Positions 1 to 64,000 of a DNA stretch of 64,000 nt are shown here, piece after piece (position 1 is the first letter of the stretch; each line of letters opens with the position of its first letter). The position numbers and the translations under genes were made by a program. The DNA lies in NCBI RefSeq assembly GCF_014652575.1, contig NZ_BMZB01000004.1:124001-188000 (forward strand). The letters run 5' to 3'. The DNA is from Asticcacaulis endophyticus (GTDB lineage Bacteria; Pseudomonadota; Alphaproteobacteria; Caulobacterales; Caulobacteraceae). The notes under the pieces are model-generated. The model was not told the origin of the DNA. It made no database searches and saw nothing but the letters and a program-made list of their open reading frames with translations.

Positions 1-2
1 AG

Positions 3-1409
3 AATGAAATCTGGTCAGCGGGCGCGCGCCTAAGCTTCACCCCGACCGAGAACCACGACCTGATGTTCGATTATGACATCAATAAGCAGTGGTACGATAA
101 CTCAGTTGCACAGTTGGGTACGATCGGCACCAGTGGCTATGCGCCTGAGCAGGAATTCAATAACGAAGAAATGGTTTTATCGCATAATTGGCGTCTTGGC
201 TTTGGTGAGTTGCAAACGACCTTGTCACGCGGTGTCCGCGAAACCATCGGGCGTATTTTGCCAAGCGATGTGCCAGGGGGCGGTAATGCCGGTGATCCGC
301 GCACGCTAGAAGCCACCAACAGCATTTTCGACACTAAGCTGTTCTCACAATGGCGCAACCATACCTTCACCGTCGGCGGCCAGTACTGGGATGCTGAAAT
401 GGTCGATGGTGTGGCCCCAGCGCCTTATGAGCATCAGCAATGGGCCCTGTTTGCCGAAGACGAATGGCGTCTTATGCCCACTCTGGCCCTGACGCTGGGC
501 GTTCGTGCCGATGACCATAGCGTCTTTGGCAAGCATACCTCACCGCGCGCCTATCTGGTGTGGAACACCACACCGAACTGGACCCTCAAGGGCGGCGTAA
601 GCCAGGGCTTTAAAACGCCGCAGTTGAACCAGATTGCACCCGGTATTACCGGCTTCACCGGTCAAGGCACCCGCCCAACCATCGGCTCGCCCGGCCTGAA
701 GCCTGAAACCTCGACCAGCACTGAATTTGCGGTCTTCTACGACAACCGCAGTGATTTCCGCGCCAATGTTACCGTCTTCCATAACAAGTTCGAAGACAAG
801 ATTGCCACGGGTGATCCGCTCGACAACTGTTCGTTCGCCGTATCACCTAACCGTCCGGGGTGCGTCGACTATGGCATCTGGCCCCTGGTCGACACCTTTG
901 CGCAAAGCGTCAATGTCGATGAAGCAGAAACTCAGGGCGTTGAAGGCGCGTTCCGCTATCTGATCGCCGAGGGCTGGAGCCTGACCGGCAACTATACCTA
1001 TACTGACACCGAGCAAAAAAGCGGCAGCGCCAAAGGCCGCCCGCTCAACAACACACCGGCCCACATGATCAACGGTTCAGTGCGCTGGAACGCCAGTGAT
1101 AAGCTGAACCTGTGGCTGCGGGGCGAATATCGCTCAGAGCGATATAGATCGGAAGACAGTACGACATCGACCGCCAAGCGTACCTTCGGTGACTATAAGC
1201 CTTACGGGATCTTCCATACCGGCGGGTCATATAAGGTCACCGATAAGGTCACAGTCAATGCGGTGATCTATAACATCTTTGACAAAGATTTCGTCAGCTA
1301 CGGCGGCTATGTCAGCAATACCAATACTGGTGCAATTTCCTACACTAACCTTTATTCAAACAATCAAGAACCACGCCGGTTGTGGCTGTCGATTACAACT
1401 GAATTTTAA
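3..1409 (+). CDS. TonB-dependent receptor, C-terminal part (5' end outside window)
   Basis: Outer-membrane beta-barrel receptor that would import an iron chelate or another scarce nutrient using TonB energy. The reading frame is open to the left edge of the window, so the Met at position 63 is internal and the plug domain lies outside. What is visible is barrel: alternating aromatic strands, segments such as LTLGVRADDHSVF, GVSQGFKTPQLNQIAPG and LKPETSTSTEF that are characteristic of TonB receptors, and a terminal strand ending in Phe (LWLSITTEF), the usual Bam recognition signature. Two Cys in an extracellular-loop-like stretch (NCSF, PGCVDYG) could form a disulfide. The substrate cannot be told. 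A strong terminator follows directly. Confidence 0.9.
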   Translation, partial: NEIWSAGARLSFTPTENHDLMFDYDINKQWYDNSVAQLGTIGTSGYAPEQEFNNEEMVLSHNWRLGFGELQTTLSRGVRETIGRILPSDVPGGGNAGDPRTLEATNSIFDTKLFSQWRNHTFTVGGQYWDAEMVDGVAPAPYEHQQWALFAEDEWRLMPTLALTLGVRADDHSVFGKHTSPRAYLVWNTTPNWTLKGGVSQGFKTPQLNQIAPGITGFTGQGTRPTIGSPGLKPETSTSTEFAVFYDNRSDFRANVTVFHNKFEDKIATGDPLDNCSFAVSPNRPGCVDYGIWPLVDTFAQSVNVDEAETQGVEGAFRYLIAEGWSLTGNYTYTDTEQKSGSAKGRPLNNTPAHMINGSVRWNASDKLNLWLRGEYRSERYRSEDSTTSTAKRTFGDYKPYGIFHTGGSYKVTDKVTVNAVIYNIFDKDFVSYGGYVSNTNTGAISYTNLYSNNQEPRRLWLSITTEF

Positions 1410-1411
1410 AT

Positions 1412-1443
1412 AAAAAGGCCGGGAGCAATCCCGGCCTTTCTTT
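1412..1443 (+). terminator. Rho-independent terminator of the TonB receptor gene
   Basis: An 11-bp perfect stem (1414-1424 with 1429-1439, GGCCGGGA type) has a GCAA tetraloop and a short T-rich run after it, and starts a few bases after the stop codon. Confidence 0.9.
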
Positions 1444-1550
1444 AGGGTAATTATAAGGTATCGGGCATTCCTAGCCATGATCCCTTTTTCGGGCCAATAG
1501 ATACTGTTACGCGGCTTTACCTTGGGGTGCATAAGCCCCTAAAGTCATCA

Positions 1551-3932
1551 TCACGCGACAAAGAGGAAATCATCAACAGACAGGGTTGGGGTGTTCATCA
1601 GAAAAGCGATGACATTCGCGCCACTGGCACCGGTGCCATCAACGTCGTACCACAGCGCTCTGGTGTTGGTGTCGTAGTAAAAGGTCGCCGTTGCCGCCAC
1701 GGGGGTTGCCCCGGCGCCTTGCAACAGACCAAGGCCTGATGTCAGGCTAAAACCGGCAGGAATATTGAACTCTGAGCCTTTGAATACAAATTTGTCGCCT
1801 TCGGCATGGCTGAAGTCGAATACGTAGTCGGCCGGTTCATTCCTTGCGTCGTAATAAAAATAATCCGCACCCACACCACCGGTCAGTTCATCTTCGCCCG
1901 CGCCGCCGACGAGGAAATCGTTACCCGATCCGGCATCAAGGATATCGTCACCTTGATCGCCTTGCAGTGTGTCATTGCCGTCTTGACCATAAAGCCGATC
2001 GTCACCCGTTCCGCCACCGATACTATCATCGCCAGCTTCGCCGAATAATATGTCATTGCCGGTCTGACCATACATGACATCATTGCCTGCGCCTCCGATC
2101 AGGAGGTCGTCATCATCTTCGCCAAACAATGTATCATTGCCGTCGTTGCCAAATACAATGTCGTTGCCGATGCCACCCATGAGTATGTCATGGCCGCTAT
2201 CTCCGAGCAGCATGTCATTGCCAGACTGACCGTAAAGTACGTCATTATCGGCCCCGCCCATGAGCGTGTCGTTGCCGCTTTCGCCAAACAGCGTGTCCTG
2301 CCCCTCATCGCCCATCAGGCTATCGTCACCATAGCCGCCGATCAGCGTGTCGTTGCCAGTTCCACCGTACAGATAGTCATTGCCGTCTGCGCCTTGCAAC
2401 ATGTCATCACCGGCCAGTCCGGACATGATGTCTGAGCCAGACGTGCCGACCAAAGAGTCCGTATTCGCGGTGCCGTTAATGACATCTATGACGTCGTTGA
2501 AGGTGACGGTTCGGTTAACCACGGTTTCGCCGCCTCGGCCATCGCTCAGAGTGTAGGTAAACTGCACCGGACCAAAATAATTGGCATCGGGGATAAACCT
2601 GTAGGTGCCGCCACCAATATTGCTGATCGTACCGTGCGTCACGGTGAAACCGCTAATGCTCATCGTATCGCCATCAGGGTCGATATAGCCCGCCGCCAGT
2701 TGCGCCGCCGTGAGGATATAGGCCGTGTCTTCATAGCCGACCGGAAAACTAAAGGGTTCTCCGGTGAGCGTTGGGGCGCTGTTTTCCAGCAGAACTGACT
2801 GATAGACCTCGGTGCTGCCGGTGGCTGAGTTCTGTTCGGTCCAGACTGCGACCAGGCGTCCATCTGACAGTTCGGTGATGTCAAAGGGATAGGCAAAGCT
2901 GTAAGTCGTGCCAATCAGGTCGCCTGCAGCGGTATATCTTTGTAGAAGGTAGCCTTCATACTGGGTGGCATCCTGCCACCAAATTATGAAACCGCCGTCC
3001 TGCAGGGCCTTTACATTGGGGTTTGACTGCGCACCTTGAGCGGGTGGAGGCCCAATGGGGCGCAACAGGCTTCCGTTCGCACTATGAAGCGCAAAGGTTA
3101 CATCATAGCCCGATGGATTGGCGTGCCCGTAATTATTGCCAGAGTAGGCAATGATAAAATTGCCGTTAGCCAGCGTATCTATGTGCACATCATAAATGGT
3201 ATTGCGCTGATTTATTGTGCTGTAACCACCAATTGATACTTCCGAGCCAATCGCCACACCGTTTGCGTCATAGCGTTTCAAAAAAATATTTGATGTGGGA
3301 TAATCGTGGTCACTCCAGGCCACAACATAACCGCCGTCATTGGTATTGCTCACAACCGAGTTGTATTGGTCGTTATATATCCGGGAGGGGGCGTACGTAT
3401 TGAGTTGAGCATTTGCACCCACCGTGTTGCCGGAGGCATCAAAGCGCTGGGTAAAAATGCCGATATCTCCATCGTCAGGTGCCGTCCAGGTTACGACATA
3501 GCCTCCGCCGGAAAGTTCTGCGATCTCAGGCGAATAGCCGGTCGTAGCGGCGGCCGTATTGACCAGAGTTTCAGTGCCAATCTTGGTGCCCGAACCACTG
3601 AAGGCCTGAGCGTAGTGCCAAACGCCGGGGCCGTTTTGTCCATCACTTTCCCAGGTGACCGCAAATCCTCCGTTCGCTGTGCCGGTGACGGCAAAGTTGG
3701 ATTGATCGCCGGCGACGGTCGTGTTGACAGCGACTTCACCTCCAACCTTGACGCCGGTCGCCGAGTAGACCTGAGCGTAGACGCCTTTTGTGGCGCCGTC
3801 GTCCTGCCCCGTACTCGACCACACAACGACAAAACCTCCGTTGGTCAGATTGGCAACCTTGGCGCCACCTTGATCGCCATTGGTATAGCTGTTAACCAAA
3901 ACACGGTTTTGCGGTGAATACATTGTGACCAT
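1551..3932 (-). CDS. RTX-type calcium-binding secreted protein with seven N-terminal propeller-like repeats
   Basis: A 793-residue acidic protein with no N-terminal signal peptide, as expected for type I secretion with a C-terminal signal. Residues about 30-370 hold seven copies of a GGFVVxW-type motif (near residues 31, 87, 141, 199, 256, 311 and 356), spaced about 55 residues, which suggests a seven-bladed beta-propeller (inference). Residues about 385-475 look like a cadherin-like domain (DxDGDxMSI, YFGPVQFTYTLSDGRGG). Residues about 490-690 are roughly 20 RTX nonapeptides of the GGxGxDxLx type that bind calcium in a beta-roll. The C-terminal 100 residues carry the FxFxxxEGDKFVF pattern found in RTX C-termini. 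The start is set by GGGAGGG seven bases upstream of the ATG. No type I exporter genes lie within the window. Adhesin, S-layer-like protein or enzyme cannot be distinguished. Confidence 0.85.
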   Translation of the reverse strand: MVTMYSPQNRVLVNSYTNGDQGGAKVANLTNGGFVVVWSSTGQDDGATKGVYAQVYSATGVKVGGEVAVNTTVAGDQSNFAVTGTANGGFAVTWESDGQNGPGVWHYAQAFSGSGTKIGTETLVNTAAATTGYSPEIAELSGGGYVVTWTAPDDGDIGIFTQRFDASGNTVGANAQLNTYAPSRIYNDQYNSVVSNTNDGGYVVAWSDHDYPTSNIFLKRYDANGVAIGSEVSIGGYSTINQRNTIYDVHIDTLANGNFIIAYSGNNYGHANPSGYDVTFALHSANGSLLRPIGPPPAQGAQSNPNVKALQDGGFIIWWQDATQYEGYLLQRYTAAGDLIGTTYSFAYPFDITELSDGRLVAVWTEQNSATGSTEVYQSVLLENSAPTLTGEPFSFPVGYEDTAYILTAAQLAAGYIDPDGDTMSISGFTVTHGTISNIGGGTYRFIPDANYFGPVQFTYTLSDGRGGETVVNRTVTFNDVIDVINGTANTDSLVGTSGSDIMSGLAGDDMLQGADGNDYLYGGTGNDTLIGGYGDDSLMGDEGQDTLFGESGNDTLMGGADNDVLYGQSGNDMLLGDSGHDILMGGIGNDIVFGNDGNDTLFGEDDDDLLIGGAGNDVMYGQTGNDILFGEAGDDSIGGGTGDDRLYGQDGNDTLQGDQGDDILDAGSGNDFLVGGAGEDELTGGVGADYFYYDARNEPADYVFDFSHAEGDKFVFKGSEFNIPAGFSLTSGLGLLQGAGATPVAATATFYYDTNTRALWYDVDGTGASGANVIAFLMNTPTLSVDDFLFVA

Positions 3933-4006
3933 TGCAATCCCTCCCAGGACTTAGGTTTGGCGGCCCATAGACGTCCTATTCATGACGTTTCTGAGCTTAA
4001 TTTAAT

Positions 4007-4030
4007 CTGGTATTGATAATATTATACCAG
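4007..4030. promoter_or_regulatory. Inverted repeat upstream of the RTX gene
   Basis: CTGGTAT at 4007-4013 and ATACCAG at 4024-4030 form 7-bp inverted arms separated by an AT-only spacer. The repeat lies about 75 bp upstream of the RTX start codon in an otherwise plain intergenic stretch. It may be an operator or an AT-rich promoter element; no regulator is adjacent. Confidence 0.35.
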
Positions 4031-4123
4031 AAAAGCTACGGGTTTCCATACAGGTCAAGTCAATTGTGGGTTATTCGCCTATTGTGCAGGGCTGCGACCA
4101 GACGACCCCCTTATGACTTATGA

Positions 4124-4930
4124 TTAGTCCTCAATGGTGTCGTGGGCGGCAACCGCGCCGCGCCGCCAGTAGCCCGCGGCTTTAAGCCATTTCGGTTTGA
4201 TGCCGTGGTCTCTAATGAGTTGAGTGCGCAAGGCTTTGGCGGTGGCGGACTCGCAGGCAACCCAGGCGTAGCAGTCGCCCGCCGGGAGGTGGATGGTCTT
4301 TAAGACTTCGCTTAGCGTCTGACCTTCACGGCGATAAACCCAGTGTATAGTGACATCGGCGGGGGTATCGAAGCGGAGTTGGTCGGCCTCGGATTCGACT
4401 TCGACCAGCACCACGGCTTTGGCACCAGCCGGCAATTCTTCCAAACGGCGGCCGATGGCGGGCAGGGCAGTGTCATCGCCAATCAGAATATAACCGTCAA
4501 AGGCCATGGGGATCACAAACGAGCCGCGCGGCCCGCCGACCCTGAGATCATCGCCGACTTTGGCGGTCTGGGCCCATGTGGTCGCTGGCCCCGCCTCATG
4601 GACGGCGAAGTCGAGCGTGAGGTGGTTGTTTGTGCGGTCATAGGCGCGCGGGGTATAGTCGCGGGCGATGACGGTCTGGCCTTCCGGCATCTGCCTTATA
4701 CCGTCGGGGCCCAGCACAGGTGTGGCAATCTCACCGGTCACAGGATCGGGGAAAAAGACCTTTACATGGTCGTCGAACCCCATACTGGTAAAGCCGGTCA
4801 GGTCATCGCCGCCGAGCACAATCCGGATCATGTTTGGTGACAAATGATGTTTTGACACGACTTTCAGGTGACGGGCCGGGCCCAGATTATGGCGTACCCG
4901 CACAGGTGTGCGTGAATCGGTTTCGGTCAT
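4124..4930 (-). CDS. Siderophore-interacting protein (ferric-siderophore reductase, ViuB/YqjH family)
   Basis: Cytoplasmic flavoprotein expected to reduce ferric siderophores with NAD(P)H and so release iron. The 268-residue length fits the family. The FAD-binding motif RDYTPR is at residues 90-95, followed by the flavin-phosphate segment (FAVHEAGPATTWA) and the GGPRGSF loop. The C-terminal SIP domain ends in the family's GYWRRG signature near residue 254. Its ATG follows the stop codon of the upstream PadR gene with no spacing (TGA then ATG), so the two are co-transcribed and probably translationally coupled. The pairing of a PadR-type repressor with this reductase matches the YqjI-YqjH pair of Escherichia coli. 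Confidence 0.9.
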   Translation of the reverse strand: MTETDSRTPVRVRHNLGPARHLKVVSKHHLSPNMIRIVLGGDDLTGFTSMGFDDHVKVFFPDPVTGEIATPVLGPDGIRQMPEGQTVIARDYTPRAYDRTNNHLTLDFAVHEAGPATTWAQTAKVGDDLRVGGPRGSFVIPMAFDGYILIGDDTALPAIGRRLEELPAGAKAVVLVEVESEADQLRFDTPADVTIHWVYRREGQTLSEVLKTIHLPAGDCYAWVACESATAKALRTQLIRDHGIKPKWLKAAGYWRRGAVAAHDTIED

Positions 4931-5557
4931 TCAGATACGCTCCACCTTTTTGGCGGCCTCATCCAGAATGTCGGCGATGGCTTCGATTTCGGCCAGGGTC
5001 AGCGGCTCACGGTTGAGACGCAGATGAAGGGCGGTTTTGAAGTTTTCAATCGCCCGCACAATCTGAGGCGGCCGGTCGGTCATTCGCGCCTTGCCGCGTT
5101 CAAGGCGGCCCATGGCGTCCGCGACCGCGTCGGCGTTTTGTGTCAGGAACTCCAGACCTGCGGGCGTTATGGTATAAAGCTTGCGGCCGTCTTCGGTCGC
5201 GGCAATAGTCGCATAGCCGAGTTCCTCGATCCAGGTCAGGATCGGATAGACCACGCCGGGGCTGGGGGAATAGGTGCCGTCGAGTTTATCTTCGATCGCC
5301 TTGATCAGTTCGTAGCCATGGCTTGGTTTTTCACTGATGTAGGTCAACAGCACCAGACGCAGGCCGCCATGGCCGAAAATGCGCCCGCCACCGCGCCGTT
5401 TACCGTCTCTGCCTTCAGGAGCGTCGCCAAAGCCGCGACCTCTTGGGCCATGACGGCCTGCGCCCATGCCGCCAAAGATGTCGTCGCGTTGCCGCAGGAT
5501 GTGTGCGCCGCCATGGCGCATGTGTGCAAATCTATGCATTTCTATATCTTTCTTCAT
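4931..5557 (-). CDS. PadR-family transcriptional regulator, YqjI-like, with His/Gly-rich N-terminus
   Basis: PadR winged-helix repressor. The HTH region (LVLLTYISEKPSHGYELI, near residues 68-85) and wing (GVVYPILTWIEELGY) are intact, with a C-terminal helical dimer segment. The first 65 residues are low-complexity Gly/Arg/His with about six His, the type of extension that binds metal in E. coli YqjI, a nickel-responsive repressor of the reductase gene yqjH. Here the reductase is the next gene in the same direction, so metal-responsive control is the natural inference. The start is uncertain: an in-frame TTG at 5566, ATG at 5557 (used here) and ATG at 5539 are all possible, and none has a clear Shine-Dalgarno. 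An operator-like double dyad abuts the start. Confidence 0.85.
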   Translation of the reverse strand: MKKDIEMHRFAHMRHGGAHILRQRDDIFGGMGAGRHGPRGRGFGDAPEGRDGKRRGGGRIFGHGGLRLVLLTYISEKPSHGYELIKAIEDKLDGTYSPSPGVVYPILTWIEELGYATIAATEDGRKLYTITPAGLEFLTQNADAVADAMGRLERGKARMTDRPPQIVRAIENFKTALHLRLNREPLTLAEIEAIADILDEAAKKVERI

Positions 5558-5595
5558 TTTAGACAATGTTTAGATATATCTAAATTGCATCTAAA
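5558..5595. promoter_or_regulatory. Concentric double-dyad operator in front of the PadR gene
   Basis: A perfect 16-bp palindrome, TTTAGATATATCTAAA at 5569-5584, is flanked symmetrically by further half-sites TTTAGA (5558-5563) and TCTAAA (5590-5595). Both pairs share the same centre, between 5576 and 5577. The site ends at the start-codon region of the PadR gene and lies in the divergent gap with the gene starting at 5723, so autoregulation and possibly control of both directions is likely (inference). Confidence 0.7.
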
Positions 5596-5722
5596 TCAAG
5601 ATGAGGTGCATAAATTTTATTTAATGTCTGAATCTGCATCCAAATGGCGGTGTCAGAGGCTCTAGTCATCAAAGGGCCGGTTATAAGGATTGGTCCGCAA
5701 CTTTTTACTGAGGAGTATGAAT

Positions 5723-6100
5723 ATGGAAATTCTGATTCCCCTGGCCCCATTCATCATGGTGATCGCCATTGTTGTGGTGTCAAAAATCTACAAAAACAAA
5801 GAGCAGACTGAGATTCACAAGACCCTGCGTATGGCCATCGAAAAGGGCCAGAACTTGTCGAAAGAGGACTTCGACATTCTGCGCAACAATGTGAAGGTCA
5901 AAACGCCGATGAATGATATCCGCAACGGACTGATCACTATGTTCGTGGGCATCGGTATCGGCGTGTTCGGTTATTTCCTGAGCTTTAAGGAAAGTGACGC
6001 CCTGTATCCGCTAATCGGCATTGGAGCTATTCCGGGCTTTATCGGGCTGGCGCTGTTACTCATCGGTCTGATGGGGCTGGCTCAAAAGACAAAGGATTAA
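5723..6100 (+). CDS. Small membrane protein, DUF6249-like
   Basis: A 125-residue protein of unknown function. One transmembrane helix lies at residues about 4-22 (LAPFIMVIAIVVVSKIY), then a charged cytosolic-type segment including IEKGQNLSKEDFDILR, then two hydrophobic segments (LITMFVGIGIGVFGYFL and PLIGIGAIPGFIGLALLLIG). The pattern of a helix, a KGQ-containing amphipathic stretch and two further helices resembles DUF6249 proteins, which often sit beside ECF sigma factor genes as here. The start at 5723 is preferred because AGGAG lies seven bases upstream; the frame is also open from a TTG at 5690. The sigma factor gene follows 24 bp downstream, probably in the same operon. Confidence 0.75.
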   Translation: MEILIPLAPFIMVIAIVVVSKIYKNKEQTEIHKTLRMAIEKGQNLSKEDFDILRNNVKVKTPMNDIRNGLITMFVGIGIGVFGYFLSFKESDALYPLIGIGAIPGFIGLALLLIGLMGLAQKTKD

Positions 6101-6124
6101 GCGGGCTTAAGCTCGCGAGTCTTC

Positions 6125-6757
6125 ATGCCTCAGTCACCCGGTCACAATTCTGCGCAGGATCAATCCGATATCGACCTCATCGGTCGGGCGGTTACCGGAT
6201 CGCATACCGCTTTCGGCGAACTTGTCCGCCGTCACAGCGGAGCTTTGCGCACGCATTTGCGACGGATGGGGGCGCAAAGCTCAGATGCTGACGATATCGC
6301 GCAGGAGACTTTCATGGCGGCATTTGAGCGCCTGTCTGAGTTCCGCTTTGAAGGGCCGTTTATTGCCTGGTTGAAGATGATCGCCTCGCGCCGGTATCTG
6401 AAAAAGCTGAAAGCGGCGCAAAAGTATCTTTTTACCGATGATGCCACCCTGTTTGAGACGCCTGATGAGGCGCCGCCGCCGGATATGCGATTGCATGACC
6501 TTGATAGTGCGCTCTTACAGCTTAAGCCGATAGAGCGGGTGTGCGTGACACTTAATTTCAGTGCCGGTCTGTCTCATGTTGACGTGGCCGCTGAGACCGG
6601 TCTGCCGCTGGGGACGGTAAAAAGCCATATTAAACGCGGGCTGGATCAGCTTAAATCCGCGCTCACGGTGCCAAATTCTTCATCTCACCCAATTGCTTCA
6701 TCTCAAAATGGCGCGGCGGGTTCCGCGACGCCGACATTCATGGACGAACGAAGATGA
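6125..6757 (+). CDS. RNA polymerase sigma factor, ECF subfamily
   Basis: A 210-residue alternative sigma factor. Sigma region 2 spans residues about 24-95, with the core-binding and promoter-melting segment DADDIAQETFMAAFERLSEF. Region 4 spans about 125-178 and contains the helix-turn-helix LSHVDVAAETGLPLGTVKSHIKR. The C-terminal 30 residues are Ser/Ala-rich and probably disordered. Its stop codon overlaps the start of the next gene by four bases (ATGA), so that membrane protein is translationally coupled and a candidate for controlling it. No zinc-binding anti-sigma motif (HxxxCxxC) is seen nearby. The target regulon cannot be read from the sequence. Confidence 0.9.
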   Translation: MPQSPGHNSAQDQSDIDLIGRAVTGSHTAFGELVRRHSGALRTHLRRMGAQSSDADDIAQETFMAAFERLSEFRFEGPFIAWLKMIASRRYLKKLKAAQKYLFTDDATLFETPDEAPPPDMRLHDLDSALLQLKPIERVCVTLNFSAGLSHVDVAAETGLPLGTVKSHIKRGLDQLKSALTVPNSSSHPIASSQNGAAGSATPTFMDERR

Positions 6758-7191
6758 CCGACGACAAAGATCACTATATCCGCGCGCTCTTTGACATAAG
6801 TCCAGCCTATGACGATGCGCCTGTTTTTCAGCAAAAAGTCATGATGGGGCTGACGCTCAAATCGTGGCTCAGGCAGGGGCTGGTGGTGATTTCCGGGCTG
6901 ATCGGCGGGCTTTATGCCCTGACGCAATTCGTGCGTATGCCGGAATGGTCGCTCAAAGGAGGGGGGCTTTACACCGGCTCACTTCAGATGGCGACCCGCC
7001 GTACCGATGCCACGGTTGAGGCCGGGGTTGAGTTTATTGACATCATGGCCCGCGGACTGGCTGACAGTTTGTTTGCCGTGGGCGGATATGTGCAGTGGAT
7101 GCAGACACCGCAGTTTTTCTGGGTAAGCTTTGCGCTCTGTTCGTGCATTCTGGTGCTCTACTTGTTGAATGATGCTCAGGAACGCATATAA
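6754..7191 (+). CDS. Two-helix membrane protein coupled to the ECF sigma factor (possible anti-sigma)
   Basis: A 145-residue protein I do not recognise. A soluble N-terminus of about 38 residues is followed by a hydrophobic helix (residues about 41-60, GLVVISGLIGGLYALTQF), an intervening region of about 55 residues and a second helix (about 120-138, FFWVSFALCSCILVLYLL). Both termini are predicted cytosolic. The four-base overlap with the sigma factor gene and the membrane topology are what one would expect of an atypical anti-sigma factor, but no recognisable anti-sigma domain is present, so this is only an inference from position. Confidence 0.7.
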   Translation: MTDDKDHYIRALFDISPAYDDAPVFQQKVMMGLTLKSWLRQGLVVISGLIGGLYALTQFVRMPEWSLKGGGLYTGSLQMATRRTDATVEAGVEFIDIMARGLADSLFAVGGYVQWMQTPQFFWVSFALCSCILVLYLLNDAQERI

Positions 7192-7236
7192 GTCCTCAGC
7201 GCCGCCAATTCCCGGCGCGCATTAAGAGGTTCGGCT

Positions 7237-8052
7237 TTGAGCATTCACTCCAAGGTCAAGCGTATGACCGCCCCTGAAATATATGCCCGCAAAGGGCAGG
7301 TGCCGCTGGTGTGCCTGACCGCCTACACAGCGCCGGTGGCTGAAATCCTTGACGAGCACTGCGATGTGCTGCTGGTGGGCGACAGTGTCGGCATGGTGGT
7401 GCACGGCCTGCCATCGACCATCGGGGTCACTATGGACATGATGATTCTCCATGCGCAGGCCGTCATGCGCGGATCGGATAAGGCATTCGTGGTCGTCGAT
7501 ATGCCGTTTGGTAGTTATGAAGCCGGCCCCGAAGAGGCGTTTCATAATGCCGCGCGGCTGCTGAAAGAGACGGGTGCTCAGGCCGTTAAGATCGAAAGCG
7601 GGCCGACGGTCCATGAAACCGTCGCCTATATGGTTCAGCGCGGTATTCCGGTCATGGGCCATGTCGGTTTGCGCCCGCAAGCGGTGAACGTCGATGGCGG
7701 CTTCAAGGCCAAGGGCCGCACTGAGAGCGAGCGCAAAAAAGTCATTCAGGAAGCGCTGGATACCGACGCCGCCGGTGCTTTTGCCATTGTCGTCGAAGGC
7801 GTGGCCGAGGATCTGGCGCGCGAAATCACCGTCCTTGTCAAGGCACCGACGATTGGAATCGGGGCTTCGGCGGGCTGTGACGGGCAGGTTCTGGTGACCG
7901 ATGACATGCTGGGGCTGTTCGACTGGTCGCCCAAGTTTGTGCGCCGGTATGCCGATATGCGTGGAGCAATTTCAAAGGCGGCTGAGGATTATGCCAAAGA
8001 TGTCCGCGATCGCAGCTTTCCCGCCCCACAAGAGACATATTTTGCCAAATAA
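7237..8052 (+). CDS. panB: 3-methyl-2-oxobutanoate hydroxymethyltransferase (ketopantoate hydroxymethyltransferase)
   Basis: Catalyses the first committed step of pantothenate and coenzyme A synthesis: methylene-tetrahydrofolate plus 2-oxoisovalerate gives ketopantoate. The 271-residue length is typical. The Mg-binding VGDSVGMVVHG motif is at residues about 47-57, followed by VDMPFGSYE, the AVKIESG strand, GIPVMGHVGLRPQ and the late GIGASAGCDGQVLV segment, all hallmark PanB motifs. The start is taken as TTG at 7237 because AAGAGG lies seven bases upstream and the first residues align with PanB N-termini; an ATG at 7264 is the alternative. panC is not adjacent. Confidence 0.95.
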   Translation: MSIHSKVKRMTAPEIYARKGQVPLVCLTAYTAPVAEILDEHCDVLLVGDSVGMVVHGLPSTIGVTMDMMILHAQAVMRGSDKAFVVVDMPFGSYEAGPEEAFHNAARLLKETGAQAVKIESGPTVHETVAYMVQRGIPVMGHVGLRPQAVNVDGGFKAKGRTESERKKVIQEALDTDAAGAFAIVVEGVAEDLAREITVLVKAPTIGIGASAGCDGQVLVTDDMLGLFDWSPKFVRRYADMRGAISKAAEDYAKDVRDRSFPAPQETYFAK

Positions 8053-8201
8053 ATAGCCCAAACCGATGGGTGTGGGGGCTTAACCGCTAAATCCCCGGCT
8101 AAATTCGTTGCGCAACCTCGTGCTTGTCGCTAGGTTCGCGCGCAAAACAGGGTTAAAACACCTCGGCATATTGCGAGGCCTGAGATTATTGAGGATTATT
8201 C

Positions 8202-9005
8202 GTGAGCGATATTTTTGAAGAAGCCGAAGAAGGGCTTCGCACGGAAAAATGGACCAGCATCGCTAAAAAGAGCGCGCCCTGGGTGGGCGGTGGTCTGGGA
8301 CTGGCGCTACTGGCCGCCCTCGGTGTCTGGGGCTTTACCCATATGCAATCCAAGGATGCCGCCAAGGCATCTGAGACTTACGCTGCGGGTCTTGAGGCCC
8401 TGCAATCGGGCGATAAGGTTAAGGCCGCTAAGGATTTTGATGAGACCGTCAAGACCGGCGCCGATGCTTATGAGTCCATGGCGTTGACCCAGCTTGCCGC
8501 CATTGCGCTCAGTGACGATAAACCGGCGGATGCTCTGGCCAAGCTTGATGAAGCCGCCAAAGTAACCGGTGATCCGCTGCTGAAAGATCTGGCGTCACTT
8601 AAGGCCGCCTATATCGCCTTTGATGAGAAGGCGACCTTTGCCGATCTTGAAAAGCGCCTGATGCCGCTGACCAAGGACGGGCGTCCCTATCAGGCCCTGG
8701 CCAAGGAAGCGCTGGCCATGGCCAAGATCCAGAATGGCGACCTCAAAGGGGCGCGCGCTGATCTTGAAACCCTGGCGATTACGCTCGGCACCCCTGATGG
8801 TGTTAAGGAACGCGCCCAGCAGGCGGTTCAGGCGATCGATTCCGGTGCGGCCGATCTGGCGCGCAAGATTGTCGCCCTGCCCAAGCCGTCGGATGAGCAA
8901 CTGCGCGAACAGGTCATGAAGCTTCAGGCGATGCAGCAGGCGCAAATGCAAGCCCAGATGCAGGCTCAGGCGGCGGCACAAGGTCAGGCGCCTGCGCCGC
9001 AATAA
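8202..9005 (+). CDS. YfgM-like membrane-anchored TPR protein upstream of bamB
   Basis: A 267-residue protein with a short cytosolic N-terminus, one transmembrane helix at residues about 27-46 (VGGGLGLALLAALGVWGFTH) and a large periplasmic helical domain rich in KA(A/L) repeats of tetratricopeptide type. The C-terminus is a Gln/Ala/Met-rich tail. Placement directly ahead of bamB and der follows the conserved yfgM-bamB-der order; in E. coli YfgM is a SecYEG/PpiD-associated periplasmic chaperone partner. GTG is the start, with GAGGA about nine bases upstream. Function is inferred from context and architecture. Confidence 0.8.
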   Translation: MSDIFEEAEEGLRTEKWTSIAKKSAPWVGGGLGLALLAALGVWGFTHMQSKDAAKASETYAAGLEALQSGDKVKAAKDFDETVKTGADAYESMALTQLAAIALSDDKPADALAKLDEAAKVTGDPLLKDLASLKAAYIAFDEKATFADLEKRLMPLTKDGRPYQALAKEALAMAKIQNGDLKGARADLETLAITLGTPDGVKERAQQAVQAIDSGAADLARKIVALPKPSDEQLREQVMKLQAMQQAQMQAQMQAQAAAQGQAPAPQ

Positions 9006-9055
9006 CGCTACCCGACACACTATAAACTCCAGATACATCCGAGACGGAAACCCCA

Positions 9056-10456
9056 ATGATGCACTCTAAGGCTTACATAAAGACCGCCAGCGTTATGGCT
9101 TTGGCCTTGGCCGTGGGACTTTCCGGCTGCTCGACGATCAGCCGCCTTAATCCCCTCAAAAAGGGTGACGAAGGCCCCGAAGCTGTGGCGACACAGGGTG
9201 AGCGGATTTCTATCGTTGCCTTCGATCAGAAGATGGCACCGTCGGAAAGTCTGGCGGGCATTGATTTTTACGTGCCTGAGCCTAAGACGGTGGCCTCGTG
9301 GCCCAAGGCCGGTGGCCCGGATGGTGTTGAAATTGACCATGTCGATGCCGCTAAAGATTTCAAAGTCGCGTGGACGAAATCGATCGGTGAAAAGTCCAAG
9401 GGCCTGTCGCAGGTTCTGGCGCCGCCGGTATCTGACGGTAAGCTGATCTATGTCATGGACGGCAATGCCCACGTCAGCGCCTTTGACGTCAATTCCGGTG
9501 AGCGGGTATGGGAGCAGAACCTTAACCCTGACATCAAGCGCGATAAAGACGCCTTTGGCGGTGGTCTGGCCCTGAATGGCGATAAGCTGTTTGTGACGTC
9601 CGGCTATCGTCTGGTGGTCGCCCTGAATGCCCAGACAGGCGCGCGCGAGTGGGAAAAGACGCTGGATTCGCCCGCGCATGCCGCCCCTATCTATAATGCC
9701 AAATATGTGTTTGTGACCGATGTCGACAACCAGTTGATGGCGTTCGATGTCACAACTGGCGATCCAATGTGGACCTATCAGGCCATTGTGGAACCCGCCC
9801 GTATTCTGAAATCGTCCTCTCCGGTGATCGGTGGCAATGTGCTCTATGCCCCGTTTTCGTCGGGGGAATTGATTGCGCTGGACACCAATACCGGCAGTCC
9901 GGTGTGGCAGCAGGTTCTGGCCCGTACCAGCCGCACCAACGCTCTATCTGAAATCCGCGATATTTCCGGTCATCCGGTGATCTATCGCAACGAAGTGTTC
10001 GCGGCCTCCCATTCGGGCGTGTTTGCCGCCATGGATCTTAAAACTGGTCAGCCACGCTGGACCGTCAATGCCGACAGCATAAACACGCCTTTGCCCGCCG
10101 GTGATGTGGTTTATCTGGCGACCGTTCAGGGTGAACTGATGGCTGTCAACCGCGATTCCGGTCAGGTGTACTGGCTGGCCGACCTCAATGAAGGCGAACC
10201 CAAGACCAAGAAAAGCTTCTTTGGTCTGGGTAAAGAAAAGAAAATCGGTATTCGCACCGTTTGGACCGGGCCTATTTTGGCGTCCGGGCGTCTGATACTG
10301 GTCAATTCTGAAGGTAAGGCTGTGGCGTTTGATCCCAAAACCGGCAAGAAAACCGAAGAGCTTAAGATCGAAGGCGCGGCCTTCATCGCGCCGATCCCGG
10401 TCGGCGATAAGTTGTTCGTTGTCACCAATGATGCCAAGCTAGTCGCGATACAGTAA
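9056..10456 (+). CDS. bamB: Outer-membrane protein assembly lipoprotein BamB (PQQ-like beta-propeller)
   Basis: Periplasm-facing lipoprotein of the BAM complex, which assists folding of beta-barrel proteins with BamA. A type II signal peptide ends in the lipobox LSGC with the lipidated Cys at residue 25. The rest is an eight-bladed PQQ propeller, shown by repeated AFDxxTGxxxW-type motifs (SAFDVNSGERVWE, VALNAQTGAREWE, MAFDVTTGDPMW, IALDTNTGSPVWQ, AMDLKTGQPRW, MAVNRDSGQVYW, VAFDPKTGKKTEE). The length of 466 is slightly longer than enterobacterial BamB. It follows the YfgM-like gene by 50 bp and precedes der by 39 bp. Confidence 0.92.
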   Translation: MMHSKAYIKTASVMALALAVGLSGCSTISRLNPLKKGDEGPEAVATQGERISIVAFDQKMAPSESLAGIDFYVPEPKTVASWPKAGGPDGVEIDHVDAAKDFKVAWTKSIGEKSKGLSQVLAPPVSDGKLIYVMDGNAHVSAFDVNSGERVWEQNLNPDIKRDKDAFGGGLALNGDKLFVTSGYRLVVALNAQTGAREWEKTLDSPAHAAPIYNAKYVFVTDVDNQLMAFDVTTGDPMWTYQAIVEPARILKSSSPVIGGNVLYAPFSSGELIALDTNTGSPVWQQVLARTSRTNALSEIRDISGHPVIYRNEVFAASHSGVFAAMDLKTGQPRWTVNADSINTPLPAGDVVYLATVQGELMAVNRDSGQVYWLADLNEGEPKTKKSFFGLGKEKKIGIRTVWTGPILASGRLILVNSEGKAVAFDPKTGKKTEELKIEGAAFIAPIPVGDKLFVVTNDAKLVAIQ

Positions 10457-10469
10457 ATACTGGCATTTA

Positions 10470-10495
10470 GGCCCGTCTGTCTGTAAAGACGGGCC
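10470..10495 (+). promoter_or_regulatory. Hairpin abutting the der start codon
   Basis: GGCCCGTCT (10470-10478) and AGACGGGCC (10487-10495) form a perfect 9-bp stem with an 8-base loop; the last paired base is immediately before the ATG of der. The only purine-rich stretch that could serve as a ribosome binding site lies in the 3' arm, so folding would mask initiation. There is no T-tract, so it is not an intrinsic terminator. Confidence 0.5.
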
Positions 10496-12118
10496 ATGAC
10501 ACTTAAAATTGCTATTGTCGGACGTCCGAACGTCGGCAAATCCACCCTGTTTAACCGTTTGGCGGGCAAGAAACTGGCGATCGTTGACGATCAGCCGGGG
10601 GTTACCCGTGACCGCCGCTATGCCACCGGCCGCATCGGCGATATCGACCTGATGCTGATTGATACGGCCGGCTTTGAATATGCCGACGATGAATCCTTAG
10701 AATCGCGTATGCGCCAGCAGACCGAAAAGGCGCTGGACGAAGCCGATGTTGCCCTGTTCATGGTCGATGCCCGCGACGGGGTTTTGCCGCTCGATAAGAT
10801 TTTCGCAGACCTGTTGCGCCACCGCGATGTGCCCGTGCTGTTGATCGCCAATAAGGCCGAAGGCCACGGGGCGCAGGCTCTGGCCGAAGAGGCCTATTCG
10901 CTGGGCTTTGGCGAGCCCCTGCACCTGTCGGCTGAGCACGGCGAGGGCATTTCCGACCTTTATGAGTCGATCGAGAAATACCGCCAGCTTATCGAGGGCG
11001 ATCACGTCGAGGGCGATGACGACGGTGAAGATGATGAGACCAAACCGATCCGCATCGCCATCATTGGCCGACCTAATGCCGGTAAATCGACCCTGATCAA
11101 TAAAATGCTGGGCGAAGATCGCCTACTGACCGGGCCGGAGGCCGGGATTACCCGCGATTCGATTTCGGTCGACTGGGAATATGAAGGCCGCCAGATCCGT
11201 CTGGTCGATACCGCCGGTCTGCGTCGCAAAGCCCGCGTGCAGGAAAAGCTGGAGAAGCTGTCGACCGCCGACACCATCCGCGCCATTACCTTTGCCGAGG
11301 TCGTGGTGCTGGTCATGGATCACGCCAACGCCTTTGAAACTCAGGATTTGCAGATTGCCGATCTTGTGGAACGCGAAGGCCGCGCCCTGATTTACGTCAT
11401 CTCCAAGTGGGATACGGTCGAGGAGCCGCAGGCCAAGCTCAAAGAGATCATGGACGAGTCCGACCGCATCCTGCCGCAGCTTAAAGGCACGCAGATTGTC
11501 GCCCTGTCGGGGGCAACAGGACGCGGGATCGAGCGGTTGATGCCGACCATCCTTAAGACCTATCGCAACTGGTCGGCCAAGGTAAAGACGCGCGACCTTA
11601 ATGACTGGCTGGCTTTGGCGATTCAGAGGCATCCGCCCCCCGCCGTCGACGGCAAGCGCATCCGCCCGAAATATATGGCCCAAACCAAAGGCCGCCCGCC
11701 GACCTTTGTTTTGTTTGCCTCACGCGCCTATGCCATGCCCGCGCACTATCAGCGCTATCTTATCAATAGTTTGCGCGAATCTTTTGATATGCCGGGTGTG
11801 CCCATTCGACTGACGGTTAAGGCCAATTCCAGCGTCAACCCCTATGACGACAGCAGTGGTGCGACCGGCACCAGCGGTCCGGCACGGGCGCGCGCCAAGT
11901 CTAAGGTGAAAAAACCGGGCGAGAAACCCGCACACCCCAACCGCGTCAAGCAAAAGCCCAAGGGCACCATCGTGGCCCCCAAGGTAAAAGCCAAGCCGCG
12001 CACCGAAGCCGCCAAGCTGAAAACCTTTAAGGCCAAGGCGGCAGGCCCCAGCACCAAGCCGGGGGCCGCAGGTCCGGGGGGGCGTTCAGGCAAACCCGCC
12101 GGACGGGGTAAGCGCTAG
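10496..12118 (+). CDS. der: Ribosome-assembly GTPase Der (EngA), with long basic C-terminal tail
   Basis: Tandem-G-domain GTPase required for maturation of the 50S subunit. The first domain has GRPNVGKST (residues 8-16), DTAGF and NKAEG. The second has GRPNAGKST (about 191-199), DTAGLRRKARV and SKWDTV. A KH-like domain follows (residues about 365-450), including PPAVDGKRIRPKYMAQ and LFASRAYAMPAHYQRYLINSLR. Residues about 455-540 form an extra Lys/Ala/Pro-rich tail, longer than in most Der proteins and probably RNA- or ribosome-binding. The TAG stop codon is the first three bases of the palindromic element at 12116-12196. Confidence 0.96.
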   Translation: MTLKIAIVGRPNVGKSTLFNRLAGKKLAIVDDQPGVTRDRRYATGRIGDIDLMLIDTAGFEYADDESLESRMRQQTEKALDEADVALFMVDARDGVLPLDKIFADLLRHRDVPVLLIANKAEGHGAQALAEEAYSLGFGEPLHLSAEHGEGISDLYESIEKYRQLIEGDHVEGDDDGEDDETKPIRIAIIGRPNAGKSTLINKMLGEDRLLTGPEAGITRDSISVDWEYEGRQIRLVDTAGLRRKARVQEKLEKLSTADTIRAITFAEVVVLVMDHANAFETQDLQIADLVEREGRALIYVISKWDTVEEPQAKLKEIMDESDRILPQLKGTQIVALSGATGRGIERLMPTILKTYRNWSAKVKTRDLNDWLALAIQRHPPPAVDGKRIRPKYMAQTKGRPPTFVLFASRAYAMPAHYQRYLINSLRESFDMPGVPIRLTVKANSSVNPYDDSSGATGTSGPARARAKSKVKKPGEKPAHPNRVKQKPKGTIVAPKVKAKPRTEAAKLKTFKAKAAGPSTKPGAAGPGGRSGKPAGRGKR

Positions 12119-12196
12119 AGCAAATTTGCTCTAAATTTTTGTGTTGTCGCTCTTTCTGATCCATCAAATGATCTCATTTGATGGGAAAACGCTCTA
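12116..12196. repeat. 81-bp composite palindromic element bounded by the stop codons of der and lat
   Basis: The left end is a perfect 18-bp palindrome TAGAGCAAATTTGCTCTA (12116-12133). The middle holds 11-bp inverted arms at 12161-12171 and 12174-12184 (CCATCAAATGA and its complement). The right end is GCTCTA (12191-12196), complementary to the left-end TAGAGC. Both convergent genes stop on the TAG supplied by these ends. It probably serves as a bidirectional terminator and resembles dispersed intergenic palindromes with TAGAGC ends seen in alphaproteobacteria (from memory, not searched). Confidence 0.7.
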
Positions 12197-13564
12197 TACT
12201 CTGACGGCCGCCTCAGTCGTGACCGCCTGGCTGAGGCGGATCAGAAGTTGCTCTAACGTCCCGATCAACTGATCCATATCAGCCAGGGTGACATCAAGCG
12301 GTGGGCGCAGGCGAATGGAATCCGTGCCGGCGCCCAGCAGCAGCAGGTCTTCCTGCTCAAGCGCCATATCGACCAGTTGGCCTTTGTGGGCGGGGGTGCA
12401 CAGGCTAAAACCCTGATAAAGGCCAAGGCCGCGCACATTGCCGATCAGGCGAGGATACTGCGCGACCAGCCCCTGTAGGCCCGCGATGAGATACTCGGTT
12501 TTGGCGGGCACAGCAGCCAGCAACCCTTCGTCCTCAACGATTTTCCATTCCTGAACAAAGCGGACCATGTCGGTCAGGCTGCCGCCCCAGGTCGAATCGA
12601 GGACGCCAATATCATCCATCGGATTGAGCATGTAGACCGCGCCATTGCCGAATTTTTTAGCCACCGCAATGGCTTGGGGCGGATAGGGGACATCGAACTG
12701 ATCGATGGCAAATACGGTGCCGGTCTGGCCACCGGCGGTTTGCACTTCGTCCAGCCCCCAGCAGATGTCGTAACGCTGACACAGACGCGACAGTTCACGA
12801 TAAAAATAGGGCAGGGCCATGCGATGTCCGCCCGCACCTTGCAGCGGCTCCATGATGACGCCCGCAATGTCATCGCCGTATGCCTGCATCAGATATTCGA
12901 GGTTGGCGAGGCAGTCTTCGGCGATTTTCAGGTTTTCGTCTTCGCTGCGGCGTTCATCATATTCCGGAAAGGGCACCTGAAGATTGCCAGGAATGATGCC
13001 GCGATAGTCGCGCGTGGCCACCGGATCGTGGCTGAGATTGGTGATATTGAGCGCGTAAACCGTGCGACCGTGAAAGGCCTGCTCGAAATAAATAAAGCGG
13101 TGAACCCCTTTGGCACTCTTCTTTTTTTGGTGCAGGTTGATGAAGTATTTCATCATGTTTTCAACGGCTTCAGCGCCGGAGTTCACGGCATATACCTCGA
13201 CGCGTTCGCCCTCCATGCAGATCGGGTGCAGCCGGTGTAGCAGGCGGTAATAACTCAAACACTCCGGCGTCAGAAAGTCAGGGTTCGCCATCTTATTATT
13301 GGCCGCGGCCACAAGGTCAGCGACATATTCCGGCTCATAAAGGCGGGGATGATTATAACCGAGCAGACGTGATCCGTAGAGCCCGCTCCAGTCGGTGATC
13401 GTGCCGCCATCGACGGTCGCAAGCTTAAGCCCGCGTGAGGCCTTGATATCGACGCAAAACGGAAAGGGTTCGGCGATGACGTAGCGACCCAGCTCATCAA
13501 GCATGGCCGCACTGGCGGGTTTAGGATAGGTGCTCATATCCCAAATGTGCGCCGAAAAAATCAT
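12194..13564 (-). CDS. lat: L-lysine 6-aminotransferase (class III, PLP-dependent)
   Basis: Transfers the epsilon-amino group of lysine to 2-oxoglutarate, giving 2-aminoadipate semialdehyde, a lysine-degradation step. This is a class III aminotransferase of 456 residues. The PLP site is shown by GAEAVENMMK, FHGRT, the LDEVQTAGGQTGT segment (Asp near 267) and the AKKFGNGA lysine near 305. STWGGSLTDMVR and GTDSIRLRPPL near the C-terminus match lysine 6-aminotransferases rather than ornithine or acetylornithine enzymes. The start is uncertain: Met10 (13537, MSTYPKP) is an equally likely initiator, with GGGA just upstream. No partner semialdehyde dehydrogenase is adjacent. The stop codon comes from the palindromic element downstream. 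Confidence 0.85.
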   Translation of the reverse strand: MIFSAHIWDMSTYPKPASAAMLDELGRYVIAEPFPFCVDIKASRGLKLATVDGGTITDWSGLYGSRLLGYNHPRLYEPEYVADLVAAANNKMANPDFLTPECLSYYRLLHRLHPICMEGERVEVYAVNSGAEAVENMMKYFINLHQKKKSAKGVHRFIYFEQAFHGRTVYALNITNLSHDPVATRDYRGIIPGNLQVPFPEYDERRSEDENLKIAEDCLANLEYLMQAYGDDIAGVIMEPLQGAGGHRMALPYFYRELSRLCQRYDICWGLDEVQTAGGQTGTVFAIDQFDVPYPPQAIAVAKKFGNGAVYMLNPMDDIGVLDSTWGGSLTDMVRFVQEWKIVEDEGLLAAVPAKTEYLIAGLQGLVAQYPRLIGNVRGLGLYQGFSLCTPAHKGQLVDMALEQEDLLLLGAGTDSIRLRPPLDVTLADMDQLIGTLEQLLIRLSQAVTTEAAVRV

Positions 13565-13618
13565 TTTGAAAATAAAAATTTACAAAATGATGGCAATTTA
13601 TGACAAATTGATTGCGGT

Positions 13619-14362
13619 TTAGTGCTTAATTTGCGCCCATTCACGGAAATGGATCGTATCCAGCGTCGGCACTTTAGCCGGGTCAGCCAGTTCCAGAATC
13701 AACGGCACAATTTCTTCCGGTGCGGGCAGGGTGTTTGGGTCTTCGCCTGGATAGGCCTCGGCGCGCATACGCGTGCGCATAGCACCGGGGTTGACGATGG
13801 CCGGGCGAATATTGGTGATCTCTAACTCATCGGCCCAGGTGCGCACCAGCGCCTCAAGCGCGGCCTTCGAGGCCGCATAAGGCCCCCAGAAGGCGCGCGG
13901 TTTGGTGGCCACGCCGGAGGTGAAGAATATGCCGCGTGCCGCTTCGGACAAACGCATCATCGGTTCCAGCGCCCCGATCAGCCGGTGTGTCGCCCCCAGA
14001 TTAAGTGCTATCAGGCGGCTGAAGTCTTTGGGCTCATAGTGCGAAACGGGACTAAGTGTGCCCAGAGTCGCCGCCGCATGGACAAAGACATCAATCTTAG
14101 CAAAGCGTTGCGCCAGGGCGTTCGACAGTCGGGTTAAGGCGGCCCCGTCAATCAGATCAAACGGGATCAGGGTCGCATGCTGACCGGTGGCCTGAAAAAT
14201 CTCGTCGTCAAGTTCCTCAAGCGCGCCCTGAGTGCGGGCGCAGGCGATGACGTGCGCGCCTGCCTTGGCCAGACCCAGCGCACTGGCACGGCCAATGCCG
14301 CGTGAAGCGCCCGTGACAAGGGCCACGCGCCCGTGCTGAGGGCCGACAGGGGACGTCTGCAT
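13619..14362 (-). CDS. SDR-family NAD(P)-dependent oxidoreductase
   Basis: A 247-residue classical short-chain dehydrogenase/reductase. The Rossmann motif TGASRGIG is at residues 17-24, the structural NAG is replaced by HAAA, and the catalytic YAASK lies near residue 160. A C-terminal segment (NPGAMRTRMRAEAYPGEDP) is typical of the family. The Arg in TGASRGIG and the CART segment after strand 2 suggest a preference for NADPH (inference). The gene starts 12 bp after the purF stop codon, with AGGA upstream, so it is probably co-transcribed with purF. The substrate is unknown and nothing ties it to purine synthesis. Confidence 0.9.
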   Translation of the reverse strand: MQTSPVGPQHGRVALVTGASRGIGRASALGLAKAGAHVIACARTQGALEELDDEIFQATGQHATLIPFDLIDGAALTRLSNALAQRFAKIDVFVHAAATLGTLSPVSHYEPKDFSRLIALNLGATHRLIGALEPMMRLSEAARGIFFTSGVATKPRAFWGPYAASKAALEALVRTWADELEITNIRPAIVNPGAMRTRMRAEAYPGEDPNTLPAPEEIVPLILELADPAKVPTLDTIHFREWAQIKH

Positions 14363-14374
14363 TTTTTGATTTTC

Positions 14375-15895
14375 CTAGACGTTGACCAGAAGCGACAACT
14401 GGCCGTTGCCTTCTTTTTCATTCACAGCGTCTTCCTTATCGGTCAGACGGGTCGGATAATCGCCGGTGAAATAGTGGTCGGTATATTGCGGTGTGTCGGG
14501 GTTGCGGCCATTGTGCCCCATTGCCTTGTAGAGACCATCGACCGACAGGAAGCCAAGTGAATCGCACTCCAGCTTCTTGCGCATCTCTTCCATCGTGTGG
14601 GTCGCGGCCATCAGCTTATCACGATCCGGCATGTCGATACCGTAATAGTCAGGCCACATGATCGGCGGGGAGGCCGAGCGCAGGTGGACTTCCTTAGCGC
14701 CAGCGGCACGAACCATGCGCACAATTTTGACCGAAGTGGTGCCGCGCACGATCGAGTCGTCGATCAGGATGACGCGCTTACCTTCCAGCACAACCCTGTT
14801 GGGGGAGTGCTTTTTACGAACGCCCAGATCGCGGATGTTCTGGGTCGGCTGGATAAAGGTACGGCCAACATAGTGATTGCGGATGATGCCCAATTCAAAC
14901 GGCAGGCCGGACTGCTCGGCAAACCCAAGCGCGGCGGGCACGCCGGAATCGGGCACAGGCACAATAATATCGGCATCGGCGGCATGTTCGATCGCCAGTT
15001 GCCGGCCCATGGCCTTACGCACTTCGTAGATGGATTTGCCGTTCACAACCGAGTCGGGGCGGGCAAAATAAACATATTCAAACAGGCACGGACGGGCGGC
15101 TTTGCGTTCAAACGGCTTAAAAGATTTCAGGCCGTCCTGGTCGATTTGCACGACTTCGCCGTGTTCGACATCGCGCACGAAGGTGGCCCCGATCATATCG
15201 AGCGCGCAGGTTTCTGACGCCAGTACATAGGCATTACCGAGGCGGCCGATCACCAGTGGACGGATGCCGAGCGGATCGCGCGCGCCGATCATCATCGTCC
15301 GTGTCAGCGCCACCAGCGCAAATCCGCCTTCGATATGACTCATGGTCTCGATGAAGCGGTCCATGATCTTGATGCCGCGTGAACGGGCGATCAGATGCAG
15401 AATAACCTCAGAGTCGGAAGTCGACTGGAAAATGGAGCCGCCCGCGACCAGTTTGGTGCGCAGGTGCATGAAGTTGGTCAGATTGCCGTTATGGGCAATA
15501 GCAATGCCGCCGGTGTCGAGATCGGCAAACATCGGCTGGACGTTGCGGATAAAGGCGCCGCCCGCGGTCGAATAGCGGGTGTGGCCGATGGCGGCGTTAC
15601 CCTGAAGGCGCTGGGTCAGATCCGGGCCGGTGAACACATCACCAACCAGACCGTGGGAGCGTTCGGTGTAAAAGCGCTTACCGTCGCAGGAGGCGATGCC
15701 GCAGGCTTCCTGACCGCGGTGTTGCAGGGCGTGCAGCCCCAGCACGGTCACCGCACTGGCGTCTTCCATGCCGTAGATACCAAAAACGCCGCACTCAAGG
15801 CGCGGCGTGTCATCGTCTGGATCGCGTTCCACCCAATTATCAACTTCATGATAAGTGTGCTTCGGACCGGTGGGGCGCATATGGGGGCTCTGCAT
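14375..15895 (-). CDS. purF: Amidophosphoribosyltransferase (first step of purine synthesis)
   Basis: Converts PRPP and glutamine to phosphoribosylamine. It has an Ntn glutaminase domain with the nucleophile Cys at residue 35 (LECGVFG), so a 34-residue propeptide must be removed, followed by HRGQEACGI and GHTRYST. The phosphoribosyltransferase domain carries the PRPP loop VILIDDSIVRGTTS near residue 375. Of the four cysteines that bind the 4Fe-4S cluster in the Bacillus enzyme, only the first (RPCLFEY) is kept: the second position reads DYYGID and the C-terminal CxxC pair is absent. The enzyme is therefore expected to lack the cluster. Regulation of transcription is not evident. Confidence 0.96.
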   Translation of the reverse strand: MQSPHMRPTGPKHTYHEVDNWVERDPDDDTPRLECGVFGIYGMEDASAVTVLGLHALQHRGQEACGIASCDGKRFYTERSHGLVGDVFTGPDLTQRLQGNAAIGHTRYSTAGGAFIRNVQPMFADLDTGGIAIAHNGNLTNFMHLRTKLVAGGSIFQSTSDSEVILHLIARSRGIKIMDRFIETMSHIEGGFALVALTRTMMIGARDPLGIRPLVIGRLGNAYVLASETCALDMIGATFVRDVEHGEVVQIDQDGLKSFKPFERKAARPCLFEYVYFARPDSVVNGKSIYEVRKAMGRQLAIEHAADADIIVPVPDSGVPAALGFAEQSGLPFELGIIRNHYVGRTFIQPTQNIRDLGVRKKHSPNRVVLEGKRVILIDDSIVRGTTSVKIVRMVRAAGAKEVHLRSASPPIMWPDYYGIDMPDRDKLMAATHTMEEMRKKLECDSLGFLSVDGLYKAMGHNGRNPDTPQYTDHYFTGDYPTRLTDKEDAVNEKEGNGQLSLLVNV

Positions 15896-16006
15896 TAAGG
15901 TTACGCGAAAAGGCCAGACATCACTATAAGACCTTATGATTTACGATGGGTTTAGTCGTTAAACCTTGCCCATATATAGTTGGCGCGCCCTGAACTTAAA
16001 GAGGCG

Positions 16007-16525
16007 TCAGCTAGTCGAATCTTCCACAGATGGCGCCACCTGATCCGCAAACACCGCCAATTTTGGGGCCACGGCTTGCAGGGTTTTGGCGGCCGTAACG
16101 CCCAAGGGATAAACCTTGGCCTCGGTGAACCATTCTGCACGGCTCCCAATAGGGAAGATGGCGGCAAAAAGCAAATGGAATACACCTAAAAACACCAGTG
16201 CACGGAGGATTCCGAAGCCAAAGCCCAAGGCGCGGTCAACATAATCCAGCGCCTTTTGTTTATGCATCTTTTCCGACAGGTTGTTCCCGAACATGCGGAT
16301 GCTGAGATATATAATCACGAAGATGATGCCGAACGCGATGAAGGCGGTCATGTTCTTAAGATTAAATACGTCTTTCAGCCACGGCATGATCCAGATCGCA
16401 ATCAGAAATGAGGCGATGAACGACACCAGCGTGACCAGTTCGCGCGTACCCCCGCGCATCAGGCCGACAATAACGGAAAACAGCAAGACGCCCAGAAAGA
16501 TCAGGTCATACAAGGTCATGGTCAT
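16007..16525 (-). CDS. cvpA: CvpA family inner-membrane protein
   Basis: A 172-residue membrane protein. It starts LYDLIFLGVLLFSVIVGLMRGGTRELV, the hallmark N-terminal helix and GxxRG turn of the CvpA/colicin V production family, and has four hydrophobic helices (residues about 5-22, 30-48, 62-80 and 105-125). The C-terminal 45 residues are soluble. CvpA genes are commonly near purF, as here. The role in envelope homeostasis is known only in outline. ATG at 16525 or the Met two codons later can initiate. Confidence 0.9.
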   Translation of the reverse strand: MTMTLYDLIFLGVLLFSVIVGLMRGGTRELVTLVSFIASFLIAIWIMPWLKDVFNLKNMTAFIAFGIIFVIIYLSIRMFGNNLSEKMHKQKALDYVDRALGFGFGILRALVFLGVFHLLFAAIFPIGSRAEWFTEAKVYPLGVTAAKTLQAVAPKLAVFADQVAPSVEDSTS

Positions 16526-16626
16526 TTTCCCTCAGCTAAGAGGGCCCCCGCAGAAATGGCCGGATGTGTATTTCTGGCGGCACCATACATTAACCTTAAC
16601 CGGTGCGCCAGAGGTCAATAAGCGTC

Positions 16627-17997
16627 TTAGTCTGTGGTCTCCAGTCCTTTGATGGCCTCCAGCAGATAGTCGTAAGATTTGACCTCGAACGGGGCATTGT
16701 CGGCCGCCGCCTTGGGGGCGATGGCCGAGCCAAAGCCGAGTTTCAGCGCTTCTTTCAGGCGCGAATCCATGCGCGATACAGATCTGATATCCCCCGACAG
16801 ACTGATTTCACCAAACACAACGCAGTCCTTGGGCAAGGCGACATCCAGCAGGGACGACATCAGGGCCATAGCGGCGGCCAGATCGGCGGCAGGTTCATTG
16901 ATTTTCAGGCCACCGGCGACATTGAGATAAACGTCTTTCTGGCCAAAACCGACGCCGCAGCGGGATTCAAGCACCGCCAGCAGCATGGCCAATCGACCGG
17001 AATCCCAGCCGACCACAGCCCGGCGCGGGGTGCCGTAGGCCGATGGGGCCACCAGTGCCTGAAATTCTACCAGCACCGGACGCGTACCTTCGATCCCCGC
17101 AAAGACCGCTGAGCCTGCCGTGCGTTCGCCCGATGTCAGGAATAGCGCTGACGGGTTGGGGACTTCGCGCAGACCGATATCGCCCATTTCAAACACGCCG
17201 ATCTCATCAGTGGCGCCAAAGCGGTTTTTGGAGCCGCGTAAGATTCGGAACGGATAGCCGCGTTCGCCCTCAAACGACAAAACCGCATCAACCATATGCT
17301 CAACCACGCGCGGGCCCGCAACCTGACCTTCTTTGGTAACATGGCCGACTAAGATCATGGCAATGTTCTGCTTTTTCGCTAACCGCACCAGTTCCCCGGC
17401 ACAGGCGCGTACCTGCGAGACCGATCCTTGGGCAGCGTCAATAGCATCGCTCCACAGGGTCTGAATGGAATCTATGATAACCAGATCGAACTTTTCACGT
17501 TTGAGTGCATCCAGAATGGTACGCAGCGACGTTTCCGCCGCCAATTCGACGGGGGCTTTCGATAGCCCCATCCGCGCGGCACGGCCTCGGATCTGTTCGG
17601 CTGATTCTTCACCGGAAATATAGGCAACGCGTAAACCCCCAACTGCCGCCTGAGCGGTAACCTGCAGCAGCAGGGTCGATTTGCCGACCCCTGGGTCACC
17701 GGCCAGCAATATGGCTGATCCTGGCACAATCCCGCCGCCACAGACGCGGTCGAACTCAGCGATGCCGGTTTCCATACGCGGCGGGGTCTTATCTTCGGCT
17801 TCAAGCGTTTGGAAATTAAGCTTTGTAAGTCTTGAGATTTTCGACGGTGAGGTTTCCGGCTTTAACCCGCCGGGCGGCGTCGAAAAGCTTTCCTGAACCA
17901 GCGTATTCCACAGGCCGCAACCGGTGCATTGGCCATTCCATTTGGAATGCACCGAACCGCATGATTGACATATAAATACCGCCTGATCTTTCGCCAC
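16627..17997 (-). CDS. radA: DNA repair protein RadA (branch-migration helicase)
   Basis: RecA-like ATPase that processes recombination intermediates. It begins with a zinc finger (Cys10, Cys13, Cys24, Cys27), then Walker A GDPGVGKST near residues 99-107, the RadA-specific KNRFG motif near 257, and a Lon-protease-like C-terminal domain without the catalytic dyad (VGFGQKDVYLNVAGG, EISLSGDIRSV). Length 456 is typical. The start codon is GTG. The gene lies about 80 bp downstream of dnaB in the same direction and precedes cvpA by about 100 bp, so a dnaB-radA-cvpA transcript is plausible. Confidence 0.96.
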   Translation of the reverse strand: MAKDQAVFICQSCGSVHSKWNGQCTGCGLWNTLVQESFSTPPGGLKPETSPSKISRLTKLNFQTLEAEDKTPPRMETGIAEFDRVCGGGIVPGSAILLAGDPGVGKSTLLLQVTAQAAVGGLRVAYISGEESAEQIRGRAARMGLSKAPVELAAETSLRTILDALKREKFDLVIIDSIQTLWSDAIDAAQGSVSQVRACAGELVRLAKKQNIAMILVGHVTKEGQVAGPRVVEHMVDAVLSFEGERGYPFRILRGSKNRFGATDEIGVFEMGDIGLREVPNPSALFLTSGERTAGSAVFAGIEGTRPVLVEFQALVAPSAYGTPRRAVVGWDSGRLAMLLAVLESRCGVGFGQKDVYLNVAGGLKINEPAADLAAAMALMSSLLDVALPKDCVVFGEISLSGDIRSVSRMDSRLKEALKLGFGSAIAPKAAADNAPFEVKSYDYLLEAIKGLETTD

Positions 17998-18078
17998 GAG
18001 TCACCCTTAGTTGATTTTGGGTAAGCCTAGCGCGATCTGAATTTAATGGCCAGAAAAAAGAACAAAAAAAGAACAAGT

Positions 18079-19596
18079 CTATTCCTGAATTTCTCGGAAG
18101 TCGTTATAGCGTTCGGGCGCCAGATTGCCAAAGCGGGTGACGTTTTCATCGAACGCCAGCCTTACCGTGCCGATCGGGCCGTGACGCTGTTTGGCCAGAA
18201 TGACTTCGGCGGTACCGCGGGTACGGTCCATTTCCTCCTGCCAGGTCAGATGTTCCGGCGTGCCTTCCTTGGGTTCAGAGCGGCCCAAATAATAGCTTTC
18301 GCGGTACACGAACATGACCATGTCGGCGTCCTGCTCGATCGAGCCGGATTCACGCAGGTCGGACAGCATGGGGCGCTTATCGTCGCGGCTTTCGACCTGA
18401 CGCGAGAGCTGTGACAGGGCGATGACCGGGATTTGCAGTTCCTTGGCAAGGGACTTCAGGCCCATGGTGATGGTCGAGACTTCCTGCACGCGGTTCATGG
18501 TCGCCCCGGTCTCACCGAGGGTCACAAGCTGAAGGTAGTCGACGATCAGGCAGTCAAGGCCCGCCGTGCGTTTCAGTCGACGGGCACGCGCCGTCAGTTT
18601 GGCCAGAGAAATACCGCCGGTATCATCGATATAGAGCGGAAAAGACGCGATATCCATGGCTGCGTCTTTGAGGCGCGCGAATTCAGAGGCGTCAATTTCC
18701 CCCTTACGCAGGCGGTCGCCGGATACGCCCGACGCATCGGCCAGAAGACGGGTCGCCAACTGATCCGCCGACATTTCGAGCGAATAAAAGGCCACGACCC
18801 CGCCATCGACGGTTTTGCGCTCCCCGTCGGGCTGCATTTCCATGCGGTATTTTTTGGCGACGTTCATGGCGATGTTGGTGGCCAGCGCCGTCTTACCCAT
18901 CGACGGACGACCCGCCAGAATAATCAGGTCGGATTTGTGCAGGCCGCCGATTTTCTTATCCATATCAATGAGGCCTGTGGATATCCCCGACAGGCCGCCG
19001 TCACGGTGGAAGGCTTCTTCGGCATGTTCCAGTGCACCGGAGACCGCTTCACCAAAGGTTTTAAAGCCGGTCGAAGAGGTGCCTTTTTCAGCCATGTCAT
19101 AGAGGCGGGCTTCGGCGGCTTCGATCTGATCGCGGGCATTTTGTTCGTCGATGGCGGCCTTGGCGATTTCACCGCCCAGACGGATCAGATCACGGCGCAG
19201 GGCCAGATCATAGATGATGCGTGCATAATCTGAGGCATTGGCGGCGGGCGGGGCACGATCGACCAGATCAGCCAGATAGCGGATGCCGCCCAGATCCTGA
19301 AAGGCCTGATCGTTTTTAAATTTATCAACTAAAACAAGGGGATCGGCCAGATGCCCGACACGGATATTGTCTTCGATTATCCCAAACAGTTTAGCATGAA
19401 ACGGCTCATAGAAATGCCGACCTTGTAGGCCGTCATAGAGCCGCTCATAGGCCCCGTTATCGAACATCAGACACCCCAGCAGCGCCTGTTCGGCGTCAAG
19501 GTTGTGCGGCATGGTCGAGATCGCGCCGACAGTATCGGCGGTCTGATCGATCGGCGGGAAAGCGAGAGCTAAAATATCTGAAGACATGGTACGCAT
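18079..19596 (-). CDS. dnaB: Replicative DNA helicase DnaB
   Basis: Hexameric helicase that unwinds DNA at the replication fork. The N-terminal domain (residues about 28-130: PHNLDAEQALLGCLMFDN) is followed by a linker helix and the RecA-like motor with Walker A AGRPSMGKTALA near residue 230, Walker B LIVDYLQL and the C-terminal motif VILAKQRHGPIG. Length 505 is normal, with no intein. ATG at 19596 or at 19587 may initiate. The 170 bp upstream contain only a terminator for the neighbouring receptor gene and no clear promoter. Confidence 0.97.
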   Translation of the reverse strand: MRTMSSDILALAFPPIDQTADTVGAISTMPHNLDAEQALLGCLMFDNGAYERLYDGLQGRHFYEPFHAKLFGIIEDNIRVGHLADPLVLVDKFKNDQAFQDLGGIRYLADLVDRAPPAANASDYARIIYDLALRRDLIRLGGEIAKAAIDEQNARDQIEAAEARLYDMAEKGTSSTGFKTFGEAVSGALEHAEEAFHRDGGLSGISTGLIDMDKKIGGLHKSDLIILAGRPSMGKTALATNIAMNVAKKYRMEMQPDGERKTVDGGVVAFYSLEMSADQLATRLLADASGVSGDRLRKGEIDASEFARLKDAAMDIASFPLYIDDTGGISLAKLTARARRLKRTAGLDCLIVDYLQLVTLGETGATMNRVQEVSTITMGLKSLAKELQIPVIALSQLSRQVESRDDKRPMLSDLRESGSIEQDADMVMFVYRESYYLGRSEPKEGTPEHLTWQEEMDRTRGTAEVILAKQRHGPIGTVRLAFDENVTRFGNLAPERYNDFREIQE

Positions 19597-19710
19597 CTAA
19601 CTGGGGGTGGTGTTAACTTTTAAGGTCAAAAATACCCCATCCACCGGGCGACTTTCCACAGCCTGTTAGTAATGGGGATAAACGCTGTCTGTTTTGCGAA
19701 TCGCTTCAAA

Positions 19711-19745
19711 CAAAAAACGGCGTCAGAGCTAAGTCTGACGCCGTA
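19711..19745 (-). terminator. Rho-independent terminator of the TonB receptor gene at 19767-22172
   Basis: An 11-bp perfect stem (19717-19727 with 19734-19744, ACGGCGTCAGA and complement) has a 6-base loop; on the minus strand it is followed by a run of T. Confidence 0.9.
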
Positions 19746-19766
19746 TAAAGTCTTTGTCAAAGACGC

Positions 19767-22172
19767 TTAGAAGTTATGGCTGACTCGCGCATAGACATAG
19801 CGGCCATTAAAGCCGAACGGTGAGAAGCGCGTAAAGCCCAGCGTGCCGGTCGAGTTCAGATAGGCTGGTGTGGCTGTCGGATAGGTATCGAGCAGGTTAT
19901 TGACCCCCAGTGTCACCGTGGTTTTTTCCGCAAAGGTGTAGCGCCCTTCGAGGTCAAGGATCGTCTTATTGCCCGTCGTGATGTCGTCAGCAGGCGTGGC
20001 CGCAGGCTCATAGGCGTCGCCATAATAGTTGGCACGCGCGGTCACACCCCAGGCACCGCCGGTCCAGTCAAGGCCTAAGCTGGCGCGATTTTCCGGTGTG
20101 CCGTTGGTGATGATATACTGGCGGATGCGGTTCAACAGTACCGGCGGCGGGGTAAGCGCCGTCAGTGTACCATTGGTCGGCAGTTTATCGATGGTCGTGT
20201 TGGCGCTGGTGGCGCTGAAGGTAAAGTCATAGCGGCCATAGCTTTCGGTGCTCAGGCGATAGGCGGCCACCAGATCAATGCCGGTCGTGGTGGTATCAAG
20301 GCCGTTGGTGAAGAAGCGGGCCTGAGTGACATTATAAGGTGCCAAAAGCGCTGTGATATCGGCACGGCCACCGAGGTTTTCGGTGAGGGCAATACGGTCC
20401 TGAATTTCGATCTGATAGCCATCGACGGTCAGTTCAAACGGCCCGCGTTTAGCGACAAAACCCAAAGCATAGTTGGTCGAGGTTTCAGCCTTAAGGTCTG
20501 AGGCCCCAAGGGCGCGGGCGACCGCGCTGGTGGCCGGGAAGGTGCCGGTTTCAAACGGCACGCCGCCGGTGAAGTTGGTTGAGGTTGCCGTGAAGTACTG
20601 CTGTTGTAACGATGGGGCGCGGAAGCCGGTAGAGACCGATCCGCGCACTGCAAAGATATCATTCAGGGCATAACGGGCCGATAATTTACCGGAAAGGTTC
20701 GATCCGAAATCGGAGTATTTCTCGGCACGGGCCGCACCGCTTACGGTCAGCTTTTCGGTCACCTCGGCTTCGAGGTCGATATAGGCCCCGATGCTGTCGC
20801 GATTAACATCAACTGCGTTGGCAGGCAGGAACCCACCGAAACCCTGTGCGCCGAGTGGGGCTGCCGTGATCGGGCCGCGGGCATAGGATTGTTCTTCGCC
20901 GGCTTTGATTTCAAAGCTTTCGTGGCGGGCTTCGATGCCGAGCGCCAGATTGAGCGGGCCGTGCAGGCCATTGACGTCGAAGGGCTTAGCGATCGATCCG
21001 TTCAGAACGATCTGATCATAGGCCAGGCCGCCGTCATTAAAGCTGCGCTTGGAGTTAGTGCCGTATGAGGCGTTGACGCTGTTGGACGTGGTATAATCCA
21101 GCTCATTGCGGCCATAGGTCAGGCTGAGGTCGGTCGCCCAATCGCCCCAGTTACCACGGATGCCGCCGGTGGCCGAATAGTCCTGAGTATCGACGCCGAT
21201 CAGGGGCAGGAAGCCGTTGGGATAGATTGAGGCGATATTGGCAGCGGCGGCGGCCGGTGCGTAAACGCCGGTGCCGTTGTTCGGGCGGAAGAAGGCGGCA
21301 CTTTCCGATTCGCGCTTTTGATAACCGGCATTGCCGTAAAGCTCGAAACCGTTGTCGAGCGGCAGGCCCGCGTTCGCAAACAGGGTCGCGTCCTCAACTG
21401 CCGGGTCGCCGTAGCGTGAGGTGACCGAGGCCGGTGTGACGCGCGGATCGTTATCGCCACGGCTGGTCGGGCGGCGCTTTTTCAGTTCGCCGGAGACGGT
21501 CAGGAAGCCGTCTTCGCCCAGCGGCAGGCCTTTCCAGCCGCTGACCACATAGGTCTGGCCGTCGCGGGCATCGCGGCTTTGGCGGGCGGTTTCAACCTCA
21601 GTGTAATACTGGCCGAAGCTGGCCGTGACATTGCCACCGTCGCGGGCTTCGCGCAGACGAAGATTGACAACCCCGGCAATGGCGTCCGAGCCGTACTGTG
21701 CCGAGGCCCCGTCACGTAGGATCTCAATCGTGCCCAGCGCTGAGGTCGGAATGGTATTCAGATCCACGGCTGCGGAGCCGCGCCCGACGGAACCATTGAT
21801 GTTGACCAGAGCCGAGGTGTGGCGACGCTTACCATTGACCAGCACCAGAGTCTGATCCGGCGACAAACCGCGCAGCGTGGCCGGACGGACATTATCCGTG
21901 CCGTCGGTGGCTGACGGGCGCGGGAAGGTCAGGGCGGGGGCCAGGGTAGACAGGGCCTGTGCCAGTTCGGTTGAGCCCTGACGGTTCAGGCTGTCGCTTT
22001 TGATGACATCGACCGGGGCAAGGGTATTGAGGCGCGACCGTGGGGCGGCGCGCGAGCCGGTGACGACCACTTCGGTGACGGCCTCATCAGCCGTGGCGAC
22101 GTCCTGGGCCGTGGCGGTAAACGCGGTCAGGGAGAGCACAAGGGCGGTGGAGGCAATGAATGATTTGGACAT
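19767..22172 (-). CDS. TonB-dependent receptor
   Basis: An 801-residue outer-membrane receptor. The signal peptide covers residues 1-22 (cleavage after TATA). A TonB-box-like segment VTEVVVTGSR follows, then a plug domain (residues about 45-165: LAPVDVIKSDSLNRQGSTELAQAL, LRGLSPDQTLVLVNGKRRH, IEILRDGASAQYGSDAIAGVVNL) and the barrel up to a C-terminal Phe. The plug sequence is of the kind common in Caulobacterales, whose substrates are often not iron chelates. No FecIR-type regulators or substrate-processing operon adjoin it. Two palindromes in the upstream gap could be operators. Confidence 0.94.
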   Translation of the reverse strand: MSKSFIASTALVLSLTAFTATAQDVATADEAVTEVVVTGSRAAPRSRLNTLAPVDVIKSDSLNRQGSTELAQALSTLAPALTFPRPSATDGTDNVRPATLRGLSPDQTLVLVNGKRRHTSALVNINGSVGRGSAAVDLNTIPTSALGTIEILRDGASAQYGSDAIAGVVNLRLREARDGGNVTASFGQYYTEVETARQSRDARDGQTYVVSGWKGLPLGEDGFLTVSGELKKRRPTSRGDNDPRVTPASVTSRYGDPAVEDATLFANAGLPLDNGFELYGNAGYQKRESESAAFFRPNNGTGVYAPAAAAANIASIYPNGFLPLIGVDTQDYSATGGIRGNWGDWATDLSLTYGRNELDYTTSNSVNASYGTNSKRSFNDGGLAYDQIVLNGSIAKPFDVNGLHGPLNLALGIEARHESFEIKAGEEQSYARGPITAAPLGAQGFGGFLPANAVDVNRDSIGAYIDLEAEVTEKLTVSGAARAEKYSDFGSNLSGKLSARYALNDIFAVRGSVSTGFRAPSLQQQYFTATSTNFTGGVPFETGTFPATSAVARALGASDLKAETSTNYALGFVAKRGPFELTVDGYQIEIQDRIALTENLGGRADITALLAPYNVTQARFFTNGLDTTTTGIDLVAAYRLSTESYGRYDFTFSATSANTTIDKLPTNGTLTALTPPPVLLNRIRQYIITNGTPENRASLGLDWTGGAWGVTARANYYGDAYEPAATPADDITTGNKTILDLEGRYTFAEKTTVTLGVNNLLDTYPTATPAYLNSTGTLGFTRFSPFGFNGRYVYARVSHNF

Positions 22173-22269
22173 GGGGGAGGCTCCAAATGTGGAAAAAACG
22201 TGATGATAAGATGGCCTTAAGGTGTGCGGTCATAGGCCGATTTAAAGAGCCCTGTATGTGTAATTGTTT

Positions 22270-22296
22270 TGTGATCACAGATTAGAATTTCTAATC
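22270..22296. promoter_or_regulatory. Two adjacent palindromes upstream of the TonB receptor gene
   Basis: TGTGATCACA (22270-22279) is a perfect 10-bp palindrome; directly after it GATTAGA (22280-22286) and TCTAATC (22290-22296) form a 7-bp dyad around ATT. They lie about 100 bp upstream of the receptor start codon. They look like sites for one or two dimeric regulators, but none is identifiable nearby. Confidence 0.45.
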
Positions 22297-22439
22297 GGGG
22301 TGCAAGCGATTTTTAAAATATGATTATTTTCAATTTGTTATGAGTGCGATTTGCGCATGGGTTTGATTTTGCAGCGCTAATATAAAACTAAAAAGATAGG
22401 AAATTGTGACAAATGGGTAACGGATACGCGTGATGTGCT

Positions 22440-23081
22440 TCAGGTCTTTAAGTCATAATTGAAGCTAATCGATGTGCGATGTGTTGCGGCCCGATTGGTT
22501 GCCACTTCATGACGCAGCCAGCTTTCCCAGATTAGCAATGTGCCGCGTTGAGGGGCGATCGGAACGCTGATCTGACGATGGGGGCGGGCATTGGCGGTGC
22601 GCATCGGCGCGTGCATCATGAAGCCCAGTCTGGGGTCTTCGAACTGCAAGGCACCGGAGCCATTCGGGACATTGATATAGAGCGTGCCGGAAAAAACGCT
22701 GTGGGGGTGAATATGGCCGGTATGGGCACCGCCCGGTGCCAGTCGGTTGACCCACATATTGGTAAGTTCAAGCGTACCACCGCGCAAATCCATCTCCAGC
22801 ATCTTGGCGACGGCCAGCATCTGGACATTCAGAACGGATTTCAGGTCGGCAAATGCCGGATCAAAAGCCACAAGGTCATCTATGGAGCCATACGAGGTGT
22901 AGCCGATATAACCCTGCCGGTCTGCCCAGCCCTTACCTTCGGCGTCCTGGCTCGCCATTTTCTCGCAGACTTTGTCCAGTTGCACGATCAGGCTGTCAAG
23001 CCCGGTGCCACCCAATTCGGTACGATAGACTTCGGTGACGAAGAGCGGCGTCAAGGTGGCGGCGGCTGGAAGTTCGCGCAT
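22440..23081 (-). CDS. Putative 2-oxoglutarate/Fe(II)-dependent oxygenase (TIGR02466-like)
   Basis: A 213-residue soluble protein. The double-stranded beta-helix core is recognisable by the segment HIHPHSVFSGTLYINVP (residues about 123-139), which should supply iron ligands, by a distal His (SWLRHEV, residue 191) and by the 2-oxoglutarate-binding Arg in HRTSISFN (residue 202). This pattern matches the TIGR02466/PF13759 family of putative 2OG-Fe(II) oxygenases, which often occur near TonB receptors, as here. The substrate is unknown. A gap of about 270 bp separates it from the receptor gene, so independent transcription is likely. Confidence 0.8.
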   Translation of the reverse strand: MRELPAAATLTPLFVTEVYRTELGGTGLDSLIVQLDKVCEKMASQDAEGKGWADRQGYIGYTSYGSIDDLVAFDPAFADLKSVLNVQMLAVAKMLEMDLRGGTLELTNMWVNRLAPGGAHTGHIHPHSVFSGTLYINVPNGSGALQFEDPRLGFMMHAPMRTANARPHRQISVPIAPQRGTLLIWESWLRHEVATNRAATHRTSISFNYDLKT

Positions 23082-23110
23082 ATTTTGTTTTCCCTGTAGA
23101 GCCGCAGAAT

Positions 23111-23146
23111 ATAAAAAACCCCTGAAACCGCAAGGCTTCAGGGGTA
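23111..23146 (-). terminator. Rho-independent terminator of the rpsF-rpsR-rplI operon
   Basis: ACCCCTGAA (23118-23126) pairs with TTCAGGGGT (23137-23145), forming a 9-bp stem that on the minus strand is followed by a run of T. It sits just after the rplI stop codon. Confidence 0.85.
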
Positions 23147-23170
23147 ATTTAGTACGTCTTAAACTAAGAC

Positions 23171-23758
23171 TTAGGCGTCGTAATCGGCGTCGGCACCAGC
23201 CTGACCGGCACCGCCTTCGATCATGTCGGCCGCAGCGGCTTCATCAGCCAGACGGTCTTCTTCGAATTGCGACGTAATGACGTTTTCGCCAGCCGCCTGA
23301 CGCTCAGCTTCATCAGCCGAACGCGCAATATTGACGGTGATGGTGATCGACACTTCGGAGTGCAGGCGCACCTTGATCGCATGAACGCCCAGAGTCTTGA
23401 TCGGGGTATCCAGGCTGATTTGGCTACGCTCGACCTTGCCGCCGTTCTCAGCGATGGCATCAGCCACGTCGCGGGCGGTGACCGAACCGTAAAGCTGACC
23501 GGTTTCGCCAGCCTGACGGATCAGGATGTATTGCGAACCATCAAGCTCAGAGCCTTGCTTCTCAGCGGCGGCCTTGGCAGCGGTGTTACGGGCAACGATC
23601 TGTTCCTTTTGGGCCTCAAAGACCTTCAGGTTGGCAGACGTGGCGCGCAGGGCCTTGTGGCGGGGGAGGAGGAAGTTACGGGCAAAACCGTCCTTAACGG
23701 CGACAACGTCACCGATATGGCCAAGGTTTTCAACGCGTTCCAGCAGAACTACTTTCAT
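23171..23758 (-). CDS. rplI: 50S ribosomal protein L9
   Basis: Binds 23S rRNA at the base of the L1 stalk. The N-terminal signature MKVVLLERVENLGHIGDVV with the GFARNFLLP segment is unmistakable. It has a long connecting helix (residues about 45-80) and a C-terminal domain. At 195 residues it carries an acidic Ala/Gly/Asp-rich tail (residues about 150-195) beyond the usual 150, a known feature of alphaproteobacterial L9. It is the last gene of the rpsF-rpsR-rplI operon. Confidence 0.98.
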   Translation of the reverse strand: MKVVLLERVENLGHIGDVVAVKDGFARNFLLPRHKALRATSANLKVFEAQKEQIVARNTAAKAAAEKQGSELDGSQYILIRQAGETGQLYGSVTARDVADAIAENGGKVERSQISLDTPIKTLGVHAIKVRLHSEVSITITVNIARSADEAERQAAGENVITSQFEEDRLADEAAAADMIEGGAGQAGADADYDA

Positions 23759-23770
23759 GTGGGGCGCTCC

Positions 23771-24046
23771 TTACTTCACAACGTAGGGCAGCAGGGCAAG
23801 GAAGCGGGCGCGCTTGATGGCCTTGGCCAGTTCACGTTGCTTCTTTTGCGATACCGCGGTGATACGCGAAGGGACGATCTTGCCACGCTCAGAGATATAG
23901 CGTTGCATCAGCTTAACGTCCTTATAGTCGATCTTCGGCGCGTTTTCACCCGAGAACGGGCAAACCTTGCGGCGGCGGAAGAACGGACGGCGGGCCGGAG
24001 CGTTGCCGACGGGCGTGCCGATAGTTGGGTTGGTATCATCAGACAT
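23771..24046 (-). CDS. rpsR: 30S ribosomal protein S18
   Basis: Platform protein of the small subunit; pairs with S6. The core [22 protein letters not shown] (residues about 24-45) and [22 protein letters not shown] near the C-terminus are diagnostic. Length 91 with a short Pro/Thr-rich N-terminal extension. It lies between rpsF and rplI with gaps of only 12-13 bases. Confidence 0.98.
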
Positions 24047-24059
24047 CTGTCAAGCTCCC

Positions 24060-24440
24060 TTATTCTGCGAATTCGCCGGCCGGGGCGCGGTCAGAACGCT
24101 CAGGGCGTTCCGGACGGTCACGACGGGACAGGACGGGCGACAGTTCGAGGTCAAGTTCCTCGACGCGAATGGTCAGGTAGCGGATGACGTCTTCGTTGAT
24201 CGACAACTGACGTTCCATTTCCTTGACGGCAGGCGCCGGTGCGTCGATCGCCAGCAGCGAGTAGTGCGCTTTGCGGTTCTTCTTGACGCGGTAGGTCAGG
24301 TTGCGAAGACCCCAGTATTCGATCTTAGCGACGGAACCGCCACCTTCTTCGATCAAAGCTTTCAGGGTGTCGTTGAGAGCTTCCGCCTGCTGAGGCGAAA
24401 TATCTTGTCGTGCCATGACGACATGTTCGTAATAGGCCAT
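24060..24440 (-). CDS. rpsF: 30S ribosomal protein S6
   Basis: First gene of the S6-S18-L9 operon. The protein begins [18 protein letters not shown], has the [18 protein letters not shown] segment and is 126 residues long with a charged Arg/Glu/Pro-rich tail from residue about 105. The Shine-Dalgarno GAGGA lies close ahead of the ATG. The leader ahead of it folds into a multi-branched structure (see the separate entry), consistent with the autoregulation by S6:S18 known in many bacteria. Confidence 0.98.
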
Positions 24441-24462
24441 ATCTATCCTCTTCCGTAGGGGC

Positions 24463-24542
24463 GAGAGGTGGCACGCAGGGCGGACGGAAGGTTCCGCCCC
24501 TCGCGACGGTTCATAGCCGCATACGGCTTATGACCACCTCTC
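24463..24542 (-). ncRNA. Structured mRNA leader of rpsF (candidate S6:S18 autoregulatory element)
   Basis: In the 5' untranslated region of rpsF a perfect 9-bp outer stem (24534-24542 with 24463-24471, GAGAGGTGG and complement) closes over two inner hairpins: AGCCG/CGGCT (24524-24528 with 24515-24519) and a 7-bp GGGCGGA/TCCGCCC stem (24493-24499 with 24478-24484). The result is a three-way-junction fold ending 22 bases before the start codon. An S6:S18-binding leader with a CCG-bearing hairpin is known in many phyla; assignment to that class is inference. Confidence 0.55.
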
Positions 24543-24592
24543 AGGGAGCGCGGGCTTTACTGCATAAGGCTCGGTTTGGCAAGGTAAAACCT

Positions 24593-24615
24593 CCAAACTC
24601 AAATTTTGAGTTTGG
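24593..24615. repeat. 23-bp near-perfect palindrome between the peroxiredoxin gene and rpsF
   Basis: Arms CCAAACTCAAA (24593-24603) and TTTGAGTTTGG (24605-24615) flank a single central T. On the minus strand it lies about 55-75 bases after the peroxiredoxin stop codon and upstream of the rpsF leader, so it may end the first transcript, serve as an operator for the second, or do both. Confidence 0.5.
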
Positions 24616-24669
24616 CAAGGGCAAGCTCCCGCCGCCGCCTTTGCGGCGAACCTGACTTAAAACAACCTT

Positions 24670-25218
24670 TTATTTTTTCAGTTTCTGAGCGGCTTCCAGC
24701 ATCTTCATCGGGTGTGATACGCCGTCACCGGCTTCGTGGGTGGCGTAAATCTTATTATCCGGTGTGATCAGATAGGATACCCGCGCGGCCATGTTCACGG
24801 CAGCCATCTTGGCATCATAGGCCTTGGCGACCTTGGCGTCAGTGTCTGCGGCAACCGGGAACTTGCCCTGGCAGTCGGCCTTGGAAAATTCGGTGACTTT
24901 CTGGATCGTATCGGTGGAAACACCAATAACCGTGACATTCAGAGCCTTAAACTTTGGCATATTGTCGGCAAAGGTGCGGGCCTCAAGTGAGCAGACCCCC
25001 GTGAAAGCCTTGGGATAGAAATAAACGACGACGGGGCCCTTTTTCAGGCTGTCCTTGAGCGAAAAGGCGCCCGTCTTGCCGTCGGTGGCCGTGGCCAGCT
25101 TGAAGTCCGGGGCCTTATCGCCCGCCTTAAGCGCGGCAAGGGCGGGGGATGCGGCAACAGCCAGAGACAGGGATGTGGCCAGGGCCGCACACACGAATGT
25201 AGTTCTGGATAGTGACAT
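24670..25218 (-). CDS. Periplasmic peroxiredoxin (AhpC/TSA, Bcp-like)
   Basis: Thiol peroxidase that reduces hydrogen peroxide or organic peroxides. With the start chosen here (ATG at 25218, GGAGGA seven bases upstream) the protein has 182 residues. A signal peptide ends at ALA, residues 26-28. The peroxidatic Cys is residue 76 in AFTGVCSLEA, the TxxC motif of the family, and a second Cys at 116 (KADCQGKF) may resolve it. Export to the periplasm is unusual for Bcp-type enzymes, but such secreted versions are common in Caulobacterales. A GTG at 25242 would give an in-frame extension that lacks a ribosome binding site. Confidence 0.9.
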   Translation of the reverse strand: MSLSRTTFVCAALATSLSLAVAASPALAALKAGDKAPDFKLATATDGKTGAFSLKDSLKKGPVVVYFYPKAFTGVCSLEARTFADNMPKFKALNVTVIGVSTDTIQKVTEFSKADCQGKFPVAADTDAKVAKAYDAKMAAVNMAARVSYLITPDNKIYATHEAGDGVSHPMKMLEAAQKLKK

Positions 25219-25333
25219 GGGGCTTTCCTCCGGATTTTGCACGTACCGCTACACGTACCGCTAACGGCTTTTAGTTACTGATACGTCTTAAATACGTTTT
25301 GGACGACTCCGAAGTTACATATTCTCCAGATAT

Positions 25334-27304
25334 TCAGTCTTTCTGATAGGGGGGATTATGTGTTTCGAGGAAGGTCACAACGCTTTCCAGCGTCTGAACA
25401 CGCGTTGGCTCCTTTGACAGCCAGTGATCTTCGGCCTTGAGGGCTATATATTCCACCGGCTTTCCTGCCTTTTGCAGGGCGTCGCGCATGCGGTAGCTTT
25501 GGTCGACCGGTACGACATCATCGTCTTTACCGTGGATCAGAAGAACGGGGATGGTTACCTTTGCGGCCTGCTGGGCGGGGGAGACTGCATCCCAGCCGCT
25601 TTCATCGCCCATGAAACGCTTCCAGTACAGAACCGTGGAGGCGTTCTTATCCATGCCATTTTCCATGATTTCCCACTTTACCATGGCCGTAAGGTCGGAA
25701 ACGCCGGCAATCGCGGCCGCGCATCTATAGACGCCGGTATCGATGGCCGCTCCGGCCAGAGAGGCATACCCTCCATAGGAGGCACCCATGATGCAGGTGC
25801 GCTTCGGGTCGATCAGGCCTTCCTTAGCCAGATGGCGCACACCGTCCGACAAATCAGTCTGCATCTTGCGGCCCCATTGCCCGTGTCCGGCTTTAGTAAA
25901 GTCTTCGCCGTATCCACTGGAGCCGCGGAAATTAGGTTGCAGCACCACATAGCCGCGGGAGGCCAGGGCCTGTCCCATCCAGTCGAAGCCAAACGTATCG
26001 TGACTTTGCGGCCCGCCGTGCGGCAGGACGATCAATGGCAGGTCTTGCGCATCCCGGCCTGGCGGCAGGGTGATGAGGGCGGAGATTTCGAGCCCGTCAG
26101 CGGCTTTGTATTTTATCAGCTTTTGTTCAGCGACCCATTCGCTGGGGACTTGTGGCCGAGTTTCGCCGACAATCTTGAACTTACCGGTCGCAAAGTCGAT
26201 AAAATAGTAAGTACCGGGATCGTCCTTGCCTTCGCCATAGATGATCACTTTTAACGGGTTATCTGCATATCCGACAATGTTCTTGATGGTGTAACCGGCC
26301 ATCGCTTTATCGATCAGCTTCGGTAGTTTGGCCATAACCGGGTCATAAAAACTATAGGTCGTGCCCCCTTCGCCGTAATTGGCAAATCCGGCCAAGACCT
26401 GAGTCTGAGGATGGAATATGGCCGAGCGGCTATTGCCGTCGATCTCCAGCGCTTCACTGAAAACGCCTTCAGGGCTGACTTCGTAATAATCGCCAGCCTT
26501 GGGGCCGGAATCCATATAAACCAGCAAGGATTTACCGTCGCGACCGAGTCCTACGAGCGAGGGGTAATCAATAGCTTCCTTCTGGGTGAATATGACACTC
26601 CATCGCTTGTTCTGGCGATAGCGCAGGGTCCATACCTTGCTGTCCCAGTCGAACTCTGAGCGGGCAATCAACTCTCCGTCGGGTGTCAGTACCCAGTTCC
26701 TAATGCCGTGCGGGTCTTCGTCAATCCTGAAGCCTTTGCCGGTGGTTAAGGAAAAACCGTAAAGGCTGCGGAAGCCATCGACATCAAGCTTGACGTTGGA
26801 AGCGGTGACCCGGTAGCCTTTATCGCTCTTGATGCGATTGAAGTTGCCCATAACGATCGGAGAGAAAAGCTCCATATCCTGATACATGAGGAAACGCTTA
26901 CCGGCATGGACATCCAGAATGTAGCCTTGCGCATATTCGTTGCGATCACCTTGAAAGGCGCGAATATTGGCGGTGGTTGAGGTAATCAGTACGATCCGGT
27001 CATCATCGCCCCAGAACAGGTTGCGCAGCTTCGATTTTTCCATGATCAGCCCGGCTGATTTGCCCGTCGTCAGATCGTAATCGAAGATAGCGCGCTCGCC
27101 GCCATGATCCTTGATAAGGGCGACACGCTCGCCATTGGGCGATAAGGCGACGTTTTCAATGTCCGGCAGCTTGCCAAACGCGCTCAGGGGCGGGGGCGCG
27201 CCGAGCTTGTTATCTGGGTTTGCGTTTGGGGTTTGCGCCGATACGGCCACCGCCATGCACAGCGTAACCGCGGATGCGGTCAGCGTTTTTAAGTATGACA
27301 TCAT
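25334..27304 (-). CDS. S9 family peptidase (prolyl oligopeptidase/acylaminoacyl-peptidase type), secreted
   Basis: A 656-residue serine peptidase. A signal peptide at residues 1-23 (AVSA) exports it. Residues about 45-385 form a beta-propeller gating domain and about 400-656 an alpha/beta-hydrolase domain. The catalytic triad is visible as Ser in GASYGGYASLAG near 505, Asp in HGKDDDVVPVDQ near 590 and His in AEDHWLS near 626; HGGPQSHDTFGFDW supplies the oxyanion region. It should cleave short peptides after Pro or release N-terminal acylated residues; specificity is not readable. It is a single-gene unit. Confidence 0.92.
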   Translation of the reverse strand: MMSYLKTLTASAVTLCMAVAVSAQTPNANPDNKLGAPPPLSAFGKLPDIENVALSPNGERVALIKDHGGERAIFDYDLTTGKSAGLIMEKSKLRNLFWGDDDRIVLITSTTANIRAFQGDRNEYAQGYILDVHAGKRFLMYQDMELFSPIVMGNFNRIKSDKGYRVTASNVKLDVDGFRSLYGFSLTTGKGFRIDEDPHGIRNWVLTPDGELIARSEFDWDSKVWTLRYRQNKRWSVIFTQKEAIDYPSLVGLGRDGKSLLVYMDSGPKAGDYYEVSPEGVFSEALEIDGNSRSAIFHPQTQVLAGFANYGEGGTTYSFYDPVMAKLPKLIDKAMAGYTIKNIVGYADNPLKVIIYGEGKDDPGTYYFIDFATGKFKIVGETRPQVPSEWVAEQKLIKYKAADGLEISALITLPPGRDAQDLPLIVLPHGGPQSHDTFGFDWMGQALASRGYVVLQPNFRGSSGYGEDFTKAGHGQWGRKMQTDLSDGVRHLAKEGLIDPKRTCIMGASYGGYASLAGAAIDTGVYRCAAAIAGVSDLTAMVKWEIMENGMDKNASTVLYWKRFMGDESGWDAVSPAQQAAKVTIPVLLIHGKDDDVVPVDQSYRMRDALQKAGKPVEYIALKAEDHWLSKEPTRVQTLESVVTFLETHNPPYQKD

Positions 27305-27466
27305 TATGCATATCCCCCAACCCGAACGCCTTGAACTTAAACTGAAATGTTGGCGTAAGTTTTAAATTATCCATGTAAACATATACATATCCTTAAAGGT
27401 CGCATCAAGTGGAAATAGGGTGTTTTGTCACCGTGCGTTGAGTGTGAGCTGGGCCGGTCAAACCGG

Positions 27467-28081
27467 CTAGTGATGGGTTGAGACAGCCAGCCAGATGGCG
27501 GTCACCGCCAGCAGGCCTGACAGGACGCGCCGGATTTTTACCATACGGGCCTCATTGGCGAGGAACGATCCGGCCTGTGTGCCGGTGATGACGATGACGG
27601 CATGGATGACTGTGGCGATGGCCACATAGATCAGTGTCAGGGTGAGGCTTTGCGGCAAGGTTTCGCGGCCGGGATCAATAAACTGGGGCAGGGTCGCTAT
27701 ATAGAAGACGGCGGCCTTGGGGTTCAGCAGGTTGGTGATCAGGCCACGCCGGAAATAGGTTGTTCCCGTGGATTTGGTATCGGTAATATGGGGCGAGGTC
27801 TCATTCGCTGAGCGCCATCCGTCCCATGCCAGCCACAACAGATAAAAAACGCCGGCCCAGCGTAGTATCTGATACGCGGTGTCGTTCGACTGGATAAACA
27901 CCGCAAGTCCCGTCGCCGCCAACAGGCCCGCTAGCAACAGACCCAGAGCGATGCCAAAGATCAATGCAAACCCGGCGGCCCGCCCGCGCGACAGGGCGGT
28001 TATAGCAATATAGCCCATGTTCGGCCCTGGGGTCAGTTCAATTAAAAGGGCGGTGAAAGCAAAGGCTAAGAGGTTAATCAT
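27467..28081 (-). CDS. LysE/RhtB family amino-acid exporter
   Basis: A 204-residue inner-membrane transporter with about six hydrophobic segments. The N-terminal signature (TPGPNMGYIAITALSRGRAAGF) is the LysE/RhtB family motif, followed by RWAGVFYLLWLAWDGWRS and a NLLNPKAAVFYIATLPQFI segment. It likely exports an amino acid or derivative by proton antiport. It is transcribed alone, divergent from fabD. Confidence 0.9.
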   Translation of the reverse strand: MINLLAFAFTALLIELTPGPNMGYIAITALSRGRAAGFALIFGIALGLLLAGLLAATGLAVFIQSNDTAYQILRWAGVFYLLWLAWDGWRSANETSPHITDTKSTGTTYFRRGLITNLLNPKAAVFYIATLPQFIDPGRETLPQSLTLTLIYVAIATVIHAVIVITGTQAGSFLANEARMVKIRRVLSGLLAVTAIWLAVSTHH

Positions 28082-28188
28082 CGGTCGTATCCGTCTGGTA
28101 CGGCACCATGCCCCGAAACGGCGGTTGGGGGAAGCTGATGTGCGGGTTTGCCTTTTTGCTTGCTCCGTCCGTTTATTTGACCTAACCC

Positions 28189-28221
28189 AAGGCCCCTCAA
28201 ACAGACTCTAAACGGGGCCTT
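28189..28221 (+). promoter_or_regulatory. Hairpin immediately upstream of fabD
   Basis: AAGGCCCC (28189-28196) pairs with GGGGCCTT (28214-28221) over a 17-base loop; the stem ends seven bases before the fabD ATG, and the only G-rich segment that could bind the ribosome is inside it. No gene on the same strand lies upstream, so it is not a terminator for a neighbour. Confidence 0.45.
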
Positions 28222-28228
28222 ATTATTC

Positions 28229-29170
28229 ATGACACTTGCCTTTGTATTTCCCGGTCAGGGCAGCCAGACTGTCGGCATGGGATCAGATCTTGCCGATAAT
28301 TTTCAGGCCGCGCGTGAGGTTTTCGCTGAGGTCGATGACGCTTTGGGGCAAAAGCTGTCCCAATTGATGCGCGAAGGGCCGGAAAGCGACCTGACCCTGA
28401 CGGAGAATGCCCAGCCCGCCCTGATGGCCGTCTCTATGGCGGTTGTACGCGTTCTGAAGGCTGATTTCGGGGTGGATATCGCAAAGGCCGCGTTCGTGGC
28501 GGGGCATTCTTTGGGGGAATATTCGGCACTGGCGGCGGCAGAGGCCTTTAGCCTGACCGACACAGCCCGTCTGTTGAAGCTGCGCGGTCAGGCTATGCAG
28601 CGGGCCGTGCCGGTTGGCGTCGGGGCTATGGCCGCCCTGATCGGTAAGGCTGATCTTGAACTGGCCGAAGCCGCCTGTCAGGCCGGATCGTCGGCGGGCG
28701 TGGTGGTCGTCGCCAATGACAACAATGCCGGTCAGATTGTGATTTCCGGCGCCAAGGCGGCCGTTGAACTGGCTATTGAAAAAGCCAAGGAACTGGGCGC
28801 CAAGGCGATGCTGCTCAATGTATCGGCACCGTTCCATTGTCCACTGATGCAGCCGGCCGCCGATGAGATGCAGGTAGCCCTTGGCAAGGTCACGATTTTG
28901 CAACCGAAATCGACTCTGGTCGCCAATGTCAGCGCCCGCCCGGTCAGCGATGTGGCGCAGATCGCCCCGCTTCTGGTTGAGCAGGTGACGGGCCGTGTCC
29001 GCTGGCGCGAAAGCGTGCAGTGGCTGTCGGGTGAGGGGGCGGTGACGCAATTTGCGGAACTGGGCGCGGGTAAGGTTTTGACCGGCATGATCAAGCGGAT
29101 TGCCCCCGATGCGACCGCCTTAGCGCTTAATAACGCGGCCGATTTTGAAGCCTTTGCGGCTTCGCTCTGA
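28229..29170 (+). CDS. fabD: Malonyl-CoA:ACP transacylase
   Basis: Loads malonyl groups onto acyl carrier protein for fatty-acid synthesis. It begins AFVFPGQGSQTVGMG; the catalytic Ser lies in AGHSLGEYSA (Ser near residue 93), with the supporting His in SAPFHCPLM near 205 and the malonyl-binding Arg in LKLRGQAMQ. Length 313 is normal. First gene of the run fabD-fabG-acpP-fabF-mltG-yicC-gmk. Confidence 0.97.
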   Translation: MTLAFVFPGQGSQTVGMGSDLADNFQAAREVFAEVDDALGQKLSQLMREGPESDLTLTENAQPALMAVSMAVVRVLKADFGVDIAKAAFVAGHSLGEYSALAAAEAFSLTDTARLLKLRGQAMQRAVPVGVGAMAALIGKADLELAEAACQAGSSAGVVVVANDNNAGQIVISGAKAAVELAIEKAKELGAKAMLLNVSAPFHCPLMQPAADEMQVALGKVTILQPKSTLVANVSARPVSDVAQIAPLLVEQVTGRVRWRESVQWLSGEGAVTQFAELGAGKVLTGMIKRIAPDATALALNNAADFEAFAASL

Positions 29171-29188
29171 GAATTTGTGAGGAACCGA

Positions 29189-29929
29189 ATGTTTGATCTG
29201 TCTAACAAAACCGCTCTGGTGACCGGCGCCACGGGTGGCCTTGGGGCCTCGATAGCGCGTGCCCTGCATAGCCAAGGCGCTAATGTGGTGCTGTCCGGCA
29301 CCCGCGAAGCCGTTTTGCAGGAACTGGCGTCTAAACTGGGCGAGCGCGCCTTTGTGGCGGCGTGTAATCTGTCTGATTCTGCCGAAGTCGATGGCCTGAT
29401 GGCCAAGGCCGAAGCGGCTGCCGGCTCGCCGGTCGATATTCTGGTTTCCAATGCCGGTCTGACGCGCGATGGCCTGTTGATGCGCATGAAGGATGAAGAC
29501 TGGGAAACGGTTATAAAGGTCAACTTAGAAGCCTATTTCCGCCTGTCGCGTTCGGCCATGAAGGGCATGATGAAGCGCCGTTTTGGCCGCATCATCGGCA
29601 TTGCTTCGGTCGTGGGCGTGACTGGCAACCCAGGTCAGGCCAACTATGCCGCCTCTAAGGCCGGTATGATCGGCTTTTCCAAGGCCTTGGCTCAGGAAGT
29701 GGCGTCACGCAATATCACCGTCAATACGGTCGCCCCTGGCTTTATCGCTTCTCCGATGACCGATGTGCTCAATGACGCGCAGCGCGATGCCATTCTGACC
29801 AAGATACCCGCCGGAAAGCTGGGGGAGGGCAGCGATATCGCCGCAGCCTGCGTTTATCTGGCGAGCGTTGAGGCGGGTTATGTCACCGGCCAGACCCTTC
29901 ACGTCAACGGCGGTATGGCGATGATTTAA
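29189..29929 (+). CDS. fabG: 3-oxoacyl-ACP reductase
   Basis: NADPH-dependent reduction of beta-ketoacyl-ACP. SDR fold with TGATGGLG near residues 12-19, NAG at about 90-92, catalytic Ser in GIASVVGVTGN and YAASK at about 153-157, plus the FabG-type NTVAPGFIASPMT. The start is ATG at 29189, with GAGGA six bases upstream; a GTG at 29177 lies within that binding site. It follows fabD by 18 bp. Confidence 0.97.
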   Translation: MFDLSNKTALVTGATGGLGASIARALHSQGANVVLSGTREAVLQELASKLGERAFVAACNLSDSAEVDGLMAKAEAAAGSPVDILVSNAGLTRDGLLMRMKDEDWETVIKVNLEAYFRLSRSAMKGMMKRRFGRIIGIASVVGVTGNPGQANYAASKAGMIGFSKALAQEVASRNITVNTVAPGFIASPMTDVLNDAQRDAILTKIPAGKLGEGSDIAAACVYLASVEAGYVTGQTLHVNGGMAMI

Positions 29930-30068
29930 GCGGCGTTTAGCCACTCGTTTTATCAAAAGCTTTTGTGTCGTAAAATAGTGTGTTACGCAGCGCAGTTAAA
30001 TTCGCTTGAATCCTTACACCTGTATGGCTACAAGCAAACGCCTAGAATCTTAGTTAAGTTTCTTAAGC

Positions 30069-30105
30069 GGCCCTCGCGGCCAAGTTTTTAAACCTCTAGA
30101 GGGCC
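30069..30105 (+). promoter_or_regulatory. Hairpin including the acpP ribosome binding site
   Basis: GGCCCTC (30069-30075) is complementary to GAGGGCC (30099-30105), the segment that contains the acpP Shine-Dalgarno GAGGG four to five bases before the ATG. A smaller palindrome CCTCTAGAGG (30093-30102) overlaps it. Pairing would hide the ribosome binding site, suggesting translational tuning of this very highly expressed gene (inference). Confidence 0.45.
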
Positions 30106-30109
30106 TAAA

Positions 30110-30349
30110 ATGTCTGAAGTTCTTGAACGTGTTCGTAAGATCGTAATCGACCATCTGGATGCCGATCCGGACAAGGTCACGGATAAGGCGAGCTTTATCG
30201 ACGATCTGGAAGCCGACAGCCTCGACATCGTCGAGCTGGTTATGGCTTTCGAAGAAGAGTTCGACATCGAAATTCCCGACGATTCCGCTGAGCACATCCT
30301 CACGGTCGGTGATGCGGTGAACTATATTCAGGAAAAGCTTTCCGCTTAA
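30110..30349 (+). CDS. acpP: Acyl carrier protein
   Basis: A 79-residue acidic helical carrier of growing acyl chains. The phosphopantetheine attachment site is Ser37 in [21 protein letters not shown]. It is preceded by a 180-bp gap after fabG, unusually large within this gene run, so acpP probably has its own promoter. GAGGG provides the ribosome binding site. Confidence 0.99.
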
Positions 30350-30445
30350 TCCTGTTAAGGTGAAATAGGGCGCGGCTCTGCTTGGGTGCAGGGCCGCGTC
30401 ATGTCTATCGGGCATGGCTTTGCCCAAAGTTCTAAGGATACGCAT

Positions 30446-31729
30446 ATGGCTCGTCGCGTCGTGATTACTGGCGTTGGTCTGTTGACCCCGCTGGGGCATG
30501 GGACCGAAATTTCGTGGAAGCGTCTGCTGGAAGGCAAGTCCGGCGCAGGCCCGATCACCGCCTTCGATACGACCGACTATGCCTGCACCGTCGCCTGTGA
30601 AATCCCGACCGTAGATGGTCGCGGTGGTGGTGGCCCGGACATCGAAGGCTCGTTTGATGCCTCGAAAGTCCTGTCCAATAAAGAGCGCCGCAAGGTTGAC
30701 GATTTTATCCTGTACGCGATTGCCGCCGCCGATGAAGCGCTGAGCGATGCCAACTGGCACCCCGAATCCGAAGAGGATCAGGTGCGCACCGGCGTGATGA
30801 TCGGCTCCGGCATTGGCGGTCTGGGCGTTATCGCCGCCACTGCGCTTGAGCTTAAGGAAAAAGGCCCCAAGCGTATTTCGCCCTTCTTTATTCCGTCATC
30901 CCTTATCAATCTGGCGTCGGGGCAGGTGTCGATCCGGCACGGCCTGAAAGGGCCTAACCATTCGGTCGTGACCGCCTGTGCGACCGGAGCCCACGCGATT
31001 GGTGATGCGGCCCGCCTGATCAAATACGGCGACGCTGATGTCATGGTCGCTGGTGGGGCTGAATCGGCCATTGTGCCGGTAGGTATTGCAGGCTTTATTG
31101 CCTGCCGCGCCCTGTGTACCGCCTTTAATGATGCACCGGAAAAGGCCTCTCGCCCTTATGACAAAGACCGCGATGGCTTTGTCATGGGTGAGGGCGCGGG
31201 TATTCTGGTGCTCGAAGAATATGAACATGCCAAGGCGCGCGGCGCCAAGATCTATGCCGAAGTATTGGGCTATGGCCTGTCGGGCGACGCCTATCACATC
31301 ACCGCCCCGTCCGAAGATGGTGATGGCGGTTTTCGTGCTATGAGCTTGGCGCTCAAAGATGCGGGCATCTCAGCGACTGAGATCGACTATGTCAATTCGC
31401 ACGGCACCTCGACTATGGCTGATGGCATTGAGTTGAAAGCCATCGAGAAATTCCTGGGCGAACGTGCAGCCACCGGCACGGTGTCGTCGACCAAATCCGC
31501 TATCGGCCACCTCTTGGGCGCGGCTGGCGCCGTTGAGGCCGCGTTCTGCGCACTGGCCATACGCGATCAGATTGCCCCGCCGACCATCAACCTCGACAAT
31601 CCGGATGTTGAAACCCCCATCGATCTGGTGCCCAATAAGGCCAAGCCTATGAAGATCGATAAGGTTATGTCAAACTCCTTCGGATTCGGGGGCACTAACG
31701 CCGCGCTCATATTGGGTAAGGTCGACTAA
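30446..31729 (+). CDS. fabF: Beta-ketoacyl-ACP synthase II
   Basis: Condensing enzyme that elongates acyl-ACP with malonyl-ACP. Thiolase fold of 427 residues with the triad Cys in VVTACATGAHAIGDA near 177, His in NSHGTSTMADG near 318 and His in KSAIGHLLGAAG near 354. The start ATG at 30446 (MARRVVITGVG) is preferred over an in-frame upstream TTG because AAGGA lies eight bases before it and homologues begin there. Only two bases separate its stop from the mltG start. Confidence 0.97.
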   Translation: MARRVVITGVGLLTPLGHGTEISWKRLLEGKSGAGPITAFDTTDYACTVACEIPTVDGRGGGGPDIEGSFDASKVLSNKERRKVDDFILYAIAAADEALSDANWHPESEEDQVRTGVMIGSGIGGLGVIAATALELKEKGPKRISPFFIPSSLINLASGQVSIRHGLKGPNHSVVTACATGAHAIGDAARLIKYGDADVMVAGGAESAIVPVGIAGFIACRALCTAFNDAPEKASRPYDKDRDGFVMGEGAGILVLEEYEHAKARGAKIYAEVLGYGLSGDAYHITAPSEDGDGGFRAMSLALKDAGISATEIDYVNSHGTSTMADGIELKAIEKFLGERAATGTVSSTKSAIGHLLGAAGAVEAAFCALAIRDQIAPPTINLDNPDVETPIDLVPNKAKPMKIDKVMSNSFGFGGTNAALILGKVD

Positions 31730-31731
31730 CC

Positions 31732-32790
31732 ATGACGAAAAAAGGCAGGCCGGCCAAACCGCGAAAAGCCAAGCGTTTGATTGCGCCGGTTGCGGGCCTG
31801 TTGTCGGGATTGTTTCTGCTGTTTCTGGCCGTGCTGCTGGGCGTCTATGCTCAGGCGTTTGGCCCGGGGCCGGTGGCGCGGGACAATGCTGAGGTGACCT
31901 CGGTGTCGCTCAAGCAGGGCATGGGCGTTATCGCCATTGCCAAAACCCTTAAAAGTGCGGGCGTTATCCGCTCTGAAACCGCATTTCGTCTGGCCGCCAA
32001 GGTCAGCGGCCGTGATAATGCCATGCGCGCCGGCACCTATGAATTTGATAGCCGCCAGCCCTTGTTCAGCGTTCTGAAACAGATCCAGGACGGCAAGGTC
32101 GTGCAGCACTTCGTCACCATCCCCGAAGGCCGCACCTCGGCTCAGGCCGTGCGGATTCTTATGGCGGTTGAGGCGTTAAAGGGCGATGTCGACATCCCAC
32201 CCGAAGGTTCGGTGCTGCCGGAGACCTATCAGTATGAGCCCGGTGAGACCCGTCAGGCTGTGCTTGACCGGATGCTGGACGCGGGCCGCAAGACTTTGAA
32301 CGATCTGTGGGCCAAACGTAAGCCGGGTCTGCCGATCAATACACCCGAAGAAGCGCTGATACTGGCGTCTGTGGTCGAAAAAGAAACTGGTATTGCTGAG
32401 GAGCGCCCGCGGGTCGCGGCCGTGTTCGTCAACCGTCTGCGCAAGGGTATGCGGCTGGAGTCCGATCCGACTGTGGTTTACGGTGTCTCCAAAGGTGAAC
32501 CGCTGGGGCGGGGCCTGCGCCGGTCAGAATTGGATACGGCGACACCGTGGAACACCTATCTGATTTCGCGCCTGCCGATCACGCCAATTGCTAATCCTGG
32601 TAAGGCGTCCATTAAGGCTGTGCTCAATCCGGCCCAGACCAATGATATATTCTTTGTCGCTGATGGCACGGGTGGTCATGTTTTTGCCGAAACCTATGAT
32701 CAGCATCTGGTCAATGTCGCCAACTGGCGCAAGATCGAGAACCAGCCGCGCGATTCTGCCGTCACGGCCCTGAGCAGCAAAGCCAACTAA
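31732..32790 (+). CDS. mltG: Endolytic murein transglycosylase MltG (YceG family)
   Basis: Cuts nascent glycan strands and so sets peptidoglycan chain length. A basic cytosolic N-terminus is followed by one transmembrane helix (residues about 17-43) and a periplasmic domain. The YceG signature includes LPETYQYEPGETRQAVLDRM, the catalytic Glu in ASVVEKETGIAEERPRVA near residue 218, the FVNRLRKGMRLESDPTVVYG segment and LPITPIANPGKASIKAVLNP. Length 352. Position directly after fabF in a fatty-acid run is common in alphaproteobacteria. Confidence 0.95.
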   Translation: MTKKGRPAKPRKAKRLIAPVAGLLSGLFLLFLAVLLGVYAQAFGPGPVARDNAEVTSVSLKQGMGVIAIAKTLKSAGVIRSETAFRLAAKVSGRDNAMRAGTYEFDSRQPLFSVLKQIQDGKVVQHFVTIPEGRTSAQAVRILMAVEALKGDVDIPPEGSVLPETYQYEPGETRQAVLDRMLDAGRKTLNDLWAKRKPGLPINTPEEALILASVVEKETGIAEERPRVAAVFVNRLRKGMRLESDPTVVYGVSKGEPLGRGLRRSELDTATPWNTYLISRLPITPIANPGKASIKAVLNPAQTNDIFFVADGTGGHVFAETYDQHLVNVANWRKIENQPRDSAVTALSSKAN

Positions 32791-32804
32791 AAAGGAATTT
32801 GCGC

Positions 32805-33701
32805 ATGGCGCTTTATAGCATGACTGGCTTTGCCAGACGCGATGGCCGTCATAGCGATGATTTGGGTGAAACGCGCTGGACGATTGAGGTGCGCTCCGTC
32901 AATGGCCGCAGCCTTGATGTCAAATGCCGCTATCCGGCAGGCTATGAGCATCTGGATCGGCTGGCCAAAGAGCTGTGCAAGGTCAAGTTTCAGCGCGGGC
33001 AGATTGCGGTGAATTTTCAAATCAGCACGGATGCCCCCAGAGCTGCGGTGACGATCAATGAATCCATGATTGATTTTTATCTGCGCGCTGGCGATGAGTT
33101 GATCAAAAGCGGCCGCGTTAAGCCGCCGCGCTGGGATGGATTATTGTCGCTGCGCGGGGTGTTGGAAACGGCGGCGGACGACGATACGGTTGATGAGGGA
33201 CGGGCGTTTGAAGCCAGTCTGATTGACGATCTGAATAGTGTACTTGAAGACCTTAAAGCCGCGCGTGGCCATGAGGGCGAGGCGCTGTTGCACATCCTCA
33301 ACCACCATCTGGAAACCCTAACCATTGCGCGCCATGATGCCGAGGCGCTCGCCGGACAACAGTTGACGCACATCCGCGAACGCTTTGAGCGCCGCCTGAC
33401 GGAGATCATGGGCGATACGGCTGAGTTTCAGGATCGCATCCTGCAGGAAGCGGCGGTGCTGGGCGTTAAGGCTGATGTGACCGAAGAACTGGATCGTCTG
33501 CGGGCCCATATCGAGGCGGCCCATGCCTTGTTGGGGGCGGAAACCTCACAGGGCCGTAAGCTCGATTTTCTGGCGCAGGAATTTATGCGCGAAGCCAATA
33601 CTTTGTGCTCCAAATCGACCCTGACCGAACTTACAAGCATCGGTCTGAATTTAAAATCAACGATTGATCAGTTTCGTGAGCAAATCCAGAATGTTGAATA
33701 A
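32805..33701 (+). CDS. YicC family endoribonuclease
   Basis: A 298-residue protein of the YicC/YloC family, shown in E. coli to act as an endoribonuclease that promotes decay of certain small RNAs. It opens with the signature MALYSMTGFARRDG, followed by EVRSVNGRSLDVKCRYP, and ends with the conserved block ETSQGRKLDFLAQEFMREANTL and STLTELTSIGLNLKSTIDQ. The start ATG at 32805 has AAGGA eight bases upstream. The downstream gmk start lies inside its last codons, giving tight coupling, as in many bacteria where yicC and gmk are neighbours. Confidence 0.93.
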   Translation: MALYSMTGFARRDGRHSDDLGETRWTIEVRSVNGRSLDVKCRYPAGYEHLDRLAKELCKVKFQRGQIAVNFQISTDAPRAAVTINESMIDFYLRAGDELIKSGRVKPPRWDGLLSLRGVLETAADDDTVDEGRAFEASLIDDLNSVLEDLKAARGHEGEALLHILNHHLETLTIARHDAEALAGQQLTHIRERFERRLTEIMGDTAEFQDRILQEAAVLGVKADVTEELDRLRAHIEAAHALLGAETSQGRKLDFLAQEFMREANTLCSKSTLTELTSIGLNLKSTIDQFREQIQNVE

Positions 33702-34332
33702 TCCCCGCATCCGCCGTGGCCTTATGCTGATCGTCGTCGCCCCGTCAGGCGCGGGTAAGACGTCGCTATGTCGCCGCCTGATGGCCGATCACGAAGATCT
33801 GGATTTGTCGATTTCGGTGACCACCCGTGCCCCGCGTCCGGGGGAGGAGCATGGGCGTGATTATCACTTTATCAGCGATGCCCAGATGGATGAATTGATT
33901 GCCCAGGATGCCTTGCTGGAGACCGCAGCGGTGCATGAGTTTCGCTACGGCACCCCACGCGAGCCGGTCGAAAAGGCGTTATCTCAGGGCAAAAACGTTT
34001 TGTTCGATATCGACTGGCAAGGGGCGCAGCGCATTTCGGTCAAGGCCCCGTCCGATGTGGTGCGGGTATTCATCCTGCCACCGTCAATGTCTGAGCTTAA
34101 GCGTCGATTGGTCGCGCGGGCTCAGGACGGCATGGATGTAATTGAGCGACGCCTAAGCCGGGCCAAGGGTGAAATCGCCCATTGGGCCGAATATGATTAT
34201 GTCATTCTCAATGATGATTTTGACCGTTCCTATGCTGAACTAGCCCACATCTATCACGCTGAAGCAGCGCGACGGTCGCGCGGTTTGTGGATTGCACCGT
34301 TTGTCGATGAGTTGATGGGGGAAATTATTTAA
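33691..34332 (+). CDS. gmk: Guanylate kinase
   Basis: Phosphorylates GMP to GDP. P-loop APSGAGKTSLCRRL near residues 16-29, GMP-binding segment SISVTTRAPRPGEEHGRDYHF, and lid EFRYGTPREPVEKAL. With ATG at 33691 the protein has 213 residues, normal for the family; this start overlaps the end of the yicC gene by 11 bases. An in-frame upstream extension to 33664 exists but would add residues not seen in the family. Its stop codon marks the left edge of the AT-rich insertion. Confidence 0.96.
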   Translation: MLNNPRIRRGLMLIVVAPSGAGKTSLCRRLMADHEDLDLSISVTTRAPRPGEEHGRDYHFISDAQMDELIAQDALLETAAVHEFRYGTPREPVEKALSQGKNVLFDIDWQGAQRISVKAPSDVVRVFILPPSMSELKRRLVARAQDGMDVIERRLSRAKGEIAHWAEYDYVILNDDFDRSYAELAHIYHAEAARRSRGLWIAPFVDELMGEII

Positions 34333-34335
34333 TAA

Positions 34336-34989
34336 ATGAAAAAAAAGCCACTTTTACGATATACTGATTTAACTTCTCTATTCTATATTTTGCACAATAA
34401 AAAAATAACTCTACTAAATCCTGATTTATGGGATGATAGGAATGATATTTATTTTATTGATTTGTACAAAAAACGCAGAAATTTTGAATCTGTATTGGTG
34501 ATGTGTTTGTCAGATTCAACACTTCAAACATATAATCAATGGAGTGTTTTTTCTAAAGGGAGTGGAGGGGTTTGTATAAGTTTTGATAGAGAAAAATTAT
34601 TGAATCATTTTTCTAAAGAAGAATTTATTCATAAAAAAGTTTCTTATAAAAGTGTGAGGAATTTAAAAGAATATTTAAAGAGCAATATTGATTACGTAGA
34701 TGATCTTCCATTTATTAAAAGGAATTCATATTCTGCAGAGATGGAGTATAGAATTATAAAGGGATTTTCAGAAAAAGTAAAATATGCTGATGTGTCCATA
34801 GAATTGTCTTGTATTAATAGAATTACTTTAAGTCCTTGGATGCCAATTCCCTTGGCGAAAAATGTTAAAGATACAATAAAGTTGATTGAAGGAGTTTCAA
34901 AAATTCCAGTTTTTAGGTCTACTATTCTCGAAAATAGTGATTGGAAGTGGACTGGAGAGTTTGCAGATGTACTCGACTTAATTGAATAA
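34336..34989 (+). CDS. DUF2971-like protein, AT-rich and probably horizontally acquired
   Basis: A 217-residue protein that resembles the DUF2971 family (LxRYTDLTSLFYILHNKKITLLNPDLWDD at the start, WSVFSKGSGGVCISFDREKL in the middle and a Tyr-rich EMEYRIIKGF segment). Function is not established. Base and codon use differ sharply from both neighbours: AT-rich, with AAA, ATT, TTT and TTA codons dominating. It starts three bases after the gmk stop codon, without a clear Shine-Dalgarno, and its 3' end overlaps the convergent rsmA gene by 68 bases. No mobile-element genes or obvious flanking repeats are seen. It appears to be a transferred single-gene cargo placed exactly between two conserved genes. 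Confidence 0.75.
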   Translation: MKKKPLLRYTDLTSLFYILHNKKITLLNPDLWDDRNDIYFIDLYKKRRNFESVLVMCLSDSTLQTYNQWSVFSKGSGGVCISFDREKLLNHFSKEEFIHKKVSYKSVRNLKEYLKSNIDYVDDLPFIKRNSYSAEMEYRIIKGFSEKVKYADVSIELSCINRITLSPWMPIPLAKNVKDTIKLIEGVSKIPVFRSTILENSDWKWTGEFADVLDLIE

Positions 34990-35803
34990 ATTGATCCGGC
35001 GATATGGTCTCGGCACGCGCGGTCGGATCGATCCCGGCTTTTTCAAGTAAGGCTTCACCCCCCAGCGGTTTAAGCGAGGCCCGCAGCATCTTGCGGCGCT
35101 GACCAAAGGCGGCGGCGGTGACTTTTTCCAGGTTCTTGATCAGTTGCGCATCCGGCCGGTCGGCCTTGGGCGTCAGTTTAACGACCGCGCTATCGACTTT
35201 GGGCGGCGGCGTAAAGGCGCGGGCGGGCAGGTCCATCAGCTTTTCACAGTCACAAAGCACCTGCGCAATCACGCTCAGACGGCCATAGTCATTATCATCG
35301 ACCGGGGCGACCACGCGCAGGGCGACTTCAAGCTGAAACATCAGAGTCATGCTGAGCGGCTGCCACGGGCCCGTAAGCCATTTGATCAACAGCGGTGTGC
35401 CGACATTGTAGGGCAGGTTGGACACCAGATGGGCGGCCTCACCCAGATCTCGTTCGGCCAGCAAGGCCCGTTCATCAGCCTTAACCGCATCGGCTTCGAT
35501 CACGTCAAAGCGCGCACCGTAGGCGTCATTTAGCTCGCTCAAAAGCTCGATAAAACGGGCGTCTTTTTCGATGGCCAGAACGGATCGGGCCTCGCTTTCC
35601 AGCAGAGCACGGGTCAGACCGCCGGGGCCGGGGCCGACTTCAATCACCACATCGCCATCAAACGGACCACCCAACCGCACGATCTTGCGCGTTATGTTGA
35701 GGTCGAGCAGGAAGTGCTGGCCAAAGCTTTTCTTGGCCATCAGCCCATGCTGTTCAAGGCTTTCGCGCAAACTCGGTAACTCATTTTGCGTTTTAGGCGT
35801 CAT
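34922..35803 (-). CDS. rsmA: 16S rRNA (adenine1518-N6/adenine1519-N6)-dimethyltransferase
   Basis: Also called KsgA; dimethylates two adenines in helix 45 of 16S rRNA. The SAM-binding motif VIEVGPGPGGLT is at residues about 53-64, the catalytic motif SNLPYNVGTPLL at about 128-139, and the C-terminal domain (FGQRRKMLRASLKPL) is complete. The last 22 residues (about 272-293) are encoded within the foreign AT-rich DNA, antisense to the DUF2971-like gene, so the tail after FIQLSR is probably not ancestral. The start overlaps the end of pdxA by 11 bases. Confidence 0.95.
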   Translation of the reverse strand: MTPKTQNELPSLRESLEQHGLMAKKSFGQHFLLDLNITRKIVRLGGPFDGDVVIEVGPGPGGLTRALLESEARSVLAIEKDARFIELLSELNDAYGARFDVIEADAVKADERALLAERDLGEAAHLVSNLPYNVGTPLLIKWLTGPWQPLSMTLMFQLEVALRVVAPVDDNDYGRLSVIAQVLCDCEKLMDLPARAFTPPPKVDSAVVKLTPKADRPDAQLIKNLEKVTAAAFGQRRKMLRASLKPLGGEALLEKAGIDPTARAETISPDQFIQLSRVHLQTLQSTSNHYFRE

Positions 35804-36767
35804 AGCGCTTCATACTCAAATCGTGGGCGGTATGGGTGGCCGCAATCAGGCTGTCGGGGCGGGCAATGCCCTGTCCCGCAATCCCAAAGCCGGTGCCGTG
35901 GTCGGGTGAGGTGCGCACAATCGGCAGGCCCAGCGTAATATTGACCCCGCCCCAGAAATCGAGAGTCTTAAGCGGGATCAGGCCCTGATCATGGTAGAGG
36001 CAAATACAGGCGTCATAGGTCAGGCGGGCTTCATCGTGGAACAGGCTATCGGCGGGGAAGGGGCCTTTGATATCGATGCCCTGCGCCTGCAAATCCGCGA
36101 TCACCGGCTTAAGCAGGTCGATTTCTTCGCGGCCGATGGTGCCGTCTTCACCCGCATGAGGGTTCAGCCCCGCCATAACCAGACGCGGCGATTTGATCCC
36201 GAAATCAGTTTTCAGGGCCTGATGAGTAACGCGCACCGTGTGGGCCAGATCATCAGCGTTCAGGCGCTTTTTTACATCCGATAGCGGGACATGGATCGTC
36301 GCCAGCACCACGCGAAGATCTTTGGCGGTGAGCATCATAACCGGGCCGCGCGCGCCGTCGTAAGGGGCGGCGGCGGTCAGGTTGCCCAGATACTCGGTAT
36401 GGCCGGGGAAGCTAAACCCCGTAGCATAGAGCACGGATTTGGCGATTGGGCCCGTAATCAGCCCGCGCGCTCTACCTTCAAGACACAGCGAAACCGCCTC
36501 TTCGATCCAGCGGACAATATGCGGGCCATGGACACTGTCGGGATGGCCGACAACGGCCGGCGCGGTCAATGGCCGGTCAAGGACCGGCAGGCTGGCCGCA
36601 AACACCTTATGGGCGTCAGATATGTCCTGAATCACAGCGACATCAGCCCCGACCGTCTTGAGCGCTTGCGCATCACCTATCACGTAAAAACAAAGCTCAG
36701 GAAACCGCTTTAAGGTGTCCCAAGCTTTGAGAATAATCTCAGGGCCGATACCGCACGGTTCGCCCAT
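35793..36767 (-). CDS. pdxA: 4-hydroxythreonine-4-phosphate dehydrogenase
   Basis: Pyridoxal-phosphate pathway enzyme that oxidises 4-phosphohydroxy-threonine. Motifs MGEPCGIGPEI at the start, a metal-binding His in FPGHTEYLG, LNPHAGEDG, and CLYHDQGLIPLKTL. Homologues carry about six residues before the MGEP motif (beta-strand 1). In this gene the codons upstream translate to LKPLVIT, which matches, but no ATG, GTG or TTG exists between the in-frame stop and 36767. AAAGGA precedes ATT and ATC codons there, so a rare start codon may be used. The coordinates given use the conservative ATG. Confidence 0.93.
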   Translation of the reverse strand: MGEPCGIGPEIILKAWDTLKRFPELCFYVIGDAQALKTVGADVAVIQDISDAHKVFAASLPVLDRPLTAPAVVGHPDSVHGPHIVRWIEEAVSLCLEGRARGLITGPIAKSVLYATGFSFPGHTEYLGNLTAAAPYDGARGPVMMLTAKDLRVVLATIHVPLSDVKKRLNADDLAHTVRVTHQALKTDFGIKSPRLVMAGLNPHAGEDGTIGREEIDLLKPVIADLQAQGIDIKGPFPADSLFHDEARLTYDACICLYHDQGLIPLKTLDFWGGVNITLGLPIVRTSPDHGTGFGIAGQGIARPDSLIAATHTAHDLSMKRYDA

Positions 36768-36809
36768 GGTGATGACAAGCGGTTTGAGAATGATCTCAAT
36801 CCTTTAAAC

Positions 36810-38195
36810 TTATTTGTTCTCGATGGTCGCCTGATTGCGGACATCGCGCAGATAGCGGCGGCCCAGCATCGACAGGCGCTGATTGACAAGGCGGTCTTCG
36901 ATTTGTTCCCGCGTTGGGGCGTTTTCACCGGCCAGACGTTTGTCGCAGACGATCAGCACGTTCATGTTGGCATCATTGCGCATCGGGGCCGTGGTTTGGC
37001 CGACATTAAGCGGCTTCAGTGCGGCGGCATAGTCGTCACGCAGTTCGCTTAAGGGAGTTTCCCCAAGGTCGGTCACCACGACATTGCCGTCAATGGTCGT
37101 ATCCGTCAGGGCACCGCAGCCTTTTTGACTGTTGCGGAACGATTCCAAGGCTTTTTGCGCGGTCTCAACCCGTGAGGCCGGAGCGTCTGCGCCCAGCGAT
37201 ATGGCGGCCTGTTTCAGCGCCATAACTGAGTCGGAATTACCGTCGGTTTTTTCACGCAGGTAATAGATATAGACTCCTTCGTCCGTGGTGATCGGCTGGG
37301 TCATCTGACCGCCACTCATGGTTTGCAGGACGGTTTCGATCTTAGGGTCGATTGTGCCGGAAATCAGCCAGCCGGCATCACCGCCATTAGCCGCAGACGG
37401 GGCGTTGGAAAACTGACGCGCCACCGATTGAAACGGAGCGGCGCCACTGGCAATCTGTTGGAACAGTTGCTGGGCTCCGGCCTGGGCTTCGGTGAGGCCC
37501 CCGGCCAGATTGGGGTCGAGAAAGATTTCAGCGACCAGATATTGCGGTTTTTGACTGTCAGCGGTGATCTTGGCCATGTACGAATCGACCTGATCCTTAC
37601 CGACGCGGGCCTTGGAATTAAAACGACCTCCCACCAGACGTTGCCAGCCGGTTTCGGCGCGGATCTGGCTGCGCAGGGTTTGCGGATCAACGCCCGCCCG
37701 TTGCAGTTCGGCCACCAACTGGTCGTAGCTCAGATTGCTCTGGGCCGCCATTCGGGTAATTTCTTCGGTAATTTCTTCTTCGTCAACTGTCAGTTCCCAG
37801 CGCTTGGCTTCCTGAAGTTCGAGACGTTCGTCAATCAGGCTGCGCAGGGCCTGTTGCTGGAAGGCTTCATAGTTTTGCTCGGTCACCTGAACGCCGGAGG
37901 TCACGATGAGCAACAGCATACGTTGGCGAAGATCGTAGGACGAAATCAGTTCATCATTAACGACGGCTATAATGCCTTCGCGCAGGGCCGGACGCTGTGC
38001 CAAAGCGGGTTGAGCCTGTGCCGGTTGCGCCTGTGGTGCTTCGGCCTGTGCCATGACGGCTGGGGCGGCACTCACCATCATCAAGCCTGCGCTCATAGCC
38101 AGAGCAGTCGTCTTAAACATCATTTTTTTCAGGCTCATGATCATCAGTCGGGTTGTATCCGCACGGCAGGCAAAAGGCATGGACAGTCTTCTCAT
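36810..38195 (-). CDS. surA: Periplasmic chaperone and peptidyl-prolyl isomerase, SurA-like
   Basis: Escorts outer-membrane proteins to the BAM complex. The N-terminal SurA domain (GIIAVVNDELISSYDLRQRM, near residues 74-93) is followed by a parvulin domain (PQYLVAEIFL, FSNAPSAANGGDAGWL, GVYIYYLREK) and a degenerate second region. A signal peptide is present, but several Met codons (residues 1, 6, 18, 20 and 25) precede the hydrophobic core; 38144 or 38138 are better starts for a normal signal peptide, whereas 38195 is the longest frame. A Gln/Ala/Pro-rich linker follows cleavage at VMAQ. It lies between lptD and pdxA. Confidence 0.87.
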   Translation of the reverse strand: MRRLSMPFACRADTTRLMIMSLKKMMFKTTALAMSAGLMMVSAAPAVMAQAEAPQAQPAQAQPALAQRPALREGIIAVVNDELISSYDLRQRMLLLIVTSGVQVTEQNYEAFQQQALRSLIDERLELQEAKRWELTVDEEEITEEITRMAAQSNLSYDQLVAELQRAGVDPQTLRSQIRAETGWQRLVGGRFNSKARVGKDQVDSYMAKITADSQKPQYLVAEIFLDPNLAGGLTEAQAGAQQLFQQIASGAAPFQSVARQFSNAPSAANGGDAGWLISGTIDPKIETVLQTMSGGQMTQPITTDEGVYIYYLREKTDGNSDSVMALKQAAISLGADAPASRVETAQKALESFRNSQKGCGALTDTTIDGNVVVTDLGETPLSELRDDYAAALKPLNVGQTTAPMRNDANMNVLIVCDKRLAGENAPTREQIEDRLVNQRLSMLGRRYLRDVRNQATIENK

Positions 38196-38239
38196 GGTGA
38201 CCGATAGCGTAGTTGGTCATGAATGTGAAGCCACGGCCA

Positions 38240-40810
38240 TCAGCGAATATCATTAAAGTCTGAACCTGATGACCCTAATATGGCAAGGTTAAGGCGCAAA
38301 GATATTCCGCTTGACGCTTTTCCATTGGTGTTGCCTAAAATCGCCGTTTCGTCGCGCTCATAGACGACTTCGACCCAGGTGCAGTCGTCACGATAAATGG
38401 CGCTGATTTCAGACCGGCGCCAGGAATCGGTCTTCAGATCGCGGTTGATCCGCATCGACGCGCCCCAATTCTTGGTGAAGAAATGGCGGGCGTAAAGCTG
38501 AACGTCCTCATAGCGGCTGCCTTCAAAGCCGGTGACGACGGTATTGGTCGTGTCCCACTGCACGGCGGTGTTGTCGACGATGTAGCGAACCGTGGCGACC
38601 GTGTTGGGGCGGTTGACAGTAAAGCCGACTTCGCCGCGGCGGATGCCACCGTCCTCAGAATCCAGACGCAGCTTTGAATAGCCATAATAGCCACCATCGC
38701 CGGTTTTGAAGTCAGAGGTCACCACCCAGTCGGATGAGGTCTTAGCCAGCCCCGACGGATCGTAAGACACTTTGACGCCCGCAGGAGAGGTGGCGGTCAA
38801 CAGATAAGTGTCTTCGACCTCGTTGCGGAATGTGCGCCCGACCAGGGTTTTGAGGGTGGTGCCGTCATCAAGCTGAACCTGAGCCTTTAGGCCGAGGCTG
38901 GCGCGGGCACCGCCTTCGTAAAGATCATAACCCGGTGATTTATTGGCCTTGAACAGGGTGGTTTCGTCATATTCAAAAACCTGACTGTCTTCGTTGGGAA
39001 TCAGGCTCGACGATTTTGATTTGGGTGACACCGCCAGTTGGGCAATCGGCGTCAGCACCACATCAAAGCCATCGAATTTGCGAATCATCGGGTAGCTGAG
39101 GTCGAGACCTGCGGTGGCCAGACTGCGCGAAACATTGGCGCTGCGGCCAGCCGAATCAAGGTCGTCGATGCGGTATTGATCATGGCGCGCCGACAGGAAG
39201 GGGGCAGCCTTTATACCATGATTGGTCACGAAATCCCGGCGCCATTCCGCTCCAAGGGTCAGGCGCGCCGAATCGTAGCCGCTGGTGCCGTCGGAATCGT
39301 CAGGCGCAATCGGATCGCCAACATAATCTTCGCGGAACAGGGCCACACCTGATGCGTTGAACTTGAAGCGGCCACCTGCGAATTCATTGATCGGGTTCCA
39401 CTGAGCCTCGATCACCGGGGCCACCAGCGGATAGCGCTTGTTTGAGCCTGCCACCGGTCGGTTGCTGGAGGTGCCGATGTCCTGCAAGGCGGCGATGCGC
39501 AGGTTCTGGAACGTCGCCATGGTCGCCGACACAAACGCGGTGTCGGTTTGGCGGGTCAGGTTAATCTGACTGATGAGTTGGCGCGATCCGGGGGTAAACA
39601 CACCGCGATACTCATAGACATCGCCGACCTGATAGCGCTCGAAAAAGTTGGCGCTGCCGGAATCGGACACGCGCTCAGCCGTGAAGCTCCAGCGCCAGTC
39701 CGGGTTAATCTTGAATTCGCCGTCGGCCAGAATATAGGAGCGGTCGGCTTTCTCACCCCACTTATTGCCATCATTATCGAAAAAGGCCTCACGGGTGTAA
39801 CCGGCACGCACCGTGACGTCACCGGAATAGAACCGGCGTCGCCAGGTCGTATTCAACAGCGGGGCTACTTTTTCGTTGAACTGAGGCGAGATGACCAGAT
39901 CCTGATAGGGCGAAATGACCCACAGATAGGGCTGCTCATAGGACATGCCGCGCCGTTGTGACGAACCGATCTTGGGCATCAGCAGGCCTGACGAGGCCTT
40001 GGCGCTGGGGTCGGCGTGCCACAGGATCGGGGTGTAGAACAACGGTACGCCGCGCATCTTAAAGATGGCGTTTTTATAGATCACGACGTTGCGTTTTTTA
40101 TCCTGAATGATTTCGCCGGCTTGAAACGACCAGGTCGGGCCCTTGGTGGGCTCACCGGGCTTCACGCAGATTTCGCACGGCGTATAAAGCGCGTTGTTGA
40201 GGACGTTGGTGTCTTCATCGCGTCGTTCGACCCGCTCAGCAAATATCTTGGTGTTGTCAGGTTGGACCGAGGCGAAATTGGTGCCATAACCGGCGGTCAG
40301 GTCTTCGTTGACCTCCAGCGTGTCGGCATACTGGGTCGAGCCGTCCGGATTGATCATGACGGCATTGCCCTGCGCCAGGGTCTTACCCGTCGTTTTGTCG
40401 TAGCGCACCATATCGGCACGGATGATCCGGCCATGATGGCGGACTTCGACATTGCCGCGGGCGACAATCACGTTTTCGCTTTCAGTCACCACTTCGTCGG
40501 CTTCGACATAGGCCCCGTCCTGCGTCAGGCCGTCTTCGCCAACGACATAGCCCTCAGCCGGTGTGATCACCGGCCGCTCAGACGGCGTGCTTTTCAGCAG
40601 CGGAGAGGCTTCTGGCGTCGGTGCGTTTTGAGCGTGGGCGACGCCGCCCAGTACACCCGCCGCCAGCAGCGGGCTTATGCCAACCGTGAGGAAATAAACG
40701 AATTTTTTCAGCGCGGGCTTGTGCATGTCGGACGCTAAGGCGTTACCTTTCAGGCTGTCGGCGCGGCGCTTAAAGACGCGAAAGGCCGTGGAATTACGGA
40801 TACTCGGCAT
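38240..40810 (-). CDS. lptD: LPS-assembly outer-membrane protein LptD
   Basis: Inserts lipopolysaccharide into the outer leaflet. A signal sequence begins near Met29 (HKPALKKFVYFLTVGIS, cleavage at AHAQ). The OstA/LptA-like jellyroll lies at residues about 95-215 (VEADEVVTESENVIVARGNVEV) and a 26-strand-type barrel at about 230-856. Cysteines occur in TPCEICVKPG and near the C-terminus (DDCTWVEVVYE); the latter corresponds to the conserved C-terminal Cys. At 856 residues it is typical. The start at 40810 lacks a strong ribosome binding site and the Met29 at 40726 is an alternative. Confidence 0.95.
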   Translation of the reverse strand: MPSIRNSTAFRVFKRRADSLKGNALASDMHKPALKKFVYFLTVGISPLLAAGVLGGVAHAQNAPTPEASPLLKSTPSERPVITPAEGYVVGEDGLTQDGAYVEADEVVTESENVIVARGNVEVRHHGRIIRADMVRYDKTTGKTLAQGNAVMINPDGSTQYADTLEVNEDLTAGYGTNFASVQPDNTKIFAERVERRDEDTNVLNNALYTPCEICVKPGEPTKGPTWSFQAGEIIQDKKRNVVIYKNAIFKMRGVPLFYTPILWHADPSAKASSGLLMPKIGSSQRRGMSYEQPYLWVISPYQDLVISPQFNEKVAPLLNTTWRRRFYSGDVTVRAGYTREAFFDNDGNKWGEKADRSYILADGEFKINPDWRWSFTAERVSDSGSANFFERYQVGDVYEYRGVFTPGSRQLISQINLTRQTDTAFVSATMATFQNLRIAALQDIGTSSNRPVAGSNKRYPLVAPVIEAQWNPINEFAGGRFKFNASGVALFREDYVGDPIAPDDSDGTSGYDSARLTLGAEWRRDFVTNHGIKAAPFLSARHDQYRIDDLDSAGRSANVSRSLATAGLDLSYPMIRKFDGFDVVLTPIAQLAVSPKSKSSSLIPNEDSQVFEYDETTLFKANKSPGYDLYEGGARASLGLKAQVQLDDGTTLKTLVGRTFRNEVEDTYLLTATSPAGVKVSYDPSGLAKTSSDWVVTSDFKTGDGGYYGYSKLRLDSEDGGIRRGEVGFTVNRPNTVATVRYIVDNTAVQWDTTNTVVTGFEGSRYEDVQLYARHFFTKNWGASMRINRDLKTDSWRRSEISAIYRDDCTWVEVVYERDETAILGNTNGKASSGISLRLNLAILGSSGSDFNDIR

Positions 40811-40886
40811 AGAGAAATATGATCAACAGGAACTTAATATTTAAAGCGCAAAGCGTGACAAGGCAATATGGCCTGATTACGGCAGC

Positions 40887-42029
40887 TTATCCGTCTTCAG
40901 TGTAAACCAGCAATGACATGGCCGCCAGAAGGGCAATAATCGGGGTCGCCCAGCCCGCCATAAACGCCGGAATGACTTCGGCCTTACCCATGGCTGAGCA
41001 AAGCTGGTTAAAGAAAAAGACCGCAAACCCAAGACTGACGCCGTATATCGCCAGCTTCGCCATGCCACCTAACCGCATCAGCCGCAGCGAAAACACCGCC
41101 CCCAGCGCCGACATGGCCGCAAACATCAGCGGTGTCGCCAGCAATTGATGCAGCCTCAGACGATACGACGTGGCCGAAAAGCCGGAGCGTTCAATCTCGG
41201 CAATAGTGGGCGCCAGCGACCAGAACGGCGTCGATTGGGCGGATATATATTTCTCAAACGCCGTCTGTGGATTCAAATTAGAATCGATCGACAGGGCATT
41301 GTAAAACAGCGCAGGTTCCCCCGCTGAGGCTTCGCGGGCGTTCTTGAGATCCCACATGCCGGGGCGGAGTATGGCCTCACGGGCATCGATGCGCTTGGTG
41401 AAGCTGGGCACGCCGGTCGAGTCAATATTATAGACCCAGAAGGTCGCATCGATCAGGTGGCCGATGCTTTTTTGTGAGGCTGCCCGGATAACGGTCTGGG
41501 TCTTACCCTCAGTATCGCCCTGACGCAGATAGATGTCGCCTTCCTTGGCCATGGCGGTGCCTTCGATACGGGCACGCACACGCTCATAGTTATCAGACAG
41601 ATAGGTCGCCAGTGGATTAAGCGCGGTGACGGTAATCACCCCGATCATAAAGGCGGTGACCGATGCCGGGGTCACGAACCGCCAGGCTGACATACCGGCG
41701 GCCCGCATGGCGATCAGTTCTGAGCGGCGGTTCAGGTTCACAAAGGCGGCCAATGTGCCAAACAGAAAGGCGAACGGCAGTAGAACCAATATCACATTGG
41801 GCGATTTCAGCAGCATCAGGCCCAAAATCTGAAGGCTCGATAATTCCGTTCTGACGCCGAGGGATTTTGAGATTTCCACAAAATCGATCAGGAAAATAAT
41901 GCTGGAAATCACCGCCAGCGCCACACCCGCCATGATGATGCAGCGCGTCATGACGTAATTTTCCAGCCGCCCGCGTTTGATCGGGTTTATGTAACGCAGC
42001 CAGTTCATGCCTGTTATGCCATTACTCAT
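40887..42029 (-). CDS. lptG: LPS export ABC transporter permease LptG
   Basis: Inner-membrane half of the LptB2FG extractor. Six transmembrane helices, three at each end (residues about 30-50, 65-85, 100-130 and 300-375), flank a periplasmic jellyroll. YNPIKRGRLENYVMTR-type N-terminus and RRSELIAMRAAGMSAWR, the coupling-helix motif that contacts LptB, are present. Its ATG overlaps the stop of lptF (ATGA), so the two are translationally coupled. Confidence 0.94.
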   Translation of the reverse strand: MSNGITGMNWLRYINPIKRGRLENYVMTRCIIMAGVALAVISSIIFLIDFVEISKSLGVRTELSSLQILGLMLLKSPNVILVLLPFAFLFGTLAAFVNLNRRSELIAMRAAGMSAWRFVTPASVTAFMIGVITVTALNPLATYLSDNYERVRARIEGTAMAKEGDIYLRQGDTEGKTQTVIRAASQKSIGHLIDATFWVYNIDSTGVPSFTKRIDAREAILRPGMWDLKNAREASAGEPALFYNALSIDSNLNPQTAFEKYISAQSTPFWSLAPTIAEIERSGFSATSYRLRLHQLLATPLMFAAMSALGAVFSLRLMRLGGMAKLAIYGVSLGFAVFFFNQLCSAMGKAEVIPAFMAGWATPIIALLAAMSLLVYTEDG

Positions 42030-43177
42030 CGCGATTGACCTCCCGATGAAAGCGGTGACAGTTCAATCAGTTGTGTTGATGACTTAGCACCCTTGATCCG
42101 GTCGTTTTTATATATCGTTTTAGCGCACAGGAAGATCAGCGTCAGCGGGATAACGTACTGCATAAAATTCATCCCCGCCGAGTTGTTGCAGGCGGCTTCA
42201 ACCCCAAAGCCCAATATCCGCACCCCTGCGGCAATGGATGAAACGATCATGATGCGCTTGGTATAGCCTGAGCGGCTGAACCGGCCACCCAAGACCCCAA
42301 GGGTCGCCAGCAGGACAAAGGCGATATTGTAGAGCGGCGACGCGAGGCGGCTGTGACCTTCGGCAAACAGCTTTTTCCAGTTACCGCGTTCCCAGTCCAT
42401 CGCCATGTTGGGATAAAACAGTTCATGCATCCAGCGGTCGGATTCTTTATAATGCAGGAAATCGTCCGAGGAGAAATAGTTCGTGATATCAAACGCATAT
42501 TCTTCAAAGGTCAGATGATTTAGCACGCCTTTGTCTGAGACCTGCTGCATCGAACCCTTACGCATGACAAGGCTTGAGGTGCCGTCTTTGCGCAGGATGC
42601 GGCCTTCCTTGGCGCTGTAGGTGCGGTCCATGCCATCACCACCGGGGGTTCGAATGAATATCTGGCGCAGCAGTCCGTTCTGGTCGATACGCTGTACATA
42701 GATGGTCAGGCCCGACTGCGTGGTGGAAAAATCACCTTCCCGGATCAGGGATGAGGCCAGATCGGTTTTGACATTGTAAAGTTCCTGCCGCATCAGGCGC
42801 GAGGCCGCGGGCTGAATAAACAGGTTCATCGCCAGGCTCAGCATGGTAATATAGACGCCTAGGCGTAGAACCGGCGACGCGATCCGCCACAAACTCATGC
42901 CAGAGGCATAACACGCTACGATTTCATGCTCATTATGCAGACGGTTGAGGGCTACCAATGTGCCGACGAAAATCGCGATCGGAAACACCAGGCTGGTAAG
43001 CTGAGGCAGGGCCAGAAAGCTGATTTTCAACAGCACCCACGCACTTTGCCCCCGCTCAACAATGACGTCGAGTTGGTTGAGGCTTTGCGACAACATAGCC
43101 ACCGCCGTGAGCGCCAGAATGGCGGCGATCACAGGGAACCTCAGTTGACGGGAAATGTACCGTTCAACGGTGCGCAT
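42026..43177 (-). CDS. lptF: LPS export ABC transporter permease LptF
   Basis: Partner permease of LptG. The family start MRTVERYISRQL is at ATG 43177, giving 383 residues; the frame is open further upstream to 43285, but that part does not look like protein. The helices at residues about 15-35, 60-80 and 100-125 are followed by a periplasmic domain (VKTDLASSLIREGDFSTT) and three C-terminal helices. The coupling helix reads HNEHEIVACYASGMSLWR. First gene of the unit lptF-lptG-lptD-surA-pdxA-rsmA. Confidence 0.93.
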   Translation of the reverse strand: MRTVERYISRQLRFPVIAAILALTAVAMLSQSLNQLDVIVERGQSAWVLLKISFLALPQLTSLVFPIAIFVGTLVALNRLHNEHEIVACYASGMSLWRIASPVLRLGVYITMLSLAMNLFIQPAASRLMRQELYNVKTDLASSLIREGDFSTTQSGLTIYVQRIDQNGLLRQIFIRTPGGDGMDRTYSAKEGRILRKDGTSSLVMRKGSMQQVSDKGVLNHLTFEEYAFDITNYFSSDDFLHYKESDRWMHELFYPNMAMDWERGNWKKLFAEGHSRLASPLYNIAFVLLATLGVLGGRFSRSGYTKRIMIVSSIAAGVRILGFGVEAACNNSAGMNFMQYVIPLTLIFLCAKTIYKNDRIKGAKSSTQLIELSPLSSGGQSR

Positions 43178-43449
43178 CGGGTGGGGATATCCGAATAAAA
43201 TGTTTGATGAGACTAAAAGCTTTAAAACAGACGCTTTTTTGACGACTTCGGACGCTAAGATCAAGCTGAAAACCAAAAAACGCACCCAAAACCTGAGCTT
43301 GCGTGATTATCGTCAGGTGCTGGACATTTATGCACGAAAAAACACTTAACCTTTGCGGGCGTTTGTGGGCATAAACCCTCACATAAAGGTGTTGGAGCGC
43401 GGATGCCGCGCCTTTTTACGCCCAGATTCTGGATACCGGAGTACATATA

Positions 43450-44925
43450 ATGCACATTCAACTGGCCACCCAATATCCCGAAAACCATGCCTTGGCCGTT
43501 CTGATCGGTGATGGTGACGCTCTAAGCGCCGGGGCTGAAAAACTTAATACTATCTCTTCGGGCTATATATTGGGCAGTCTGAAAAAGCTGGGTTTCAAAT
43601 CCGCCAAAGGCAAAGTGCAGATTTTAAGCGCTCTGCCCGATCAGCCCTATACGGCGCTGGCGGTACTGGCCGCAGGTGATCTGACGGGCCTCAAGGGGGC
43701 TGATGTTGAGTCGGTGGTCGCCAGTCTTTATCACGCCACCAAATCAGCGGGCTTTGCGGATCTGGCGATTGATATGGGCAGCTTTCCGGCCGAGCAGGTC
43801 GCCCATGCCATGTTTGCCCTGACTCTGGCCAGCTACCGGTTCGATAAATATTTCGGTGCCGCCAAGCTTGAAAAGGCACCGTCACTTAAATCTGTGACCC
43901 TAATCTGTGATGATGTGGCCGAAGTTGAAGCCGCCTTTGCACCACTGAAAGCGATTGCTGATGGTGTGATCGTGGCGCGTGATCTGGTCTCTGAACCCGC
44001 CAATGTGCTTTACCCGCAATCCTATGCCGACCGCATCAAGGGCTTTGAATCGCTTGGCCTCAAGGTTGAGGTTCTGGGTGAAGACGAGATGACAAAGCTC
44101 GGTATGTTCTCACTTTTGGGCGTGGGCTTAGGCTCCCGCAAAGAGTCCAAACTGGTGGTCATGCAATGGCTGGGCGCGGACGATAAAGCCGCGCAACCGG
44201 TGGCTTTTGTGGGCAAGGGTGTCACCTTCGATACCGGCGGCATTTCGATCAAGCCTGCCGAAGGCATGGAAGACATGAAGTGGGACATGGGCGGGTCGGC
44301 TACAGTCGTCGGTACTATGGTGGCGCTGGCGGGTCGCAAGGCCAAGGTCAATGCCATCGGCGTCGTGGGTCTGGTCGAAAACATGCCTGACGGCAATGCG
44401 CAGCGCCCTGGCGATGTGGTCACGGCCATGTCCGGCACGACCATTGAGGTCATCAATACCGATGCCGAAGGTCGCCTCGTTCTGGCCGATGCATTGTGGT
44501 ATACTCAGGATCGCTTCAAGCCGCAGTTCATGATTGATCTGGCGACTTTGACGGGGGCTATGATCATTGCGCTCGGTATGGATTATGCCGGTGTTTTCAG
44601 TAACAACGATGATTTAGCTGAGAAAATATCTGAAGCGTCTAAATCGGTATCGGAAAACACCTGGCGTATGCCGTTGCCGACCCAGTACGAAAAGCAAATC
44701 GACTCCAAAATCGCCGACATTCGTAATATCGGCGGGCGTCCGGGCGGCTCGATCACGGCGGCTCTGTTCCTGCAACGCTTCGTCAACAATGTACCGTGGG
44801 CGCATCTGGATATCGCGCCGACGGCCTGGACCAATGAGCAGCGTCTGCCGACCGTGCCGGAAGGTGCCACCGGCTGGGGTGTGCGCACCCTTGATGCGCT
44901 GGTCAAGGCGCATTACGAGGTCTAA
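43450..44925 (+). CDS. pepA: Leucyl aminopeptidase (M17)
   Basis: Cytosolic dizinc aminopeptidase. The catalytic C-terminal domain has VAFVGKGVTFDTGGIS near residues 252-267, DMGGSATVVGTM and the hallmark NTDAEGRLVLADAL near 336-349, all metal- and bicarbonate-binding motifs of the family. The N-terminal macrodomain-like part is of normal size; total length is 491. GGAG lies nine bases before the ATG. It diverges from lptF across 272 bp and is followed closely by holC, the standard order in proteobacteria. Confidence 0.97.
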   Translation: MHIQLATQYPENHALAVLIGDGDALSAGAEKLNTISSGYILGSLKKLGFKSAKGKVQILSALPDQPYTALAVLAAGDLTGLKGADVESVVASLYHATKSAGFADLAIDMGSFPAEQVAHAMFALTLASYRFDKYFGAAKLEKAPSLKSVTLICDDVAEVEAAFAPLKAIADGVIVARDLVSEPANVLYPQSYADRIKGFESLGLKVEVLGEDEMTKLGMFSLLGVGLGSRKESKLVVMQWLGADDKAAQPVAFVGKGVTFDTGGISIKPAEGMEDMKWDMGGSATVVGTMVALAGRKAKVNAIGVVGLVENMPDGNAQRPGDVVTAMSGTTIEVINTDAEGRLVLADALWYTQDRFKPQFMIDLATLTGAMIIALGMDYAGVFSNNDDLAEKISEASKSVSENTWRMPLPTQYEKQIDSKIADIRNIGGRPGGSITAALFLQRFVNNVPWAHLDIAPTAWTNEQRLPTVPEGATGWGVRTLDALVKAHYEV

Positions 44926-44930
44926 TATCT

Positions 44931-45380
44931 TTGACAGAAGTTTGGTTTTATCATCTGGAGACCACGGCGTTAAAGGCGGCGCTGCCCGATTTGCTGGAAA
45001 AAACCTTGCAACGCGGTTGGCGCGCCTATGTGCTGGGGCAGGATGATGATCTGCTGGAGGAACTGAACACGCATCTGTGGGCCTACCGCGATGAGGCGTT
45101 TCTGGGCCACGGTCTCGAAACCGCTGAGTTTGCCGATCGCCAGCCGATCTTACTCGGAAAAACCGGTGGTCGGGCCAATGAGGCGCAGGTGCTATTTTCG
45201 GTCACACCGGGCGATCTGCCGGACTTGACGGCCTATCAGCGCTGCCTGATTGTGTTTGAAGGTCGCGATGACGCCCATATCGGGTGGGCGCGGGCGCAGT
45301 GGAAGCAATTGAAAACGCAGAATTTTGACATGGCCTACTGGAAACAGAACGATCTGGGCCGCTGGGAGAAGATGCAATGA
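44931..45380 (+). CDS. holC: DNA polymerase III chi subunit
   Basis: Clamp-loader accessory protein that binds SSB. The protein begins TEVWFYHL and contains ACPDLLEKTLQRGWRAYVL-like core residues (LEKTLQRGWRAYV), GHGLETAEFADRQPILL and RCLIVFEGRD, all HolC features; length 149. The start is TTG at 44931, with GAGG ten bases upstream inside the end of pepA. The gene ends with a four-base overlap (ATGA) with the downstream lipoprotein gene. Confidence 0.93.
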   Translation: MTEVWFYHLETTALKAALPDLLEKTLQRGWRAYVLGQDDDLLEELNTHLWAYRDEAFLGHGLETAEFADRQPILLGKTGGRANEAQVLFSVTPGDLPDLTAYQRCLIVFEGRDDAHIGWARAQWKQLKTQNFDMAYWKQNDLGRWEKMQ

Positions 45381-45727
45381 CGATCAAACTTAAGCTTATC
45401 ATGGCTGTGGTAGCACTCGCTCTGGTCTCCTGCGCCAGTCCGGCGCCCGCACCAGCCCCCGTGCCTAACCAAACCATGAAACCAATCCCCAATCCGCCGG
45501 AGCCCAAGCCGGAGCGTCCGCGCGCCGATAACAATGATCAGTGCGGTGCCAAGCCTTTGCAGTATCTGGTCGGTAAGCCGCGTACCGAAATTCCGGTGCC
45601 GGTTAATCCGTCAAAGCGCCGCGTGTTGTGTTCGACCTGTGCCGCGACCATGGATTACCGCGAAGACCGTCAAACGATTACCTTTGATGTGAATACGGGG
45701 ATAATTCAATCCATCAAATGCGGGTAA
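45377..45727 (+). CDS. I78-type peptidase inhibitor lipoprotein
   Basis: A 116-residue lipoprotein. The signal peptide ends in the lipobox LVSC (Cys near residue 16), followed by a Pro/Ala/Pro-rich linker. The C-terminal 65 residues match the I78 peptidase-inhibitor fold: CGAKPLQYLVGKP at the start, TMDYREDRQTITFDVNTG in the middle and a terminal Cys-Gly that should form a disulfide with the first Cys. Such proteins are thought to protect the cell surface against serine peptidases. It is unusual that it is translationally coupled to holC. Confidence 0.85.
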   Translation: MTIKLKLIMAVVALALVSCASPAPAPAPVPNQTMKPIPNPPEPKPERPRADNNDQCGAKPLQYLVGKPRTEIPVPVNPSKRRVLCSTCAATMDYREDRQTITFDVNTGIIQSIKCG

Positions 45728-45729
45728 AA

Positions 45730-45834
45730 GTAAAAGGCGGTCTTTGGGCGACTAGTTCGTCAACTTCGCTTGCAGGTACTAAGTGTACCCGCTGCGCTTG
45801 TTTCCTGCTACTCGCCTCAAATCTCGCCTTTTAC
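45730..45834. repeat. 105-bp imperfect palindrome between convergent genes
   Basis: The outer 10-bp arms GTAAAAGGCG (45730-45739) and CGCCTTTTAC (45825-45834) are perfect. Inward, the similarity of the two halves continues with mismatches (TTTGGGCGACTAG against TTTGAGGCGAGTAG on the complementary strand) up to GGTAC/GTACC at the centre, around 45778-45790. It fills the gap between the I78 lipoprotein gene and the ABC-F gene. It may be a bidirectional terminator derived from a dispersed palindromic element; no other copy is in this window. Confidence 0.6.
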
Positions 45835-45844
45835 AGTTCGTGTT

Positions 45845-47740
45845 TTATAAGCCAGCCTCGGCCTTGGCGGTTTCATAGGTTTCGGCGGCGATCATCCATT
45901 TGGATTCTAACGCCACCATATCTTCTTCAAGCTTAGCCTTTTCTTTTCCATAAGATATGGCCTTGGCCTGATCTTTTACATAAAGATCGGCGTCGCCCAG
46001 CTTAAGATCCAGCAGCTTGATCTTATTGCTGATGGTCTCAATCTGGCGCTCCAGTTCATCGGCGGTTTTCTTGAGCGGGGCAATTGCATTGCGGGCGGCG
46101 GCAGCCGCCTTACGCGCGTCTTTTGAATTGACCCCGGCCTGTTTTTTCTCAACCGGCTCATCGCCTTGCGTGGCGGTTTTGGCGCGCTCAATGACCAGTT
46201 TGGAATATTCATCCATCGTGCCTGTATAAGGCTTCACCGTGCCGTCATTGACCAGCCACAGCCGGTCGGCGACCATTTCGATCAATGAGCGGTCGTGGGT
46301 GATGATCAGCACCGCGCCTTCATAATCGTTAAGGGCTTCCAGCAGCGCACGCCGCGAATCAATATCCAGGTGGTTGGTCGGCTCATCGAGGATCAACAGG
46401 TGCGGCGCATCCATCGCCACCATATTCAGCAGCAGGCGGGCGCGCTCACCGCCGGACAGATCCTTACACTTGGTTTCGACCTTATCGACCCGCATGCCGA
46501 ATGAGCCCAATCGTGCGCGGCGCTTGGATTCGGTCTCATCCGGGCGGGCGCGACGCATCATCTCCAGAGGCGTGTCTTCGGGATCGAGCGCTTCGATCTG
46601 ATGCTGATGGAACCAGCCGACCGTCAGGCGGCGGTCACGCCAGTGGGTGCCGTGCTTTTCTTTCAACGCGCCGGCGATCATCTTGGCGAAGGTCGATTTA
46701 CCGGCACCATTGACGCCCAGTATGCCAATCCGGTCATCGAGATCGAGCCGCAGGGTAATATCGCGCAGAATGATCTTATCATCATAGCCGACGCTGACCT
46801 CTTCGAGGCGCAGGATCGGCGGTGCTAATGGTTTTTCCGGCGACGGCAGAATAAACGGGGCCACCCGATCTTCAATCGTATCGGCAATCGGCGGCAGTTT
46901 TTCCAGCCGTTTCATGCGCGACTGGGCTTGGGCAGCCTTGGACGCCTTGGCGCGGAAACGATCGACAAAGCTTTGCAGGTGGGCGCGCTCGGCCTCTTGC
47001 TTCACACGGCTGGCGGCTTGCAGGCGGGCTTTCTCCGCACGCATCCGCTCAAAGTCATCATAACCGCCGGTATAGAGTTCGAGCTTTTGCCCCGCCACAT
47101 GGACGATGGCATCGACCGATTCATTCAGCAGGTCGCGGTCGTGGGAGATAATCAGGGCCGCATTGGGATAGCGTTTCAGGCGGGCCTCAAGCCACAGCGC
47201 CCCTTCGAGGTCGAGATAGTTGGTTGGCTCATCCAGCAGCAAAAGATCGGGTTCGGCCAGCAGCGCACCGGCCAGCGCCGCCCGCATCCGCCAGCCACCC
47301 GAAAAAGCTGCGATTGGCCGGGTTAGATCAGCGGTTGAAAAACCGAGACCGGACAGAATTTCCGCGGCCCGTGACGGCGCGCGATCGGCCCCAATCGCAT
47401 AAAGATCGGCGTGGATTTCGGCCTGATGGATCGGGTCGGCGGTTTCCAGCGCTTTCAGCAGATTTTCACGGCGGGTATCGATCGACAAAACCGCATCAAT
47501 CAAGTGCTGCGGGGAGGCGGCCATTTCCTGCTCAACCGACGCGACGCGCCAGGCCTTAGGGGTAGTGATATCACCGCCCCCGGCCTGATATTGACCCTGG
47601 ATCAGCTTGAACAGGGTTGATTTACCGACACCGTTCAATCCGACCAGACCGGCCTTGGTCCCTGGCGTCAGGGTTAGCGTCGCGCCGTCAAAAAAACGGC
47701 GCCCGTAGGCGTCAAAAGTCAGGTTGGTGATCTGCAACAT
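45845..47740 (-). CDS. ABC-F family ATPase (YheS/Uup-like translation factor)
   Basis: A soluble protein of 631 residues with two ABC ATPase domains and no membrane segment. Walker A motifs are GLNGVGKST (residues about 34-42) and GVNGAGKST (about 345), each followed by signature LSGGE/FSGGW and LLLDEPTNYLDLE or LILDEPTNHLDID. The linker between them is charged and helical (residues about 240-280), and a coiled-coil tail runs from about 545 to 631. The C-terminal coiled coil and length fit YheS, a ribosome-associated ABC-F factor. Precise role unknown. Confidence 0.9.
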   Translation of the reverse strand: MLQITNLTFDAYGRRFFDGATLTLTPGTKAGLVGLNGVGKSTLFKLIQGQYQAGGGDITTPKAWRVASVEQEMAASPQHLIDAVLSIDTRRENLLKALETADPIHQAEIHADLYAIGADRAPSRAAEILSGLGFSTADLTRPIAAFSGGWRMRAALAGALLAEPDLLLLDEPTNYLDLEGALWLEARLKRYPNAALIISHDRDLLNESVDAIVHVAGQKLELYTGGYDDFERMRAEKARLQAASRVKQEAERAHLQSFVDRFRAKASKAAQAQSRMKRLEKLPPIADTIEDRVAPFILPSPEKPLAPPILRLEEVSVGYDDKIILRDITLRLDLDDRIGILGVNGAGKSTFAKMIAGALKEKHGTHWRDRRLTVGWFHQHQIEALDPEDTPLEMMRRARPDETESKRRARLGSFGMRVDKVETKCKDLSGGERARLLLNMVAMDAPHLLILDEPTNHLDIDSRRALLEALNDYEGAVLIITHDRSLIEMVADRLWLVNDGTVKPYTGTMDEYSKLVIERAKTATQGDEPVEKKQAGVNSKDARKAAAAARNAIAPLKKTADELERQIETISNKIKLLDLKLGDADLYVKDQAKAISYGKEKAKLEEDMVALESKWMIAAETYETAKAEAGL

Positions 47741-47848
47741 AAAACGGATACTTAAACAGGTTATAGGGCTTGGCGAAATCAGATTGCCTCGCTATAAGCC
47801 AGCCAAACCCAAACGCCAAACGAATTTGGCCTAAAACGGAACCTACAT

Positions 47849-48265
47849 ATGTCACGTACCTTTTCTATCCTTAAGCCCGACGCCACCCGCCGTAACCTGA
47901 CCGGCAAGATCAACGCCGTCATCGAAGAGGCTGGTCTGCGCATTGTGGCGCAAAAGCGCGTTAAGCTGTCGACGGCTCAGGCTGAAGCTTTTTACGGCGT
48001 GCACAAAGAGCGTCCGTTCTTTGGTGAACTGGTCGGTCAAATGACGGCTGAGCCGGTTGTAGTTCAGGTTCTGGAAGCTGACGACGCTGTGCCGAAGTAC
48101 CGTGAAGTCATGGGCGCCACCAATCCTGAGCAGGCCGCTGAGGGCACGATCCGCAAGCTGTTCGCCCTGTCGATCGGTGAAAACTCGGTCCACGGTTCGG
48201 ATTCGGATGAGAACGCGGCTATTGAGATTGCGCAGTTCTTCACGGACGCTGAAATCGTCGGTTAA
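47849..48265 (+). CDS. ndk: Nucleoside diphosphate kinase
   Basis: Exchanges gamma-phosphates between NTPs and NDPs. Length 138. Begins [19 protein letters not shown]; the phosphorylated His is in [12 protein letters not shown] near residue 117, preceded by [15 protein letters not shown]. The stop is followed after eight bases by a composite palindromic terminator element. Confidence 0.98.
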
Positions 48266-48273
48266 GCAGTTCC

Positions 48274-48389
48274 GGGGTTTGGGGCCAATGGCCTCAAGTC
48301 TTACCCTTCCAAAGAAAAACCCTGCCAGAAACTGGCAGGGTTTTTCTTTGGATAAGAACAAGGTTTGTGGGGCCATGGCCCCACGCCCC
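48274..48389. repeat. Composite palindromic element copy 1 (unit A, terminator, unit B)
   Basis: Unit A (48274-48302) contains a TTGGGGCC-centred dyad; unit B on the opposite strand (48361-48389) contains GTGGGGCCATGGCCCCAC. Between them is the 20-bp terminator hairpin. Unit A and the complement of unit B are themselves related (GGGG, three bases, GGGGCC). The same arrangement, reversed, lies after aspS at 60582-60692: unit A differs at one base in 29. Confidence 0.8.
48309..48351. terminator. Bidirectional terminator between ndk and the S46 peptidase gene
   Basis: A perfect 20-bp stem (48309-48328 with 48332-48351) and a 3-base loop; the GC core CCCTGCCAG is flanked by A-rich and T-rich ends, giving T-tracts on both strands. 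Confidence 0.95.
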
Positions 48390-48393
48390 AGAA

Positions 48394-50454
48394 CTATTTC
48401 CCCGTCAATTCGGCCAATAACGCCTTACGGTCATAAACCGTCTTCAGCGCCTCCGCGATGGCCGAAGACGACACCACGACCGTGCGGTTTAGCGCACTGT
48501 CATAGTAATAGGCACCGCCCAGTGAGTGGATATTGCCATCAAACGCTGCCCCAATCACTTCGCCCTTGGCGTTGATCACCGGAGAGCCGGAGTTGCCGCC
48601 GATGATGTCGTTGGTGGTCACATAGTTGAACACCTTCGATTTATCGACCTTGGGTTCCGCAGTCTTCCATGACGTGGCCAGTTCATACGGTTCAACACCG
48701 GTGGCGCGCTCATATAGACCGGCAATATCGGTAAACGGCGTGATCTTCACCCCGCGATAGTCCCAACCCGTGACCTTGCCGTAGGATAGCCGAAGGGAGA
48801 AGGTTGCGTCCGGATAGGTCGAGGTGGCATAGGCCTTGAACCGGATTTTGGCTATCTTTTCTGACGCAATGCGGGTCGGGCCGGTCACGCGGGCTTCATA
48901 TTGCTTGCGCACGGCCAGAGCCTCGTCGTCGATTTTCAACGCCCATTGGATCATCGGATCGTCGGACGCTTGAACCGCCGCCAAACCGCCATCCATCAGT
49001 TGTTTACGATAGGCGATATCGGTCAGTTTTGTGCGGTCGATCAGGCGTTTGGCTAAAGCCTCTGGCGATTCTTTATCCAGCAGCAGCTTGGTCACGGTTG
49101 AATCCGCCGTCAGATATTCGCGCGCTTTCAACAGGCGGAACTCAAGCTGAATCTGATCTAGCGGTTTTTCGACCGGCGAGGGGTTAAGCAGACGCTTTTC
49201 CAGCGCGGGCAGGCGGGTGTCAGCAAATTCCGGCAGGCGCTCAGTTGACGGCTTGGGCCTTTCCTTGGCCAGACGCACAATGGTGCGCGCGGTCGTGAAC
49301 AGGGACGAACTGGTTGGCGCGGATTCCAGGAAGAAATAAGGGAAATAGAGATCGCCCACATCCTTTTGAGCGGCGGCGATATCAGCCCACGGATCACCAA
49401 AGGTGGCCTTATCTTCGGCGGTCATTCCGGCCTTAAGCGCCGCTTCTTCAGCGCGCTTGGCATCCATGACGGCAGGGTTATTCAGAGCCAGTTGCTGGCC
49501 GTAAAACACCTTAAAACCGTTCTCAAGATTGGTCAGGACATCGGTGCCGATGCGCTTGTTTTCCGGGCTTTGGGCCATGAACTGAATGATCCGGCCGCGC
49601 AGTTCCGAACGCTGAAGCTGCGACACAGGAATCAGCAGATCACGGTTGGTTTCAAGCTGCGCCACCGTCATCAGGCGCTGGGTTGATCCCGGATTGCCGG
49701 CCACGAAGGTGACGTCGTTTTCCTTGGGCGCATTCGGGTTGAATTTCAGGTGGTTCGGGGTTTTGACGACCTTACCGTTTTCATAAACGCGTAGAAATGC
49801 GGCATCGAGGTTATAGCGCGGGAAGTTGAAATTATCCGGATCACCGCCGAAGAAGCCGGACTTATATTCCGGGTAGAACACCAGCCGCACGTCTGAATAG
49901 CGGCGGTATTTATAGAGCTTATATTCGCCGCCCTGATAGAAGCTGATGACCTGACACCGGATAGTCTGATCGGCGCCGCAACCGGCTTTTTCAAGTTCCG
50001 AGGCCTTGGCGTTCATCGCCTTGACGAAGGCTTCTCCGGTCAGGCCTGACGTCGCGGCATTGATATCCTTAGTCACATCGCTGATGCCGGTCAGGATTTC
50101 CGCTGACTGGCCGGGGCAGGTCTTTTCCTCGGTGCGGGCAGCGGTGAAGAAGCCGTTTTGGGTATAGTCATTTTCCGCGGACGACAGATCCTGCGCGCAG
50201 GCGATGACGCAGTGGGCATTGGTCAGAACGAGCCCTTCGGGGGACACGACCGAGGCCGAACAATTGGATAACCGCACGGCGGCTGACTGGATGTGATTCA
50301 GCCACTTGGCGTCGATCTTGGTGCCGTAGGTTTCATTGACCTTAGCGGCGGGGAAGTTATCGAAGGTCCACATACCTTCTTCGGCTTGGGCGGATGTGGC
50401 GGCCATCAGGGTGAAGGCGGTGGTGGCGGCAAGCGCCAGCTTGAATCGGGCCAT
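48394..50454 (-). CDS. S46 family dipeptidyl-peptidase, secreted (DPP7-like)
   Basis: A 686-residue serine exopeptidase that removes N-terminal dipeptides. The signal peptide covers residues 1-24 (TSAQA). Chymotrypsin-type catalytic residues are His in TNAHCV near 79 and Ser in GGNSGSPVINAKGE near 622; an alpha-helical cap lies between. The residue in the AAFDGN loop after the catalytic Ser is Gly, which in characterised enzymes goes with DPP7-type broad hydrophobic preference rather than Arg (acidic-specific DPP11); this is inference from a single position. A Cys pair (SNCSAS, AHCVIAC) is conserved in the family. It probably supports peptide use in the periplasm or outside. Confidence 0.92.
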   Translation of the reverse strand: MARFKLALAATTAFTLMAATSAQAEEGMWTFDNFPAAKVNETYGTKIDAKWLNHIQSAAVRLSNCSASVVSPEGLVLTNAHCVIACAQDLSSAENDYTQNGFFTAARTEEKTCPGQSAEILTGISDVTKDINAATSGLTGEAFVKAMNAKASELEKAGCGADQTIRCQVISFYQGGEYKLYKYRRYSDVRLVFYPEYKSGFFGGDPDNFNFPRYNLDAAFLRVYENGKVVKTPNHLKFNPNAPKENDVTFVAGNPGSTQRLMTVAQLETNRDLLIPVSQLQRSELRGRIIQFMAQSPENKRIGTDVLTNLENGFKVFYGQQLALNNPAVMDAKRAEEAALKAGMTAEDKATFGDPWADIAAAQKDVGDLYFPYFFLESAPTSSSLFTTARTIVRLAKERPKPSTERLPEFADTRLPALEKRLLNPSPVEKPLDQIQLEFRLLKAREYLTADSTVTKLLLDKESPEALAKRLIDRTKLTDIAYRKQLMDGGLAAVQASDDPMIQWALKIDDEALAVRKQYEARVTGPTRIASEKIAKIRFKAYATSTYPDATFSLRLSYGKVTGWDYRGVKITPFTDIAGLYERATGVEPYELATSWKTAEPKVDKSKVFNYVTTNDIIGGNSGSPVINAKGEVIGAAFDGNIHSLGGAYYYDSALNRTVVVSSSAIAEALKTVYDRKALLAELTGK

Positions 50455-50558
50455 AGTCAGCAGTCCATGCAGTTACAATTGTAGGAATTGATACTGGATG
50501 TGCCGCGTGTGGCAACCGCTTTATGTTAATTATGAAACTTTTTTAACAAGCGCGGAGA

Positions 50559-51137
50559 TTAACGCGCGTAGAGGTGACGAACCGCCGCCGGATAGAGCTT
50601 ATGCTCCTCGATCAGTACGCGGGCGGCCAGATCATCCGGTGTGTCGCCCTTAAGGATCGGTACCTGTGCCTGAAGGATGATGTCGCCGTCATCGACGCCT
50701 TCGGATACCCAATGGACGGTGCAGCCACCAAAGCTGTCACCCGCTTCAATGGCGCGTTCATGGGTGTGCAGGCCCTTATATTTCGGCAGTAAGGACGGGT
50801 GGATATTGATCATCTTGCCCGCCCATTGGCCCACCAGATAAGGCGTCAGGATACGCATATAACCGGCCAGACAGATCAGTTCGATGCCCGCGGCCTTAAG
50901 CGCCGCATCAATCTCACGCTCATGGGCCTCACGGTCTTTGCCAAACGGTTTGTGATCAACCGCCAGCGCGGCAATGCCTTGGGAGGCCGCCCATGCAAGA
51001 CCCGCCGCACCCGGATCATTGGAGACCACCAGCGTGAACTCAACCGGGAAATCAGCGTCGCGCGACGCTTCGATGAGCGCCATCATGTTAGAGCCGCGAC
51101 CGGAAATAAAGATCGCGGCTTTGGGCTTGGGTGTCAT
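50559..51137 (-). CDS. purN: Phosphoribosylglycinamide formyltransferase
   Basis: Third step of purine synthesis, using 10-formyl-tetrahydrofolate. Begins KAAIFISGRGSNMMALIEA; catalytic Asn and His are in MINIHPSLLPKYKGLHTH and the Asp is in VHWVSEGVDDGDII. Length 192. The ATG follows the TAA of purM without spacing. Confidence 0.97.
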   Translation of the reverse strand: MTPKPKAAIFISGRGSNMMALIEASRDADFPVEFTLVVSNDPGAAGLAWAASQGIAALAVDHKPFGKDREAHEREIDAALKAAGIELICLAGYMRILTPYLVGQWAGKMINIHPSLLPKYKGLHTHERAIEAGDSFGGCTVHWVSEGVDDGDIILQAQVPILKGDTPDDLAARVLIEEHKLYPAAVRHLYAR

Positions 51138-52178
51138 TTACGCGTCCGCCAGTTGACCGCAGACAAAGGCATCTTCACCGGCATTCAACAGGGCTGCCAG
51201 AACCGCATCGGCATGGGTCGGGTCGACATAGAGCACAAAACCGATCCCGCAATTAAACGTCCGCAGCATCTCATGCTGTTCGATGCCGCCGGTTTCCATC
51301 AGCCAGCTAAACACCTGCGGGAACTCCCATGAGCTATAATCGAAATTGGCCACCAGACCGTCGCGGATAGCGCGGCCAGGGTTCTCGATCAGGCCCCCGC
51401 CGGTAATGTGGGCGCCGCCCTTAATCAGACGGGCTTTCATCAGGGGCAGGACAGATTTGATATAGATTTTTGTGGGCTCAAGCAGGGCCTGCGCCAAGGT
51501 CTGGTCCTTAGCGAACGGGGCAGGAGACGACCACGACAGACCCGCGACCTCAATCACCTTGCGCACCAGCGAATAACCGTTGGAGTGTGGGCCAGATGAT
51601 CCGAGCGCGATGATCACATCACCGGCTTTTTGGGTGTCCAGCTTTGGGAGAACCTTATCACGATCAACGGCGCCAACGCTAAAACCGGCCAGATCGTAAT
51701 CGTTTTCACCGTACATGCCCGGCATTTCGGCCGTTTCACCACCGACCAGCGCACAGCCTGCACGCTTGCAGCCTTCGGCAATACCGGCCACCACGCGGCG
51801 GGCGGTGTCGACATCAAGTTTCGAGGTTGCGTAATAATCAAGGAACATCAGCGGCTCAGCGCCCTGCGCCAGCAGGTCGTTGACGCACATGGCGACAAGA
51901 TCAATGCCGACCGTATCATGGCGATGAGTTTCAATGGCGATCTTAAGCTTAGTGCCAACCCCGTCCGTGGTCGTGACCAGCAGCGGATCGTCGTAACCGG
52001 CGGCTTTCAGGTCGAACAAAGCGCCAAATCCGCCCAGACTGGCTTCGGCGCCAGAGCGGCGCGTGGCCTTGGCCAGAGGCTTAATAGCGTCCACAAGGGC
52101 TTCGCCCGCATCAATATCCACGCCCGACTGTGCGTATGTAAGACCGTTCTTGTGTGTCTTATTCGCCGGTTCCGACAT
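51138..52178 (-). CDS. purM: Phosphoribosylformylglycinamidine cyclo-ligase
   Basis: AIR synthetase; closes the imidazole ring using ATP. Signature [19 protein letters not shown] at residues about 15-33, [10 protein letters not shown] near 70, [20 protein letters not shown] and the [11 protein letters not shown] loop. Length 346. First gene of the purM-purN pair, divergent from rnd with only 67 bp between the start codons. Confidence 0.97.
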
Positions 52179-52245
52179 AAAAACTTACCTTCGATTCTAT
52201 TATTGGGCTTGCCTAAAGCCCATTGTGGTTTGCTATAGCTACAAA

Positions 52246-53394
52246 ATGAGTCCAATTACAAACACTGATGAGCTTATTAGCTTCTGTGAGCTGATTTCCA
52301 AAGCGCCATTTATCACGGTCGATACCGAATTTATGCGCGAAACCACCTATTGGCCCAAGCTGTGCCTTATTCAGGCGGCAAGTGCCGATCATGCCGCGAT
52401 CATCGATCCGCTGGCCAAAGATCTGGATCTCCAGCCATTTCTGGATGTGCTGGCTAATTCCGATATCCTCAAGGTGTTTCATGCCTGCCGTCAGGACATT
52501 GAAATCTTTTATAATCTGGGCGTTTTGCCGGCGCCTGTGTTCGATACTCAGGTCGCGGCGATGGCGGCCGGTTACGGCGATCAGGTCGCTTATGATTCGC
52601 TGGTGCGGCAGGTATTAAAGGTCGAAATCGATAAGGGCTCACGCTTTACCGACTGGTCGCGCCGCCCGCTCAGTGAGCAGCAACTGACCTATGCGCTGGG
52701 CGATGTCACCCATCTGGCCAAGGTCTACCCCAAGCTAAAAGCGTCGCTGGAAAAGGTTGAGCGATTCGAGTGGGTGTCTGAAGAAATGAAGGGCCTGATC
52801 GATCCGTCGCTCTATAATACTGATCCGCTTGATGCCTGGCGGCGGTTGCGGCCGCGCAAATCATCACCCAAATATCTGGCGGTGTTTGCCCAGACGGCAG
52901 CCTGGCGGGAACGCACGGCGCAGGAGCGCGATCAGCCGCGCGGGCGTATCTTAAAAGATGAGGGTATCGACGAGATCGCCACCCAGTTACCGACTGATCC
53001 GGCGGCCTTTGACCGGATGCGCTCGACCCCCAAAGGTTTTGGGGCGTCGAAATTCGGGGTTGAGCTGATCGAGATCATTCAGGCCGCGATCAAAGAACCC
53101 GAAAAATTCGCGCCCAAGATGGATAAGTCGGCCCCGCCGGTTCAGGTGCCCGCGTCGGTGGTGGAGTTGCTCAAAGTCCTGTTGCGCATCCGTTGCGAAG
53201 AAGAGGGTGTGGCGCCGAAACTGATCGCAACCGTTGCCGAACTGGAAAAGATCGCGCTGGATGACAATGCCGATGTGCCGTCCCTGCAAGGGTGGCGTCG
53301 TAAGGTGTTTGGTGAAGATGCTCTGCGGCTCAAGCGCGGTGAACTGGCACTGGTGCTCAATGGCCCCAAGGTCGAACTGGTCGAACTGGATTAG
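52246..53394 (+). CDS. rnd: Ribonuclease D
   Basis: 3'-5' exoribonuclease in tRNA maturation. DEDDy exonuclease residues: Asp26 and Glu28 in TVDTEFM, Asp in HACRQDIEIFY near 86, and the Tyr/Asp motif in YALGDVTHLAKVYPKL near 146-150. An HRDC domain follows (GRILKDEGIDEIA) and a C-terminal domain to residue 382. ATG at 52246 is chosen: it gives the usual size, while an in-frame upstream extension would read across purM. Its stop codon overlaps that of convergent ppx by 4 bases, leaving no room for a terminator. Confidence 0.94.
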   Translation: MSPITNTDELISFCELISKAPFITVDTEFMRETTYWPKLCLIQAASADHAAIIDPLAKDLDLQPFLDVLANSDILKVFHACRQDIEIFYNLGVLPAPVFDTQVAAMAAGYGDQVAYDSLVRQVLKVEIDKGSRFTDWSRRPLSEQQLTYALGDVTHLAKVYPKLKASLEKVERFEWVSEEMKGLIDPSLYNTDPLDAWRRLRPRKSSPKYLAVFAQTAAWRERTAQERDQPRGRILKDEGIDEIATQLPTDPAAFDRMRSTPKGFGASKFGVELIEIIQAAIKEPEKFAPKMDKSAPPVQVPASVVELLKVLLRIRCEEEGVAPKLIATVAELEKIALDDNADVPSLQGWRRKVFGEDALRLKRGELALVLNGPKVELVELD

Positions 53395-54881
53395 TAGCTT
53401 TCGGTGCGCAAACTAAGCTTAAGCGCGTTAGCCAAAGCGCGGGCGCGTTTGCGGGTTTGTTCGCCCAGCAGCAGGTCATCCCACCCGGCCTTGGCGCTGA
53501 CGATCAGGGTTTTGTCGTCCTGACGAATGTGGGCCATTTTCAGCAGTTTAGCCGATTTGGCTGACAGGTCGCAGCCGAGCCTTAAGGTCAGGCCCAATTG
53601 GGTGGCCTGAAGATGGCGCTCATCACCCAATATCCGGCTGACCAGCACCGGCTCCTTGGTGTAGGCATCGCCACTGTAGCGGGTGTAGAGCGCGCAGGCC
53701 AGAAACACACGCTCCGCATGGTTTTGGCCGGGGATGGGGGCGCGCAAAACCTGATCGCAGACCAGATCGGCGCGGTGATCCGGATGCAGGCGCGCGCCGA
53801 TATCAGCCAGTTTGGCCGCCGCCTTGATCAGTTTTTCCGAGGGGCGGTCGACATCGACGCTGTCGTAAAATTCGGTGGCCCAGGCCGCCAGTGCGGGGCC
53901 TAAATTTTCGCTGATGCCGTGGCGGGCGCCGAAATTGGCGCAGCCTTCGATCAGCGGGTCAAGGTTTTTATAGGTATCGGGCAGGTCATCAAATAGCAGG
54001 CCTTCGCGCAGACCATTGGCCGAGAAACAGATCGTTTCAATCTCAAAACATTCGATCAGCCCCTGAAGCACCAGCGCGGCATAGGAGATATTTTCCATGC
54101 GTCGTTTGGAAACGCCGGGGAATTTCTCAAGCGATGTCGGGGATTGAATCGCCACCAGACGCGCAATGGTCAGGGCATCGCGGGCGGACAGTTCAAACTG
54201 CTGAATAATCTGAAGTGGATAGTTGACCTTCATCATCCAGATCAGGGCCAGATTACGCCATGCGCCGCCCACCGCATGAAAGGTTTTGGCTCTGAATTGC
54301 GACCGGAGCGGATCAAGCTGGGTGCGGATAAGGCCGTAAGTTTTTTCCACATCCATCGGCTTGGGCGCACCCAAGGCAAACGGCCCCAGCGGCAGGGTCA
54401 GGCCCTTAAACGTCGATTGCGGATCAAGATTGATCAGTTCAAGGCTGGAACCGCCCAGATCACCAACAAACCCCTCGGCCTCCAACTGGCCGCAGCGCAC
54501 GCCCTGACCGGCATAGTGGGCTTCTTCGCGACCGGTGAGGGTACGCACCTTAAAGCCGGTCACACGCTCGATTTCATGGGCGAACTCAGGGCCGTCAGCC
54601 GCGTCGCGCAAAGCGGCGGTGGCGACCACATGAACCTTGGACAGGGTATAGGATTCCAGAATGGCCTTAAAACGTCTCAGGGCAATAAGCGTATCTTTTT
54701 TGCCCTGCGGGTGCAGACATTCGGTTTGACGCAGGTCACGACCCAGCCCCGCCAAAATCTTTTCGTTGAACAACGGCCAGATCGAACGGCCTTCGATCCG
54801 GTAGATGACCAGACGAACGGAGTTCGAGCCGATGTCGATAACGGCGGTGTTGTGATTATTTTCTGGAACCAACATGATCAA
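53391..54881 (-). CDS. ppx: Exopolyphosphatase (Ppx/GppA family)
   Basis: Hydrolyses inorganic polyphosphate, or guanosine pentaphosphate in GppA-type members. An actin-like ATPase fold opens with [14 protein letters not shown] (residues about 13-26), then [12 protein letters not shown] and [11 protein letters not shown] near 140. A C-terminal HD-like helical domain runs from about 310. Length 496. The start overlaps the end of ppk by 26 bases, so synthesis and breakdown enzymes of polyphosphate are coupled. Ppx against GppA cannot be fully settled from sequence. Confidence 0.9.
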
Positions 54882-57126
54882 AGGCTTGAGGCAAGTCCTT
54901 AACCCCGCGACCGCGCCCCGATAGTGAAGGGTTGGTCATGAAATAATCGTGAGCCGAGAAGGGGTTATCGAGGTGACTTACATCTATGCGTTTATAGCTG
55001 CCGTCAATAGCTAATTGCCAGCTCTGGGCTTCGTCATTGAAGTTGGCGACCATAATCTGATCCAGAACCTGACGATGAACCGTCGGGTTTTCAACCGGGA
55101 TCAGCACTTCGACGCGGCGATCCAGATTGCGGCTCATCCAGTCGGCGGAAGATATAAACACCCGCGCCTGATCGGACGGCATCGCATGTCCATTGGCAAA
55201 ACAGACAATGCGGGTGTGCTCCAAGAACCGGCCCACAATTGATTTGACGCGGATATTATCGGAATACCCCTTCACCCCCGGCCGCAGACAGCAAATGCCG
55301 CGCACGATCAGGTCAACCTGAACCCCGGCCTGTGAGGCCTGATACAGTTTTTTGATGATGACCGGATCGACCAGCGAATTGAGCTTGGCCCAGATCTGGG
55401 CGGGTTTGCCCGCGCGGGCATTGGCGATTTCCTGATCAATCAGGCTGACAAGGCCTTGTTTTAGCGTCACCGGCGAGAAATAGAGCTTATCCATCTTATC
55501 CGGGCGGGCATAGCCGGTGATGAAGTTGAACACCCGCATGGCATCGCGACCCAGCGCCGGATCGGCACTGAACAGCGACAGGTCGGTATAGACCTTGGCC
55601 GTTATTGGGTGGTAATTGCCGGTGCCGAAGTGGCAATAGGTGCGCAAAGTCTCACCTTCGCGGCGAACCACGACCGACAGCTTGGCGTGGGTTTTATATT
55701 CCACAAACCCGTAGACAACATGAACACCGGCCCGTTCCATGGCGCGCGCCCAGCGCATATTGGCTTCTTCGTCAAAGCGGGCCTTGATTTCGACCAGAGC
55801 GGTGACGTTTTTCCCCTGTTCGGCCGCCTCAATCAGGGCCGCGACGATGGGGCTGTCTTTTGAGGTTCGGTACAGGGTCTGCTTGATGGCGATGACATTC
55901 GGGTCGCGCGCGGCTTGCCGTAAGAACTGCACGACCGCATCAAAGCTCTCAAACGGGTGGTGGACCAGAATGTCTTTTTCGCGGATGGCGGAAAACACAT
56001 CGCCGCCATTGTCGCGAATACGCTCAGGGAAGCGCGGCTCATAGGGCTTGAATTTCAGATCGTTGCGGTCGGCGGGGATAAGCTGCGACAGTTCCGACAT
56101 CCCAAGGATGCCCTTAACCACCACCACATGTTCCGGTTCGGCATGAAGTTGCTCAATGATAAATTCGCGCAGGTCTTCGGGCATGTTGGCGTTGATCTTG
56201 ACGCGCACGACCGAGCCCAACCTGCGCTGTTTCAACAGCGCTTCGAACTCCCGCACCAGATCTTCGGCCTCTTCTTCCATTTCGATGTCGGAGTCGCGGA
56301 TGATGCGGAACACGCCGCGCGCATGGATATCAAAGCCCGGAAACAGCTTATCCAGAAACAGCAGCACCAGCCCTTCCAGGGTGATGAACTTGCGCTTGAC
56401 CGGCCCGGTGCCGCGTCGTGCGGCGGCAGTGCCGATCTCCCAGAAGCGTTTGACCTGCGTCGGTATCGGCACCAGCGCGTACATGGCCTTGTTGTCCGAT
56501 CGGCGCGTCAGTTTGATGGCGATAGAAAAGCCAAGGTTCGGGATAAATGGGAACGGGTGGGCCGGGTCGATGGCAAGCGGCGTCAGAACCGGGAAAACCT
56601 GATTGTCAAATTGGTTTTCAAGCCAGGCGGCATCGGTTTTATTGATCTCACGGTGGTCAATCAGGGCCACACCGGCATCGGTCATTTCTTCACGCAGGCG
56701 CGACCAGATCAGTTGCTGCTTGGCCATTAGGTCAAAGGCGGCCTTATTGACCATTTCAAGCTGTTCAGCCGGGGTGTGGCCATCCTGAGACATGACGCGC
56801 ACGCCTTCGCGCACCTGCCCCTGAAGGCCAGCAACGCGCACCATGAAAAATTCATCGAGATTGTTGGCCGAAATCGACAAAAACCTTAAGCGCTCCAACA
56901 GCGGGTGGCGCGGGTTCTCAGCCTCTTCGATCACCCTCTGATTAAAGGCCAGCCACGACAGTTCGCGGTTGATATAAAGCTCATAGCCCAGCGGATCGTC
57001 GCTGTTGAGGTCAACGCTTAAGGTATCATCGGCCGCAAGGGGTTCGATGTCCGCAGGCAGAACCACCGCTGCGGCCTGCGCGCGTGCGGGTGTCTGGGGT
57101 TTTTGAACGAGTTCTGCGTCAGACAT
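54856..57126 (-). CDS. ppk: Polyphosphate kinase 1
   Basis: Makes inorganic polyphosphate from ATP. Length 756. N-terminal segment [19 protein letters not shown] (near 50-68), [14 protein letters not shown], and catalytic histidines in [13 protein letters not shown] near residue 480 and [10 protein letters not shown] near 497, with the active-site [18 protein letters not shown] between. The first 40 residues are an extra Ala/Pro-rich extension. It follows hdaA by 41 bp. Confidence 0.96.
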
Positions 57127-57167
57127 CTATGGAACCTTAAAGGGTAAAACAGCGATTGTGTTGTAAA

Positions 57168-57851
57168 TTAAAAGTCATCCTGATCAGTTAACCAAGACAA
57201 ATTTTCGCTTTTTTCGAGAAAGTCTTTGGCCAAAGTGCGGGTAAAGGCGCGGCCGTTGGCATAATCTTCGATTTCTGTGACGATTTTTTGCGCCTTGGGG
57301 ACAGAGCGTTCCATCCGTCGGCTGATATAATCAAAAAAATCCGCTGAGGGCGTAATGGCATGATGGGCGAATAGTTTTTTCAAAACCCCGCTCAGTATCG
57401 CTTCATCCGGTTCCGGAATATCGACGACCCTCATGGCCTTTAACCGTGACGCCAGATCGGGCAGGGCGGTTTGCCAGTTTAAAGGATGGGTTTTCGACAA
57501 CAACACTAACGGCTGCTCGGTTTGAAGGCTGTGGTTAAACAGGTGGAACAGAAGTTCTTCGTCGGCCTGTTCGGCATCATCAACTACGACGGCACACTCA
57601 GGCAGGCTTGAGGGTTCCATATAGTGAGTTTCGGATGCGCTCAGAAACTGCCCGTGATTGATATCGGCGAATATGTGGCCCAGATGCGTTTTGCCGCTGC
57701 CGGACGGGCCAATGAGTATCAGATGTGGGTTGATCCAGTCTTTGGGCGCGCGCAACAGATCGATCAAACCCTGATTGGTTTCCGACACAATCAGGTCGGT
57801 CAGGCCATAGCTTTCGGGCCGCTCAAGCTTCAGGGGAATCTGGTGGGACAT
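57168..57851 (-). CDS. hdaA: DnaA regulatory inactivator HdaA
   Basis: With the sliding clamp, triggers ATP hydrolysis by DnaA to prevent re-initiation; in Caulobacter it is essential for replication control. The clamp-binding motif QIPLKL is at residues about 4-9, Walker A GPSGSGKTH near 37-45 and Walker B CAVVVDDAEQ near 86-95; the arginine-finger helix region and the lid end (RRMERSVPKAQKIVTEIEDY) are present. No DNA-binding domain follows, which distinguishes it from DnaA. The start ATG at 57851 begins with the clamp motif; the frame is open to a TTG at 57890. It is transcribed after upp and before ppk and ppx. Confidence 0.9.
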   Translation of the reverse strand: MSHQIPLKLERPESYGLTDLIVSETNQGLIDLLRAPKDWINPHLILIGPSGSGKTHLGHIFADINHGQFLSASETHYMEPSSLPECAVVVDDAEQADEELLFHLFNHSLQTEQPLVLLSKTHPLNWQTALPDLASRLKAMRVVDIPEPDEAILSGVLKKLFAHHAITPSADFFDYISRRMERSVPKAQKIVTEIEDYANGRAFTRTLAKDFLEKSENLSWLTDQDDF

Positions 57852-57932
57852 GGTTGGCTTGAGTTTAGAGCGCTGTGCGGTTTGAGGCAATGGCCGTGCG
57901 CCTGTTGATAACGGGGAAAACGGGGAGGGCCG

Positions 57933-58562
57933 TTATTTCGTGCCGTACATCCGATCGCCCGCATCGCCCAGACCCGGCACGATATAGCCGTTGACGTTCA
58001 GATGGCTGTCGATGGCAGCGGTAAACACCGGCACGTCAGGATGGGCGGTGGTGAAGTGACGAATGCCTTCGGGGGCGGCCAGCAGGCACAGGAAGCGGAT
58101 ATGCTTTGCCCCGCGGGCCTTTAACTGGTCGATTGCGGCAATGGATGAATTGCCGGTCGCCAGCATGGGGTCGACCACGATCACTAGCCGCTCAGAAATA
58201 TCTTCGGGGGCCTTAAAGTAATACTCAACCGCCTCAAGCGTATCGTGGTCGCGGTACACGCCGATATGGGCGACGCGCGCGGACGGAACCAGATCGAGCA
58301 TCCCTTCCAGCAGGCCATTCCCGGCGCGCAAGATCGAGGCAAACACCAGCTTTTTACCAGCGATGACCGGGGCCTGCATGGCGGTCAGCGGCGTCTCAAT
58401 CGCTTCCAGGGTCATGTTCAGATCGCGCGTAATCTCATAGCACATCAGGGTCGAAATTTCGCGAAGCAATTGCCGGAACACCGCCGTTGGGGTGTCCTTG
58501 CGTCGCATCAGCGTGAGTTTGTGCTGCACCAGCGGGTGATCAATCAGGGTGACATCGGCCAT
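57933..58562 (-). CDS. upp: Uracil phosphoribosyltransferase
   Basis: Salvages uracil with PRPP to UMP. A start at 58562 ([20 protein letters not shown]) has AAGGAG six to seven bases upstream, giving 209 residues; the frame is open further to 58667, but with no ribosome binding site. Motifs: [16 protein letters not shown], the PRPP loop [12 protein letters not shown] and the [18 protein letters not shown]-terminus that binds uracil. Confidence 0.97.
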
Positions 58563-58722
58563 AGCGGTCTCCTTTGCGCCAAGACTAGCACGGCGGATCG
58601 TCTGCGGCACCGCTAATGTGCGCAAGGGTGAGCGTGCATTAAGGCTTGACAATTCAAGGCGGGTCATGTCCCTACGGCCCTCATAATTTTGTCAGAAACG
58701 ACCGCTTTTTTCAGAGTTTTCC

Positions 58723-60576
58723 ATGCACATCTATCGCTCACACACCTGCGGCGCCCTGCGCGCCACCGATGATCAGGCCGTTGTTCGTCTTTCGGGCTGG
58801 GTTCACCGCAAGCGCGATCATGGGGGCTTGCTGTTCATCGATTTGCGCGACCATTACGGCCTGACGCAGTTGGTGTTTGATCCGGCCACACCGGGCTTTG
58901 ATAAGGTCGAACGCGTCCGCGCCGAAAGCGTTATCCGCATCGATGGCAAGGTCGTGAAGCGCACCTCAGATACCATCAATGCCAATCTGCCGACCGGCGA
59001 AGTCGAAGTGCAGGTCACATCGGTTGAAATCCTGAGTGAGGCGGCTGAGTTGCCACTGCCGGTATTTGGTGAGCCGGAATACCCCGAAGAAATCCGCCTC
59101 AAGAACCGCTTCCTCGACCTGCGTCGTGAGACCCTGCATAAGAACATTGTGCTGCGGTCGCGCGTAATCCAGTCGATCCGCACCCGTATGGTCGAGCAGG
59201 GCTTTCTTGAGTACCAGACCCCGATCCTGACGGCCTCATCCCCCGAAGGCGCGCGCGATTTCCTGGTGCCATCGCGTATGCATCCGGGCAAGTTCTACGC
59301 GCTGCCGCAGGCGCCGCAGCAGTTCAAGCAGTTGTTGATGGTGTCGGGCTTTGACCGCTATTTCCAGATTGCGCCGTGCTTCCGCGACGAAGACCTGCGC
59401 GCTGACCGTAGCCTTGAGTTCTACCAACTCGACGTCGAAATGAGCTTTGTAACGCAGGAAGACGTGTTCGCAGCGATTGAGCCGCTGATGCATGGCCTGT
59501 TCACCGAGTTTGGCGAAGGCAAGCGCGTATCGAGCTATCCGTTCCAGCGTATTCCATATCGTGAATCCATTGCCAAATATGGCTCTGATAAGCCTGACTT
59601 GCGCAACCCGATTGAAATGCAGGACGTGTCCGAGCATTTCCGTGGTTCAGGCTTTAAGGTGTTTGCGTCGATCCTTGAGGCCGATGCCAAAAACAAGGTC
59701 TGGGCAATTCCTGCCAAAACCGGCGGGTCGCGTGCTTTCTGCGACCGGATGAACTCATGGGCGCAGGGCGAAGGCCAAAAGGGTTTGGGTTACATTTTCT
59801 GGCGACCGTCAGATTCGATTACAACTACAACTGCCAATCAAGGTAGTAGTATTTCAGTAGATATTGAGTCTACTTCATCTCAGATAGAAGCCTCTGGGCC
59901 GGTTGCCAAGAATATTGGCGATGAACGGACCGAGGCTCTCCGCATCCAACTAGGGCTTGAATCCGGCGACGCCGTGTTCTTCGTAGCCGGTAACCCGGAT
60001 GAGTTCTATAAGTTCGCAGGTTTGGCGCGCACCAAGGTCGGCACCGATCTGGGGCTGGTCGACGAAGATCAGTTCCGCTTCTGCTGGATCGTTGATTTCC
60101 CGATGTTTGAGTGGAACGACGACGAAAAGAAGGTCGATTTCTCGCACAACCCGTTCTCGATGCCGCAGGGCGAGATGGAGGCGTTGCTGACCAAAGACCC
60201 GCTCGATATCCTCGCGTACCAATATGACATCGTCTGCAACGGCTATGAACTGTGCTCCGGCGCGATCCGTAACCACAAGCAGGACATCATGCTCAAGGCG
60301 TTTGAAATCGCGGGCTATGACGAAGCGTTTGTTGAAGCGCAGTTCGGCGGGATGCTCAATGCGTTTAAATATGGCGCACCGCCCCACGGTGGTCTGGCGC
60401 CCGGTATCGACCGTATCGTGATGCTGCTGGCCGGTCAGACGGCCATCCGTGAAATCATTGCCTTCCCGCTGAACCAGCAAGGGCAGGATGTGATGATGTC
60501 GGCCCCTTCGGAAGCGCTTGATAAGCAGTTGAAGGAATTGTCGATCCGGACGGCACTCCCTATTAAAGTCGGCTAA
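58723..60576 (+). CDS. aspS: Aspartyl-tRNA synthetase, with an in-frame Ser/Thr-rich insertion
   Basis: Charges tRNA-Asp (and probably tRNA-Asn). It has the N-terminal OB anticodon-binding domain (residues about 1-110), class II motif 1, motif 2 ([22 protein letters not shown]), the bacterial GAD domain and motif 3 ([16 protein letters not shown]). Length 617. Residues about 365-391 (nt 59815-59895) are a low-complexity Ser/Thr-rich stretch in AT-rich DNA, where other AspRS have a short turn before the conserved GPVAKNIG, so it appears to be an in-frame insertion; the frame and catalytic motifs are intact. A composite palindromic terminator element follows the gene. Confidence 0.96.
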
Positions 60577-60581
60577 ATTAC

Positions 60582-60692
60582 GGGGCGTGGGGTCTGTGAC
60601 CCCACAAACCTGCTATTTCAATAAAAAACCCGGTCATATTGACCGGGTTTTTTATTGAATGAGAAGACTTGGGGCCATTGGCCCCAAACCCC
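60582..60692. repeat. Composite palindromic element copy 2 (unit B, terminator, unit A), inverted
   Basis: Unit B (60582-60611) contains GTGGGGTCTGTGACCCCAC; unit A on the opposite strand (60664-60692) contains TTGGGGCCAATGGCCCCAA when read in reverse. Between lies the 20-bp terminator hairpin at 60617-60659. The order is the reverse complement of the copy after ndk. Where unit B differs from copy 1, both sides of its dyad changed together (C-G to T-A), keeping the pairing. Confidence 0.8.
60617..60659. terminator. Bidirectional terminator downstream of aspS
   Basis: A perfect 20-bp stem (60617-60636 with 60640-60659) and a 3-base loop. The core CCCGGTCA differs from the ndk copy, but the A-run/T-run flanks and the loop size are the same. 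Confidence 0.95.
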
Positions 60693-60697
60693 ATAAC

Positions 60698-61183
60698 TTA
60701 GCAGATTGGAATGCGAAGCCCGCGCGGCAATTGCGTTTCACGATCGCCACACGCGCTGTCAAGCTGACGTTGGGTCAGCCCACGCGCTGACGACATCTCA
60801 GCACCGGAGAAGTTCACCCCCGATAGAGTGGCTCCAGCAAAATTAGCGCCCTCAAGATAGGCCCCCACAAACGTCGCATTGGTCAGATTAGCCTTGGCGA
60901 AACTGACGTTTGAAAACAAAGCGCCAAACCCATTCAGATCACGCAGATCGCCACCCGCAAACGACGTGCGGTTAAATGACCCCAGGCTCAGATCGGCCTG
61001 ACGCAACCGCGCCCCGGCAAAGTTCTTGCTCTTAAGTTTTCGGTTGCTGAAATCGGCCTGAAACAGGTTGCAGCCTGCGCACGATGCTCCGCTTTGGGCT
61101 CTCCCGATCTGACCGGCATTTTGTGCGGCGACGGGGGAAGCGAGTACGGCCATAACTGCCAATACCGGGAACAAGCGTTTCAT
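60698..61183 (-). CDS. Secreted pentapeptide-repeat protein
   Basis: A 161-residue protein. ATG at 61183 is preferred, with GAGGTG seven bases upstream; it gives a signal peptide ending near PVAAQ (residues about 17-21). Residues about 38-125 contain pentapeptide repeats of the A(D/N)LxX type (FQADFSNRKLKSKNFAGARLRQADLSLGSF and following), which form a right-handed quadrilateral beta-helix. A Cys pair near the front (CAGC) and two later Cys (DSACGD, terminal C) could form disulfides. Function unknown; periplasmic location inferred. Confidence 0.85.
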   Translation of the reverse strand: MKRLFPVLAVMAVLASPVAAQNAGQIGRAQSGASCAGCNLFQADFSNRKLKSKNFAGARLRQADLSLGSFNRTSFAGGDLRDLNGFGALFSNVSFAKANLTNATFVGAYLEGANFAGATLSGVNFSGAEMSSARGLTQRQLDSACGDRETQLPRGLRIPIC

Positions 61184-61236
61184 CTTAAGACACCTCAATC
61201 TGTTTGGTCGTGACTAAGCAAGACCGGTGCCAAAAA

Positions 61237-64000
61237 TCAACCGTCAGAGGGTAAATCCATGCCGATATCATCATTTGACGCTTTTTTGGCGAAGGGGATG
61301 ACCACCAGATTATCGGTATTGGCGCCGCGCGCAAAGCCTTTGGATATAAGCTGTGACGCGCGGATGCCTTCGGATTCGCTTGCGGACTCCCCGTCGCCCA
61401 GGCCATCGGCATTGAGCGCATCCGGATCAGCATTGGCAAGGTCCGTGCGATCCAAATACGAAATCGCCAGTTCCCGGAACAGATAGTCCAGAATGGATGT
61501 GGCAGATTTGATGGAATCATTGCCGCTGACCGGGCCGGCCGGTTCAAATCGGGTGAATACGAACGCATCGACAAATTCATCGAGCGGCACACCGTATTGA
61601 AGGCCGATGGATACGGCGATGGCGAAATTGTTCATCATCGACCGGAAGGCAGCCCCTTCTTTGTGCATGTCGATAAAGATTTCACCGACGCTGCCATCGT
61701 CATATTCACCGGTGTGCAGATAGACTTTGTGGCCGCCGACGGAGGCCTTCTGGATATAGCCTTTGCGGCGATCAGGCAATTTTTGGCGGGAGCGGTCACG
61801 CTCAACGATCTTTTCCACCACTTTTGCCTGCGCAGGTTCAGGCTGAGGGCGGGCCTCAAGCAGATTACGCTTGGGCGCATCCTCAATAACCGGAATATCG
61901 AGGTAGAAATCATCCGGCGGCGTGGTCGGTTGCAGGCTGACGGCGCGCAAATCCATATTCGCCGCCATCGACAGGAGTTTCAAACTGTCCGGCAGGTTCT
62001 GGCCAAACGGAATATGGATGCGCGCGGCCGACGGCGCGCTTGAGAAACTTTCAAGCTTTTGTCGCATCAATAGCCGCGTCTTTAAACCGGGAGCGACAAA
62101 GATACCGCGTTGATCTTCGGTTAAGCCGTCAAAATCAGCTAATGTTTGATGACCAAAGATGAAGGCTTCGGCTTCGGCGATTTGCGCGGCGGTAAAGCCC
62201 ATAACGGTCAACAGGTTATAATCAGGACTTGAGATATCTTCATCGCTGACACCCCAGATGTCGCGCACGAAATCCTTATCGATCGTGTTGAAAACGTCGG
62301 TCAGGTTACGGGCGGTCAGAAGTGCTGCCTCAAGCCGCCCAATCTCAAAATCGGTCAAACCCCGCGCCTTAAGCTGGGGCGGCGACAGATAGGGGGCCTC
62401 AAACAAGGAACGCGCCCCCAAGACATGACGGCGCGCATCGGAAAGTACGGCACCCGCCCTTATCAGACCTGCGATGGTGGCTTCGGACAAGGTTTCAATA
62501 ATCTCACCGTCTTCGGTTTCCAGTACCGAGGTCAGGCCAGACACCGGCTGATCATGCAGACTAACGCCAAGTCGCAACGTCAGTTCCGGATCGTCAAACA
62601 GGGCCGTGGTCTGGGCATGGCGAAGGCCCGATTTTTTAGCCGTTTTCAACGCGTCCTGCATAAGCGTCAGACTGTGGGCCTTAAGGTCGGCGTGACATTT
62701 GAGGCTGGAAATGCGATAGATTTGCTGCGAAAGACTATGTAAAATCTGGTCTTTATCCGCCCCAAATGTCTTATAGGCCCCATGCGATGTGGCCAGTTGC
62801 GCTGATGTGTATAGGCTTTGGGCCTGCATGGCCGCCATTAGCCCCGCGGCAAAATCAAGCCCATCCGCATCTGCGGGAGTGAGGTTCAGGGCCATCAATA
62901 ACTCTGATACTCCGCCTATACTTAGCGCAATCGGGCGGTCATAGTATCGTCTCAGGGCATGATCCTCGGTCGCACTGAAAGCTGTGGCTGTCTCGATATC
63001 TAGAGCAAGAGTCCACAACGCCACGCATTGGCTAAAGGCGGTGGCGTCAAAGCCCTTATCGGCATCATAAAATCCGAACATATTAATGGCCGCTCTGGGC
63101 GCATAGCCTTGCCCATACAGCGCTTGCGCATCCAACGGATCAAAGGCCAGATAAAGCTGCCCGGTTTCCTGAGCGACCTGCGCCGCCAGCCGCGCGGACG
63201 GATCACCGGCCGCGATCAGGGCGCGTGAAGCCAGAGCGATTTTGGGTTCATGCGGGGGAGAATTGGCGTCCACCGTCTGCTGCGACCATGGCGGCAAAAC
63301 GGCATCGGTGGCGGCATTTTGCGCCGATTGAATGGTCAGGGAAATCAAATGATCGCTGGCGCCAAGCTTACGGGCGGTCATGGCGGCGCGGGCCAGAGCC
63401 GGGTTATGGCGCAGGCTGGTGCGGTGATCACCTTCAGCGCGGGCGATGGCAGTGGTAATCTCGTTCAGCGCGTCGTGTAACTGGGTGCGGGTGGTTCTGG
63501 AAATCTGGTCTGAGCGATAGGCTATCAGAAACTGGCGCAGATCACGGTCGCAGGCCGGATCATCAAGCTGCCAGAACTTGGTCTCAGGTGGTTCCGGCAC
63601 ACGGTCACCGGCCAGTGGGTGGATACGATGACCGCTTTTTAGGGATAAGGGTGGCGCGGCATAGCCGAGCAGGAGGCTGGCGCGCAGTTCACGCAGGAAA
63701 TGGGCAGCGCTTTGGGAATCCTCAAAATAACCGAGCGCATAGCCCCACGCCGTCAGACGCTGCGCATAACGCTCAACTGCACCGCCCAAAGCCAGATCGA
63801 ATGGATCGTCATGAACTATACGGTGGTCGATATCGGGGGCCAGTTGCGGCTGATCTTCGGGCAGGGTATCGGCCCAATCCAGCCAGGCTTCTAAGCGGGC
63901 GTTTGACCAGTCGCGCGGGGCCAAAACCTCATCATAACCGCCGGGCCGTTCGATAAAGCGGTCTTCGAGACTGATGTCATAGATCAGGCGGTTGGAAAAA
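61237..64000 (-). CDS. NrdJ-like (adenosylcobalamin ribonucleotide reductase) homologue lacking catalytic motifs; start outside window
   Basis: The frame is open through the right edge, so at least 921 residues are visible and the 5' end is missing. The C-terminal 200 residues are clearly the TSCPD-like region of class II reductase NrdJ ([69 protein letters not shown]). Upstream stretches align in order with NrdJ ([37 protein letters not shown]). However, the active-site NxCxE motif, the PTGT loop and the terminal Cys-rich shuttle are not found, so catalysis is doubtful. Sequencing or frameshift damage is not evident. It may be a regulatory or structural paralogue. Confidence 0.75.

Follow-up and report, generated by a model that had tools for sequence, protein, structure and literature searches.

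REP-like dimers with a terminator spacer at the ends of ndk and aspS in Asticcacaulis, and their probable inversion in place

The genes ndk and aspS of Asticcacaulis endophyticus are each followed by a composite palindromic element in which a REP-like unit, a perfect hairpin of 20–21 base pairs (bp) and a second, inverted REP-like unit stand in a row, and the two copies lie in opposite orientations. Both were found in one window, the whole 64,000-nucleotide stretch of DNA analysed here, and were compared with their relatives across the genus. We put at roughly three in four the probability that both sites are copies of an Asticcacaulis REP-like dimer with a terminator as its spacer, that template switching repeatedly inverts and homogenises such elements, and that the opposite orientation of the two copies and the paired changes between them result from this process.

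Table 1 Features at the ndk and aspS sites (window coordinates; the last column gives the domain match and its E-value)
Feature	Position	Strand	Domain
ndk, nucleoside diphosphate kinase	47849..48265	+	PF00334, 2e-50
TTT-type REP-like unit of the ndk copy, GGGG-TTT-hairpin-AAGTCTT, one stem mismatch	48274..48302	+	
Central 21-bp perfect hairpin, 3-nt loop, A-rich/T-rich ends; predicted intrinsic terminator readable on both strands	48308..48352	.	
YGT-type REP-like unit, inverted; minus strand reads GGGG-CGT-hairpin-ACAAACCTT	48360..48389	-	
Peptidase S46 gene, converging; stop 4 nt from the ndk-site element	48394..50454	-	PF10459, 2e-202
aspS, class II (D/K/N) aminoacyl-tRNA synthetase	58723..60576	+	PF00152, 1e-113
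YGT-type unit of the aspS copy	60582..60611	+	
Central 20-bp perfect hairpin, loop TAT; predicted bidirectional intrinsic terminator	60617..60659	.	
TTT-type unit of the aspS copy, inverted	60664..60692	-	
Pentapeptide-repeat protein gene, converging; stop 5 nt from the aspS-site element	60698..61198	-	PF00805, 2.8e-15

The initial annotation had described this build after both genes and in two orientations, and the coordinates, stems and folds bear it out (Table 1). It put the elements 5–8 bases beyond the genes, and the spacing between stop codon and first GGGG is 8 nucleotides (nt) at ndk and 5 nt at aspS. The two TTT-type units agree in 28 of 29 bases, as it had stated; the other pair of units differs by the two-sided dyad change that it reported (GGCC..GGCC to GGTC..GACC); and the central hairpins, with 3-nt loops, do pair perfectly. 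Absent from that account was the position of the right-hand unit, which in each copy stops 4–5 nt short of a converging gene's stop codon, so that each element makes up the entire gap between two convergent genes. On the coding strand both window copies have a GC-rich hairpin followed by a T-run, the pattern of an intrinsic terminator, and on all four strands their RNA folds lie far below those of dinucleotide shuffles (z −9.9 to −10.9; 0 of 200 as low). A covariance model (R1) built from 22 oriented copies recovers each of the two sites with an E-value of about 1e-30; because both belong to the model's own 22-sequence set, independent support comes from the other genomic copies.

Those copies are numerous. 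The search of the genome and its relatives suggested in the initial annotation was made with model R1, which at E ≤ 0.01 matches all 25 Asticcacaulis genomes, with 1 to 100 matches each, usually on both strands of a site. A scan at E ≤ 1e-6, whose tighter filters miss weak matches, hit 15 of the 16 genus genomes searched and none of 103 that represent 21 other genera in the family; the exception among the 16, G075, has one weak match at E ≤ 0.01. When 149 genomes from the family were scanned for the pattern GGGGNNTGGGGN{3,12}CCCCA, it was present in all 23 that belong to the genus (1–49 times each, 480 in total) and 0–3 times in genomes of other genera, where 29 of 126 have 1–3 occurrences and a reversed-pattern control stands at an equal level. 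Within the A. endophyticus genome, GGGGNNTGGGGN{0,30}CCCCA lies at 14 places, as against 1 for the reversed-pattern control. Doublets around a hairpin follow ndk, aspS, one further gene and a gene that we identified by eye and take to be rpoD; the genome also has single units, several of them directly after stop codons. The element therefore belongs to a dispersed family, as had been proposed, with further copies in its own genome and in every genus genome, and descent of the similarity from duplicates of one locus is ruled out, many loci carrying the element. The family has been found so far in a single genus, judging by these searches. Two genomes, G114 and G075, are copy-poor (6 and 1 model matches), which may reflect loss or late spread. 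Against Rfam, 6 loci gave 32 matches at E ≤ 1, of which none reached the gathering score, and among the matches listed for a limited set of search terms in the open-licence literature there was no account of this GGGG-tagged Asticcacaulis family.

Of 120 loci fetched, 13 scoring below 90 against the family were dropped, leaving 107 elements of about 110–135 bp (106 with a stem of at least 10; 105 with a stem of at least 12, used for placement and stop-distance counts). Judged from these sequences, two REP-like units are joined head to head in this family, usually as a heterodimer, around a spacer that is usually a perfect, predicted bidirectional intrinsic terminator. Each unit consists of a GGGG tag, 3 nt, a GGGG..CCCC hairpin and a tail that is AAGTCTT or ACAAACCT; the TTT type reads GGGG-TTT-GGGGCC/GGCCCC-AAGTCTT and the YGT type GGGG-YGT-GGGGTC/GACCCC-ACAAACCT. 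Outer triplets could be read on both sides in 71 of the 107 doublets, giving 48 TTT+YGT, 11 TTT+TTT, 2 YGT+YGT and 10 other combinations. The 22 oriented copies align tag to tag with invariant tags: the four G–C tag pairs are intact in 22 of 22, and pairs outside the tags are often broken. Terminal inverted repeats, a hallmark of MITEs, are thus present in imperfect form (TTAYGGGG..CCCCRTAA). A short palindrome with a tag at one end, repeated in extragenic copies, places the family within the REP superfamily, and two inverted units with their tags outside and a spacer of 20–100 bp give it the form of a REP head-to-head dimer. Neither GTAG nor CGTC is its tag: when the outer 45 nt were searched, CGTC was seen in 2 and GTAG in 1 of the 170 units that could be parsed (44 of 214 could not). 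In the alignment of 22 copies the named stems are paired in 91.6% of cells, which 0 of 500 shuffles equal. Two-sided changes fall at seven pairs (25 of 500 shuffles reach seven) and in 23 cells (0 of 500 reach 23), counts that are inflated by family relatedness and by template switching.

Mapping relative to gene 3′ ends, another check proposed at the outset, ties the elements closely to stop codons. Gene contexts were called with a codon model for which 17 open reading frames of the window served as training set: 68 of 105 elements lie between convergent and 29 between codirectional genes, 1 is divergent and 7 are half-called. Of 172 facing stops, 146 are separated from the tag by 0–8 nt, and in 52 of the 68 convergent pairs this holds for the stops on either side. 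Read from printed sequence, the end of ndk in 25 species carries a doublet in 13, one unit in 3 and a plain terminator in 9; the one-unit species (G141, G080 and G052) have the unit and then a terminator-like stem, incomplete in the G052 print. For aspS in 24 species the counts are 18 doublets, 2 solo units, 3 plain terminators and 1 with neither in the stretch printed. Sites at the two genes without a doublet mostly hold unrelated plain terminators, and reading by eye found no second terminator in the printed ndk gap of doublet-bearing species. Since doublet and plain terminator alternate at these loci across species, the doublet appears to replace the ordinary terminator. Among named sequences, the ndk of Asticcacaulis sp. 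YBE204 is closest to that of the window, at 93%. A second, diverged ndk copy with 83% identity lies at G089:C1:2808401-2808814 (L177), in one genome of the genus.

Sister species hold the copy at the same locus in reverse, private spacer letters included, and the flanks are not reversed. Across 144 orthologous pairs from 24 loci (an earlier set of 114 pairs, with 64 same, 37 inverted and 13 ambiguous, extended by hand), 68 were in the same orientation, 68 inverted and 8 ambiguous; adjacent flanks put through the same test gave 269 same, 8 inverted and 11 ambiguous among 288 windows. At least one inverted pair was found at 9 of the 24 loci and none at 15, and ndk and aspS contribute 55 of the 68 inverted pairs, which are not independent of one another. 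The aspS copies of G060 and G089, for example, score 152 forward and 236 inverted out of a maximum of 258, and 5 of 13 elements are inverted between the sister species G145 and G133. Orientation overall stands at 49 to 56 among 105 elements. On a tree of ndk and part of aspS, with good support for 9 of its 21 inner branches, orientations read by hand from the tails require at least five changes at aspS (18 rows) and at least four at ndk (13 rows). All four combinations of ndk and aspS orientation occur among G060, G149, G068 and G089, which implies more than one flip at one of the loci or at both, unless introgression intervened. The printed sequence downstream of aspS is the same in G000 and G060 (L178, L182) and different in G068, G089 and G149, which suggests local introgression; this common block could account for part of the orientation conflict.

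The initial annotation took the opposite orientations, together with the covariation, as suggesting a mobile or selected element family. On the sequences compared here they are best explained by inversion in place of a resident element rather than by separate insertions, orthologues being reversed where flanks are not. In 16 of the 68 inverted pairs the inverted orthologue outscores every fetched non-orthologue, some by only 1–5 points and with few elements fetched for some genomes (2 for G029, 6 for G137); these pairs are at ndk (some with small margins), at aspS, at one G145/G133 locus and, by 2 points, at one more. The rest of the inverted pairs may represent replacement by an inverted paralogue.

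Because the element is an imperfect palindrome, template switching between its arms during replication would repeatedly invert it in place, flip its loops and homogenise its arms. That this is the enzymatic route we infer from footprints: at aspS the outer triplets are both TTT in G068 and both CGT in G149, giving chimeric arms, and in G089 the outside is inverted with the loop TAT retained. The paired changes had been read in the initial annotation as compensatory; stepwise compensatory selection is not required for them, since a single template switch is able to copy one arm onto the other (PMC8604942, PMC8794818), and homogenised arms are present in G068 and G149. Even a terminator stem that covaries perfectly need not be the outcome of stepwise compensatory selection. 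Both the opposite orientation and the paired changes at ndk and aspS would then be products of template switching. Parts of two published accounts describe arm homogenisation together with spacer or loop inversion in a single template-switch event at inverted repeats (PMC8604942, PMC8794818), and both footprints recur in Asticcacaulis; the cases in those parts come from yeast genes and from short-looped hairpins of rRNA and microRNA, whereas the Asticcacaulis inversions take in a block of about 120 bp.

Whichever side the element is read from, it gives a gene the same 3′ end, namely a stop codon, about 5 nt, the unit hairpin and the terminator hairpin with its U-tract; termination by the element is predicted from these features, as is any 3′-end protection by the unit hairpin. 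Since the element would work alike from both sides, inversion should be nearly neutral and orientation should drift. The family supplies a large number of orthologous palindromes that are functionally symmetric; tallying inversion and arm homogenisation in each species would make it a natural assay for template switching in bacterial replication. A site-specific recombinase might instead flip the element, perhaps even inside a single population (one genome per species was compared), and the element would then be a genuine inverton that includes a terminator. Repeated flips at the same loci in close species, with branch paths of about 0.06–0.11 changes per site, would fit such an enzyme, but the arms are short and imperfect and the apparent exchange points vary among outer tag, inner hairpin and loop, unlike a fixed crossover site, and we consider it very unlikely.

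In a second alternative, a transposase acting in trans copies the whole doublet with its terminator into gene 3′ ends, as for a mobile MITE- or REPIN-like element, and the opposite orientations record independent insertions. Copy number does vary widely among genomes, paralogues reach 0.90 identity, and terminator cores, compared as the 15-mer at the loop, are common to several loci in G145 (4 of 21), G133 (3 of 19) and G014 (7 of 22), which suggests some copying between loci in three of ten genomes. Against this, no core is shared in the other 7 of the 10, A. endophyticus included (4–14 elements each), and locus-private spacers survive the flip at ndk and aspS. The REP-associated tyrosine transposase gene that the initial annotation advised looking for did not turn up here: a search for the RAYT domain PF01797 gave no hit in this genome and hits in 4 of the 25 from the genus, with no link to copy number by eye, and a RAYT-driven REPIN is accordingly rejected for this genome. 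At the single site examined for an empty state, no clean one was seen. In the sister genome the shared left flank is followed by a solo unit, and the shared right flank begins after a further 430 bp or so of other DNA; in G145 itself the left flank and the element are about 640 bp apart, with unshared DNA in between, so that unshared DNA adjoins the element or its remnant in both. The evidence on mobility is mixed, the description of the element as mobile is conjectural, and we judge this alternative unlikely.

The initial annotation also regarded the elements as portable terminators, and a bidirectional intrinsic terminator is indeed predicted in most members: 84 of 106 have a T-run of at least four on either strand. 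A minority differ. Central stems have A..T polarity in 87 of the 106, intermediate polarity in 2 and the reverse, T..A, in 16 (a tally of 17 before L335 was recognised as a mis-called stem, with locus counts unchanged). None of the 16 has a T-run, and so they lack the signature of an intrinsic terminator; all come from G145, G133, G014 and G109, and none from A. endophyticus. Counted by locus, on an incomplete ortholog grouping, convergent sites have 30 A..T and 2 T..A stems and codirectional sites 9 A..T and 6 T..A (Fisher p 0.0086), a distribution that suggests retention of terminator stems where stopping is useful and of non-terminating stems within transcripts. The 2 convergent T..A loci, at which one would expect a terminator, and the 9 codirectional A..T loci speak against a strict rule, and distance to the next possible start codon fails to separate the classes, being 16–24 nt in six T..A cases, 96–179 nt in the other five codirectional ones and 14–21 nt at several A..T loci. 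The reversed-polarity stems, with a pyrimidine-rich left arm, are at L324/L343, L326/L345/L370, L368/L377, L365, L375 and L321/L346, mostly codirectional, and at the convergent loci L323/L344 and L328/L369/L376. Comparing terminating with non-terminating forms would provide a direct test of REP dimers as gene-end modules.

That polarity follows gene context, and that stops abut the element on both sides, would also be expected if convergent genes simply needed two-sided terminators and selection alone produced the palindrome and its compensatory changes. Both units are present, however, where the next gene is codirectional, as after the presumed rpoD; from locus to locus the tags and tails hardly differ, and they are confined to the genus; and orthologues are inverted as a block. 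Functional convergence of this kind is highly improbable. A further proposal, which we hold to be quite doubtful, would treat the family as a genus-wide set of gene-end cassettes in two forms, A..T terminating and T..A non-terminating, that are fitted to neighbouring genes according to whether these converge or lie on one transcript and are spread and flipped by a host process without a REP transposase, orientation being a record of template switching.

Among known systems, the family is best placed with the REP head-to-head dimers, by sequence resemblance and with a presumed function, as a variant that has GGGG for its tag and a terminator for its spacer. In the part of the survey by Di Nocera (2013; PMC3733652) used here, GTAG and CGTC REPs are palindromes of 20–40 bp, one end of which bears an unpaired tag; their dimers are mostly head-to-head with the tag outside, often heterodimers, have spacers of 20–100 bp that may be structured, and lie between convergent open reading frames within 20 bp of both 3′ ends. 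According to the survey, the CGTC type is the predominant one among alphaproteobacteria and shows no link with transposase genes. The Asticcacaulis elements share the tagged palindromes, the head-to-head heterodimers, the structured spacers and the convergent 3′-end placement; they differ in the GGGG tag and in a spacer that is usually a perfect bidirectional terminator, and that part of the survey does not mention the in-place inversion seen in Asticcacaulis. The tag, the terminator spacer and recurrent inversion in place set this family apart.

Other small repeats resemble the family in part, as far as the excerpted descriptions go. REPINs (Bertels and Rainey 2011; PMC3116915) are likewise hairpins of inverted REP doublets with spacers less conserved than the REPs, and their solo units are regarded as remnants; they go with RAYT transposases, of which none was found in this Asticcacaulis genome. 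The pneumococcal SPRITE (Croucher 2011; PMC3049150) is also a dispersed terminator-like repeat enriched near convergent 3′ ends, for which no target duplication could be established, but it is AT-rich, belongs to another phylum and is described, in that part, without REP units. Correia elements are small repeats reported to invert (cited in the MITE review PMC10969869); according to the same review they contain promoters, and most are located upstream of genes.

In the portion of their description used here, CIRs come close in architecture, being intergenic elements of about 110 bp with two hairpin arms and a linker in alphaproteobacteria, but they carry a conserved GANTC. This motif, the CcrM site, is in 2 of the 107 Asticcacaulis elements (L273-L392), against a dinucleotide-shuffle mean of 23.5 (range 14–35), and identity with CIRs is rejected. 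An attC-like site seems unlikely, as the end motifs of attC sites point the opposite way to those of this element. GANTC density is 0.14 per kb in the elements and 1.46 in their flanks. Some unit hairpin loops contain extra hairpin-forming inserts (L379 and L380 in G109, L359 in G014 and L303 in A. endophyticus); the insert is nearly identical at the two G109 loci, and is perhaps a second small repeat nested in the first.
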